DNA of 45,142 bases from Gloeocapsopsis crepidinum LEGE 06123. GTDB taxonomy: Bacteria > Cyanobacteriota > Cyanobacteriia > Cyanobacteriales > Chroococcidiopsidaceae. The notes beneath the pieces were generated by a model, which saw only the letters and a program-made list of their open reading frames with translations, was not told the origin of the DNA and ran no database searches. The stretch covers positions 1 through 45,142 of the forward strand of contig NZ_JADEWN010000052.1 of NCBI RefSeq assembly GCF_015207655.1, in the 5' to 3' direction. Positions 1 to 45,142 of this stretch are shown piece after piece; the stretch's first letter is position 1, and each line of letters opens with the position of its first letter. The position numbers and the translations under genes were made by a program.

Positions 1-110
1 CCCCAACTACTGCATTCAGGGTTGATCTTCTCATTGCCACTGCACTCGATTTAATTAATCCCGTGCATTTGAAAAACTGGTTTACTCACTGTTGCTACTG
101 TGCCTCATAA

Positions 111-788
111 AACTGCAATAGGCTGTATGATTTTTCAGGCGGTTCTGTTAGCAGTGCAGGAGATATTGATGGCGATGGTTTTGCTGACCTGATTATTAGC
201 GCACCTAATGCTAGTCCCAATGGTCAAATCTACGCTGGAGAAAGCTACGTTATCTTTGGTCGCGACTTTACAAATTCTGTTACTCACCTTGGTACTGATG
301 GCGATGATACTCTCACTGGTACTAATGGCGATGACATCCTTATCGGTGGCAGAGGGAACGATCGCCTTATCGGTGGGCGTGGTGTTGATGTTCTCTACGG
401 TAGTGTTGGGGATGATACTCTCAGCTTTGGCGTGCGCGATCGCCGTCTCGATGGTGGTAATGGTACAGATACTCTCACTGTTGATACTAGCGGCATCACA
501 ATTGACTTAACTACTCTCCCTCGTAATCAAATTCGCTCTATTGAAATTATCGACCTCACTGGTACAGGTGACAACAACCTTATCCTGACACGCTTAAACT
601 TGCTCAATCTCTCTGATACCACTAATCGTTTAATTGTGAATGGTAATGCGGGTGACTCAGTAACATCAACTGGTCAAGGATGGCTTCGTGGTGGCACAAC
701 TACACTTGATGGCATCAGGTACAATCAGTTTGCTTCTGGAGCGGCAACACTACTGGTAGATACTGATATCACACAATCAATTTCTTGA
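111..788 (+). pseudogene. C-terminal fragment of an FG-GAP / RTX calcium-binding repeat protein
   Basis: The frame is open from 111, just after a TAA at 108-110, to the TGA at 786-788, with no ATG near its start. It opens with one FG-GAP (integrin beta-propeller) repeat reading SAGDIDGDGFADLIISAP at about 150-205. Hemolysin-type nonapeptides follow (GTDGDDTLTGTNGDDILIGG, then GGRGNDRLIGGRGVDVL) at about 290-400, then a tail without motifs. Both repeat types bind Ca2+ and are typical of large secreted or surface proteins of cyanobacteria. The same frame upstream of the TAA (3-107) does not look like FG-GAP sequence. The fragment is therefore probably the 3' end of a larger broken gene. A GTG or TTG start for a shorter protein cannot be excluded. 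The repeat identity is clear; the pseudogene status is inferred. Confidence 0.6.
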
Positions 789-827
789 CCAATCTGAACA
801 TGATGTCAATAGGAGTTTAGCCATGTA

Positions 828-848
828 GGGTAGGCATCTTGCCTGCCC
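828..848. repeat. Short hairpin repeat between convergent genes
   Basis: The arms gggtaggca and tgcctgccc pair over 9 bp (one G-T) around a 3-nt loop. A closely related hairpin with perfect arms occurs at 15782-15802. The element lies between the end of the RTX fragment and the convergent 3' end of sufE, so it could also end transcription, although no strong T-run follows. Confidence 0.5.
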
Positions 849-863
849 ATCATCCCATAAAAT

Positions 864-1295
864 TTACTTGCTCGCCAACAACAAAGCTTTTTCCTTCATT
901 TTCTGAAAGATGTTGTAAAAGCCATTACTGCGCGAAGGTGTCAGACTTGCATTCAATCCAGTATCCTTGATAAACTCTGGAGACACTTGCAAAATCTCTT
1001 CGGGTGACAACCCACTTAAACCTTCAACCAAAAGAGCAACTAATCCTTTCACAAGTGCTGAATCTGAATCCCCTTGATACCAAACTTTTCCTTGGTCTAG
1101 CCCCGCAGTGATATACACCTGCGAAACACAACCTGGAACTTTATTTTCTGGCACTTTATTGCCTTCAGGAAATTCTTTTAGCCGTTTAGCATACCAAATC
1201 AACTGTTCGTAACGTTGTTTCGGGTTAGAAAGTCGTTGAAAGCGCTGTACAACACGCGCAAGTGAATTTGGTAGAGGTGCTGCGGTAGAAGTCAT
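864..1295 (-). CDS. sufE: SufE family cysteine-desulfurase activator
   Basis: SufE accepts sulfane sulfur from the cysteine desulfurase SufS and passes it to the SufBCD scaffold during Fe-S cluster assembly in the cytosol. The protein shows the SufE fold signature: a helical N-terminus with RYEQLIWYAKRL, then NKVPGCVSQV with the conserved acceptor Cys at residue 56, a WYQGDSDSALVKGL segment, and a C-terminal region ending NIFQKMKEKA. The start chosen is the ATG at 1295 (143 aa). A TTG four codons upstream is possible but less likely. It is monocistronic, convergent with the RTX fragment. Length and motifs fit the family well. Confidence 0.93.
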   Translation of the reverse strand: MTSTAAPLPNSLARVVQRFQRLSNPKQRYEQLIWYAKRLKEFPEGNKVPENKVPGCVSQVYITAGLDQGKVWYQGDSDSALVKGLVALLVEGLSGLSPEEILQVSPEFIKDTGLNASLTPSRSNGFYNIFQKMKEKALLLASK

Positions 1296-1405
1296 AGTTG
1301 CTAACAATCAGGATTATCATTGTTCCATTTTGCAAGTAACATGATTAAAAAATCTAGGAGCGATTGCGCGTAGCGCAGCACGCGAACCGATCGCATTTGT
1401 TCAAA

Positions 1406-1822
1406 TTACCCGTCTGTTGTTTCTAATTGTATTTCTGGGTTTCGAGTATACCAATACGCCCAGGCAATTAACACACCCTGTAGTGGTAGTCTCGCCAAAT
1501 ACAGCAGTTGACTGTGGGGAATTCCCTCAACTTTAATGTTGTGCAATGTCATGTAGATGTTTGCCGGAAACACCCCGATAAACAAAGCAATTAAACACCA
1601 TGCTGCTGTTACACTCACCGCAGGAATCAACAACCCAATACCACCAAGGATCTCGAATATACCACTCAAATAGACTGAGGCGAAGGGCGGAAATGGTGGC
1701 GGTACAATACGCGCATATTGTTCAGGTCGGATAAAATGTGTTAGACCAACAATAACTAAAGATACAGCAAGAACACCCCGAAGAATTTCCTTACGGCGAT
1801 GAGTGTTGTACGTAGAAGACAT
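1406..1822 (-). CDS. DoxX-like small membrane protein
   Basis: A protein of about 138 aa with four predicted membrane helices: LRGVLAVSLVIVGLTHF, a second around YLSGIFEILGGIGLLIP, a third around AAWCLIALFIGVFPANIY, and a fourth around LPLQGVLIAWAYWY. This is the pattern of DoxX/DoxD-related proteins, whose biochemical role is mostly unknown; some are linked to thiosulfate oxidation or redox stress. The ATG at 1822 is preferred over an upstream TTG. A clear paralogue lies at 43022-43459 and shares the second and third helices almost word for word (YLSGxFEILGGxGLLxP, FPANIxM). Function cannot be given from sequence. Confidence 0.75.
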   Translation of the reverse strand: MSSTYNTHRRKEILRGVLAVSLVIVGLTHFIRPEQYARIVPPPFPPFASVYLSGIFEILGGIGLLIPAVSVTAAWCLIALFIGVFPANIYMTLHNIKVEGIPHSQLLYLARLPLQGVLIAWAYWYTRNPEIQLETTDG

Positions 1823-2089
1823 ATGCAACCAAAAACGCTAATCAAACAGTAGAGCAGCCTTATCAAACTGACGTCTACCTGAAGAAATAGGGAAATGACT
1901 ACTAATATTTTTTCTAATTTTTGACTTGCTGCAATCAAAAATAGCTAAATTTATGCTCTTGATTTTAGTGCTCAATTTTAGATAATGCTCTTTTTACCAA
2001 CATTATTTCAACTCTTTGCAGCTAAAAACTAAGCTTAGTCTGATATTATTTTATTAAATTTTACTAGTGCTTGTGTTTTATATGCAAGT

Positions 2090-2254
2090 TTATGATGGAG
2101 CAGGAACAGGCTCTAAATCCGGATCTTCTTCTGGTGTTGGTTCTGGATCGGGTTCAGTACCTGGTTCAGGAGACGGAATTGGCTCAGCATCAGGTTCAAC
2201 AGGAGGTGCGATCGCCTCTATTTCTAACCCAAGTCGTGGTTGTAACTGACTCAT
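2090..2254 (-). CDS. Tiny acidic proline/glutamate-rich ORF
   Basis: A 54-codon frame on the minus strand starts at the ATG ending at 2254 (MSQLQPRLGLEIEAIAPPVE) and continues as a run of Pro-Glu/Pro-Asp pairs to a TAA at 2090-2092. About a third of its residues are proline and about a quarter acidic. It is collinear with the flanking minus-strand genes, and the repeated cca/cct and gaa/gat codons look like ordinary local usage. The same bases read on the plus strand give a Gly/Ser-rich peptide (2082-2249), which I consider the antisense shadow. No Shine-Dalgarno sequence is visible. It may be a small disordered protein or a low-complexity non-coding tract. Confidence 0.4.
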   Translation of the reverse strand: MSQLQPRLGLEIEAIAPPVEPDAEPIPSPEPGTEPDPEPTPEEDPDLEPVPAPS

Positions 2255-2380
2255 AGTTACTGCTATTCGCTAAAGGTAGGTACTTACTGATATACTATTG
2301 AATAATTTAAAGTACGTCTATCTTCAGAAACAGTTTCTGTAAAAACCCTCGTTTACTTGTATGTACTTGCTAATCAAGAG

Positions 2381-3214
2381 TTAAACTGATTGATTAATTT
2401 GCACTTGAATTACTCGCCCAAAGTTTTTAAACACCGCAACAAGAATGAACCGCAAATATCTACCCCACCAAGGTAAGCGATGTGGATAATTTGCAAAGCG
2501 AGTTAAATAGTAAATTTCATCCGTCACTGTAAGTTCTTGTTGCCAATTTTCCAATTCTTTGGAGTTATCTAGTCCCCACTTAAACTTTGCATTAGTTTTA
2601 GAAACAGTATCATGTTTCTGAGTATTTTTTGCTCTTTTGCTAGCAATAACATCCATAAGTATTGTGACTGGTGCAAGGTCGCGAGTAATGTTTTGAAATA
2701 GAGTTTTCATCTCTATTTCCGTAAGATACATTGATACCCCTTCCATAATAATTAATACTGGTGCTACGCGCTGAACATCCATCCAAGTAGCTTCTAAAAT
2801 AGAACTAGCAATAAAACGGTAGCGATCGCTTTCATCAATCAACTTACGTTTCAGGTCAATCACTTCAGGAAAATCGACCTCGTACCAAGTTATTTCCCCA
2901 TTGTCAACCCGAAAAAAACGCGTACAAAGCCCTGCACCTAAATTGATAATAGTTGCTTTGGGATAATTTTGAATGAATTGTGAAACTAGGCGATCGTAAA
3001 CTTCTGCACGAATTACACATCCAAGTTGCGACGCCCATCCTTGAGCATACTTTGAAAAATCATAATCAATCTTCTCGACAATTTCTGTTGTTTTATTATC
3101 CTTAAGAATTGCATCATGACGTTGCGACTCTACATACCGCGCATACAGCGTAATCATCAAAGTTTCCGAAACACCAGAAATCTTATCTGTAGCTTCTTTT
3201 GCTGTAGTAGTCAT
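2381..3214 (-). CDS. Class I SAM-dependent methyltransferase, TcmP/LCM family
   Basis: A 277-aa protein of the leucine-carboxyl-methyltransferase / TcmP-like group, which O-methylates carboxyl or hydroxyl groups of small molecules or protein ends. Motif I of the SAM site reads ATIINLGAGLCTRFFR at about residues 90-105. An acidic motif II follows (WYEVDFPEVIDLKR), then PVLIIMEGVSMYL, which matches the family's EGxxxYL segment. The ATG at 3214 fits the usual N-terminus. The substrate is unknown. It begins only about 31 bp downstream of the hemB remnant (3246-3530) on the same strand, so a transcript from the Zur-type promoter near 3550 would run straight into it. That link is inference. Confidence 0.8.
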   Translation of the reverse strand: MTTTAKEATDKISGVSETLMITLYARYVESQRHDAILKDNKTTEIVEKIDYDFSKYAQGWASQLGCVIRAEVYDRLVSQFIQNYPKATIINLGAGLCTRFFRVDNGEITWYEVDFPEVIDLKRKLIDESDRYRFIASSILEATWMDVQRVAPVLIIMEGVSMYLTEIEMKTLFQNITRDLAPVTILMDVIASKRAKNTQKHDTVSKTNAKFKWGLDNSKELENWQQELTVTDEIYYLTRFANYPHRLPWWGRYLRFILVAVFKNFGRVIQVQINQSV

Positions 3215-3245
3215 AAGCCTCTAATATTTGTATTGAGTAACCTTT

Positions 3246-3530
3246 TCACAAAGCTAAAATGAAAGCAACTTCCTTAGCAAAATACGTCAAAATCAAGTTT
3301 ACACCTGCCCGTTTAATACTCGTCAAACCTCAACGAGTAGCGACACCCTAGCATTGAAGAGAGTTCAATTCTACGTGCTTCCTCCATCACAAACAGAGGA
3401 CGAATCATTCACGCTTAATTGTGTTTCGCGTACCATCCGCCGATGTAGGCGTTCGTTGCCAGCGCCGTGGACGAATTATCGATGTATTTGTTGTAGACAT
3501 TTCGTGGATTGGCACAATTTGTGAGGTCAT
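3246..3530 (-). pseudogene. hemB: Decayed hemB (5-aminolevulinate dehydratase) remnant
   Basis: The minus strand starts with an ATG at 3530 and soon reads IRPRRWQRTPTSADGTRNTI, the N-terminal arm of porphobilinogen synthase (usual form RPRRLRRTxxxRxxVRET). A TGA interrupts at 3405-3407. In another frame IRPLFVMEE follows at about 3380-3405, matching the family's DLIYPLFVxEG strand. Some 60 bases later a third frame gives TSIKRAGVNLILTYFAKEVA, ending with TGA at 3246-3248. This is the HemB C-terminus (usual form xSIKRAGADLIxTYFAKxxA). The roughly 240 codons between, with the Schiff-base lysines and zinc cysteines, are missing. It sits 19 bp downstream of a Zur-type box. Zur-controlled HemB paralogues near COG0523 genes are known from comparative genomics; here only a scar remains. 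Confidence 0.78.
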
Positions 3531-3548
3531 AAGGATAATTGATAAAAA

Positions 3549-3563
3549 TGATAATCATTAACA
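3549..3563 (-). promoter_or_regulatory. Zur-type operator upstream of the hemB remnant
   Basis: TGATAATCATTAACA matches 14 of 15 positions of the inverted repeat TGATAATNATTATCA. A 13-bp perfect palindrome (AATGATAATCATT) spans 3547-3559. It ends 19 bp before the remnant's start codon, the expected place for a repressor site. The related box at 5304-5318 in the same island supports a shared regulator. Fur boxes are similar, so Zur rather than Fur is inferred from the neighbouring genes. Confidence 0.65.
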
Positions 3564-3617
3564 AGAGTGCGCGTAGATCCACTTTGCTGGTATAGCCCTA
3601 AAGAAAGTCGGAGCATT

Positions 3618-4184
3618 CTAAACCCGACGCAACAGAATAAAATGACGCCGAGGACGATAAATAATGCCTTCTTCCTCAAAACGAGCAAGCATTCGTGTTA
3701 CAGTCACCCGTGTTGTGCCAATAACTTCAGCGATTTCTTGATGCGTCAGACGCAAATCAATCAACTGTCCTTGATCGACACTACGCCCAAACTTGCTAGC
3801 TAACCAAGCCAGAAGTTGTAGTAAACGATTGGGAATTCTCTCGTGGCGGACAATGCACAACAATTCTTCTGCTTGTTGTACGTTCCGTAAAATACTATCA
3901 ATGACCTGACACCACTGCACAGCCGGAACATAAGTCGCTTCTACACTTGTCAAGCACTCAATCTGGTAAGGCTGAATCTTTGAGAGAGGTTGACCTACGA
4001 CATCCCCAGCACCCCAATAGCCTAAAGTTACTGTTGTGCCTTCTTCACTCCAGGTTAGGCTACGTACAGCCCCGCGCTCAATCCGCAGCAGTACGTTTGC
4101 TTTGAGTGGAATTTTATCACCACGGCTAAAAGTATACTGGCTCCAATTAGCAGGCGACGTTGGGGTGTGAGTTACAAAAGCCAT
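3618..4184 (-). CDS. Crp/Fnr-family transcriptional regulator (copy 1)
   Basis: A 188-aa protein with a short cyclic-nucleotide-binding-like beta-roll (LRIERGAVRSLTWSEEGTTV, then LGYWGAGDVVGQPL) and a C-terminal winged helix-turn-helix: LTHQEIAEVIGTTRVTVTRM at about residues 145-165, then ARFEEEGII. The recognition-helix pattern TTRVTVTR is typical of Crp/Fnr/NtcA proteins. The beta-roll is shortened and lacks an obvious cNMP phosphate-binding cassette, so the ligand is unknown. It is a clear paralogue of the plus-strand gene at 10418-10984 (shared IERGAVR, LGYWGA-DVVG, PYQIECLTSVE). It stands directly upstream of the Zur-type box and hemB remnant, but has no visible metal-binding cysteine cluster. 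Confidence 0.85.
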   Translation of the reverse strand: MAFVTHTPTSPANWSQYTFSRGDKIPLKANVLLRIERGAVRSLTWSEEGTTVTLGYWGAGDVVGQPLSKIQPYQIECLTSVEATYVPAVQWCQVIDSILRNVQQAEELLCIVRHERIPNRLLQLLAWLASKFGRSVDQGQLIDLRLTHQEIAEVIGTTRVTVTRMLARFEEEGIIYRPRRHFILLRRV

Positions 4185-4507
4185 AGCATTTGGATTAAAA
4201 ACTAAAGAGTGCTGATACTGTTTGAAATTGAGTATAGGTTTGTTGACTTAAAATTGCAACCTAAATGCAAATAATTCTCAATTAAGGAATAATTAATTTT
4301 AGATATAGAAAAATATTTATAGAAAAGTCTTTCAAAAGGAAGATGACACCAAAACCTTAACAACTCCCGTTTACAGAAGATTATTTGCTTGAAAAGCACT
4401 TTAACGACTTTTTTCAACTGAGTAATTAACTGTTTCAAACCATACAGAATTAGTAGTTAGTTCAAACAAAGTATAAACAGCAATTTCTGGCAACCTTCCT
4501 ACGTTTC
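4185..4507. other. 323-bp spacer without a supported gene
   Basis: An AT-rich spacer upstream of the Crp-family gene and downstream of the COG0523 gene. A 78-codon minus-strand frame (4202-4438) is Lys/Phe/Tyr-rich without any recognisable motif and looks accidental. No terminator, operator or repeat stood out. Confidence 0.4.
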
Positions 4508-5299
4508 CTACTCCAACGACTTGGCATGGTTGTGCGGCGATTGCGCATCCGAAGCGATCGCACGCGGTGATGTTTGATCGTCCAGCGTCATGACACTTGC
4601 GGTAACTGAACCTGATTGCATTTGATCAGGATAACTACATTCACAAGTATTGAGTTCTTCTACAACATCTTCATCCCAGAAATCCGCACACGTCGGAATA
4701 TTTAACGTGAAGCGCTGCGGTCTTCCTTCGAGCCAACGTGGTAAATTTAATTCATCAAATTCCCTCGGTTGTAACCCTGCAACAAAGTCACCATCAACGG
4801 ATAACCCATCCGCCAGTTCAAAAATTCCCTTGGTACGCGACACGACTTCGTAAGCCCCTTGAGTCAATTCGTACCAAAAAACCTCTAAACTATCAGGATC
4901 GATGACATGACCTGTCGTATTCGCAAGCCATAACGCAGTTGCATCAGTTGTACCTAATGACCCTGCAATAATTACATCAGCCCATTCATCCCAATCAGAA
5001 TCTTGCGTTCCAGCAGGAACAATCGCCACACGATGACAGTTGAGAGTATCGAGTATTGGCGCTATTTGGGCTAAGACTAAGTATGTGTTAACTCCAGAAG
5101 CAAGCTTCCATAGTTGTGTCTGTTGGTCGTCAGCTAAAAATTGCACATCAGGAAACTCCGCTGCTAAACGAGTTTGGTCGATGCTAATTCGCGTTGCAGG
5201 TGAAAAATACAGTGTTGGTTGTTGAGTAAATTGCTGGCGAATCCAGTGTGTTTTTCCTACACCAAGAAGACCAGCCACAACAGTAATCAATTGCGTCAT
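4508..5299 (-). CDS. COG0523/CobW-like P-loop GTPase, probably a zinc-stress metallochaperone
   Basis: COG0523 proteins are GTPases that deliver or insert metal; one subgroup is induced by zinc starvation. This 263-aa protein opens with a Walker A motif GLLGVGKT at residues 10-17. It then has the LASGVNTYLVLAQIAPILDT and AIVPAGTQDSDWDEWADVII segments and a C-terminal portion with VVSRTKGIFELADG, as in CobW C-terminal domains. The classical CxCC metal-binding motif is absent. Only a Cys-x-Cys (CEC) appears near the acidic C-terminus, with His late in the tail (SPHNHAK), so it is a divergent member. Its ATG is four bases from a perfect Zur-type palindrome shared with the divergent FAD oxidoreductase. 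Zinc control is inferred from box and family. Confidence 0.75.
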   Translation of the reverse strand: MTQLITVVAGLLGVGKTHWIRQQFTQQPTLYFSPATRISIDQTRLAAEFPDVQFLADDQQTQLWKLASGVNTYLVLAQIAPILDTLNCHRVAIVPAGTQDSDWDEWADVIIAGSLGTTDATALWLANTTGHVIDPDSLEVFWYELTQGAYEVVSRTKGIFELADGLSVDGDFVAGLQPREFDELNLPRWLEGRPQRFTLNIPTCADFWDEDVVEELNTCECSYPDQMQSGSVTASVMTLDDQTSPRAIASDAQSPHNHAKSLE

Positions 5300-5303
5300 G
5301 ATG

Positions 5304-5318
5304 TGATAATGATTATCA
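5304..5318. promoter_or_regulatory. Perfect Zur-type palindrome in a divergent promoter
   Basis: TGATAATGATTATCA is a perfect 7-1-7 inverted repeat in the 54-bp gap between the COG0523 gene (start 5299, minus) and the FAD oxidoreductase (start 5354, plus). A TATAAA follows at 5322-5327 on the plus strand, and TACAAT lies at 5318-5323 on the minus strand. A bound repressor would block both directions. Cyanobacterial Zur sites have this form. Fur is the alternative. Confidence 0.75.
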
Positions 5319-5353
5319 TTGTATAAAAATTATGACACAATTCAACATTAAGT

Positions 5354-6580
5354 ATGGTAGCAAGCTCACTACCTCATAACACAGATATTGCAGTTATCGG
5401 CGCGGGACCGCATGCGATGACTGTGGTGACACACTTATTACAAAAACGCCAGCAGCTACGTCAGCGGTTATTAGTCTTCGATCCTAGTGGAACTTGGATG
5501 CAACAATGGCAAAATCAATTTGCTGCATTTGAGATTCCGCATTTAAGATCGCCTGCGGTACATCATCCCGATCCCAACCCTTATGCTTTAAGACAATTTG
5601 CCCACTTGCGATCGCACGAACTCTATCCTCCCTACGATCTGCCAGGAACCTTATTGTTTCAAGATTTTTGTCAAGAATTAATTCGTCGTTGGTCATTACA
5701 AAACCACATTGTCACTGCTAAAGTTGTTCGCATTGAACCAATTAAACAAAACTTGCGATCGCGATTTCGCCTGTGGTTGCACAACAGTCAATCAATTGTC
5801 GCCCGACGAGTCATTCTCGCAACTGGTGGCAATACACCCCAAATTCCTGCTTGGGCGCAACAAATTTCATCTCCCTATCCGCAAGAAAGACTTTGCCATT
5901 CTTGTCATGTCGATCTGCGTCATTTACACTTACGCGGAGAAACGATACTAATTATCGGTAGTGGATTAACAAGCGGACACTTAGCTTTAGGAGCGATCGC
6001 TCGTGATGCCAAAGTTATATTAATGTCACGCCGCAACCTGCAAGAAAAATTATTCGATGCAGATCCTGGTTGGCTAGGACCAAAATACCTTAAAAGCTTT
6101 TGGGCAGAACCCGATTGGCAAACCCGCGCTGAATTAATTCAAAAGGCAAGAAATGGCGGTTCCATGACACCAGCAATAATGACACAACTGCGCCGCGCCC
6201 AACATCACACATGCGTTAAATTAATGGAAAATTGTCAAGTACTCTATGCTACATGGCAATCTAACTCTTGGCAGATTTCTTGTGATGATGGCAGTAAACA
6301 CGAGTGCGATCGCATTTGGCTTGCTACAGGAACAAAAACCGACATCACCACCGAACCTTTACTTAAAGAAGTAATCGAACGGTATCCGATTTCTACCGCT
6401 AAAGGTTTGCCCGTTTTAGATTCTCACTTACGTTGGGTAGGTTGCGAATTGTTCATTACCGGAGGATTAGCCGCACTTCAGGTTGGACCTGTAGCCCGTA
6501 ATTTATCTGGTGCGAGAATGGCAAGCGAAAGAATTGTTCCAGCACTACACAAACCTAGTCTCTCTTTTTCTTACCAATAA
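5354..6580 (+). CDS. FAD/NAD(P)-binding oxidoreductase (lysine/ornithine N-monooxygenase-like)
   Basis: A 408-aa Rossmann-type flavoprotein. An FAD-binding GxGPxA-type motif reads IAVIGAGPHAMTVVTHLL at about residues 12-30. A second dinucleotide site reads ILIIGSGLTSGHLALGAIA near residues 200-218. An ATG-type motif appears in VILATGGNTP and IWLATGTKTD. HLRSPAVHHPDPNPYALRQF resembles the substrate side of N-hydroxylating monooxygenases. The exact reaction is unknown. It is divergent from the COG0523 gene with a Zur-type palindrome between, suggesting a role in metal starvation, for example making or processing a metallophore. That role is inference; no transporter or peptide synthetase lies beside it. 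Confidence 0.75.
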   Translation: MVASSLPHNTDIAVIGAGPHAMTVVTHLLQKRQQLRQRLLVFDPSGTWMQQWQNQFAAFEIPHLRSPAVHHPDPNPYALRQFAHLRSHELYPPYDLPGTLLFQDFCQELIRRWSLQNHIVTAKVVRIEPIKQNLRSRFRLWLHNSQSIVARRVILATGGNTPQIPAWAQQISSPYPQERLCHSCHVDLRHLHLRGETILIIGSGLTSGHLALGAIARDAKVILMSRRNLQEKLFDADPGWLGPKYLKSFWAEPDWQTRAELIQKARNGGSMTPAIMTQLRRAQHHTCVKLMENCQVLYATWQSNSWQISCDDGSKHECDRIWLATGTKTDITTEPLLKEVIERYPISTAKGLPVLDSHLRWVGCELFITGGLAALQVGPVARNLSGARMASERIVPALHKPSLSFSYQ

Positions 6581-6888
6581 CCAGCTAAACCCAGTCCACC
6601 TCTGTGGATTTGTCCTAAGTGTGCGAAGCTGCACTTTGCTTGAGTAGCCAAAATTTTAGTCGAAGAGTATCCAGCTTTTAACCCTGACCTCCGACCCCTG
6701 TTATAACTACCATGCTTCTACATAAGATTTAAAATAAATTTATCTACTAATTTTCAATAATTTCATAAGTAAGGCAAACATCTATACCATTAGAGGTAGA
6801 TAATAGTTATGCAGCCTACTCGCGAAATTTTTGATTGATGTTTACTCTTGAACCAGCCAAGTGTCCTCCGAGGGCAGAAATTGGGCAA
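6581..6888. other. Spacer upstream of sphR
   Basis: About 300 bp with no supported gene. It holds the fragment cctgacctccgacccc (6684-6699), related to the tandem unit at 38797-38824, and an AT-rich stretch before sphR. The sphR frame is already open from an ATG at 6838. I saw no convincing PHO box here. Confidence 0.4.
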
Positions 6889-7590
6889 ATGAGCCGCATC
6901 TTAGTTGTAGAGGACGAAGAGCTAATCCGCGAAATGCTTGTTCTCGCGTTAGAGGCTGAAGGTTATGCGATCGCAACTGCTGCAGATGGCAGAAGTGCCT
7001 TATCTTTGTTGCAAAATAGCGATGCAACTCAAGGTGAAGTACCTTTTGACCTATTAATTTTGGACTTAATGCTACCTCAAATTAATGGTCTAGATGTCTG
7101 TCGCTTACTGCGTCATCAAGGAAACCAAATACCTATCCTCATTCTTAGTGCAAAAGGTAGCGAAACAGATCGCGTATTAGGTCTAGAAGTCGGAGCCGAC
7201 GACTATATCAGCAAGCCCTTCAGTATGAGGGAACTCGTGGCTCGTTGTCGGGCTTTGTTGCGTCGCCAACGCTTCAACAGCTTACCTCAACTGCCACTGC
7301 TTCAGTTCAAAGATGTCACGCTCTATTCTCAAGAGTGTCGCGTTACTGTGCGTGGTGAAGAAGTTAATCTTTCACCTAAAGAGTTTCGCCTACTCGAACT
7401 GTTTATCACATATCCCCGCCGAGTTTGGTCGCGCGAGCAATTACTCGATCAAGTTTGGGGTGCAGATTTTGTCGGAGATAGTAAAACTGTTGATGTTCAC
7501 ATTCGTTGGCTACGGGAAAAATTAGAAAAAGATCCCAGCCATCCTGAATACATCATTACTGTACGCGGCTTCGGCTACCGATTTGGGTAG
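6889..7590 (+). CDS. sphR: OmpR/PhoB-type response regulator of phosphate starvation
   Basis: A receiver domain (RILVVEDEE; phospho-acceptor Asp in LLILDLMLP; switch Lys in YISKPFSMREL) is followed by an OmpR/PhoB winged helix (VNLSPKEFRLLELF, then SKTVDVHIRWLREKL and TVRGFGYRFG). With the histidine kinase and phoU immediately downstream, this is SphR, the cyanobacterial PhoB. It activates phosphatase and phosphate-uptake genes when phosphate is scarce. The start chosen is the Met right before the receiver (MSRILVVEDE). An in-frame ATG at 6838 would add 17 residues (MFTLEPAKCP...) without domain content and remains possible. The gap to sphS is 266 bp, filled largely by dispersed repeats. Confidence 0.9.
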   Translation: MSRILVVEDEELIREMLVLALEAEGYAIATAADGRSALSLLQNSDATQGEVPFDLLILDLMLPQINGLDVCRLLRHQGNQIPILILSAKGSETDRVLGLEVGADDYISKPFSMRELVARCRALLRRQRFNSLPQLPLLQFKDVTLYSQECRVTVRGEEVNLSPKEFRLLELFITYPRRVWSREQLLDQVWGADFVGDSKTVDVHIRWLREKLEKDPSHPEYIITVRGFGYRFG

Positions 7591-7638
7591 GAAGATAAAG
7601 GGGTGAGTGATGAGTGGCTAGTGGCTAGTGACTGGTTG

Positions 7639-7757
7639 TGAGTTTTGAATTCATTTTAGAGTTTTGAATTCTAAGTTTTGTTAGCGTAGCGGTGCCTTAG
7701 CACGTTTTGAATTACAAAGAAGTGTCTTAACTCATAACTCAACACTTCACGACTCTC
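7639..7757. repeat. Dispersed gagttttgaattc / ctcaacacttcac repeat
   Basis: The sphR-sphS spacer carries two copies of gagttttgaattc, a gttagcgtagcg motif, and a cataactcaacacttcacga tail. The same building blocks recur at 14033-14070 and 17049-17195. Arms gagttttgaatt and aattcataactc can pair, so these are hairpin-forming spacer repeats. Confidence 0.6.
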
Positions 7758-7856
7758 CGTCCCCTGATTCTCGATCTCTGATTCCTCAAATTGATCCCTT
7801 CCTAGCCAAAATAGATAAGCTAGTAGCTGATAGCATTCAAAAGCTCGTGGCTCTTA

Positions 7857-9131
7857 ATGGCGTTGTTGGAATTCTTTTTGGGGCTAGCTGTAGGACTTGG
7901 AATTTGGTGTTGGCAATATACCCGATTCCAAAAAAGGTTGCAGCAAGTATTGCGCAGGCTTCCTGCTGAAGCTACAGAAATTTCCCTACCTTCCATCAAT
8001 TTGTTACAGCGGGCAATTGTCAAACAAAAAGAATATAGCACTCAGCTACAAGCAAAAATTGACTTGTGTGAATACCTCTTAGAAGTTGCACCCGTAGGTT
8101 ATCTACAAGTAGATGAAGAAAATCAACTTTTGTGTTGTAACATTCAAGCACAGCAATTATTAAATATACAAAGGTGGAAAGTTGGACAAGCTAGGCTACT
8201 TTTAGAGCTTGTACGTTCTTATGAACTAGATCATCTCATTGAGCAAACACGCGATCGCCAACAACCACAAGCAATAGAATGGGTGTTTCATCCAACTTTT
8301 ACTAATGCTGTTTCGCTTGGAGAATCTCAACCGCGTACTTTGCAAGCCTACAGCTATCCTTTACCTGAAGGAAAAGTTAGTGTATTTATTGAAAATCGTC
8401 AACCGTTGGTAGATTTAGCAGCTTCCCGCGATCGCACACTTTCCGATTTAGCCCACGAATTAAAAACGCCACTAACCTCAATTCGTCTCATTGCTGAAAC
8501 TTTAGAGCAACAGTTACAACCACCACTCCAACGCTGGGCTGAACGCATTCTCCCTGAAATTGATCGCTTAATTAACTTAGTGCAAGGCTGGCTAGAACTC
8601 AATCAACTTGAAAATAACAGTAAATTAAATCGCCAAAGTGTGGAACTGCGATCGCTAATGAGCACTGTGTGGGAAACCCTCGAACCTTTGTCCCGAAACA
8701 AAAAGATGCAATTAAGCTATTCTGGACTCGAAGCCGTATGGCTTAAAGCCGATGAATCGCGACTTTATCGCCTGTTTCTGAATTTATTTGATAACAGCAT
8801 CAAATATAGTCCTCCCGAAGGAAAAATTGAAGTCAAACTCAGTCTAATCCCAGTAGATCAAGTACAAATTGATATCATTGATTCTGGTTCAGGCTTTCCT
8901 AGCGCTGATTTACCTTATGTGTTCGATCGACTTTACCGAGGAGATCCCTCACGCACTCGACAACCGTTAACTCATCCCAATTGTCCTATCAGTGCAGGCT
9001 GCGGTTTGGGTTTAGCGATCGCGCGACAAATTGTTTTAGCTCACGGCGGCACAATAAAAGCAATGAATCATCCCCAAAGTGGTGGTGCTTGGTTACAAGT
9101 TGTGCTTCCAGAGGTATTAGCGAATCCTTAA
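7857..9131 (+). CDS. sphS: Phosphate-sensing histidine kinase
   Basis: A 424-aa kinase. One N-terminal hydrophobic helix (LEFFLGLAVGLGIWCW) probably anchors it to the membrane. A PAS-like region follows (LLEVAPVGYLQVDEENQLLC at about residues 80-100), then the H-box DLAHELKTPLTSIRL with the phosphorylated His200, the N-box NLFDNSIKYSPPEGK, the G1 box DSGSGF and the G2 box GCGLGLAIA. This layout and its place between sphR and phoU identify SphS, the PhoR-like sensor of cyanobacteria. SphS senses phosphate indirectly through the Pst transporter and PhoU; pst genes are not in the window. Confidence 0.9.
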   Translation: MALLEFFLGLAVGLGIWCWQYTRFQKRLQQVLRRLPAEATEISLPSINLLQRAIVKQKEYSTQLQAKIDLCEYLLEVAPVGYLQVDEENQLLCCNIQAQQLLNIQRWKVGQARLLLELVRSYELDHLIEQTRDRQQPQAIEWVFHPTFTNAVSLGESQPRTLQAYSYPLPEGKVSVFIENRQPLVDLAASRDRTLSDLAHELKTPLTSIRLIAETLEQQLQPPLQRWAERILPEIDRLINLVQGWLELNQLENNSKLNRQSVELRSLMSTVWETLEPLSRNKKMQLSYSGLEAVWLKADESRLYRLFLNLFDNSIKYSPPEGKIEVKLSLIPVDQVQIDIIDSGSGFPSADLPYVFDRLYRGDPSRTRQPLTHPNCPISAGCGLGLAIARQIVLAHGGTIKAMNHPQSGGAWLQVVLPEVLANP

Positions 9132-9189
9132 AATTAGCACTAACATTGAGACAACAGTAACCAATCTCTTTGGTGCAAAATTGCGAAGC

Positions 9190-9849
9190 GTGAATATTAA
9201 TTATAATTCTGAGCGCCGCCATTTTGAACGTCGCCTCAAAAGCTTAGAGCGTGACGTTTTAAGGATGGGAGCTTTAGTCGAAAATTCCTTTAGGCTCAGT
9301 CATCAAGCGTTGTTTGCACGTGACTTAGAAGTAGCTAAACAACTACCTCTACTCGATAAACAAATCGATCGCTTCTACAAACAAATTGAGATAGAGTGTG
9401 CTACTCTACTCACCTCAGAATCACCAGTAGCACAAGATTTGCGCTTGTTAAGTGCGTTTATGCAACTCGTCCGCGACTTAGAACGCATTGGCGATTATGC
9501 AGAGGACTTAGCTGAAATAGCCATCAAACTTTTTCCCTATCCGCCTCATCGTTGTGTTCCTCAAATTGAGGAAATGTCTCATCACGCCCAAGCCATGCTA
9601 GCAACTAGCTTAGTTGCACTAGCCGATCTCGATGCTGATGCTGGAAAAACAGTCAAACGGCTCGATGATTTTGTCGATGATGCCTACCAAACACTCTACC
9701 AAACTTTGGCAACCGAGCGCGACATCAAAGGAGTAGTAGAACCAATCTTGCTTTTAGCACTTGTTATCCGCCACATAGAACGAATGGCAGATCACGCAAC
9801 AAATATTGGTCAAAGAGTAGCATACATCGTCACAGGACACAGAGCCTAA
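9190..9849 (+). CDS. phoU: Phosphate signalling regulator PhoU (SphU)
   Basis: A protein of about 219 aa with two PhoU helical bundles. Each carries the metal-binding E/DxxxD pattern: FMQLVRDLERIGDYAEDLAE in the first half, and LLALVIRHIERMADHATNIG in the second. PhoU holds the SphS/PhoR kinase in its off state when phosphate is plentiful. No ATG exists at the N-terminus. I chose the GTG at 9190; a TTG at 9181 would add three residues. It lies 50 bp after sphS, consistent with co-transcription. A 570-bp spacer follows. Confidence 0.9.
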   Translation: MNINYNSERRHFERRLKSLERDVLRMGALVENSFRLSHQALFARDLEVAKQLPLLDKQIDRFYKQIEIECATLLTSESPVAQDLRLLSAFMQLVRDLERIGDYAEDLAEIAIKLFPYPPHRCVPQIEEMSHHAQAMLATSLVALADLDADAGKTVKRLDDFVDDAYQTLYQTLATERDIKGVVEPILLLALVIRHIERMADHATNIGQRVAYIVTGHRA

Positions 9850-10417
9850 TCTTAACTATCTCACTCTACAAGCTTCACAGATAGAAAGTAGGTTAATACT
9901 CAATGTGGGATGCCTACCTAGGGCAAACAAGTATGAAGTTGAGGCACAAGAGAATAAGATTATTTTTTTGTACAAAGAGTTTGTCGTCATCTTTTTCTCC
10001 TATATCCTTGATTTACTCAAACTAATTCGCCGAAACTATTACTAAATATGTTGTGTGCTGTATACAACAACACAATCTTTAACAAAGGCTTACCTGTTCT
10101 TAAACTTATAGCTTTACTATTAGTATTAAACTCACAATAAAAACTCCAGGACACTTTCTTTTAAAATTGCACTTAAGCTGAATATAATGAAACGCGAGTG
10201 CTACATATTATATGTTGATTTGCACCATTGCAGGAGTGGTAATTTTCCCTGTGAATGGGAGACATAGAACTAAGTTTCATTGACATAATATCTAGAAAGA
10301 ATCATCTGTTATTTTCTAAATTTGCAGCCAATCAAATGCAGAGTTTATTCTCAAACAAGTGAAAAGTAATAGATACAAAAAATAACCACACTAACAACAA
10401 AAACAACGGTTATATCC
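9850..10417. other. 568-bp AT-rich spacer between phoU and a Crp-family gene
   Basis: No open frame worth calling. It contains the PHO-box-like direct repeats at 10078-10107, a partial inverted repeat ttgtgtgctgtatacaacaa around 10050-10070, and a ttgacataat sequence near 10279-10288. A small RNA or long leader is possible but nothing diagnostic is visible. Confidence 0.4.
10078..10107 (+). promoter_or_regulatory. Possible PHO box (three 8-bp direct repeats)
   Basis: TTTAACAA, CTTACCTG and TTAAACTT follow each other at exact 11-bp spacing. Against the cyanobacterial SphR unit yTTAAyyw they score 7, 6 and 7 of 8. The location just after phoU is suggestive, but the next start codon is about 310 bp away, so the target is unclear. 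Confidence 0.3.
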
Positions 10418-10984
10418 ATGACTATCTCCGCTCCAAACCCACCACTCCCCTCGCCACTGAGCCAGCGGATATTTAGCCGCAAAGAGCTTATTCCACCCCG
10501 CCAAGACCTTTTGTGGAAAATAGAACGCGGAGCCGTACGTACCTTTACCTGGAGCGAACAAGGCACACTCATAACATTAGGATACTGGGGCGCAGATGAT
10601 GTCGTAGGCTACCCATTATCGCGGGTAAATCCATACCAGATAGAGTGCCTAACAAGTGTGGAAATGAGTCTTTTGCCAGCAGGCTTATGGCATCAAGCAG
10701 TAGATTCTATGTTACTTCACATCCAGCAATCTGAAGAGCTTCTGAGTATCGTACATCGAAAACCAGTTTCTATGAGACTGTGGCACTTTTTGATCTGGCT
10801 CTCTGAGAAATTTGGTCGAGAAGTAGAGCAAGGTCGGTTAATTGATTTAGCTATTACTCACCAGGAAATGGCAGAAGTCATTAACACAACAAGAGTTTCA
10901 GTCACTCGATTGTTACAGCACTTTGAAGAGGAAGGAATGTTACTTCGTCATCAAAGACGCATAATTTTATGTTTAGTCAAATAG
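10418..10984 (+). CDS. Crp/Fnr-family transcriptional regulator (copy 2)
   Basis: A 188-aa paralogue of the protein at 3618-4184, of identical length. It shares IERGAVRTFTWSEQGTLITL, LGYWGADDVVG, NPYQIECLTSVE and the winged helix ITHQEMAEVINTTRVSVTRL at about residues 147-167. The N-terminal beta-roll is short and the ligand unknown. It is monocistronic, with a large upstream spacer and a 250-bp gap before the porin gene. A role in controlling the porin is conceivable from position only. Confidence 0.85.
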   Translation: MTISAPNPPLPSPLSQRIFSRKELIPPRQDLLWKIERGAVRTFTWSEQGTLITLGYWGADDVVGYPLSRVNPYQIECLTSVEMSLLPAGLWHQAVDSMLLHIQQSEELLSIVHRKPVSMRLWHFLIWLSEKFGREVEQGRLIDLAITHQEMAEVINTTRVSVTRLLQHFEEEGMLLRHQRRIILCLVK

Positions 10985-11234
10985 CACTTTTGTAACCTCA
11001 ACAAACCTGTTATTCTATATCTTTAAACAGAAGCGAAGAATGTCCAATGTTTACCAGTGTACTCTGGGCAACAAACACTTGCTTTTGAAAGGTGATCGCT
11101 CTAAAGATCTCATAAAAATCCGAAATATTACTATTGATTTTTTAGCGAGATCAGCTTGTATAATTTTAGTGTTGACAGCAGATATACCTAAAATCTGAAA
11201 TCTGTTCATAACATCGGTGTGAGTGAGATAAACA

Positions 11235-12893
11235 ATGACAAAATTTTTCTGGAATGCTTTGAGGCTCAGTCCAGTCATTTTAGGAGCAACCTTGCTTCTA
11301 GGCAACCGCGTTCAAGCTACTGAAGCTCCAGTAGTAGATGTAGTTGTTCCGACTGCAACCGCTGACCAAGCTGCGGCTGTAGAACCAGCCCCTCAAATTG
11401 TTACAAGCCAAGCTCCAACCTTAGTTAGTCAAGTTCCGGCAAATTCCCTAGCTCAGGTAACATCAGTATCTCAGTTATCTGACGTCCAGCCAACAGATTG
11501 GGCATTTCAAGCTTTGCAATCTTTAGTTGAACGCTACGGTTGTATTGCTGGTTATCCTGATGGAACCTATCGCGGTAATCGTGCCTTGACCCGCTACGAA
11601 TTTGCAGCTGGTTTGAATGCGTGTTTAGACCGTGTAAACGAGCTAATTGCAACAGCCACAGCAGATCAAGTTACAAGAGAAGACTTAGCTACTCTTCAAC
11701 GTTTACAAGAAGAATTTGCAGCAGAAATTGCTACACTACGCGGTCGAGTTGATGCCTTAGAAGCGCAAACCGCAGAACTTGAAGCAAATCAGTTCTCGAC
11801 AACAACCGTCCTCAATGGTGAAGTCGTCTTCGGTGTAGCAGATGTATTTAGTGATGAAGCTGTAGGTGGAGAAGACCTAGAGTACAACACCATCGCTGCT
11901 GCTCGCGCGCGTTTAAACTTTGATGCGAGCTTCAGCGGTGAAGATCGCTTAAGAGTTCGTCTACAAGCTGGGAATATCGACAATAACAGCGATGAGACGG
12001 GTACTGCAATGACCCGCTTAGGCTTTGAGACAGATACTGATAACGACATCGTACTTGATGACTTCTACTACCGTTTCCCAGTTGGCGATGCAGTTTTAGT
12101 CCAAGTTGACTTCGCGAATGTTGAATTTAACGATAACGTCTTCACCTTCAACCCAGCGTTTGAAAGCAGTGGTCGTGGTGCAATATCTCGTTATGGTCGA
12201 TTCAGCCCTATCTATCGTCAAGCCGAAGGTGGTGCTGGCTTAACAGTAACGCTGAACCCAGAAGGCCCCCTAACCGTATCGGGAGCTTTCCTCGCACCTA
12301 ATGCCGAAGGTCCTGGCACAGGTGTGGGACTCTTTAACGGTGCTTACGGCGCTCTAGGTCAACTTTCCTACCGCCTTAGCGATGCTTTCAGTATCGGTGC
12401 TACCTATGCACGTACTTATCAAAATACAGAAAGCGGTATCAATCTGTTTGGCTCTACAGGTAGCGCTAATGCCAACCAACCTTTTGGCGAAGTTGCTACG
12501 GAAGCAAACCACTATGGCGTGCAGGCTAGCTTACAACTTGGTACTACCTTAAACCTCTCAGGTTGGGCAGGTTATTCAACTGCTGATGCGTTAGCTGGTC
12601 CTAATGCGGGTGCTGATGCTGATATGTTCTACTGGGCAGCTGGACTAGCAGTACAAGACTTTGGTAGAGAAGGCAGTCAGTTGGGTGTTATCTTTGGTCA
12701 GCCACCTAAGGTTACAGACAGTGCTCTTGTTGAAGATCCAGATACTTCCTACCACTTGGAAGGATTGTATCGTCTACAACTTACTGATAACGTTGCTATC
12801 ACTCCTGGTGTTTTAGTCATCTTTAATCCAGAGCATAACAACGATAACGACACAATTTATGTCGGAACTCTTCGTACTACTTTCTCCTTCTAA
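11235..12893 (+). CDS. SLH-domain outer-membrane porin (SomA/OprB type)
   Basis: A 552-aa cyanobacterial porin. A signal peptide (LSPVILGATLLLGNRVQA, cleavage near residue 28) is followed by an Ala/Val/Pro-rich linker. One SLH domain occupies about residues 77-130 (LSDVQPTDWAFQALQSLVER, then GYPDGTYRGNRALTRYEFAA). A coiled coil follows at about 145-185 (LRGRVDALEAQTAELEA), then an OprB-like beta-barrel ending in aromatic FSF. The SLH domain binds pyruvylated peptidoglycan-linked polysaccharide, and the barrel passes ions, including inorganic iron in some homologues. Codon choice is biased like a highly expressed gene. A strong terminator follows. TTGACA at 11172-11177 might belong to its promoter, but no well-spaced -10 was found. 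Confidence 0.92.
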   Translation: MTKFFWNALRLSPVILGATLLLGNRVQATEAPVVDVVVPTATADQAAAVEPAPQIVTSQAPTLVSQVPANSLAQVTSVSQLSDVQPTDWAFQALQSLVERYGCIAGYPDGTYRGNRALTRYEFAAGLNACLDRVNELIATATADQVTREDLATLQRLQEEFAAEIATLRGRVDALEAQTAELEANQFSTTTVLNGEVVFGVADVFSDEAVGGEDLEYNTIAAARARLNFDASFSGEDRLRVRLQAGNIDNNSDETGTAMTRLGFETDTDNDIVLDDFYYRFPVGDAVLVQVDFANVEFNDNVFTFNPAFESSGRGAISRYGRFSPIYRQAEGGAGLTVTLNPEGPLTVSGAFLAPNAEGPGTGVGLFNGAYGALGQLSYRLSDAFSIGATYARTYQNTESGINLFGSTGSANANQPFGEVATEANHYGVQASLQLGTTLNLSGWAGYSTADALAGPNAGADADMFYWAAGLAVQDFGREGSQLGVIFGQPPKVTDSALVEDPDTSYHLEGLYRLQLTDNVAITPGVLVIFNPEHNNDNDTIYVGTLRTTFSF

Positions 12894-12921
12894 AAGGATG
12901 ATTAGTATTACATAACTGATG

Positions 12922-12950
12922 TTGGGGCGATCTTTGTGCGATCGCCCCAA
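12922..12950 (+). terminator. Rho-independent terminator of the porin gene
   Basis: Perfect 11-bp arms TTGGGGCGATC and GATCGCCCCAA surround a 7-nt loop, followed by TTATTTTTTA. It lies 29 bp after the porin stop. A HIP1 core is built into the stem. Confidence 0.9.
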
Positions 12951-12962
12951 TTATTTTTTAGG

Positions 12963-13217
12963 TTACGTTGACAGTTCAGATGAAGAGAACTCCGAAGGCG
13001 GGCGATCGCTACTCCAAGCCCACCACACACAACCGCAACGACATTGATAAAATTCTTGCCACTTGCGGCGATAATTATCTGTCATTACAGGCGATCGCCG
13101 ATTCAGCCAAACATTTTCCGCTTCTCGACTCGAAGCACGACAAGTAGGACAACAAAACTCATAAGCGTGAATTGCCTTATTAGTCCATTCGGGAGGAACA
13201 GGAGCAAATGCATCCAT
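12963..13217 (-). CDS. Small cysteine-rich, zinc-ribbon-like protein
   Basis: An 84-aa protein with two cysteine clusters: CCPTCR at residues 22-27, and CRCGC near residue 60. The spacing fits a zinc ribbon. The flanks (NVWLNRRSPV, WQEFYQCRCGCVWWAW) look like a conserved cyanobacterial family without a named function. The gene is convergent with the porin and its stop lies just past the porin terminator. DNA or protein binding is possible; no function is assigned. Confidence 0.65.
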   Translation of the reverse strand: MDAFAPVPPEWTNKAIHAYEFCCPTCRASSREAENVWLNRRSPVMTDNYRRKWQEFYQCRCGCVWWAWSSDRPPSEFSSSELST

Positions 13218-13422
13218 GCAGGAATCCTTATTTCAACTGCTTCTTACTATTATCTGTTTAAACACAGAGTAATAATGTATATCAGGTGGAATTAAAGAGA
13301 GCGACCAAACTAAATATCAGATGTAGGTGCTCAATTGGCGTGTAATCTATAAATATGCTTACTTACATTAAGTCAGTTGTTAGTTTTTATTGCGATCGTA
13401 TTGTTGCGCTGAACTAAAGTCA

Positions 13423-14025
13423 ATGGAGCCAGCTATTGAAATTCGCCGCCTCGTAGAAATCATGCCAGCTTCTGGTCGCATGATGACTAAAATTGTGAAT
13501 AAACCAGAGCAAGCAGCAGTAATTGATAGCTCGTTTCCCCTACCTTGGAACCAGCAGCGTTTAATATATATCAATTTTGACTTGTGGCGTCGTCTTTCGC
13601 AGCCACAAAGAGATCTGCTGCTGTTACGAACTGTATCTTGGCTTCTCCAAGTCAAGTGGTTAAAGCCAGACATTTATCAAGGTGTTGTCATTGCAGGACT
13701 AATAGGCGCAACAATTGAATTAGTACAGCAAGATGCTGTCGGAGTTTTAGTTGCAGGAGGTTTGAGTGCGATCGCACTTAATCGCATCTGGCGCAACAAT
13801 CGCAGTACGCAATTAGAAGTTGAAGCAGACGAAGCCGCTATTCAAATTGCCCAAAGACGCAGCTACATTGAAGCTGAAGCAGCAGAACATTTGTTAACTG
13901 CAATAGAAGCCGTCGCCAAACTTGAAAAACGTCCTAGCTTAACTTTTATCGAACTCATCCGTTGTCAAAATTTACGAGCGATCGCAGGTTTATCCTCTGT
14001 GAGTATTCCAGAAGTACTTAAGTAG
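13423..14025 (+). CDS. DUF3318 family protein
   Basis: A 200-aa protein starting at the ATG MEPAIEIRRLVEIMPASGRM. It resembles the cyanobacterial DUF3318 family: a basic N-terminal segment, INFDLWRRLSQPQRDLLLLR, a hydrophobic middle with one or two possible membrane helices (GVVIAGLIGATIELVQ, VGVLVAGGLSAIAL), and an acidic helical C-terminus. QRDLLLLRTVSWL is loosely like an active-site helix of metallopeptidase-related proteins, but no HExxH is present. The longer frame from a TTG at 13390 is unlikely. Function unknown. Confidence 0.75.
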   Translation: MEPAIEIRRLVEIMPASGRMMTKIVNKPEQAAVIDSSFPLPWNQQRLIYINFDLWRRLSQPQRDLLLLRTVSWLLQVKWLKPDIYQGVVIAGLIGATIELVQQDAVGVLVAGGLSAIALNRIWRNNRSTQLEVEADEAAIQIAQRRSYIEAEAAEHLLTAIEAVAKLEKRPSLTFIELIRCQNLRAIAGLSSVSIPEVLK

Positions 14026-14032
14026 AAACAAA

Positions 14033-14070
14033 GAGTTTTGAATTTTCTTAACTCAACACTTCACGACTCT
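14033..14070. repeat. Dispersed spacer repeat copy
   Basis: A gagttttgaatt block is followed by ctcaacacttcacgactct, 19 nt identical to 7738-7756. It fills the gap between the convergent DUF3318 and GT39 genes and ends two bases before the GT39 stop. The arms aagagt and actctt could close a hairpin. Confidence 0.6.
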
Positions 14071-14071
14071 C

Positions 14072-15742
14072 TTAATAGCAGCGATATAGCTGGTAGTTGT
14101 AACCATTAACGTATGGCAAAGCTTGAGGTTCAGCAATACAGCTATCTACTTTCACTGGCGCATGAAAATTGATCAACCACAAGTCTAGAGGTCGGGGAAA
14201 ATTATTTAAAGTTTGTTGTAAAGTTGCAGGGGCTTCATTTGTTTCACTCGCTAACAGGAATCGCGGCGTATTAACTCCAGCAAGTTTAAATTCTCTACCT
14301 ATACCCATCATTTCGCCAATTTGCACATGAGTTTTATGAGTTGTAGCAATCAACATTGGTGAGTGCAATGTATTGTTTTGAATAATTTCTACCATCAAGT
14401 CAGGGCGGTAGTATTTTTGATAACCTAAATTACAAACTACTGTGATCGCGCTGAGTAATCCCATTAGCCAAATTAAGGCAACAACACGTTTTCCTTGTTG
14501 ATGAGGAGTCTGCCAACAAACTGCAAGACTTGCTCCCACTAAAATCATAACTGCAGGAAAATAGACAAAGTTATAGCGCGCGCCACGAGTGAGATCAATA
14601 CCAAAAACATAAGTAAAGAAAAAGAACAATGCGATCGCACTACACGTAATTCCCACAAAAACCCAAGTCATTAAGCGTGTTTTAGGTTGCGTGAGCTTTA
14701 CTTTGATACCACGATACAACTGAGGCAGTGCCCACAAAAAGAAAATCAGCATGACAAAACCAGAAGCAATCACAATCGGTAGTTGTGGGGCTTCTACTGG
14801 TAGTAAAGATATCATTGTCAGCCAAGCAGCCAGAGCTTGAAAAATTGGGTTAAGTAATGCTAATAATCCATTCGTGCCGTTTTGAATCCAATCGGTGAGA
14901 TCGCTGCCATAATTGTTTTGGAAAAACACAGGTACCCACACTAAGCCACCGAGAAATGTTCCTACCGCAACCATCAAAATTTGCCACCAAAAACCAGACC
15001 TAGGGTATTCAGTGCGAGATGTATAATGACGCAACCACAACACACATAGAACAGCGGCTTCAGCACCAAGAGTCAACACAAAAAAATAGTGCGTTGCGAT
15101 CCCTATGAAATTTGCAGCAATCCAAACAACAACTAACCAGACCGGAATTGGTTTACGGTACTCAAGACGTCGAATTGCAACAACCAAACAACCAAAGGAA
15201 GCAATAACCCATAGAATTGCCAGCGTGTAATGTCGGGCTTCTTGCGCTAAAAATATTCCATAAGGCGAAACCGCCATCATTGCTGCCGATAAATGACCGA
15301 TTAAACGAGAACGAAAAGTCAGCCAACCCAACCCATAAATTGCAGGAACCGATGCTGCACCAAGTAATGCCGGAAGAGATCGGGCTGTCCATACCGAAAC
15401 TAAGTCAGTTGAGTGTGGCGACCAAAAATTCATCCATAAATGAGCTACCACAAAGTACAGTGGTGGATGATTGCTTTCTGTCACCAAGTTTTGAATAACT
15501 TGTACAACTCCACGATCTGGATTATGTTGCAACGGTTGCAGTAGTGTATCAAGCGCGATCGCCTGATTTAACGGAACGCCAAGAAAACTATTGCCCAAGC
15601 TAAAGACTAACGTTGAGAATTCATCTGTCCAAGGTGGTTTACTTGCTAGTAGCATTAACCGCAAACCAACAGCGATCGCAGTCCATACCAACAGCAGCAA
15701 TATATCTTGATATTTAGTCTTTGGATTGAGTTTTAAATTCAT
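14072..15742 (-). CDS. GT39-type membrane glycosyltransferase
   Basis: A 556-aa polytopic protein of the ArnT/PMT (GT39) superfamily, which moves sugars from polyprenyl-phosphate donors to lipids or proteins at the outer face of the inner membrane. The first loop carries the catalytic acidic motif WTDEFST at about residue 38, then [17 protein letters not shown], as in this clan. At least ten hydrophobic helices follow. A short soluble tail ends with two Cys ([22 protein letters not shown]). Start: ATG at 15742. Acceptor and sugar cannot be told. It is divergent from cofH. Confidence 0.82.
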
Positions 15743-15781
15743 AACTCATAGATTTTTCACTATCTGTATGTGTAAATGTGG

Positions 15782-15802
15782 GGCAGGCATCCGATGCCTG
15801 CC
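15782..15802. repeat. Perfect short hairpin repeat
   Basis: GGCAGGCAT and ATGCCTGCC flank CCG, a perfect 9-bp stem. It is related to the hairpin at 828-848. It lies between the divergent GT39 and cofH starts, inside an in-frame extension of cofH that I regard as untranslated. Confidence 0.65.
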
Positions 15803-15884
15803 TTCTTGTTTCATTTGCCTGCTCTGCCCTCTTGCTTCATTTACTGACACAATTGAGAAAGTGCACTTAATTATCCAATGCTCT

Positions 15885-17048
15885 GTGACTACTAAAGCTG
15901 TTGAAAAGATTCTTGAGCGTGCCTTAACCGGATACGAGCTATCCTCCCAAGAGGGAGTAATATTGTTACAGCAGACCGATATCGAAGCGATCGCAGCAAT
16001 TCAGGATACAGCCGATCAACTCCGCCGCTTGCAAGCAGGTGATACTGTAACATATGTCATCAATCGTAATATTAACTTTACTAATATTTGCGAACAGCAC
16101 TGTAGTTTCTGTGCATTTCGGCGCGATGCTGGTGAAGAAGAAGCTTACTGGCTAAACTGGGCACAAATTCTTGAAAAAACGAGTGATGCGGTACAGCGCG
16201 GTGCAACAGAAATTTGTATGCAAGGAGGATTAAACCCGCAAGCGAAAATTAGCGGACGCTCTCTGCCATATTACCTGGAATTAGTAAAAATCATCAAAGC
16301 ACAATTCCCTCAATTGCACTTACATGCATTTTCTCCCCAAGAAGTAGAATTTATCGCAAGAAAAGATGATATTAGCTATGCCTCAGTCATTGCTGCTTTA
16401 CGCGATGCCGGAGTCGGTTCAATGCCAGGAACCGCTGCTGAAATCTTAGACGATCGAGTCAGGCGGATTTTGTGTCCTGAAAAAATTAACACAGCCACTT
16501 GGCTAGAAATTGTCAGTACAGCCCATCAATTAGGCGTACCAACAACTAGTACAATGCTTTCTGGACACATTGAAACACCACAACAGCAGATCTATCACCT
16601 GCAACAATTGCGATCGCTACAACAAACCGCATACGATAGAAATTACCCCGCCACCATAACTGAATTCATTTTGCTACCATTTGTCGGTCAAGAAGCTCCC
16701 AAACCTCTACGCCGTAAAGTTGGTAGAGATCAACCAGTACTTGCTGATGCACTATTACTGACAGCAGTAGCACGGATCTTTTTAGGACAGGCAATATCTA
16801 ACCATCAACCAAGCTGGGTCAAACTAGGGCTAACAGGGGCAATAGAAGCTTTAAAGTGGGGTTGCAACGATATTGGCGGTACTTTAATGGAAGAACACAT
16901 TACCACAATGGCAGGTGCGATCGGTGGTACGTGTATGGAAGTAGAAACTCTACATACCGCAATTAGTTCCGTCAAAAGACCCCATGCACAACGCGATACT
17001 CTCTACTACCTTCTAAAAAAAGATGAAAAGCAAGCAGTTAGTGGCTAG
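15885..17048 (+). CDS. cofH: FO synthase subunit 2 (radical SAM)
   Basis: CofH with CofG makes 7,8-didemethyl-8-hydroxy-5-deazariboflavin (FO), the chromophore of F420 and of deazaflavin photolyases. The radical-SAM cluster motif is [10 protein letters not shown] (CxxxCxxC). Family blocks include [34 protein letters not shown] and GGTLMEEHI. The open frame extends upstream to 15726, but that part is Cys-rich, includes a spacer repeat and has no family match. The GTG at 15885 places the N-terminus ([14 protein letters not shown]) where homologues begin; a GTG at 15861 is the alternative. cofG is not in the window, as usual in cyanobacteria. Confidence 0.92.
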
Positions 17049-17195
17049 TTTTAAGTTTTGAGTTTTGAATTCTAAAGAGTAGTGACTAGTGACTAGTGGC
17101 TAGTGAAAGAGTTTTGAATTCTAAAGAATTTTCTTAATTCATAACTCATAACTCTCTTAAGCTCAACACTTCACTACTCAACACTCCCCCAGCTC
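17049..17195. repeat. Dispersed spacer repeat cluster downstream of cofH
   Basis: Contains gagttttgaattctaaa twice, tandem tagtgactagtgactagtgg units, and aattcataactcataactct, which can pair with gagttttgaatt. The end ctcaacacttcacta matches the repeats at 7639-7757 and 14033-14070. Probably mobile or amplifying non-coding repeats; it may double as a cofH terminator. Confidence 0.65.
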
Positions 17196-17263
17196 CAAAT
17201 ACATGATCCCCGCAGTACCAATCCGAGATAGGATGGACGTTAATTTCTGTCTTTTCTCACTTA

Positions 17264-17674
17264 ATGCTTATGAAGCGCTATTGGTCACGTCTACTCGCCC
17301 TCGCGTTGGTTGTTGTCATTGGCTTGATGGGCTGTTCTAGCACTACTTTCTCAGATGGTCTGAGTGGAGATTATCGCCAAGATACACTAGCTGTGGTAAA
17401 TACATTGAGAAACGCCCTCGATTTACCCGATGATGCTCCTGAAAAAGCTGAGGCGCAAACAGAAGCACGTCAAAAAATTAATGAATTTGCTGCCCGTTAC
17501 CAACGCGATGGTGCTGTTGCTAGTTTAAGTTCCTTCACCACAATGCGAACCGCATTAAACTCCTTGGCAGGACACTATAGTTCTTATCCCAATCGCCCAG
17601 TACCAGCAAAGCTCAAAAAACGGTTAGAGCAAGAATTCAAACAAGTAGAAATGGCGCTGAACCGAAACAGCTAA
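17264..17674 (+). CDS. psb27: Photosystem II assembly lipoprotein Psb27
   Basis: Psb27 binds the lumenal side of CP43 in PSII assembly and repair intermediates and keeps the manganese cluster from forming too early. This 136-aa protein has a lipoprotein signal peptide (LLALALVVVIGLMGC, lipid-modified Cys24). The four-helix Psb27 core follows: YRQDTLAVVNTLRNAL, then ARYQRDGAVASLSSFTTMRT, ALNSLAGHYSSYPNRPVP and LEQEFKQVEMAL. ATGs at 17264 and 17270 are both plausible starts. A structured 395-bp spacer follows. Confidence 0.95.
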   Translation: MLMKRYWSRLLALALVVVIGLMGCSSTTFSDGLSGDYRQDTLAVVNTLRNALDLPDDAPEKAEAQTEARQKINEFAARYQRDGAVASLSSFTTMRTALNSLAGHYSSYPNRPVPAKLKKRLEQEFKQVEMALNRNS

Positions 17675-17857
17675 ACTCGTAGTTAGCAATATTTTCCTAA
17701 CTTGTGGGAAATATTACTAAGTGATGTACTGATATCAAATCCGGTTAATTGCTGATGATTCTGATTGATAGTCAAGTTAACTGGAGATGATCTTGCGATC
17801 GCAATGGACAAAAACTATTAGGTGTAATGATTTGAGCAGTTGATTTAATATTTGAAG

Positions 17858-18043
17858 CGGTTTCTTATTTGCCACACTTAAGAAATTAGATCGTTAAGGA
17901 AACCGAATGAGAGCTTTTGTAGTCCTAACACTAGTCAAGACTTATGTAACCCAAAGTTCTCACTAGTGAACTATTAGTGTGTTCTGGTACGTTGTTCTAG
18001 TGCAACTGTTACATAAAGCTAAGGCGCTGTTTTTGAACAACGC
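17858..18043 (+). ncRNA. Possible structured RNA upstream of the GHL10 gene
   Basis: Several nested inverted repeats fill the 395-bp gap. Segment 17861-17867 (tttctta) can pair with 17879-17885 (taagaaa). As part of 17858-17867 it can instead pair with 17895-17905 (taaggaaaccg); the two pairings exclude each other. TTATGTAAC (17942-17950) and GTTACATAA (18008-18016) form a perfect 9-bp stem enclosing the palindrome TCACTAGTGA (17960-17969). A final hairpin has arms gcgctgtt/aacaacgc (18024-18043). No known RNA family was recognised. Plus-strand orientation is assumed from the downstream gene. Confidence 0.3.
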
Positions 18044-18069
18044 TAGTTGAGGCTGTCACTTATAAGTTA

Positions 18070-19638
18070 ATGATTAGCCTTGCTACCAGATTCATTGTTC
18101 GTAGTTATGTTGTGTTTGCGGTAATGTCCAACCATCGTTTGAGATTTGCCCGTTCTTGCTTTGCTTGGCAACGCTTGCTTGCCACCGTGTTAACAGGTAG
18201 CTTAGTGAGTACTAATTTTGGTAGCCCTCTTCCAGCTAAGGCACAAACAACGGCGTATTGCCAGCTAACAGCAGCAGCAACACAAGAAAAAGAAACCTTA
18301 CGTCAATCTGCACTGCAGGGCAACACAGAAGCTCAGAACCGCTATAGAGCACTTATAAATCAACACGCTCAAATTTTACGCGATTGTCGCAACCGCACTT
18401 GGCCTCAAACTCAAGCAGTATGGTTGCGGTTGTATCCCTGCGATCTTCAGCCTGGAATCCTCGATAAAGTGATGGATCGCGTCGTTAATCGTGGCTATAA
18501 CCAGGTGTATATTGAAGTATTCTACGACGGTCAAGTTTTGCTACCCACAGCCGCAAATCCTACCGTTTGGCCTTCTGTAGTTAGGACCCCTGGTAGTGAA
18601 AGGACAGATTTGCTAGCCCAAGCAATTCAAAAAGGACGAGATCGCGGGTTGAAGGTCTACGCTTGGATGTTCATGATGAATTTTGGCTACTCCTACGGGC
18701 AGCGCCCAGACCGCCAATCGGTGCTAGCACGTAACAGTAAAGGAGATACAAGTTTGTATGTGGTTGACAACGCCAGTCAGGTGTTTATTGATCCTTACAA
18801 TTTGCAAGCCAAAAGAGATTATTATCAGCTTATTCTAGAAGTCGTACGGCGTCGTCCTGATGGGGTTCTCTTTGACTATGTGCGCTATCCTAGAGGCTCA
18901 GGTGCTGGATCTGTTGTCAATAGAGTACAAGATTTATGGATTCATAGTGAAGCTGCTCAACAAGCTTTACATCGTCGGGCACTCAACTATAAAGGACTTA
19001 ACTTGATTCAGCGCTTTCTTAGCAAAGGATATATCACTGCTGGAGATATCGAACTCATCGATCAGCTTTATCCGCAAGAAGGTGAACCTTTATGGCAAGG
19101 GCGCACCCCTCCTCCAGCACCACAACCACCAAACAAACCACTCACTGCTGCACAAAGACAGCCCCAATTACAGTGGGAGTTATGGCAATTAAGCGTTGCT
19201 CATGCAATTCAAGGCATTATCGACTTTTTAGCAGTTGCAGCTTGGCCTGTACAGCGACAAGGAATGAAAGCAGGTGCAGTGTTTTTCCCTGATGCCAACC
19301 AAGCAATCGGTCGTCAAGGTTATGATTCGCGTTTGCAGCCTTGGGATCGCTTTCCAACAACTTTAGAATGGCATCCCATGTCTTACGCAGCTTGCAATAA
19401 TACAAGTTGTATTGCAGCTTTAGTACAGCGAGTTTTGCAGTACGCACCACCTGGGACACAGGTAATTCCTGCGATCGCAGGAGTTTGGGGTAAACCTATT
19501 AGCAATCGTCCATCCTTAGAAGCCCAAATGCAAGCACTCCGTGCCTATGCACCACGACTTCAAGGCGTCAGTCATTTTGCATTGTCTTGGCAAGAACCGC
19601 AGCTAGAAAGCGAGCGTAAATCTTGTAGAGTCCGTTGA
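18070..19638 (+). CDS. GHL10-type secreted glycoside hydrolase-like protein
   Basis: A 522-aa protein of the family-10-like glycosyl hydrolases (GHL10, formerly DUF187), TIM-barrel proteins thought to act on cell-wall or extracellular glycans. A long N-terminal segment ends in a signal-peptide-like stretch (LLATVLTGSLVSTNFGSPLP, then AKAQTT). Barrel motifs include YNQVYIEVFYDGQVLLPT, GLKVYAWMFMMNFGY, FIDPYNLQAKRDYYQLILE and RPDGVLFDYVRYPRGSG, with DYVRYP as the family signature. The C-terminus has a Trp-rich WHPMSYAACNN block. The ATG at 18070 is the first; the ATG at 18124 (MSNHRLRF) would give a more usual signal peptide. Confidence 0.82.
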   Translation: MISLATRFIVRSYVVFAVMSNHRLRFARSCFAWQRLLATVLTGSLVSTNFGSPLPAKAQTTAYCQLTAAATQEKETLRQSALQGNTEAQNRYRALINQHAQILRDCRNRTWPQTQAVWLRLYPCDLQPGILDKVMDRVVNRGYNQVYIEVFYDGQVLLPTAANPTVWPSVVRTPGSERTDLLAQAIQKGRDRGLKVYAWMFMMNFGYSYGQRPDRQSVLARNSKGDTSLYVVDNASQVFIDPYNLQAKRDYYQLILEVVRRRPDGVLFDYVRYPRGSGAGSVVNRVQDLWIHSEAAQQALHRRALNYKGLNLIQRFLSKGYITAGDIELIDQLYPQEGEPLWQGRTPPPAPQPPNKPLTAAQRQPQLQWELWQLSVAHAIQGIIDFLAVAAWPVQRQGMKAGAVFFPDANQAIGRQGYDSRLQPWDRFPTTLEWHPMSYAACNNTSCIAALVQRVLQYAPPGTQVIPAIAGVWGKPISNRPSLEAQMQALRAYAPRLQGVSHFALSWQEPQLESERKSCRVR

Positions 19639-19682
19639 TTAAAGCAGCGGTTTGCGTTGCATCTTGTTTAGAACCTCTGTGC

Positions 19683-20528
19683 TTAAATTTCTACAACACC
19701 TGTAAAAACTCTTTCAGCAGATCCAGTCATCCACAACCGCTGATCGACTTGGAACCATTCGATTTGTAAGCAACCCCCAGGAAGTTCGACTGTAGCTGTG
19801 CGATCGCATCTTCCTGTCAATACACCTGCAACTAAAGCCGCACAAGCACCTGTACCACACGCCAAAGTAGCCCCTGCGCCGCGTTCCCATACGCGCATTT
19901 TTAAGTAATCGCGACGCACCACTTCAATAAATTCTGTGTTCGTCCGTTGTGGAAAAACGACATGATGCTCAAATTGCGGACCAATGCTTTCTAAAGGAAT
20001 TGCTGCGACATCTTCCACAAACGTAATACAGTGTGGATTTCCCATACTGACACACGTAACGTTCCAACTTTGTCCGGCAACTTCTAGCGGTTGGTCAACA
20101 ACTTTCATGTCTTCTGAACATAAAGTTGTCGGAATCTCTCTGGCAAGTAACCGAGGGACGCCCATATCAACTTTGACTTGACCATCAGGCATAATTTGCG
20201 GTGTAATAGTGCCAGCTAACGTATGAATGCGTTTCTGGCTATTTTCTTGCTGATTGCCATCTATTTCTGCGACAAATGCCGCCAAACACCGAATCCCATT
20301 ACCACACATCTCTGGTTCTGAACCATCAGAATTAAAGATCCGCATTGTGTAGTCAGTACCATTCTGCCCTGGTAGTGCAAAAATTACGCCATCTGCACCA
20401 ATCCCAAAGTGGCGATCGCATAACTTAATTGCTTGTTCAGGTGTAGCAACAGGCTGTGATGACAAGCGATTGTCAACCAAAATAAAATCGTTTCCGAGTC
20501 CGTGATATTTGGCAAATTCAATCGTCAT
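19683..20528 (-). CDS. dapF: Diaminopimelate epimerase
   Basis: Converts LL- to meso-diaminopimelate in lysine and peptidoglycan synthesis. The two catalytic cysteines lie in [16 protein letters not shown] (Cys75) and [16 protein letters not shown] (near residue 225). The N-terminus [20 protein letters not shown] is canonical and the 281-aa length is normal. It is divergent from hfq, an arrangement I recall as recurrent in cyanobacteria. Confidence 0.96.
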
Positions 20529-20540
20529 AGGATTTTATAG

Positions 20541-20636
20541 TAAGTAAGTGAAAATAAATGTAACCTAAAGATTGGTAACTGGTAACTGGTCATTGGTATA
20601 TGCCTTTTCCCATTACCCATTACCATTGCGGAAAAA
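20541..20636. repeat. Spacer repeats between dapF and hfq
   Basis: The block taagtaagtg-aaaataaatgtaac (20541-20564) recurs at 41516-41543 with a 4-bp insertion. It is followed by ggtaactggtaactggtcat and cccattacccattacc, heptamer-like tandem units related to those near 22070-22100 and 23190-23240. The gg(t)aactgg and ccattacc parts are partly inverted copies. Confidence 0.6.
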
Positions 20637-20648
20637 CAATCAAAAATT

Positions 20649-20864
20649 ATGCCTAGCGAATTCGATCCAGCATTACCTAGCATTCGTCAAGTTCAAACAT
20701 TAATTAAACAAGCAAACCGCGTCGAGTTGAAACTTGTTACTGGTGATTTAGTCATTGGCAAAATTAGCTGGCAAGATCAGAACTGTTTAAGTATTATCGA
20801 TGCAAATAATCAAACTATCCTCGTCTGGAGAAATGCGATCGCCTATCTCAAACCAATAAACTAG
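20649..20864 (+). CDS. hfq: Cyanobacterial Hfq
   Basis: A 71-aa Sm-fold protein. Sm1 reads RVELKLVTGDLVIGKISWQD, Sm2 reads NQTILVWRNAIAYLKPI. In cyanobacteria Hfq lacks key RNA-binding residues of E. coli Hfq and acts, at least in Synechocystis, at the type IV pilus base through PilB1 and is needed for motility. The sequence fits that subtype: the Sm2 YKHA of enteric Hfq is replaced by WRNA. The start at 20649 is the only sensible one. Confidence 0.93.
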   Translation: MPSEFDPALPSIRQVQTLIKQANRVELKLVTGDLVIGKISWQDQNCLSIIDANNQTILVWRNAIAYLKPIN

Positions 20865-20888
20865 TTGATAGTAGTGGTTTAAAGAAAA

Positions 20889-21305
20889 CTAATCCTCTTG
20901 TTCAGCATATATCCACATCGGCTCAGTTTTTCCGGCGCGCTTAAAGCCACACTTTTTATAGAACTCAATTGCCTGTTGGTCTGCAAGGAGAATATGTTGA
21001 TGAAAACCTTGGTAACGAGACGTTAAAATCTTCATAATTTGTCTACCTATACCTTGTTTCTGGTACTCTGGCAGCACAAGTAAGTGAGGATAGTAAACGA
21101 CTAAAAAGTTATCAGAGATAGCATTGCCTAAACCTACTAGCTTACTTTTATCCCACGCAGAAATTAGCAGTTGGGAGTGCATCAGTGCGTTGTAGAGTTG
21201 CTCAGGTTTGTTAGCTGAAGACCAGTGATTCGCTTTATATAAATTAAGAATGCTGAGGCAATCAATATCATGATTCTCCTTATAGCTAATTTTTACTTTG
21301 TGCAT
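20889..21305 (-). CDS. GNAT family N-acetyltransferase (1)
   Basis: A 138-aa protein with the acetyl-CoA loop of the GNAT fold (VLPEYQKQGIGRQIMKIL, Q/RxxGxG/A) at about residues 78-95. The C-terminal ADQQAIEFYKKCGFKRAG is usual for the family. Substrate unknown. It lies at the 3' side of hfq (convergent, 24 bp apart) and upstream of another GNAT on the same strand. The two are not close paralogues. Confidence 0.82.
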   Translation of the reverse strand: MHKVKISYKENHDIDCLSILNLYKANHWSSANKPEQLYNALMHSQLLISAWDKSKLVGLGNAISDNFLVVYYPHLLVLPEYQKQGIGRQIMKILTSRYQGFHQHILLADQQAIEFYKKCGFKRAGKTEPMWIYAEQED

Positions 21306-21444
21306 ATTTTATGTTACTTATTTATATCATCTCCGCTGAGATAACCAGAATGTTGGTATCGTTACGCTGTTATTAGTGGTTAGTTACTAGTCACTAGTCA
21401 CTTTACTCACCATTTTTATCATCACTAATCAACTGGATTTGATA

Positions 21445-21963
21445 TTACTTGTAAAAAGCAGTAAATCTTTTGTCTATCCGTTTACCTGCTAGTTGCAAAA
21501 TTGTAGATCGCTCGATTCGACACAGCCGGACATTTAAAACTTGCGTACCGTGTTTTTGATAAAAAGCGATCGCACGGGTATTGCAATCCGCAACCGTCCA
21601 TTCTAACCTGCCACAATCTGCCTCTTGTGCGATTTGCGCCAAACGTTGCAACAACGCTGTACCAATTCCCTTACCGCGCATCAGTGGCTGTACATACAAA
21701 TCGCCTACCCAAAGCGTCGGCTGTGCTAAAAAGCTGGAGTAAGCGTAGGAGAATAGCGCGAATCCAACTGCAACCTCATCGACTTGGGCTAACAACACTT
21801 GTGCAAGTGGAGGTTGAGTGAATAAAGTTTGCTTTAACTTATCAATCGTGATTTCTAGAGAATGGGGATACCTGTCAAATTTTGCTTTTTGTGAAATAAA
21901 CGCAAGAATTAACTCTAGATCTTCAATTGTTGCCAAGCGAATTTTTATATCAATTTCATCCAT
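21445..21963 (-). CDS. GNAT family N-acetyltransferase (2)
   Basis: A 172-aa GNAT protein. The N-terminus IKIRLATIEDLELILAFI is the typical first strand and helix. The acetyl-CoA loop reads YVQPLMRGKGIGTALLQRLA, and the end is TRAIAFYQKHGTQVL. It resembles the diamine/RimI-like acetyltransferase groups; the substrate is uncertain. The spacer towards gene 20889-21305 holds tagttactagtcactagtca tandem units. Confidence 0.85.
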   Translation of the reverse strand: MDEIDIKIRLATIEDLELILAFISQKAKFDRYPHSLEITIDKLKQTLFTQPPLAQVLLAQVDEVAVGFALFSYAYSSFLAQPTLWVGDLYVQPLMRGKGIGTALLQRLAQIAQEADCGRLEWTVADCNTRAIAFYQKHGTQVLNVRLCRIERSTILQLAGKRIDKRFTAFYK

Positions 21964-22101
21964 TTTCAGCTTCCTGAGTACGCCTACTACTCACTGTAGA
22001 GAAGCAATTTCTAAATGTCCAATATATTTTTAGCAGTTTATTTATACTCAAAATATATAAATCAAACACCCATTACCCATTACCTATTACCATTTACCCA
22101 A

Positions 22102-22992
22102 ATGGAACTGCGACACCTGCGTTACTTCATTACAGTTGCAGAAGAACTAAATTTCAGCCGTGCAGCAGAACGATTGCATATTGCCCAACCACCATTAAGT
22201 CAGCAAATCCGAGACTTAGAAATAGAGTTAGGAGTCAAACTTTTTGAGCGAACCAAGCGCAGAGTAGAATTAACAACTCCAGGAAAAGTATTTTTAGAAA
22301 AGTCGCGGCTAGCACTACAACAAGTTGAGCAAGCAGTTATTGCAGTTCAAAAAGCCAGTCGTGGTGAAATTGGTCGATTGGTAATTGGTTTTAATAGCTC
22401 AGCAACGTATAGTATCTTGCCAAAGATTTTACGTGTCTTTCGCGAGCAATGCCCAGATGTAGAGTTAGATTTGCAAGAATTAACAACCCGCCAACAATGC
22501 GATCGCCTGCACCACAACCAAATTGATGTCGGAATTCTTTATTTACCAATTGAAAGTGAAACCCTCAGTACTATGACTATTTTACAAGAAAGCCTTATTT
22601 TAGCGCTCGCAGCAACTCACCCCCTAGCAGCACTACCAGAAGTATCTATCAAAGCACTCACTCAAGAACCATTTATTATGCCTCCACATCACTTGGGAGG
22701 AGGATTATACAACCAAATTCTCCGCTTTTTTCAACAGACAAATTTCATACCAAACGTTCTCCAAGAAGCGACACAACTGCAAACAACAATTAGCTTAGTA
22801 GCTGGAAGTATAGGTATAGCCCTTGTACCCGCTTCACTCCAAAATTTACAAAGATCAGGTGTTGTCTACAAAACACTTCAAGAACCGACGCCAGAGATTG
22901 AAATTGCTTTAGCCTGGCGAAAACAAGACTCCTCTCCAGTTTTGCAGAACTTTATTAATACTGTCAGCCTAATTCATAAATCCTACCTATAG
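22102..22992 (+). CDS. LysR-type transcriptional regulator
   Basis: A 296-aa LTTR. The winged HTH is MELRHLRYFITVAEELNFSR to LHIAQPPLSQQIRDLEIELG, and a periplasmic-binding-protein-like sensor follows (RLVIGFNSSATYSILPKILR, then DVGILYLP). The frame is open further upstream to 22015, but MELRHLRYF is the conserved start. It belongs to the broad CbbR/CatM/BenM-like type; the target is unknown, and the nearest divergent gene is a GNAT. The stop codon TAG lies inside the left end of a MITE-like element (22988-23181), so the original C-terminus may have been altered by the insertion. Confidence 0.9.
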   Translation: MELRHLRYFITVAEELNFSRAAERLHIAQPPLSQQIRDLEIELGVKLFERTKRRVELTTPGKVFLEKSRLALQQVEQAVIAVQKASRGEIGRLVIGFNSSATYSILPKILRVFREQCPDVELDLQELTTRQQCDRLHHNQIDVGILYLPIESETLSTMTILQESLILALAATHPLAALPEVSIKALTQEPFIMPPHHLGGGLYNQILRFFQQTNFIPNVLQEATQLQTTISLVAGSIGIALVPASLQNLQRSGVVYKTLQEPTPEIEIALAWRKQDSSPVLQNFINTVSLIHKSYL

Positions 22993-23181
22993 CGATCCTA
23001 TTTGAGTTGTAAGATTTTTTGGCAAACGTAGACGCGGAGCGGCATGCCGCAGGGTAGTACACATTTCCTGTAAGGGTTGCCGTTAGCGTAGCGAAGCGCG
23101 TAGCGAAGCCGAAGGCGCTAGGCTAGTACACAAAGAAAAGAGAAGGAGAGAGATTCTCACAAATGATTTAGGATTGCTATA
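22988..23181. mobile_element. 194-bp MITE-like element with 23-bp inverted ends
   Basis: The left end (22988-23010) and the reverse complement of the right end (23159-23181) agree at 18 of 23 positions, both beginning TATAGC-ATCCTA. The inside holds the common cyanobacterial repeat words gcgtagcgaagcgcgtagcg and gcggagcggcatgccgcagg and has no ORF. TA at both outer ends is compatible with an IS630/Tc1-type target. Just beyond (23190-23240) are taccaattacccattacc tandem units. Confidence 0.7.
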
Positions 23182-23263
23182 TATCAAGTCCAGTTAATTA
23201 CCAATTACCCATTACCAATTCCCAATTCCCAATTTCCCACCCGCAATGTTCAAGTAGAAACAC

Positions 23264-25543
23264 TTACGACAAGATAGGAAAAACACCCTGTACGCCCTGT
23301 GTTGACAACCACTCCTGGAGTTGATTCAAAGCTGGGTAAGCTCCGCATAATAACAGTAAGTCGCCTGCTTGCAAGCTCATATTCACATCAGGAAACCAAA
23401 AGAATTTACCATCGCGTCGAATTGCTTGTACCTGCACACTGCAACGAGTGAAAACATCTAACTGTGCCAAAGTTTGATTAATCACTGGGCTATTAACTCC
23501 AAGCATAATCCAGTGACACAACATATTTTCATCATGAATTGCCACTTCACCTTTAGCCAATTCATCAAACGCCGCGAGTTCCTCAGCAGTTCCAACGAGT
23601 AATAAGCGATCGCCTGTCTGCAAAATTGTCGTTGCATCAGGATAATCAACTTCTTCACCTTTCGCTCGACGAATTGCAATCAAACTGACACCAGTAAGAT
23701 ATCGTAAATTTACTTCTTCTAACGTCATACCAGCAAGCGGAGATGTCTTAGGTAAACTATACCAGCGACTATTCATATCTCTAGCTGCTAACTGCAACTC
23801 CCGCGAAACTTGTGCAGGCGATCGTTCAGGGCGCAATTCGAGATAATGATGCGATCGGATTTGCTGCATTTCTTGTTGAATTACTGGTAGCGCCAAGCCG
23901 ACTTGCGCTAATAAATGTGTGGAAAGTTCGATACTGGCTTCAAATTCAGGTTGTACAACTTCTCTTGCGCCTAGTTGATACAACAATTCAATATCTTGAT
24001 TTTTATTGGCACAGACTACCGTATCAAGTTCAGGAGATAGTTCTAATGCACGTTTAAGACACAAACGGGTACTCATCGGATCTCGCAAAGCAATTGCTAG
24101 CGATCGCGCGCGATCCACCCCAGCAGTTTCTAACACTCGCAAACTACTGGCATTACCATACACGTAAGGCACTCCAGCTTCACGCAACTGTTGAATTTTA
24201 CTTTCCGACTGATCTACTACTACCACAGAAAGTCCGCGTTCTTGCATCAAGCGAACTAAGTTACGTCCCATTTGTCCATAACCACAAACAACCAAATGAT
24301 CCTGTATCGGTAATTCTGGAGAAACCTCTTTTGGTACATCAGCCGCGTCCAAATAAGGCTTAAGCCAAGGTAACGATTCTGCCCAATTAAAAAATAAAGG
24401 AACTAGCCGCAATACAAACGGTGTTAGAACCAGCGTGACTGCAGTTGTTCCCAAAATTAGTAAATATACCCTGCGGGAAACTAGCCCTAGTGATTGCCCT
24501 TCACTCGCTAACACAAATGAAAATTCCCCGATCTGGGCTAAACCCAAACCAGCCAGCAACGCGGTTTTTATTGAATAACCAAAAGCTTTAACTAATGGAG
24601 TCACAATCAAAAATTTACCAACCCAAACCAGCGCTACTAACCCCAAAATCAACTCTAGGTTTTGCCACAAAAACACAGGATCAATCAACATGCCAATTGC
24701 TACAAAAAATAATGTCGCAAAGATATCTCGCAGCGGTTCGACATAAGTCAACGTCTGATCGGCGTACTCTACCTCCGAAATCATCAATCCAGCAACAAAC
24801 GCCCCCATTTCAATCGATAAACCCAAGTGTTCAGTTAGTAATGCAATACCCAAACATAAAGCCACAACACCAAGTAAAAATAACTCACGGCTTTCGGTAC
24901 GTGCCAAAAGTTTCAACAAAGGTGGAATTAACCAAATTCCCGCAGCTATAGCCCCTGCAGCAAATAATCCAATGCGTAACAAAGCAGTCAACACTGCCAT
25001 ACCAATTGTTTCAGCAGGTTGATCTAACGCAGGTAACACCGCAAGCATTAACCCTAATGCTAAGTCTTGAACTACCAAAATCCCCAGCATCACTTGCCCG
25101 TGTGAAGTTTCGGTTTCATTGCGTTCCATCAAGCACTTGAGTACAACTGCTGTAGAAGACAAAGATAAAATTGCACCTAAGAATACGCCTTGTGCTGGAG
25201 AATTTACCCAACCTACTAATAACGATACGAGTGCTGTCACTAAAATAGTGAGGGCAATTTGCAAGCCTCCACCACCTAAACTGATCGCCTGGACTTTTTT
25301 GAGTTCTGCAAAAGAAAATTCAACGCCCAAAGCAAACAATAAAAAGGCAACGCCAAACTGCGCCAGCGTTTCTACTTGAATTAATTCCTTGATTAATCCT
25401 AGTCCAGCAGGACCAACCACCATACCACCAAGCAAATAACCAAGGAGAACTGGTTGGCGCAACAGTGCGGCTAATAGCCCACCACCAGCTGCAACCGCGA
25501 GAACTAACACCAAATCAACTATTAACCGAAAATCTTCTTGCAC
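23264..25543 (-). CDS. CPA2 monovalent cation:proton antiporter (KefB/C type) with TrkA-N and TrkA-C
   Basis: A 759-aa protein. About twelve membrane helices occupy residues 1-385 (first LIVDLVLVLAVAAGGGLLAA), with the CPA2 signatures LFALGVEFSF, ILSLSSTAVVLKCL, MLGILVVQDLALGL and MGAFVAGLMISE. A TrkA-N/RCK domain follows (HLVVCGYGQMGRNLVRLM, NAD(H)-binding GxGxxG) at about 415-530, then two TrkA-C-like regions (TGDRLLLVGT; AGDLLLLCGAYPAL). Likely K+/H+ or Na+/H+ exchange in plasma or thylakoid membrane, gated by nucleotides. The start is a GTG at 25543. Confidence 0.93.
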   Translation of the reverse strand: MQEDFRLIVDLVLVLAVAAGGGLLAALLRQPVLLGYLLGGMVVGPAGLGLIKELIQVETLAQFGVAFLLFALGVEFSFAELKKVQAISLGGGGLQIALTILVTALVSLLVGWVNSPAQGVFLGAILSLSSTAVVLKCLMERNETETSHGQVMLGILVVQDLALGLMLAVLPALDQPAETIGMAVLTALLRIGLFAAGAIAAGIWLIPPLLKLLARTESRELFLLGVVALCLGIALLTEHLGLSIEMGAFVAGLMISEVEYADQTLTYVEPLRDIFATLFFVAIGMLIDPVFLWQNLELILGLVALVWVGKFLIVTPLVKAFGYSIKTALLAGLGLAQIGEFSFVLASEGQSLGLVSRRVYLLILGTTAVTLVLTPFVLRLVPLFFNWAESLPWLKPYLDAADVPKEVSPELPIQDHLVVCGYGQMGRNLVRLMQERGLSVVVVDQSESKIQQLREAGVPYVYGNASSLRVLETAGVDRARSLAIALRDPMSTRLCLKRALELSPELDTVVCANKNQDIELLYQLGAREVVQPEFEASIELSTHLLAQVGLALPVIQQEMQQIRSHHYLELRPERSPAQVSRELQLAARDMNSRWYSLPKTSPLAGMTLEEVNLRYLTGVSLIAIRRAKGEEVDYPDATTILQTGDRLLLVGTAEELAAFDELAKGEVAIHDENMLCHWIMLGVNSPVINQTLAQLDVFTRCSVQVQAIRRDGKFFWFPDVNMSLQAGDLLLLCGAYPALNQLQEWLSTQGVQGVFPILS

Positions 25544-26054
25544 AAGTCTTCAACAGAACTATATAAAAGCTATAAATTTCACCATAAAGGTTTTTTAAGT
25601 TAAAAGCCAGTGCGTCAGCTTAACTGAGTACATAGCAATTACTTTACTCAACTCTAAACTCACTTTCTCCGTATTTTTATCAAACCTCAACGATTTTCAG
25701 TATATCTCTAAGAAAAAAAGCTTTTTCTAAAATCCAACACTGACAATATTTTCACGGTTTTCATCAATAATTTAACCTTGCTATAAATTGGTTACTGCGA
25801 AATGCGTTCTGAGTTTATGGTGTAATTTTATGATTGAAATTATCGAGAAAGCTAACCAACTAAAATTGGATAAACCTTCAAACGGTATTAAAAGAGCAGT
25901 TACAACTAAACAAAAGAATAAAAAACTCATATTTCGTAGTATCAGCAAATCAAATATTGGAGATTGCTATATCACAACAATAATTTCTGAGCGCTGGTTG
26001 CAACTATTTCTCTTGCCTTTTGATTACCAAATATTCTTCAAATTTAGTTCACTC
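25544..26054. other. Spacer between the antiporter and the EAL remnant
   Basis: AT-rich. A frame from 25788 runs through this stretch into the EAL remnant, but its first 85 or so codons (Lys/Ile/Ser-rich) show no domain. It is either fully degenerate coding sequence or chance. No operator or terminator was recognised. Confidence 0.35.
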
Positions 26055-26285
26055 TTTATTCATTTATCTCAGATAAAAAATAATGCATTAAACTTTGATA
26101 TGGAAGTAGTTACAGAAGGAATATAGACAACACATCAATATGCTCAATTAAAAGTTTTAAAGTGTACTTATGGTCAAGTTTTTTTATTTTCCAAAGCTTT
26201 AGAACGCCAGGGGATAGAGGCATTCATAGAGTCTGAGTTGTTGGTTCAAAAACATCATAAAAAAACAAAATTCAATGTAACTTAG
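26055..26285 (+). pseudogene. C-terminal scrap of an EAL-domain c-di-GMP phosphodiesterase
   Basis: The frame reads NFDMEVVTEGI, then a TAG (26124-26126), then in the same frame QYAQLKVLKCTYGQVFLFSK and AL. These are the last blocks of an EAL domain (usual form MEVVAEGIET, LKxLxCxYGQGYLFSKPL). The catalytic part (EAL, DDF/E motifs) is missing and the stop replaces the Glu of GIET. It ends at a TAG at 26283-26285. The GGDEF gene follows on the same strand, so the two may be pieces of one ancestral signalling gene or of two neighbours. Confidence 0.65.
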
Positions 26286-26371
26286 AAGAGCAATTCTCTC
26301 GAGAGTAGTTACTAATTCATATTGAAAGACTTAAGCAAGAGTTAGAAGAGTTAAAGCAGGAAAAGACCGAT

Positions 26372-27025
26372 TTGGAAATTTTATTAGAGACGAATAATGA
26401 ACATTTAGACGTTGTAGAATTAGAATTACATAGAGAAATTAGCGATCGCCTGAAAGCAGAAGTTGCATTGCAAGAAGTCAATAGAAGACTGCAAAACCTC
26501 AGTTGCGTCGATAGCTTAACGCAAATAGCAAATCGTCGCCAATTTGATCAAGCGATCGCTCAAGAATGGTGGCGCATGGCAAGGGAAAAACAACCCTTAA
26601 CCTTAATTTTCTGCGATGTTGACTACTTTAAAACATACAATGACCACTATGGCCATCAGGCAGGCGATCATTGTTTAAAACAAGTAGCTCAAATCATTAG
26701 TGCTACGCTTGAGCGCCCTGGAGATTTAGTTGCTCGGTATGGGGGAGAAGAGTTTGCAGTCATCTTACCCAACACTGAGGCTGAGGGTGCAATTAAAGTA
26801 GCCCAAAAGATTCAAATGCAACTAAGAAACTCTCAGCTTGTCCATGCTGGCTCAGTAATCAGTGATTATGTGACGATGAGTTTGGGAATTGCGAGCACAA
26901 TTCCGACATCAGACAGCGAACCTGTTGCATTGATGGCAAAAGCAGATAAAGCACTGTATCAGCCAAAAACCAAGGACGCGATCGCTTTGTTCTTGCAGAC
27001 GTTACCTACTAACCTTACACCTTAA
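26372..27025 (+). CDS. GGDEF-domain diguanylate cyclase, possibly 5'-truncated
   Basis: The catalytic domain is complete: DSLTQIANRRQFDQ, CDVDYFKTYNDHYGHQAGD, and the active-site GGEEF at residues 124-128. It should therefore make c-di-GMP if folded. Upstream is a coiled coil (EVELxL-type, with DRLKAEVALQEVNRRLQNL). No ATG is available. The frame is open back to 26309 (ERLKQELEELKQEKTDLEIL), which is clearly coding-like. The start must be the TTG at 26372 or another weak codon, or an upstream sensor part has been lost. The remnant EAL piece just before it supports loss. An inhibitory RxxD site is not visible. Confidence 0.75.
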   Translation: MEILLETNNEHLDVVELELHREISDRLKAEVALQEVNRRLQNLSCVDSLTQIANRRQFDQAIAQEWWRMAREKQPLTLIFCDVDYFKTYNDHYGHQAGDHCLKQVAQIISATLERPGDLVARYGGEEFAVILPNTEAEGAIKVAQKIQMQLRNSQLVHAGSVISDYVTMSLGIASTIPTSDSEPVALMAKADKALYQPKTKDAIALFLQTLPTNLTP

Positions 27026-27141
27026 GGATTGATCGGTTTCATATCACCTGATTGTGTCTTTTTACGACACACAGCTTTAGCCTGACTCGAGGCTAGATTT
27101 CAACTAGCTATTTAACTATTTACATTAATAAGCAAATTACA

Positions 27142-30100
27142 ATGTCAAGCAACTCATTTTCTAATCAAGGCGTTTTAATCCACGAACTCGTAGAAATTCA
27201 AGTAGCAAAAACACCCGATGCGATCGCTGTTATTTTTCAAGATCAACAATTAACTTACCGCGAACTCAACGAAAAAGCAAATCAACTAGCTCACTACCTC
27301 AAATCATTAGGAGTCAAACCAGATGTTTTAGTAGGAGTTTGCGTTGAACGCTCTATAGAGATGATTATTGCCCTACTCGGTATTCTCAAATCTGGTGGTG
27401 CCTACGTTCCTCTCGATCCTGCATATCCTAAAGATCGCCTAGCATTTACTATTGAAGATACTCAGATTCCTATATTACTGACACAACAAAAATTAGCACG
27501 CTCGCTGCCTTTATATCAAGGACATTCGCTCTACATAGACGCAGATTGGGAAAAAATTGCCCAACAAAGTGAAAATAACTCTTTTAGTGGGGTCGAATCT
27601 CACAACCTTGCATATGTCATTTACACATCAGGTTCGACAGGTAAACCAAAAGGAGTAGCAATTGAACATCGTAATACAGTAGCTTTCATAGATTGGGCAA
27701 AAGAATGGTTTAGCGCTAAGCAGCTACAAGGAGTGTTAGCTTCTACTTCACTTTGCTTTGACCTATCAGTTTTTGAATTGTTTGTTACTTTAAGTTGTGG
27801 AGGAACGGTAATCTTGGCACAAAATGCCTTGCAATTACCAGATCTACCAGCAGCACAAAAAGTCACTTTAATTAATACAGTACCTTCAGCGATCGCTACC
27901 TTACTTCGTATGAAGGGAATTCCTGCCTCTGTTGAGACGATCAACCTTGCTGGAGAGCCGCTACAAAATAGCTTAGTACAGCAACTTTATCAGCTAGATC
28001 ATGTTCATCAAGTATTTAACCTTTATGGTCCCTCTGAAGACACTACCTACTCCACTGTTGCTTTAATGCAAAAAGATGCCACCGAAACTCCGACAATCGG
28101 TCGTCCAATTTCTAATACCCAAATTTATCTGCTAGACTCCCAACTCAAACCTGTATCAGATGGAATGGAGGGTGAGATCTATATTGCTGGGGCAGGTTTA
28201 GCTAGAGGCTATCTCAATCGTCCAGATTTGACAGATGAGAAATTTATTCCCAATCCTCTCAGTAAAGAGCCAGGTTCGCGACTCTACAAAACTGGAGATT
28301 TAGCAATTCGTTTACCTGACGGTAATCTCAAATACTTAGGACGTATCGATCACCAGGTTAAAATTCGCGGCTTTCGTATTGAATTAGGAGAGATTGAGTC
28401 AGTCTTGGTAAAACATCCTAAAGTAAGTCAGACAGTAGTAGTTGCCCGTGAGGTTTCTACAAACGACAAACGATTAGTTGCCTATGTAGTTCCGAATTCT
28501 ACCTCAGAACCAACACGACAAAATTTGATGATCCGCGATTTGCGTGATTTTCTTAAGCTGGAGTTGCCTGACTTTATGATTCCTGCAGCATTTGTCTTTT
28601 TGGAAGAATTACCACTCACTCTCAACGGTAAGATTGATCGTCGTGCACTCCCTATCCCTAAGTGGACTTGTATGGAACAGGGAGTTTATCTGGCACCCCG
28701 TAACTCTAGAGAAACACAATTAGCTGAGCTTTGGAGTCAACTACTTGGAGTAGATCAACCCAGTATCCATGACAACTTCTGCGAACTAGGCGGGCATTCC
28801 CTACAGGCAATTCAACTTGTTCATCAGGTTAATGAAATTTTTCACATAAGGCTACCCCTTGCAAGTTTTTTAGAAATGCCAACTATCGCGGGAATGGCTC
28901 AAAATATTGAGTCGCTTTATCATGCAGATGTTGCTCAATTAACTAAAAATGAGGAAACAGAAGTAGAGCTAGATTCTGCTATTTATCCTGAAAATATCTT
29001 AACTGAACCTATTCCCGAAATTTTTCTAACGGGTGCTACTGGTACTCTAGGTGCTTATCTGCTTTATGAGTTGTTGCAGCAAACTCGTGCAGACATCTAC
29101 TGTCTTGTTCGCGCTAGTAGCATTGAGGAAGTTCGGGCAAAAATTCAAAATGCTTTAAAGCGTTACGGACTCTGGAGCGATCGCTTAAGTACAAGAATAA
29201 TACCTGTTCTAGGTGATTTAAGCCAGCCTTATCTAGGCATCAAACCTGAACAGTTTGCTCGACTAGCAGAAAAAATTGACTTAATTTACCACTGTGGAGC
29301 TTGGGTTAACGTAGCATATCCTTACTCAGCTTTGAAAGCCGCTAACGTTTTAGGTACTCAAGAGATTTTACGCTTAGCAAGCCAAACCAAAACTAAACCA
29401 GTACATTTTATTTCGACAATCGACGTTTTTTCTGTCACTAGCAGCAATACGCTTAGAACAATCAAAGAAGAAGATGTTGCAGGTCCAACATCTTCTCTTG
29501 GTAACGGCTATGCCCAAACTAAGTACATGGCTGAGAAATTATTAATAGAGGCTGCTTCTAGAGGCTTACCTATTTCCATTTACCGACCAAGTAATATTGT
29601 TGGAGATAGCAAAACAGGCATTTGCCTAACTGATGGATTCATTACCTTAATGCTTAAGGGTTGTCTGGAGATGGGAGTTGCTCCTGACATAGAAGCAATG
29701 TTGAATCTTGTACCAGTAGATTATGTCAGTCAAGCAATTGTTTTACTGTCACAGAAGCAAGAACCCTGTACTCAAGCTTTTCATCTAGTCAATCCAGAAC
29801 CAATCGAGTGGAAGCAACTTATTGAATGGCTGAATAAGATGGGTCACTCAATTTACTTAGACTCTTACACTACTTGGTATTCTCAGCTACTCAAGCTCGC
29901 TGCTCAGACCTCAGACAATACCATAACCCCCTTAGCAGGACTTTTTGCTAATCAGTACTTAGTTCAAAAACTATTGGGAGCGTTTTACTTTGATTCACAA
30001 GAACCCTTAAAAACTCTTGCTACTAGCAATCTAACGTGTCCTCCTGTGGATGATGAGTTACTGCTTAATAACTTTTCACATTTACTCAAGTATCATGGTT

Positions 30101-30153
30101 CCTGCAAGTCGCAACTCTTAACTACTCACTCAGGAGGCTTGATCTCAGTCTAG
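27142..30153 (+). CDS. Stand-alone A-T-R enzyme (NRPS-like carboxylic acid/aminoacyl reductase)
   Basis: A single 1003-aa module. The adenylation domain (residues about 10-510) has YVIYTSGSTGKPKGVAIEH, CFDLSVFEL, NLYGPSEDTTY, YKTGDLAIRLPDGNLKYLGR and NGKIDRRALP. A carrier domain follows with LGGHSLQAIQL, phosphopantetheine site Ser553. The thioester reductase is an extended SDR with NADPH site FLTGATGTLGAYLLYELL (about residue 630), HFIST, and catalytic Tyr790/Lys794 in GYAQTKYMAEK. Such enzymes activate an acid, tether it and release it as aldehyde or alcohol. Aligning to GrsA by eye I read the pocket code D-L-F-N-N-A-L-T-Y-K, which I recall as alanine-like (MxaA-type); this needs software. 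No condensation domain, PKS or PPTase gene is beside it. A sensor kinase operon follows. Confidence 0.88.
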   Translation: MSSNSFSNQGVLIHELVEIQVAKTPDAIAVIFQDQQLTYRELNEKANQLAHYLKSLGVKPDVLVGVCVERSIEMIIALLGILKSGGAYVPLDPAYPKDRLAFTIEDTQIPILLTQQKLARSLPLYQGHSLYIDADWEKIAQQSENNSFSGVESHNLAYVIYTSGSTGKPKGVAIEHRNTVAFIDWAKEWFSAKQLQGVLASTSLCFDLSVFELFVTLSCGGTVILAQNALQLPDLPAAQKVTLINTVPSAIATLLRMKGIPASVETINLAGEPLQNSLVQQLYQLDHVHQVFNLYGPSEDTTYSTVALMQKDATETPTIGRPISNTQIYLLDSQLKPVSDGMEGEIYIAGAGLARGYLNRPDLTDEKFIPNPLSKEPGSRLYKTGDLAIRLPDGNLKYLGRIDHQVKIRGFRIELGEIESVLVKHPKVSQTVVVAREVSTNDKRLVAYVVPNSTSEPTRQNLMIRDLRDFLKLELPDFMIPAAFVFLEELPLTLNGKIDRRALPIPKWTCMEQGVYLAPRNSRETQLAELWSQLLGVDQPSIHDNFCELGGHSLQAIQLVHQVNEIFHIRLPLASFLEMPTIAGMAQNIESLYHADVAQLTKNEETEVELDSAIYPENILTEPIPEIFLTGATGTLGAYLLYELLQQTRADIYCLVRASSIEEVRAKIQNALKRYGLWSDRLSTRIIPVLGDLSQPYLGIKPEQFARLAEKIDLIYHCGAWVNVAYPYSALKAANVLGTQEILRLASQTKTKPVHFISTIDVFSVTSSNTLRTIKEEDVAGPTSSLGNGYAQTKYMAEKLLIEAASRGLPISIYRPSNIVGDSKTGICLTDGFITLMLKGCLEMGVAPDIEAMLNLVPVDYVSQAIVLLSQKQEPCTQAFHLVNPEPIEWKQLIEWLNKMGHSIYLDSYTTWYSQLLKLAAQTSDNTITPLAGLFANQYLVQKLLGAFYFDSQEPLKTLATSNLTCPPVDDELLLNNFSHLLKYHGSCKSQLLTTHSGGLISV

Positions 30154-30197
30154 CTTGATTGACGAAAATTCAATAAAAATTATTACTCTCAGATTAT

Positions 30198-30265
30198 TCA
30201 TCAGGGTGAGTTTAGCAATCAGGTTTGGGCAAACTAATAACGTACGACTAAGCTTGCCCTGATGA
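30198..30265. repeat. Long inverted repeat between the A-T-R gene and the hybrid kinase
   Basis: Arms 30198-30215 (tcatcagggtgagtttag) and 30248-30265 (ctaagcttgccctgatga) pair at all 18 positions, three as G-T in RNA. A small GTTTG/CAAAC hairpin lies inside. No T-run follows, so it is not a textbook terminator. It may be a transcript stabiliser or a regulator site. Confidence 0.6.
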
Positions 30266-30360
30266 TTCTATGACTTCTAACTGAATTGAATCTAATTGCT
30301 AGGTTGGCAGGCTTAGTAGATTGCTCCAAACAACATCCAAGCAAGTCCAAGAGTTGGTGA

Positions 30361-33315
30361 ATGAACGCAAATTGGATAAATAAAGTAAAAACCCCTTTTT
30401 GTGCATCTCAGAGGGATGCTTCTAATCAAAGTAAGTATACAGGATCATTAACGCGCAAAACCCTCATCAAAACAGCACTTAGTATTGGCGCAGTCATTGT
30501 TGCCTCAACTGGGGTAGGATACTTTCAGTTGATTTCGCGTATTACAGCACAGACTCTAACACAAATTGAAAAGTATGCTCTCTCGCGAGCACAAAGAGAA
30601 GAAGCTATTTTTAGCTTGGCAGAAGATAATCACGTCATACTCAAACAGGCTCTTTTGGAAACACTTCAGGAGAAAACACAAGATCCTCAAAGCAAGTTTG
30701 AACAGCTATTTATCAAAATGCCTGATGGCACTACTCGCAACCATCCTGAAAATTTTGAGCCACAGAAGATTCCTGGAGTGTTCTTAGGTAGCAATGTTCA
30801 TATTGATGCTGACATACGCCGTCGGGTGGTTGCTTACTTTGAGCTACTTAGTGCTTATGGTCCTGCATGGCGCAACCGCTTTGTGAACACTTATATGCAA
30901 ATTCCAGAAAACGGAATTGCTATTTATATGCCTAGTTATGCTTGGACACAAAGTGCTCCTTCAGATAAATCATTTCGAGTTACTGATGATGAGTCTTTTT
31001 ATATTACTAATAAAATCCAAAATCCAAAACGTCAAACTGTTTGGTCTGGTATATATTACGACAAAGTTGCAAAGCGATGGATGGCTTCCTGCGTTACACC
31101 AGTAGATATAAATGGTAAGCACATCGCAACAATTGGACACGATATTTTGATTGATGAATTACGCGATCGCGCGATTCAAGATGCTTTAAAAGGAACATAC
31201 AATATAATCTTTCGCGAAGATGGGCGTTTGATAGCACATCCTGACTTTATGCAAGAAATTCAAGATGGAGAGGGAAAATTTAACATTTCGCACTCAGGTA
31301 ATGCTAACTTACGTAATATTTTTAAACTAGTAAAGCATAAGCAAGCTAATCAAGTCATTGTTGATGATTACAGGGATAATCAATACCTAGCCGTGACTAA
31401 AATTGATGGTCCTAATTGGTATTTAGTCACAGTTTATCCTAAAAGTCTCCTTCAACAGCAAGCCTTCTCTAGTGCTCGGCTCATTCTTTTTTTAGGACTT
31501 ATCTCACTAGCCATTGAAATTGCGATTATTTTTCTAATTTTACGCCGGCAGATTTCTGAACCCTTAACTCACATGATGGAGGCAACTGAAACTATTACAG
31601 CAGGTGAATTAAACGTTGAGCTAGATGTATCTCGACAAGATGAATTAGGTCATTTAGCCTACCTATTTAACAAAATGGCACAGCAGTTACGAGAATCTTT
31701 TCAGAAGCTAGCAAAGACTAACGAAGAACTAGAATTGCGGGTTGAAGCAAGAACTGCTGAACTTAAAGAAGCGAAAGAAACTGCTGATGCTGCTAACCGT
31801 TCTAAAAGTGAATTCTTAGCAAATATGAGCCATGAATTGCGGACCCCCTTAAATGCAATCATTGGCTACAGCGAAATGTTGCAAGAAGAAGCACAAGATT
31901 TGGAGCAAGAAGAGTTTATCCCAGACTTGCGCAAAATTCATAATGCAGGTAAACATTTATTGTCCTTGATTAACGACATCCTTGACTTGTCTAAAATTGA
32001 GGCTGGTCGGATGGAACTTTATCAAGAAACTTTTGAAATCACGACACTTGTTAATGAAGTTATTAATACGATCGCTCCTTTAGCTGAAAAAAATCACAAT
32101 GCCCTGATTGTCAATTGTCCTGAACGCGCAGGTACAATGTATGCCGATCTCACAAAGGTGCGTCAAAGTTTATTTAATCTTCTCAGTAACGCTTGTAAAT
32201 TTACAGAGAAAGGCAAAATCGTCCTGACAGTTAATCGCTACACGAAAGATAACCAAGGTTGGATTCGCTTTCAAGTCAGAGATACAGGTATTGGCTTAAC
32301 TCTAGAACAACAACAAAAAATCTTTCAAGCTTTTACGCAAGCAGATGCTTCGACAACGCGTAAATATGGTGGCACTGGTTTAGGACTAGCAATTACTAAA
32401 AGATTTTGTCAGCTAATGGAAGGTGATATCAGCGTAAGTAGTACACTAGGTGAAGGCTCTACCTTTATCATCGAGTTACCAACTAAAATTCCTGAATCTT
32501 TTAACGATGCAACGACTGAAAAAATTGCGATCGCGGAATCTTCTTCTTGCCAATTAACCACCATCCTTGTGATTGATGACGATCAAACTATTAAGGACTT
32601 GATCCAACGCTACCTCAATAAAGAGGGTTTTCAGACGATCGCCGCGAGTAATGGTGCTACTGGCTTATCGCTGGCTAAAGAAATACGACCTGATGCAATT
32701 ATTCTTGATGTAATGATGCCTGGTATGGATGGTTGGACAGTGTTAGCCTCCTTGAAAGCTGATCCTGAAGTCGCTAACATCCCAGTCATTATGACAACTA
32801 TTGTCGATGACAAAAATTTAGGCTATGCTCTGAGCGCTTCTGATTATCTTCTTAAACCGATTGATCGCGAGCGTTTGATGGCAATGTTGCACAAATACCA
32901 TGCAGCACAATCTTTTAAGGCTGTGATGATGGTAGAAGATAATAAAGTCACCAGCCAGATGATCGGTCGTCAACTTGAAAAAGAAGGCTGGCAAGTTATT
33001 CAAGCCGAAAACGGGCGTAAAGCACTAGAACTTCTCCAAGTGAATACTCCAGGACTAATTATTACTGATTTAATGATGCCAGAAATGGATGGCTTTGAAT
33101 TTATTCATATTCTCCGTCAAACTCCGCAGTGGGCATCAATTCCAGTCATTGTTATTACTGCGAAAGAAGTGACAGAAGAACAACGATTGCAACAGCATGT
33201 TTACAAAGTCTTTGAAAAAGGTTCTTACGATCGCCAAGCCTTGCTCAAAGAAGTTCATTATCTGTTGTCACAAGCGGTCAATCTTCAAAAAACTTTGATA
33301 ACTACTCAGTCATAG
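30361..33315 (+). CDS. Cache-HAMP hybrid histidine kinase with two receiver domains
   Basis: A 984-aa membrane sensor. TM1 lies at about residues 36-58. An extracytoplasmic Cache-like region (about 60-370) contains [17 protein letters not shown] just before TM2 ([20 protein letters not shown]). HAMP follows, then a coiled coil and HisKA with [20 protein letters not shown] (His491). HATPase has N-box [11 protein letters not shown]1 RDTGIGL and G2 [12 protein letters not shown]1 has [13 protein letters not shown] (Asp783), REC2 has [13 protein letters not shown] (Asp903). Cache domains bind small ligands such as amino acids or carboxylates. It probably starts the signalling operon through 36540. 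ATG at 30361; the spacer before it holds the long inverted repeat. Confidence 0.92.
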
Positions 33316-33412
33316 TGGCATAGCTAGTAATTAGTCGGGAGTTTCTTGAGTAGCAGCAGGAGTGCACGCGAGGATTACGAATCAGTCACATTCAAAGCTT
33401 TAGGTGAAATCG

Positions 33413-33787
33413 ATGACCAAAATTCTGATAGTCGAAGACAATGACATGAATCGAGATATGCTTTCTCGGCGGTTAACTCGTAAAGGTTACGATATCGTAT
33501 TTGCCGTTGATGGTGCCCAAGGCTTATCAATGACCTCTTCAGAAAAGCCTGACATTATCTTAATGGATATGAGTTTGCCAGTAATTGATGGCTGGGAGGC
33601 AACTCGACAACTAAAAGTGAATCCTCAAACTCAAAATATTCCAGTCATTGCTTTGACTGCACATGCAATGTCAGGCGATCGCGAGAAAGCACTTACTGCT
33701 GGATGTGACGAGTACGATACTAAACCAATCGAGTTACCACGTTTACTAGAAAAAATTGAGGTTCTTCTAAGGAAAACGAATCAATAG
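33413..33787 (+). CDS. Single-domain response regulator (CheY/DivK-like)
   Basis: A 124-aa receiver alone: TKILIVEDNDMNRDMLSRRL, acceptor Asp in IILMDMSLPVIDGWE, Thr in IALTAHAMSG, and Lys in YDTKPIELPRL. It resembles the DivK-type shuttle receivers that follow hybrid kinases. The start ATG at 33413 is preferred; a GTG at 33404 adds three residues. The next frame begins one base after its stop region (33789), so translation is probably coupled. Confidence 0.9.
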   Translation: MTKILIVEDNDMNRDMLSRRLTRKGYDIVFAVDGAQGLSMTSSEKPDIILMDMSLPVIDGWEATRQLKVNPQTQNIPVIALTAHAMSGDREKALTAGCDEYDTKPIELPRLLEKIEVLLRKTNQ

Positions 33788-33788
33788 C

Positions 33789-35533
33789 ATGGAGAACGAT
33801 AACTCTACGCAACTGGCTTTAATTTCATATCTGCAACATAAATTACGCACGCCCATTAATGCCATCATTGGTTATAGTGAAATGTTGCTTGAAGAAATAG
33901 CAACTGACTCTAACTCATCCATAACTTCTAAATTAAAACAAATTTTTAGCTGTGGCAGTCAACTTTTAACACTTATCAATAAACACCTCGATCCAGCTTA
34001 TTTGGCTACTAATTCACATTTTACTATAGTTACAGTCATTGAAATTTTACCTCTAGAATTAGAGCCTCCTTTAAAAATAGTTATTGATTGTTGCGAACAT
34101 CTCTTAAAACAAGCTACAGCAGAACTAATAACTGATGTAGATAAAATTTGTACTGCTACTCAATCGCTACTAAGCACAATTTATAACATTACTAGTATAG
34201 TTGAACGTTATTTCCAGTTACACAATATTAAAACTGTGGGGAAGAATTCTTATTTAGAGTTAACTACATCTATTAAAAAAGATTTTATTACAGATGCGAT
34301 TTATTTAGAAGAGCGTCAGAAAAAGCCAGCAGAACGTTCAGGACATATCTTAATTGTTGACGACAATGAAAGTAATCGTGACTTACTTTCTAGACTCATC
34401 ATAGCGCAAGGTTATACTGTCACAACTGCTGCTAATGGTTTGCAAGCAATTCAAATGATTAAAACAGCAAACTATGACCTGATTCTACTCGATATCCTTA
34501 TGCCAGAAGTTAATGGATATGAGGTATTACAATGGTTGCGCGAGCAATTTCGACATATCCCAGCGATCGCAATTTCATCTAAGGCTGAAATTGATAGTGT
34601 TGTTAAATGCATTGAAATGGGAGCAGAAGACTACCTGACAAAGCCTTTTAATTCAATCTTGCTACGCGCCCGCCTTGAGGCTTGCTTAGAAAAAAACGCT
34701 TGCGCGATCGCGAAGTAGAATATTTAGCTCAACTTAACAGTGCTAATCAAGAAATAACTTTTCTTAATGAACGACTTAAAGCTGAAAACTTTCGCTTGAG
34801 TGCTGAACTCAAAGTTACACGTAAATTGCAGCAAATGATCTTACCTAAAGATCGCGAGTTAAGTCAAATTGAAGGATTAGATATTGCTGGATATATGAAA
34901 CTAGCAGACGAAGTAGGCGGCGACTATTACGACGTTTTACAAACTAATGGGTTCAAAATTGGTATTGGTGATGTCACTGGGCATGGGTTAGAAAGTGGAG
35001 TTCTAATGCTCATGGTGCAAACTGCTGTAAGAACTCTTATAGAAAACAACGAAACTGACCCTATAAAATTTCTAGAAGTTTTCAACCGGACAATTTATAA
35101 TAATATTCAACGCATGAATTCTAGTAAGAATTTGACTCTTTCTTTAGTTAATTCTCATAACTGTAAATTAAATTTAAGCGGACAACACGAAGAAATTATT
35201 GCCATCCGCTCTAATGAAACTTTAGAATGCATTGACACTATAAATTTAGGTTTTCCAATAGGGCTAGAGGAAAGCATTGAAAACTTTGTTTCCCAAACTT
35301 AAATTCAGTTACAAGCTGGCGATGTAGTAGTGCTATATACCGATGGTATTACTGAAGCTGAAAATAGTTTGGGTGTTCACTACGGACTAGAAAGACTTTG
35401 TGAAGTTGTTAAACAAAATTGGCACAGATCAGTTCAAGAAATTAGGAAAATTGTTCTTGATGATGTCTGCCGGCGTATTGGTTCGCATAAAGTCTATGAC
35501 GATATCACTTTAGTAATTCTGAAACAAAAATAG
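33789..35533 (+). pseudogene. HisKA-REC-PP2C (RsbU/SiaA-like) phosphatase gene interrupted twice
   Basis: Three adjacent frames make one protein of a recognisable cyanobacterial type. Part 1 (33789-34718): a HisKA-like helix pair ([19 protein letters not shown]) without HATPase, then a receiver (HILIVDDNESNRDLLSRLII, Asp in LILLDILMPEVNGYE, Lys in LTKPFNS). Part 2 (frame from 34682): coiled coil and SpoIIE/PP2C phosphatase (AGYMKLADEVGGDYYDVLQ, GIGDVTGHGLESGVLM, LSGQHEEIIAIR, LGFPIGLEESIENFV). Part 3 (35303-35533) continues the same frame with GDVVVLYTDGITEAEN and VYDDITLVILKQK. Between parts 1 and 2 the frame shifts by -1 at 34691-34697; between 2 and 3 is a TAA at 35300-35302. All metal-binding Asp motifs remain. 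It would dephosphorylate the anti-sigma antagonist-like partner downstream. Confidence 0.82.
34691..34697 (+). other. A AAA AAC heptamer at the REC/PP2C frame change
   Basis: In the upstream frame the codons are GAA AAA AAC. A -1 step on A AAA AAC gives AAA AAA CGC and continues as KKRLRDREVEYLAQL, the expected family sequence after ARLEACLE. This is the classic XXXYYYZ slippery form in exactly the right phase. A lost A in an 8-A run would look the same. Confidence 0.5.
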
Positions 35534-35583
35534 CTTGAAATAGCTTATTACTTAATCATAAAAATAATTACTATAAATAAGTC

Positions 35584-36159
35584 ATGTCTCAAATAATTGG
35601 AGATTTTATAACCTGCCTGCCTCTTAATCAAGAATATTTAATTTTTGGCTTTTCACTCAGTTATACTTCACTCCAGCAGAGATGGCGGAATAACGGAATT
35701 TCGGCTGATTTTCTTGCCAATTACTTAACTACTTTTTTTCCAGACAATGATGATGGTTCAATTATAGCCCAGAAGCAAACTGAGCTAAAAAGGGCTGTTA
35801 GCTATATTGCTAACGAGCTATTAGAAAATTCCATGAAGTTTAGTTATGAAAATTCTGCTCCTATCAGCATTCAATTACATCTGCATAGTGATAGAATCAT
35901 TTTTGTCATTTCTAATAGTATTAGTTATCAACAATTTGAATTTTTCCAGTCATATATAAACATATTACTGACCTCAGATTTAGATGATTTATATATCCGT
36001 CAAATAGAAAAAAGTATAGACAAAGAACCTAGTTGCTCTGGATTGGGTTTACTAACGATCCTTAACGACCATACAACCAAGCTAGGTTGGAAATTTGAGG
36101 AAGGTCAAGATAACTCACATCAGGTAACTGTCACCACTATAGTGCAGTTGATAGTATAA
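35584..36159 (+). CDS. HATPase-type serine kinase/anti-sigma-like protein (SiaB/DUF6272-like)
   Basis: A 191-aa protein. The N-box-like ELKRAVSYIANELLENSMKF at about residues 65-85 and the glycine box CSGLGLLTILND near residue 160 are the remains of a GHKL ATPase, as in RsbW and SiaB. The rest (HSDRIIFVISNSISYQQFEF) fits the DUF6272 group, which usually stands between a PP2C phosphatase and a STAS/SiaC-like protein. It would phosphorylate that partner. It is the only intact member of the three-gene partner-switch set here. The exact family assignment is from memory of its neighbourhood and motifs. Confidence 0.7.
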   Translation: MSQIIGDFITCLPLNQEYLIFGFSLSYTSLQQRWRNNGISADFLANYLTTFFPDNDDGSIIAQKQTELKRAVSYIANELLENSMKFSYENSAPISIQLHLHSDRIIFVISNSISYQQFEFFQSYINILLTSDLDDLYIRQIEKSIDKEPSCSGLGLLTILNDHTTKLGWKFEEGQDNSHQVTVTTIVQLIV

Positions 36160-36174
36160 ACTACTTAATCAACT

Positions 36175-36539
36175 ATGAAAAAAATACTAGATGTAATGAA
36201 AATAGAAGGTAAAAGTTATAGTGTTCTCTATGATGTCTCTACTGCTACAGTGATATTTCAAGGTTCACTTCGTCTCAGTGGAGCAGAAGAATATGCTCCG
36301 ATTGAGCAGATCCTTAATAGTGTAACAGCTCAAGATCCATCTATCATAATCTTAAACTTGCAGAAATTGGAGTTTCTCAACAGTTCGGGTATTAGTATGT
36401 AATTAAAATTTGTAATTAATGTCCGCAATAAAAAAATAGTCAGATGATTATCATTGGTTCTCAAGAAATTCCCTGGCAAGGAAAGTCATTAAAAAAATTA
36501 CAACGGCTCATGCCTTCTCTTAAGCTAGAAATTATTTAA
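36175..36539 (+). pseudogene. SiaC/STAS-like antagonist gene with a nonsense codon and a frame change
   Basis: The first frame (36175-36402) gives LRLSGAEEYAPIEQILNSV and LNLQKLEFLNSSGISM, the substrate-serine region of a STAS or SiaC (DUF1987)-like protein, then TAA at 36400-36402. The same frame goes on as LKFVINVRNKKIV, then a TGA at 36445-36447. A neighbouring frame from 36444 continues MIIIGSQEIPWQGKSLKKLQ to LKLEII and TAA at 36537-36539. The pieces read as one protein of about 120 aa. LNSSG holds the likely phosphorylated serine. It lies 15 bp after the SiaB-like gene. AT-rich sequence without a gene follows to 36806. Confidence 0.75.
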
Positions 36540-36806
36540 GACTTTATGTTTAAATTAACTTAATAAAAATATAAAAAGCTAATTAAATATTTCATGTTTT
36601 TTTATTAGGGTAACGTTTAGCATTTCTTATAAAAAATCTTTATATATAAAAAGAAAGGGATTTCAGTGAGTTTTATACTTACTTTCACCTAAAAAAGTAA
36701 TGTCAATGAAAATCAAAAAAGATAAGCTACTCTATGTTGATATTGTTATTATTGATTTTCTTGACTGCAATAACTATACCAAGTGTGCGATCGCCACTTA
36801 GCAACG

Positions 36807-37679
36807 ATGAAACTAAACTCACGTTTTCTTAAAAGCATCTTGTTACTAAGCAGCATCATAGTATTGCTGGTTGCTTTGGTAACTCCAAGTCAGGCTATGC
36901 AAGTGCAGATATCACCAACTAATCCTCATTTGGGAGATACACTGACACTTCTGATTGAGCAAAATCGCGGAGCAGGTGAGCCATCAGTTACAATCAATCA
37001 GAAAACTTACCCTACCTTTGAAATTGCCCCAAATCGATTTCGGGCAATGTTACCGACAACACCCCTAGAACAACCAGGAGTACGTCAAATTCGAGTCAAT
37101 GCTGGCGATCAGGTACGTAATTTAGCAGTACAAGTAAAGAATCGCTCATTCCCTATCCAGCGGATCAATCTTCCCCCAGGAAAAGCAGGAACTAGCGCAA
37201 CACAGTACGAACTTGACCGCGTGGCAGAGTTTAAAAAGCTGGTAACGCCACAAAAATACTGGAATGGTCCATTTACAAGACCAAATAAAGGGCGTATTAG
37301 TGCAATTTACGGTGTTCGCCGCTACTACAACGGCAAATTTGCCAAAGACTACTACCATCGTGGTGTTGACTATGCTGGTGGTGTTGGTTCGCCTGTCTTT
37401 GCTCCAGCATCAGGACGTGTTGCTTTGGTAGGAACAGTATCTCAAGGCTTTCGCATTCATGGCAATATTGTTGGCATCGATCACGGTCAAGGTGTGACGA
37501 GTGCTTTCTTACACCTAAGCAGAATTGATGTTAAACAGGGAGATATGGTTAAACCAGGTCAAGTCATTGGTGCAGTAGGATCTACAGGTGCAGTTACAGG
37601 TCCTCACTTACATTGGGGGCTATACGTTCATGGAGAATCGGTCGATCCTGTACCTTGGCGCGAACGAGGATTTAATTAA
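36807..37679 (+). CDS. Exported M23-family (LytM) peptidase
   Basis: A 290-aa protein. The signal peptide (FLKSILLLSSIIVLLVALVT, then PSQAMQ) is followed by a beta-rich N-terminal domain and a C-terminal LytM domain. The zinc site reads HRGVDYAGG (HxxxD) and GPHLHWGLYVHG (HxH). M23 enzymes cut peptide cross-links of peptidoglycan. All metal ligands are present, so it should be active. The ATG at 36807 is preferred to a GTG at 36783, which only adds MCDRHLAT across a HIP1 site. It is monocistronic. Confidence 0.92.
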   Translation: MKLNSRFLKSILLLSSIIVLLVALVTPSQAMQVQISPTNPHLGDTLTLLIEQNRGAGEPSVTINQKTYPTFEIAPNRFRAMLPTTPLEQPGVRQIRVNAGDQVRNLAVQVKNRSFPIQRINLPPGKAGTSATQYELDRVAEFKKLVTPQKYWNGPFTRPNKGRISAIYGVRRYYNGKFAKDYYHRGVDYAGGVGSPVFAPASGRVALVGTVSQGFRIHGNIVGIDHGQGVTSAFLHLSRIDVKQGDMVKPGQVIGAVGSTGAVTGPHLHWGLYVHGESVDPVPWRERGFN

Positions 37680-37778
37680 TTCAAGTTGAGCTTGATCGTT
37701 TTGCTGGTAGAACGGGGAAAAATCAAAATAGGGTTACTGCGATCTATGTGAGCAAGCGCCGTGGAGTCTGAAAGTGTT

Positions 37779-38363
37779 ATGAGTATTCAGAAAATAGTAG
37801 AACAAGCTTTGCATGATGGTTATCTAACACCAGCAATGGAGGCCGAAGTTGGTCGAATTTGTGACACTGCAGCGGAACTTTCCATTGAAGATTACATGGC
37901 ACTCGACAAATTAATGGGAGCGCTATTAACAGGAGAAGTTGTAGCAGTACCACGCAAGCAATTCATCAACGTGATGGAAGAATTGGTACTAACAGAAGCG
38001 ATCGCACGGGTAGCAGAAATTCAAGTGACAAGTGTACACACCATCGATGTAGGTGACATTGCTGCTTACGCTTTAAATCGCCTTCCTCCTTTGTATGCCA
38101 CAACAGAAGAAGGTGCTAAATATCAAAGCCAGCGTGCTAGTGAAGAACTACAAGATTTAATTCGCGAGCAAGTCAGTGCTGCGATCGCTCGTAGTTTAGA
38201 TCGACCTGAGTTCTTCCCTGAACGGCAAGCTATTAGTAAAAATACTGGCAATGAAGTCCTCAAACAAGTTAGTAGCTTACTTCAAGCTTATGCACCTAAC
38301 TACGAAGAACAAATAGCTACTGAAAAATCTGATTTGTCCTTTGATTCTAAGACAGAACTTTAA
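37779..38363 (+). CDS. ComFB-family protein (c-di-GMP receptor family in cyanobacteria)
   Basis: A protein of about 194 aa. The ComFB region (FINVMEELVLTEAIARVAEI, then VGDIAAYALNRLPPLYATTE) lies in the middle, preceded by a helical N-terminus. The tail is helical and acidic. Cyanobacterial ComFB proteins (CdgR) have been described as c-di-GMP receptors controlling cell size or motility; whether this copy binds it is inference. Start: ATG at 37779 (MSIQKIVEQAL); a GTG at 37761 is possible. A GGDEF gene and EAL remnant lie 11 kb upstream. Confidence 0.8.
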   Translation: MSIQKIVEQALHDGYLTPAMEAEVGRICDTAAELSIEDYMALDKLMGALLTGEVVAVPRKQFINVMEELVLTEAIARVAEIQVTSVHTIDVGDIAAYALNRLPPLYATTEEGAKYQSQRASEELQDLIREQVSAAIARSLDRPEFFPERQAISKNTGNEVLKQVSSLLQAYAPNYEEQIATEKSDLSFDSKTEL

Positions 38364-38517
38364 CAAAGCTTCACGAGTTTTTTATGCATTTTTTGCCTTA
38401 ACACAGGCACATTATAGTTAGGAGTTCCGTCATATTTTTTGGTACTTGGTTTAGCAGTGCAAACTTAGGTATCGAAATTTGTGATTCAGCAAGAATAGTG
38501 TGGCGTGAGGAAAAGTG

Positions 38518-38703
38518 ATGCTAGAAAAACTTGTATTAGCGGTCACAGCTACGTTTTGCCTTAATTTGTTTTTGGGAGTTAACCTACCAAATAAAACTGT
38601 TACTTATCCGAGTTATCGCATAGGAGAAACACCTACGCGATTAGTTAATGCTGCGAGTCGCTCAAAAATACCGTCCTTGCCTGCTGCTTCAATTCCATGG
38701 TAG
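38518..38703 (+). CDS. Small putative exported protein
   Basis: A 61-aa protein with a hydrophobic N-terminus (LEKLVLAVTATFCLNLFLGV) that could be a signal peptide, and a basic, Ser/Pro-containing tail. No family recognised. A GTG directly upstream (38515) is an alternative start. The upstream region is a 150-bp spacer and repeats follow, so it stands alone. Moderately likely to be real. Confidence 0.45.
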   Translation: MLEKLVLAVTATFCLNLFLGVNLPNKTVTYPSYRIGETPTRLVNAASRSKIPSLPAASIPW

Positions 38704-38796
38704 CTAACAAGAGGTCGGAGGTCAGAGAAAGAGGAAATTCACCTCGAAGTAGAGAAAATATAAAAATTGTTTTCACTACAACTGAAATTGATATTT

Positions 38797-38824
38797 TCTG
38801 ATCCCTGACCTCTGATCCCTGACC
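38797..38824. repeat. Tandem 14-bp repeat
   Basis: tctgatccctgacc occurs twice in direct succession, followed by cctc. A partly inverted relative (gaggtcggaggtcagag) lies at 38711-38727. Similar words occur at 6684-6699. This is typical short tandem repeat material of cyanobacterial spacers. Confidence 0.7.
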
Positions 38825-38862
38825 CCTCTAATGAGCCAGTGATAAATCTGGCACTCAGGTAG

Positions 38863-38890
38863 GGAACTTCCCCGCATTAGTGATGTCTAA
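38863..38890 (+). promoter_or_regulatory. ECF-type promoter overlapping the sigma-factor start
   Basis: GGAACTT (38863-38869), a 16-bp spacer, then TCTAA (38886-38890) fit the -35/-10 pattern of RpoE-like ECF sigma factors (GGAACTT-N16/17-TCTRA). It runs into the first codons of the annotated sigma gene. A transcript from it would start near 38897 and use the ATG at 38922. Autoregulation is inferred. Confidence 0.55.
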
Positions 38891-39578
38891 TAGTGAGGGA
38901 TGTGTTGAGCCAGTGGCTTTTATGAGTCAATCAATTCCTGTAAGCTGGTCATCTGTTGAGGCAAATATTCCTCAAACACCAGTGCAAATCGATAACTTAT
39001 CTAACTACGACTTAATTTTGCGTTGTCAAGCTGGGTTACGCCCAGAACGGAATGCATTTGCTGAATTGCTGCGTCGGTATCAGTCCCATGTCGATAAAGT
39101 TCTATATCATCTGGCTCCCGACTGGCAAGATCGCGCAGATTTAGCCCAAGAAGTTTGGATTCGTGTTTATCGCAACATCAAGCGCTTAAACGACCCAGTT
39201 AAATTTCGCGGCTGGCTGAGTCGGATTGCTACAAACCTCTTCTATGACGAGCTACGGAAACGCAAGCGGAATGCTAGCCCGTTGTCATTGGATGCACCTC
39301 GTACTGTGGAAGATGGAGATATGGATTGGGAAATAGCAGGAGATCACCCCAGTCCTGATGAGGAATTAACAACACGAGAGTTCTACGAACAACTCAAAGA
39401 AGCGATCGCGGACTTACCAGAAGTCTTTCGCACCACAATCGTCTTGCGAGAAATTGAAGGTATGGCTTACGAAGACATTGCCGAGATTACTGGTGTTTCT
39501 TTGGGCACTGTGAAGTCTCGAATTGCGCGAGCACGCTCTAGACTACAATCACAGCTCCAACAGTACTTAGATGGTTAG
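38883..39578 (+). CDS. sigG: ECF (group 3) RNA polymerase sigma factor, SigG-like
   Basis: Sigma region 2 (RNAFAELLRRYQSHVDKVLY, DLAQEVWIRVYRNIKRL, KFRGWLSRIATNLFYDELRK) and region 4 (DLPEVFRTTIVLREIEGMAY, EDIAEITGVSLGTVKSRIAR) are complete. A 230-aa length and linker with DMDWEIAGDHPSPDEE match the cyanobacterial SigG group, linked to envelope or metal stress. The annotated ATG at 38883 is the first; the ATG at 38922 (MSQSIPVSW) is favoured if the ECF promoter at 38863-38890 is real. An anti-sigma gene follows after 160 bp. Confidence 0.9.
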   Translation: MSNSEGCVEPVAFMSQSIPVSWSSVEANIPQTPVQIDNLSNYDLILRCQAGLRPERNAFAELLRRYQSHVDKVLYHLAPDWQDRADLAQEVWIRVYRNIKRLNDPVKFRGWLSRIATNLFYDELRKRKRNASPLSLDAPRTVEDGDMDWEIAGDHPSPDEELTTREFYEQLKEAIADLPEVFRTTIVLREIEGMAYEDIAEITGVSLGTVKSRIARARSRLQSQLQQYLDG

Positions 39579-39738
39579 CAATCCTTGACTTTATGAAGAC
39601 AGGTAAAAAAATAGAGGAGGATTATGTCTTAAAGGAGATTCCCAAAATATCAGTGTCTTTGAAGATTAATAAAAGCAGCAGTTAGCTGGCGTGAATATTT
39701 AGTGTGTTCCCCTAATCACATTTGGTAGTAGTGTTAAA

Positions 39739-40299
39739 ATGACGTCTGAGGTAAAGTTGCCACGTAAGCAACCCCGCAACAGGGGTATGCAAGCAATACA
39801 CACTGGTTATACTAATCAACCAATGGGTGCTATGGATAGATGTCAGCGCGATCGCTTCGAGTTATTAAGTGCTTTTCTCGATGGTGAGGTAACGGCAGCA
39901 GAACGGCAGCAAGTCGAAGAATGGCTAGCAAATGATGCGGAAATTCAGCGTTTGTACGCTAGATTACTCAAGCTACGTCAAGGTATAAGAACCCTACCAA
40001 TACCACCACAACAACCTGTAGAACAAACTGTCCAGCAAGTCTTTACTCGAATTGAACAGCGAAGATCGCGGCGGGTAGCGATTTGGGGAGGAACAGCGGT
40101 TGCTGCAATGTTTGTCGGCGCTTTATCGGGTATATTTACTGGTCGTCCTTCGCTTCAAATCGCTGGGCTGCAACCAGTACCTGAAGTTAGCGAAACTTTG
40201 ATGGTTGCGGTGAATAGTCCAGTTATTGAAATTCCCAAAGCAGCAGTAGTGGCTCCGGAACCGCACTTTGTTAATCAAGCCGACTACCGACATGAATAA
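39739..40299 (+). CDS. Membrane-bound anti-sigma factor
   Basis: A 186-aa protein. The N-terminal anti-sigma domain (FELLSAFLDGEVTAAERQQV, then EEWLANDAEIQRLYARLLKL) is RseA-like. One membrane helix follows (AIWGGTAVAAMFVGALSGIF) at about residues 115-135, then a periplasmic tail. The HxxxCxxC zinc motif of ZAS proteins is absent. It should hold the SigG-like sigma factor at the membrane until stress releases it. Several downstream ATGs are possible (39787, 39823, 39832); the core begins near residue 32. Confidence 0.85.
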   Translation: MTSEVKLPRKQPRNRGMQAIHTGYTNQPMGAMDRCQRDRFELLSAFLDGEVTAAERQQVEEWLANDAEIQRLYARLLKLRQGIRTLPIPPQQPVEQTVQQVFTRIEQRRSRRVAIWGGTAVAAMFVGALSGIFTGRPSLQIAGLQPVPEVSETLMVAVNSPVIEIPKAAVVAPEPHFVNQADYRHE

Positions 40300-40326
40300 G
40301 GTAAGCAAATAGTAAGAGTGGTTGAA

Positions 40327-40740
40327 TTATGGCAAACAACCACTCCACCAACCATCAGGTAGCCGCCGACCACCAAATGTATTAACTTGTTTTGGTGTCA
40401 TCAAGTAAACCCAAGCAGAGCTAAGAGAAGTTAAGTCTAAATTATAAGTATCTATTTGCTGGCGATAGTACTCATTCTCCTCAATAGGTCGCCTAGGATG
40501 ATAATCCTCTAGTAAATCAAGATAATTTAAAACTTCTACATTAGGGAACGAAAGGACAAAACCTTTAACGCAATCGCTGCCAAGAGTCATAGCAGGATAA
40601 CCGAAAGGAAGATGATAAAGCTGACCAAATGCGATCGCCCGTTTCACTGTCAAGACCTTATCTGCACAATACCGTTGATAATTGATCTCTCCAGGCTTTA
40701 GTGTTCCATAAACAAATACATTAACGGCTTCTGATTTCAT
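40327..40740 (-). CDS. Gamma-glutamylcyclotransferase/AIG2-like protein
   Basis: A 137-aa GGCT-like fold: NVFVYGTLKPGEINYQRYC carries the YGTL substrate loop, VKGFVLSF the second strand, and LDLLEDYHP the acidic position used as general base. The end is truncated relative to some homologues but complete for the short family. The substrate could be a gamma-glutamyl compound; not certain. Convergent with the anti-sigma gene. Confidence 0.82.
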   Translation of the reverse strand: MKSEAVNVFVYGTLKPGEINYQRYCADKVLTVKRAIAFGQLYHLPFGYPAMTLGSDCVKGFVLSFPNVEVLNYLDLLEDYHPRRPIEENEYYRQQIDTYNLDLTSLSSAWVYLMTPKQVNTFGGRRLPDGWWSGCLP

Positions 40741-40820
40741 TACAAATCAAACGCGTTTGGCGCACCTCAATAACAGTTCTAGCAATTAGATAATCTGTAG
40801 GAAAACCTTCCAAATCAAGC

Positions 40821-41462
40821 TTAAGCCGATTTTCCGCTTTCTCCTTTGACTACAGCAGCGCCAATGAGATGTGCTAGACGCAATGCCTCAGGGACTTTAC
40901 CACGATCTGTCAAGCGTTGTAGTACAGCAAACGTTACTTCTGGACTCACACCAGATACCTGAAAGAAAAAAGGTGGATACTGATAAATCGTACCAGCATG
41001 TTGTAGTGTCTGTAATCTTTGGGTAGATTGCGGTAGCTGCTGTATTGCTTCTTGCATTGCTTGAAGATTAGGTAAGCGTCGCATGACAGTAACACATGGA
41101 AGCAAAAGCGTTTGCGAAAGCAAGGGTAAATCAATAATATTAAATCCACCAAAAGCGATACCGTCAAGCAGCAAAATGTGCAATTGCGGTAAAAACTTTT
41201 TTCCTAATAGCAATTGACAAATGATTTCCGTCGCATCCAAGCCATCTTGCTGCACTTCTCCCCAAACCATACCTTCAAACCGAGTATCTGCACAAACTAC
41301 ACCAGCAATACAGACTTTTCCGCTTTTGTTCAGGCGGGAAAACGGTGCATCATCAAAGCCAATAACACGAATAGTACGACGCCGTCGTAATAGAGTCTCT
41401 AAATCCTGCAGTGGATTGAAACCACAACACTTGTAAACAAAACTTAGCAAAACGACGAGCAT
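40821..41462 (-). CDS. DUF99 family protein
   Basis: A 213-aa protein with the DUF99 N-terminus RRTIRVIGFDDAPFSRLNKS and HILLLDGIAFGGFNIIDLP. DUF99 shares the endonuclease V fold; most of the catalytic acidic residues of EndoV are represented by the FDDAPF and LLDGIAF acids, but nuclease activity is not established. The ATG at 41462 gives a hydrophobic Cys-containing extension (LVVLLSFVYKCCGF) before the domain; the true start may be later. Confidence 0.8.
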   Translation of the reverse strand: MLVVLLSFVYKCCGFNPLQDLETLLRRRRTIRVIGFDDAPFSRLNKSGKVCIAGVVCADTRFEGMVWGEVQQDGLDATEIICQLLLGKKFLPQLHILLLDGIAFGGFNIIDLPLLSQTLLLPCVTVMRRLPNLQAMQEAIQQLPQSTQRLQTLQHAGTIYQYPPFFFQVSGVSPEVTFAVLQRLTDRGKVPEALRLAHLIGAAVVKGESGKSA

Positions 41463-41515
41463 TTAGCAATTGGTAATGAGATCAGCCAACAGCTCAATTC
41501 AACAAGCGTTGTTGC

Positions 41516-41547
41516 TAAGTAAGTGGGTGAAAATAAATGTAACTTAA
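41516..41547. repeat. Second copy of the taagtaagtg repeat
   Basis: taagtaagtg, then ggtg, then aaaataaatgtaac and ttaa: the same word as 20541-20567 with a 4-bp difference. It lies in the spacer between the divergent DUF99 and AI-2E-type permease genes. Confidence 0.6.
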
Positions 41548-41699
41548 GGGCTACGATCGGTCAATAGTCAGTTAAGCAGCTATTAACCATTAATCAGTAT
41601 AAAATATGCGCTCAATCATTCCGCCCGCCTACTTGCGCTGACTATAGTGTTTATTTACTGCTACATTTTGGAAAGTAGCTTGTGAACACAGCTTTAGTA

Positions 41700-42821
41700 A
41701 TGAATCGTGTCTTTTCGCCACTGCAACAATTTTTGATTACCTGGTTGCTGATTTTAATCACAGGTTGGGTAACGCTAAATGCCTTAAGATATATCGGAGA
41801 ACTACTCAGCATTTTGATTACTGCTGGGTTGATTGCATTTTTACTCAATTATGCGGTTGCAGCCTTGCAATCGTTTTTACCTCGAAGTATTGCCGCAGTT
41901 CTGGTTTACTTATTAGCTGGAGTCGTTGTCGTTCTTACTGCTGTGACATTAGTACCACCAGTATTCAATCAAGCACGGCAGTTAGTCGTAAATTTACCAT
42001 CGCTGGTAGGCTCTGCACAACAGCAGTTGACAATGTTTCAAACTTGGAGTGTAGAACACAACTTACCGTTTGATGTTCGGATCTTGGCATCACAGTTGCT
42101 TGCACGGGCACAAACTTTAAGTGAGGCGATCGCCACTAAAGGTTTTGGTTTAGTACTAGGAACTTTTAACTGGGTATTAGACCTGATTTTTGTTTTAGTG
42201 ATCTCATTTTATATGCTCATTGACGGAGAGCGATTGTGGCAAGGGTTAACGCGCATTTTTGCACCAACAATTCGTGAAAAACTGACAGAATCACTTCAGC
42301 GTAACCTCCAGAGATTTGTTTCTGGTCAATTGTTGTTAGGTTTATTTATGGCAGCGACGCTTACACCTGCTTTTTGGGCGTTGCACGTACCATTCTTTCT
42401 TTTATTTGCTGTTTTTATTGGTTTTATGGAAGTCATCCCCTTTATTGGGGCTACTTTAGGAATTGCAACGGTAACAATCGTTGTGGCATTTATTGACTGG
42501 TTGCTGGCATTGCAAGTTTTAGCAACAGCAGTGGCGTTGCAACAAATCAAAGATAATTTAGTTGCTCCCCGAATTATGGGAAACCTGACAGGTTTATCTC
42601 CAGTAATTATTTTTGTATCTTTACTATTAGGGGCACAATTTGGTGGATTCTTAGGAGTAATTTTAGCAATTCCTCTTACTGGTGTGGTTAAGAGTTTGTC
42701 AGAAATTGTGTTTGATCCGACACTACCACCTCAAACTGGTTCATTTTTTTACAATCCACTCGATAGTAGCGATCAAATCTTACTCAAGGTCAGTTCGAGA
42801 GTAAATGATGAGGTAAATTAG
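41700..42821 (+). CDS. AI-2E family (PerM/UPF0118) membrane protein
   Basis: A 373-aa protein with about seven or eight helices: FLITWLLILITGWVTLNAL, ILITAGLIAFLLNYAVAAL, the IAAVLVYLLAGVVVVLTAVT pair, then after a soluble segment (DGERLWQGL) the conserved C-terminal block FMEVIPFIGATLGIATVTIV and QQIKDNLVAPRIMGNLTGLS, then FLGVILAIPL. The family includes exporters and Na+/H+ antiporters; the AI-2 name should not be taken as function. A GTG at 41682 adds six residues. Confidence 0.9.
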   Translation: MNRVFSPLQQFLITWLLILITGWVTLNALRYIGELLSILITAGLIAFLLNYAVAALQSFLPRSIAAVLVYLLAGVVVVLTAVTLVPPVFNQARQLVVNLPSLVGSAQQQLTMFQTWSVEHNLPFDVRILASQLLARAQTLSEAIATKGFGLVLGTFNWVLDLIFVLVISFYMLIDGERLWQGLTRIFAPTIREKLTESLQRNLQRFVSGQLLLGLFMAATLTPAFWALHVPFFLLFAVFIGFMEVIPFIGATLGIATVTIVVAFIDWLLALQVLATAVALQQIKDNLVAPRIMGNLTGLSPVIIFVSLLLGAQFGGFLGVILAIPLTGVVKSLSEIVFDPTLPPQTGSFFYNPLDSSDQILLKVSSRVNDEVN

Positions 42822-43021
42822 TTGTAGCCATTTAAACAGTTGATTTAATTATTACTTTGTTATTTTTGCTACTATAACTTAGTTACAGAGCAAGGTATTT
42901 TTTCTGCTTTGATAATTAAGTTAATTTACTCAAAATACTTTTTTTTTGTTAATATATATGAATAAAAATGTATATTTAATTTATTAGCAAGCTAAGCATT
43001 TTTTTTAAGATAAATCGTTTT

Positions 43022-43459
43022 ATGCTTAAGATAATTTCTAAAAACAAAGAACTTTTACGCGTCATTCTTGCAGCTTCGATTGTTGTAGTTGGTATGCTTC
43101 ACTTTGCCGTACCTGAAACATTTGTCAGCATTGTACCTTCTTTTTTATCGTATCCTTTAGAGTTGGTTTATCTTAGTGGTGTTTTTGAAATTTTAGGAGG
43201 ATTTGGATTACTTGTTCCTACAGTTAGTCGTGCTGCTGCTTGGGGACTAATCGCACTTTTTATTGCAGTGTTTCCTGCTAATATTAATATGGCTGTAAAT
43301 CATATTCATATTGATGGCATTCCTGATTCACCTTGGTTTCAAGTTGTGAGGTTGCCTTTTCAAGCCGTTTTAATTACGTGGGCATGGTGGTATACAAAGC
43401 CTGCAAATAATATTAAAAACCAAGCAGCAATTATCAATTTGTATGAAATAGAAACTTAG
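43022..43459 (+). CDS. DoxX-like small membrane protein (paralogue)
   Basis: A 145-aa four-helix protein closely similar to that of 1406-1822: LRVILAASIVVVGMLHFAVP, then YLSGVFEILGGFGLLVPTVS, AAWGLIALFIAVFPANINM and LPFQAVLITWAWWY. It is preceded by 200 bp of AT-rich spacer. Function unknown. Having two copies 41 kb apart in the same window is notable. Confidence 0.78.
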   Translation: MLKIISKNKELLRVILAASIVVVGMLHFAVPETFVSIVPSFLSYPLELVYLSGVFEILGGFGLLVPTVSRAAAWGLIALFIAVFPANINMAVNHIHIDGIPDSPWFQVVRLPFQAVLITWAWWYTKPANNIKNQAAIINLYEIET

Positions 43460-43558
43460 GTCATAATACGTATTGCTAAAACGGCGATCGCTTGTGGCGT
43501 GGCTACATTGACCTTGCACAATTTCTGTGGTTGGCAAGCAAGAGTGTGATAGAGTTAA

Positions 43559-43573
43559 TTAAAATAATTCTCA
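43559..43573 (+). promoter_or_regulatory. Fur-like box before the AraC-type regulator
   Basis: TTAAAATAATTCTCA agrees at 13 of 15 positions with TGAGAATAATTCTCA, a common Fur-site form. It ends 39 bp before the start codon. The neighbouring TonB-receptor remnant makes iron control plausible. Confidence 0.4.
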
Positions 43574-43612
43574 TCTAGTGTTAATTTATTGACTTAGCAC
43601 TTTAGCTCCATC

Positions 43613-44608
43613 ATGACACTCATCCTCAACCAAGCAGACTGGGATGAATTGCAACAGCAGGCTCCCAGACTTCAACTTGACAATCTAGTACTTGATGATG
43701 TGGAGCACATTACAGGCGTACCTGAGTACATAGGTCGCGGCTACAATCACAGAATAGAGCTATCACCAGGGCTGTGGGTGAATTTCTATGATTGCGAATA
43801 CTATCAGGACTTGATGGTGAAAGCACCTGTTCACGAGCATGATATCCAAATTTGGATTAATCTTTCAGGATTTATCTACTTCGAGGCAGTTCATCCAAAT
43901 TTGGGCGGGATGTGTGGCTATTTTTCCGGTAGCGGAATTTCACCAGCGTATGTTGAAAAGTACCGATGCGGAGAGCGTTTAATCACTATAGGTGTAGACA
44001 TTGAGCCAGAATGGCTGGACTCGTTTTTACAAGAGGATAAGCAATACGATTGTGGCATTCGGAAACTACTGTTTAAAGGGGATGACTGGAAAACATCGCT
44101 TTATCCAACAGTAACTTTGAAAATGCGATCAGTGGCGCAACAGTTATGGAATGTACCCTATCGAGGTGTGGCAAGACGGATGTATCTTCAGGGAAAGGTG
44201 CTTGAGTTATTAGCAATGCATCTCGACTTGATTGCAGCCGAGCAAAAGCTGCGTAACTTACCAAAGCTAAAGCCTGAGACAATCGCGCGTTTGCAATACG
44301 CTAAAGAAATTTTGACGATACAATTTGAGAACCCGCCATCGCTATCGGAGTTGGCACAGCAAGTAGGGGTAAGCGATCGCACCCTCCAGCGTGGATTTGG
44401 CGAACTATTCGGTACAACAGTGTTTGGCTACCTGCACAATCTTCGCATGGAGCAAGCAGAACAGCTTTTACGAAGCCGAGAAATGCGAGTCTCGGAAGTA
44501 GCTCATGCGGTAGGCTATTCTCACTTGGGACATTTCACCGAGGCATTCAAGCGTAAGTTTGGTATGACACCAAAACAATGTCAGATGGGGAAAGTTAATG
44601 CATTGTAA
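43613..44608 (+). CDS. AraC/PchR-like transcriptional regulator
   Basis: A 331-aa protein. The N-terminal ligand region (GRGYNHRIELSPGLWVNFYD, then HEHDIQIWINLSGFIYFEAV) resembles the cyanobacterial AraC proteins next to siderophore receptors (PchR-like). The C-terminus has two HTH motifs: SLSELAQQVGVSDRTLQRGF and RVSEVAHAVGYSHLGHFTEA, with FKRKFGMTPKQ at the end. Such proteins respond to an iron-siderophore and switch on the receptor gene, here the fragment at 44750. A Fur-like box precedes it. Confidence 0.88.
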   Translation: MTLILNQADWDELQQQAPRLQLDNLVLDDVEHITGVPEYIGRGYNHRIELSPGLWVNFYDCEYYQDLMVKAPVHEHDIQIWINLSGFIYFEAVHPNLGGMCGYFSGSGISPAYVEKYRCGERLITIGVDIEPEWLDSFLQEDKQYDCGIRKLLFKGDDWKTSLYPTVTLKMRSVAQQLWNVPYRGVARRMYLQGKVLELLAMHLDLIAAEQKLRNLPKLKPETIARLQYAKEILTIQFENPPSLSELAQQVGVSDRTLQRGFGELFGTTVFGYLHNLRMEQAEQLLRSREMRVSEVAHAVGYSHLGHFTEAFKRKFGMTPKQCQMGKVNAL

Positions 44609-44749
44609 TTAAAGAGTTGTCATAAATTAACTCACTCAATGACGCTTTGGGGATAAAAAATTGGCGTTCTACCGTGTGGCGGTTCTCATACAAATCCTGT
44701 AATCTTGCAATCTAGGTTTGTTGATAAAGATTCTCTTTTGGTATGGGGC

Positions 44750-45055
44750 ATGGTTAGTATGGGTTTGCAGGGCAGATTTCTATGGCTAATTCAAGGCGTA
44801 GCGGAAATGGGAGCGATCGCCTTTACCCTATTGCTAACTTCAGCAGTTTATGCGTCAGAGAACGTTAACACAAAAGAACGGGTATCTTCTTTACCTCAGC
44901 TTACTGGAAACCAACCCGCGACAACCGTTGCCGAGTGGCTCGCGCAAATCGAAGCATCGATAGTGCAAATTACGAATGTGCGTGTGGAAGCAACTGAAAC
45001 AGGCTTGCAGGTAGTCTCACATCTTGCACCTATCAGGAAAACCACTAATACATGA
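44750..45055 (+). pseudogene. N-terminal piece of a TonB-dependent siderophore receptor
   Basis: About 101 codons from the ATG at 44750 (or 116 from a TTG at 44705). A signal-peptide-like helix (GAIAFTLLLTSAVYA) is followed by ATTVAEWLAQIEASIVQITN and VRVEATETGLQVV, the N-terminal AMIN-like region of cyanobacterial TonB receptors (usual end GLQVVLET). After GLQVV the sequence changes to SHLAPIRKTTNT and stops at 45053-45055. No plug or barrel frame follows in the last 87 bp. The break looks like a deletion or insertion junction. Its place behind an AraC/PchR gene fits a receptor locus. Confidence 0.65.
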
Positions 45056-45142
45056 ATAAGTAGTGTAAGAAAGTGACAGCAGAAGCGGAAATTCGCTTTT
45101 GTGGCAGAGAGTAATTCAGAAAACTTGATTTGTAGAGAAATT

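Follow-up and report, generated by a model that had tools for sequence, protein, structure and literature searches.

Within a group of signaling genes in Gloeocapsopsis crepidinum LEGE 06123, a single-module adenylation-carrier-reductase (A-T-R) gene lies directly ahead of a gene for a Cache-type sensor kinase, which raises the question of whether the enzyme makes a small molecule that its neighbor perceives. The first-pass annotation of this DNA had proposed that a self-made amino-aldehyde or amino-alcohol is sensed by the Cache kinase and relayed to c-di-GMP through a co-oriented cluster of partner-switch genes. The window, i.e., the whole 45,142-nucleotide stretch that was analyzed (contig NZ_JADEWN010000052.1), carried the following features in and around this block.

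23264 to 25543, minus strand: flanking gene, which we take to be a KefC-like transporter, one edge of an empty site (M23 neighbor in 8/8 genomes).
25776 to 26285, plus strand: remnants of the first part (N terminus and EAL end) of a GGDEF-EAL-GGDEF protein (tblastn to the 836-aa frame of G001, 60% and 88%).
26309 to 27025, plus strand: GGDEF remnant, coil and GGDEF domain (PF00990, 9.8e-52), with the C-terminal end out of frame.
27142 to 30153, plus strand: single-module A-T-R enzyme (Pfam AMP-binding, PP-binding, NAD_binding_4).
30361 to 33315, plus strand: dCache-HAMP-HisKA-HATPase-REC-REC hybrid histidine kinase (Pfam; Foldseek fold match).
33404 to 33787, plus strand: single receiver (REC) protein (PF00072, 1.4e-26; 98% to G001).
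33789 to 34718, plus strand: HisKA-REC part of a broken HisKA-REC-PP2C gene (Pfam; a single 582-aa frame in G001).
34682 to 35533, plus strand: PP2C (SpoIIE) part of the same broken gene, in two open pieces (Pfam, both pieces).
35584 to 36159, plus strand: DUF6272 (SiaB-like) kinase-type protein (PF19788, 23.7 bits).
36175 to 36539, plus strand: broken STAS-domain protein of the anti-anti-sigma type (TAA at 36400 to 36402 and a frame change).
36783 to 37679, plus strand: flanking gene, presumably an M23-type peptidase, the other edge of the empty site (KefC neighbor in 8/8 genomes).

The cluster was confirmed in strand, coordinates, and domains, and the A-T-R, dCache hybrid kinase, REC, and DUF6272 genes were open frames in the window, but the GGDEF, HisKA-REC-PP2C, and small genes were not intact. 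The GGDEF frame began after a TAG at 26306 to 26308, had no ATG or GTG ahead of its domain, and offered its first possible start at a TTG at 26372, within the coil. It was the C-terminal piece of a GGDEF-EAL-GGDEF protein of 835/836 aa, which relatives G001 and G004 carry intact, and it matched G001 at 97% up to the frame change at its C-terminal end; in the upstream remnants a stop separated the two tblastn matches, and most of the gene was gone. HisKA-REC-PP2C was one gene in G001 and G004 (582 or 569 aa), and the window copy had a frame change near 34682 to 34718 and an in-frame TAA at 35300 to 35302. The STAS gene was intact in G001 (114 aa) and G004 (121 aa). Omega values for the PP2C pieces were 0.52 and 0.40 between the window and G001 versus 0.05 and 0.12 between G001 and G004, and those for HisKA-REC were 0.36 versus 0.17; for the two flanking genes they went from 0.07 to 0.08 (G001-G004) to 0.11 to 0.13 (window-G001), and for the STAS piece no rise was observed (0.27 in the window-G001 comparison versus 0.25 in G001-G004). 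On the basis of omega we rejected read error as the only reason for the broken genes, although the STAS piece taken alone showed no relaxed selection; for some of these genes the substitution rates favor real decay. Judged from sequence, the output genes of this genome are decaying, with the enzyme and sensor retained. Since PP2C, STAS, and GGDEF are broken, the relay is probably not running here.

The intact block was present in G001 and G004. In all eight of the other family genomes tested (of 16), KefC and M23 were directly adjacent, i.e., the site was empty; because the block lies whole between genes that adjoin each other elsewhere, its neighborhood is not due to chance. Chance was also ruled out by the enzyme linkage of sensors with an IPENG/DESF signature, which is peculiar to two of the three sensor classes described below (I and II) and was found in 18 of 63 inspected sensor homologs, a few of them close to contig ends (e.g., L103 and L131). 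The enzyme lay directly upstream on the same strand in 17 of these 18, with gaps of -73 to 494 bp, and 10.6 kb away in the eighteenth (G130), and it lay directly upstream of 1 of the 45 sensors that lacked the signature. Together with the empty sites, these positions show enzyme and sensor conserved together in the manner of an autoinducer synthase and its receptor. Relatives that carried the genes in unrelated places, the outcome which the first-pass annotation had named as contrary to its idea, were thus not what was encountered; enzyme and sensor stood side by side. The pairing was seen in 15 of 22 named loci, four of these 15 coming from species that the order search had not encountered. 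Gain or loss as one unit is indicated by the eight empty sites, by the joint absence of the two genes in G157/G192, and by their joint decay in G169 and G013. In the control, 0 of 23 other reductase-terminated enzymes adjoined such a kinase. Counting against the pairing, the stand-alone A-T-R genes of L188 and L197, with Gly-type codes, were without such a kinase. Among the 36 enzyme-kinase pairs that were scored, DUF6272 adjoined only 8, although several of the other stretches were truncated; the Sia part was therefore rejected as the conserved core, which by these comparisons is the enzyme plus the dCache kinase.

The enzyme was a single chain with adenylation, carrier, and thioester-reductase domains (PF00501, PF13193, PF00550, PF07993), and its R domain was nearest to MxaA (4u7w; 3.4e-92). 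Its 10-residue code was DLFNNALTYK; nine of the ten positions were shown in the alignment to McyA (PDB 8jbr), all identical. We take this code to specify Ala and DVQFIAHVVK to specify Pro; no paper on either code was found in the literature. A scan of the genome contigs with the A-T-R enzyme gave no relative. It could be argued that the product is an ordinary secondary metabolite (e.g., a pyrazine or a protease-inhibiting aldehyde), whose production the kinase only switches, and small NRPS-like enzymes elsewhere do yield pyrazinone- or diazeniumdiolate-type products. Yet we recognized no further gene for biosynthesis, tailoring, or resistance within the window block, and the co-inherited neighbors were signaling genes; we consider this explanation very improbable.

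Across the relatives, sensor class followed the predicted product. One sensor, in two variants, was the partner of enzymes of the Ala and Gly types (25/25), class I accompanying the code DLFNNALTYK (12) or DLFDNALT[YF]K (5) and class II the Gly-type codes (8), and Pro-type and N-methylating enzymes were paired with a different dCache sensor, class III (11/11), which accompanied the code DVQFIA[HQ]VVK (5) or a methyltransferase-bearing enzyme (6). These counts take in the window and near-identical pairs; the broken sensor of G098 was classed by genus, unaligned, the kinase of G116 was counted by its open frame though the matched part has stops, and G367, with a kinase cut by a contig end, was in the class table and out of the identity tests. 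G130 and G156 were outside the table, the latter having a different sensor and a C-A-T-R enzyme that contains a PilZ insert, and G013, with both genes broken, was unscored. A residue sub-signature of class III failed for G244, and f14 sensors with an Ala-like code had Q at the last class-marking position, like class II, which counts against the correspondence. Among the 17 class III-type sensors inspected, 4 were without an adjacent enzyme (G213 C93, G123, G229, and G353 C27); one more was cut by a contig end, and 29 weaker matches lay outside the 17.

The window sensor matched dCache_1 at 39 bits, below the 45-bit cutoff, and the fold was confirmed by Foldseek on a model of the stretch from 30511 to 31488 (pLDDT 90). 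Nearest to the model were dCache receptors for amino acids and similar ligands, e.g., 7k5n with proline, Mlp24, and PctA. For class III, the closest solved relatives included PacA (7psg) and 3li8/3lib, with proline-bound 7k5n also close. Such amino acid receptors would suit a kinase that senses the free substrate (Ala, Gly, or Pro) and gates enzyme expression or use by nutrient supply, and it is in keeping with this that 7k5n is close to class III as well. According to PMC10104139, however, amino acid dCache receptors hold a carboxylate-binding Arg in the motif region, and PacA and 3LIB are amine sensors. The region of this Arg, placed by eye, reads E-S-F in classes I and II and [QL]-[DEK]-Y-Y in class III, which speaks against substrate sensing; the amine motif of dCache_1AM was compared with class III by eye only, the sequence being close to 7psg and 3li8/3lib and also to 7k5n. 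Substrate sensing is further disfavored by the methyltransferase pattern, in that class III accompanies enzymes that combine an Ala- or Gly-type code with a methyltransferase, just as it accompanies the Pro-type enzymes. Since methylation occurs on the enzyme, a substrate sensor should have stayed in class I or II. In G358 and G100 the adenylation domain was 69 to 71% identical to that of the window, with the same code, but a methyltransferase was present and the sensor was of class III, which argues that the product is sensed and not the substrate. We therefore regard substrate sensing as improbable.

A kinase that regulates the enzyme in response to an unrelated cue could also have been carried along in the operon, the covariation of sensor and adenylation domain reflecting shared ancestry only. 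Independent switches were indeed few (two pairs on well-supported branches of the adenylation tree and four on all branches, the reductase tree behaving likewise), and a sign test on them cannot reach 0.05. Within classes I and II the sensor also tracked the reductase and the kinase (partial values of 0.29 and 0.41 versus 0.33 for adenylation), so that the continuous test is unspecific there. When methyltransferase-bearing enzymes were added, continuous covariation fell from 0.68 (28 systems, G156 included) to 0.38 (34 systems, G156 excluded), a drop that is expected if the product rather than adenylation ancestry matters but that leaves the result less clear-cut. Against mere ancestry, in G353/G342 the seven-gene block was conserved and adenylation domain and sensor were exchanged together, while the reductase, kinase, REC, PP2C, DUF6272, and STAS parts stayed window-like. 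Identities between the window and G353 were 51% (adenylation), 63% (reductase), 19% (sensor), and 77% (kinase), and those between G353 and G195 were 61%, 55%, 58%, and 42%, respectively. Moreover, G009 retained enzyme and sensor and had another kinase (34%), and the R domain of G127 grouped with that of G009 (SH-aLRT, 89), yet its sensor and code were of class II. Carriage with an unrelated cue thus seems unlikely to us.

We consider it fairly probable that enzyme and kinase form a signal-synthase and receptor pair, in which a reduced amino acid released by the enzyme is sensed by the kinase next door. The original suggestion of a self-made signal draws comparative support from the side-by-side linkage and from the match of sensor class to predicted product. 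The enzyme would load and tether one small amino acid, which we infer from the code (Ala type here), and reductive release would yield an amino-aldehyde, an amino-alcohol, or a spontaneous derivative. This product would reach the periplasm, where the adjoining kinase would bind it through its dCache domain, and secondary amines (from Pro-type and N-methylating enzymes) would be read by the different dCache sensor. In many cyanobacteria, enzyme and matched sensor look like an undescribed maker-and-receptor pair; no system linking such enzymes to kinases was found in a search of literature titles and the first parts of abstracts.

Downstream, the expected SiaA/B/C logic was borne out for the PP2C and for the SiaB-type DUF6272 kinase (PF19788), whose window match of 23.7 bits falls just below the 26.6 cutoff and whose G353 homolog scores 31.1 bits; DUF6272 homologs occurred in 24 of 60 genomes, its own counted. 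It failed for the SiaC antagonist and for a PP2C with its own membrane sensor. The small protein, previously called SiaC/STAS-like, is STAS rather than SiaC, since its intact G001 homolog matched PF01740 (24.1 bits; cutoff, 22.6) and not PF09345; a profile search of the window's own genome with PF09345 gave no match, as did control profiles. By Pfam, the G001 HisKA-REC-PP2C protein was without a sensor domain, the sensor sitting in the separate kinase. In G001, G004, G353, and G342, the relatives that have the full block, signaling would run from the kinase through REC to HisKA-REC-PP2C, which would dephosphorylate STAS and so oppose the DUF6272 kinase. STAS may then act on the coil of the GGDEF-EAL-GGDEF protein, by analogy with the action of SiaC on the SiaD stalk in Pseudomonas aeruginosa SiaABCD (PMC8457831). 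This coil was common to the GGDEF protein and other effectors and lay within 13.5 kb of DUF6272 in 13/13 genomes with a coil (within 1 kb in 9), and the effectors adjoining the switch differed (GGDEF, nucleotide cyclase, or PAS kinase). The proposed c-di-GMP relay is accordingly plausible for intact relatives, where the output would fall to an effector with a coil, for instance a diguanylate cyclase, and probably does not operate in the window genome with its broken genes.

We would give even chances to the wider view that reduced amino acids (from Ala, Gly, Pro, N-methyl-Ala, and N-methyl-Gly) constitute a cyanobacterial signal family, each with one single-module synthetase-reductase and a cognate dCache kinase, whereby a new "word" arises when the sensor changes along with either an exchanged adenylation domain or an added methyltransferase, and STAS/DUF6272 switches and c-di-GMP receive the message. 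If true, this would be a chemical language with a readable code, in which the predicted signal is legible from the enzyme and checkable on the adjacent sensor. A group of cyanobacterial dCache kinases would thereby gain a ligand class, NRPS-made autoinducers would gain a receptor logic, and c-di-GMP control would gain an input; the natural domain swaps (G353/G342, G127, and G358/G100) serve as ready controls.

Among known systems, autoinducer-2 is read by dCache receptors, but its maker is LuxS, whereas here the proposed maker is a single-module A-T-R enzyme encoded beside the sensor. Cyanobacterial HmpUVW is a partner switch with the same PP2C, STAS, and HATPase logic; the present block differs in its DUF6272 kinase and in a sensor-kinase input with a dedicated enzyme. 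The sensors share the fold of the dCache_1AA and dCache_1AM receptors, class III lying near amine receptors and the window sensor near amino acid receptors, but the proposed ligand is the product of the adjacent enzyme, and classes I and II bear their own IPENG/DESF signature. As proposed here, Pvf/Mgo and ham also employ a small NRPS-type enzyme to make a diffusible signal from an amino acid; for PvfC, PMC10194917 defers the receptor to later work. In the present systems a receptor-type kinase lies directly beside the enzyme, with covarying sensor class, and, unlike in Pvf/Mgo, no N-oxygenase (PvfB), PvfA, or PvfD gene was recognized among the open frames beside A-T-R. Shared with SiaABCD are a PP2C-type phosphatase, a DUF6272 kinase, a small antagonist, and a coil-bearing diguanylate cyclase; in contrast to SiaABCD, the antagonist here is STAS (PF01740) rather than SiaC (PF09345), the phosphatase is a HisKA-REC-PP2C protein beneath a hybrid kinase, the effectors adjoining the switch vary, and a dedicated A-T-R enzyme is attached.

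The Cache-HAMP part of the window kinase was used as a query against 388 genomes of the order, and for 63 of the best matches the surrounding DNA was read and tallied. The IPENG and DESF signatures were both present in 18 of the 63 homologues, and in 17 of these an A-T-R enzyme lay directly upstream on the same strand, with a gap of -73 to 494 bp; in the 18th (genome G130) the enzyme was about 10.6 kb upstream, again on the same strand. Among sensors without the motif, the enzyme was upstream in 1 of 45 (G156), and this was a C-A-T-R protein (stretch L109, 10601-14857) with an inserted PilZ domain (PF07238; 1.2e-11). The insert, at residues 755 to 835 between the adenylation core and the C-terminal part, occupies the site where other enzymes have a methyltransferase, and this NRPS enzyme could respond to c-di-GMP. 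In a scan of named genomes the enzyme was upstream at 15 of 22 loci (11 of the 15 apparently being contigs already in the order-level set), and all 15 records had cyanobacterial names (among them Desmonostoc, Nostoc calcicola, Trichormus, Kamptonema, Geitlerinema, Spirulina, Goleter, Microcoleus, Calothrix, Geminocystis, Phormidesmis, Pantanalinema and Scytolyngbya). No enzyme was found at one Thiotrichaceae and six Chitinibacter/Andreprevotia/Amantichitinum homologue loci of that scan; the Thiotrichaceae MAG, a gammaproteobacterial bin, has two adjoining kinases related to the class I sensor family (L147, 6950-12040).

None of 23 other reductase-terminated enzymes inspected (L180 to L186 and L187 to L202) adjoined such a kinase, a control in which several enzymes were on short contigs and kinases unlike the reference proteins would escape. 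Two of the enzymes read (L188, 6681-9869; L197, 6357-10091) are stand-alone A-T-R proteins with Gly-type codes and no adjoining Cache kinase, and another, in the window's own genome (L180; G000:C32, 71115-74078), belongs to an NRPS line that ends in a reductase module with the code DVGEIGSIDK, whose product is possibly a reduced peptide. Broken or absent pairs occurred in family f14: in G098 an intact enzyme adjoins a kinase that is interrupted by a frame of 279 aa on the opposite strand (L161, 7869-11942), which, guessing from its first residues, may be a transposase; in G169 enzyme and kinase lie on two contigs and both are broken; in G157 and G192 either gene gave only weak matches. The first-pass annotation had proposed comparing the A-T-R and DUF6272 neighborhoods across cyanobacteria; A-T-R does stand beside the dCache kinase in relatives, but the output half differs between families. 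The conserved core is the enzyme and the dCache kinase.

The adenylation codes formed three groups. Class I sensors paired with DLFNNALTYK (12), which we take to be Ala-activating and which was identical to McyA (PDB 8jbr) at all nine positions printed in the alignment, or with the close DLFDNALT[YF]K (5, all f14; G098, its sensor broken and unaligned, was placed by genus). Class II sensors, a variant of the class I sensor with A, T, H and Q at positions that in class I are mostly V, I/M, P and Y, paired with Gly-type codes (8), for which the nearest solved domain was 4zxh; DILQLGMIWK is Gly-activating according to PMC12283262. At the class-marking positions, L145 departs once with L and L137 once with F, while the last position is Q in the f14 sensors, with S for P as well in G145. 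Class III, found by a search with the G353 sensor (matches at E <= 1e-40 in 37 of the 388 genomes), was read at the 17 loci with 45% identity or more, the 29 other matches being weaker; 12 had an enzyme directly upstream (that of G013 broken), 4 had none and 1 was cut by a contig end. The scored enzymes were A-T-R with DVQFIA[HQ]VVK (5), presumably Pro-activating, and A-MT-T-R with Ala- or Gly-type codes (6), Pfam placing the methyltransferase within the adenylation C-terminal part in all five that were scanned and the sixth (G086) being assigned by length and similarity. By these enzyme types and codes, class III went with predicted secondary amines in 11 of 11 cases and classes I and II with predicted primary amines in 25 of 25 (Fisher 1.7e-9, which ignores relatedness and counts the window and near-identical pairs). 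Class III occurred in all three clades of the adenylation tree, and the independent pairs (two on well-supported branches, four on all branches, likewise in the reductase tree) all agreed, but they are too few for a sign test to reach significance. In G229 (L177, 4813-6996) one protein joins a class III-like sensor straight to PP2C, and the stretch read there contains no enzyme.

Natural swaps were also found. G353 and G342, of another family, carry all seven genes of the block, ordered as in the window, and were 63-66% identical to the window in the reductase and 77-78% in the kinase, with 51-53% in the adenylation domain and 18-19% in the sensor; between G353 and G195, identity was 61% (adenylation), 55% (reductase), 58% (sensor) and 42% (kinase). 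Spirulina CS-785/01 has one class I and one class III pair, which compared at 46, 52, 19 and 69% in the same order. In G009, adenylation domain (69%) and sensor (66%) were kept with a different kinase (34%), and in G127 the reductase belongs to the same group as the window's (61%; it joins G009 in the tree, support 89), yet the code is Gly-type and the sensor class II. The partial rank correlation of adenylation domain and sensor, given reductase and kinase, was 0.68 for 28 systems (0 of 2000 permutations) and 0.38 for 34 systems when methyltransferase enzymes were added (0 of 2000). Inside classes I and II it was 0.33 (8 of 2000), or 0.30 with near-copies removed (33 of 2000), and the sensor correlated about as closely with reductase (0.29-0.32) and kinase (0.41) as with the adenylation domain. 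Because the continuous correlation falls and loses specificity there, the categorical class match is the stronger evidence.

The window sensor model (pLDDT 90, pTM 0.83) matched dCache receptors of amino acids and of further ligands, namely 7k5n (proline), Mlp24, 9hvj (uracil) and PctA, and the solved sequences nearest the class III sensor were 6d8v, PacA 7psg, 3li8, 7k5n and 3lib; 7k5n, near both, binds proline. PMC10104139 gives PacA and 3LIB as amine sensors and reports that the Arg binding the carboxylate in amino-acid receptors (R126 of PctA) is absent in amine receptors, the Asp being retained. At the corresponding stretch, placed by eye, classes I and II have D-E-S-F, with the GHD Asp invariant in 19 sequences, and class III has [QL]-[DEK]-Y-Y, 11 sequences retaining the GLD/SMD Asp. 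These residues hint at a ligand without a carboxylate, and carboxylate loss is what the reductase does. Since primary amino-aldehydes can pair to pyrazines and secondary ones cannot, the ligand of classes I and II could be a pyrazine. We regard it as reasonably probable, judging from the sequences, that the enzyme's product serves as ligand of the adjoining kinase. The core is apparently a conserved synthase-receptor pair with matched predicted specificities, and apparently an undescribed one: titles and abstract starts, in a search with preprints and most subscription journals outside its coverage, yielded no paper on such a pair, and the words kinase and two-component are absent from the text of PMC4247773, which surveys cyanobacterial NRPS/PKS clusters.

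The block comes and goes as one piece. Eight other family members were tested, out of 16 available (G002, G003, G005, G006, G009, G010, G013 and G014), and in all eight the site was empty, the two flanking genes being adjacent and divergent, 205 to 384 bp apart. In the window, a single contig (G000:C88) of a 5.67-Mb genome in 150 contigs, the genes from 26309 to 36539 are all on the + strand with the domains first annotated. The GGDEF domain held up; the gene is not whole, being the C-terminal end of a GGDEF-EAL-GGDEF protein. For the small last gene, first called SiaC/STAS-like, the SiaC identity was rejected in favor of STAS; this gene is interrupted.

25776-26285, + strand: remnants of the first part of the GGDEF-EAL-GGDEF protein, all that survives of that part

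Three of the seven genes are damaged (GGDEF, HisKA-REC-PP2C with two interruptions, and STAS), and intact versions occur in the same order in G001, of the window's genus, and in G004, of its family.

Omega in the window-G001 and G001-G004 comparisons; only the contrast counts, because short divergence inflates omega and some G004 distances are saturated
PP2C: 0.52/0.40; 0.05/0.12
HisKA-REC: 0.36; 0.17
DUF6272: 0.24; 0.06
GGDEF: 0.15; 0.05
A-T-R: 0.25; 0.14
dCache kinase: 0.13; 0.08
REC: 0.05; 0.05
STAS piece (not raised): 0.27; 0.25
Two flanking genes: 0.11-0.13; 0.07-0.08

The contrast in omega favors real decay for several of the output genes in the window genome, where the downstream relay probably no longer works.

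Across families, REC and HisKA-REC-PP2C were accompanied by DUF6272 and STAS in f1, f8 and f28 (G102; the G086 stretch ends near DUF6272) and by DUF6272 in f19 (the G244 stretch ends there, those of G100 and G116 in PP2C); f14 had PP2C with no DUF6272 recognized, and seven of the other loci scanned had REC-HisKA-HATPase proteins as output. In G036 (L072, 2329-10726), another sensor kinase precedes REC, HisKA-REC-PP2C, DUF6272 and STAS, with no A-T-R recognized in the stretch read. A coil of 66 aa that precedes the second GGDEF in the G001 protein was searched for in 60 genomes, the window's own included, and was found in 13, all within the 24 with DUF6272 (hypergeometric 4.8e-7). It lay less than 1 kb from DUF6272 in nine genomes, about 9 kb in three syntenic ones and 13.5 kb in one, and two additional copies sit elsewhere. 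The coil-bearing proteins were a GGDEF protein, PAS-nucleotide cyclases and a PAS kinase. Proteins adjoining STAS/DUF6272 at four loci (L067, 7033-8508; L068, 7732-9270; L069, 7418-9403; L062, 7858-13353) join this one coil to different outputs, PAS-nucleotide cyclase or PAS/GAF kinase. The likeness suggests that the coil is a common docking element of effectors beside STAS/DUF6272, and its distribution is as would be expected of a STAS docking site. The STAS protein would then dock on the effector coil as SiaC does on the SiaD stalk (PMC8457831).
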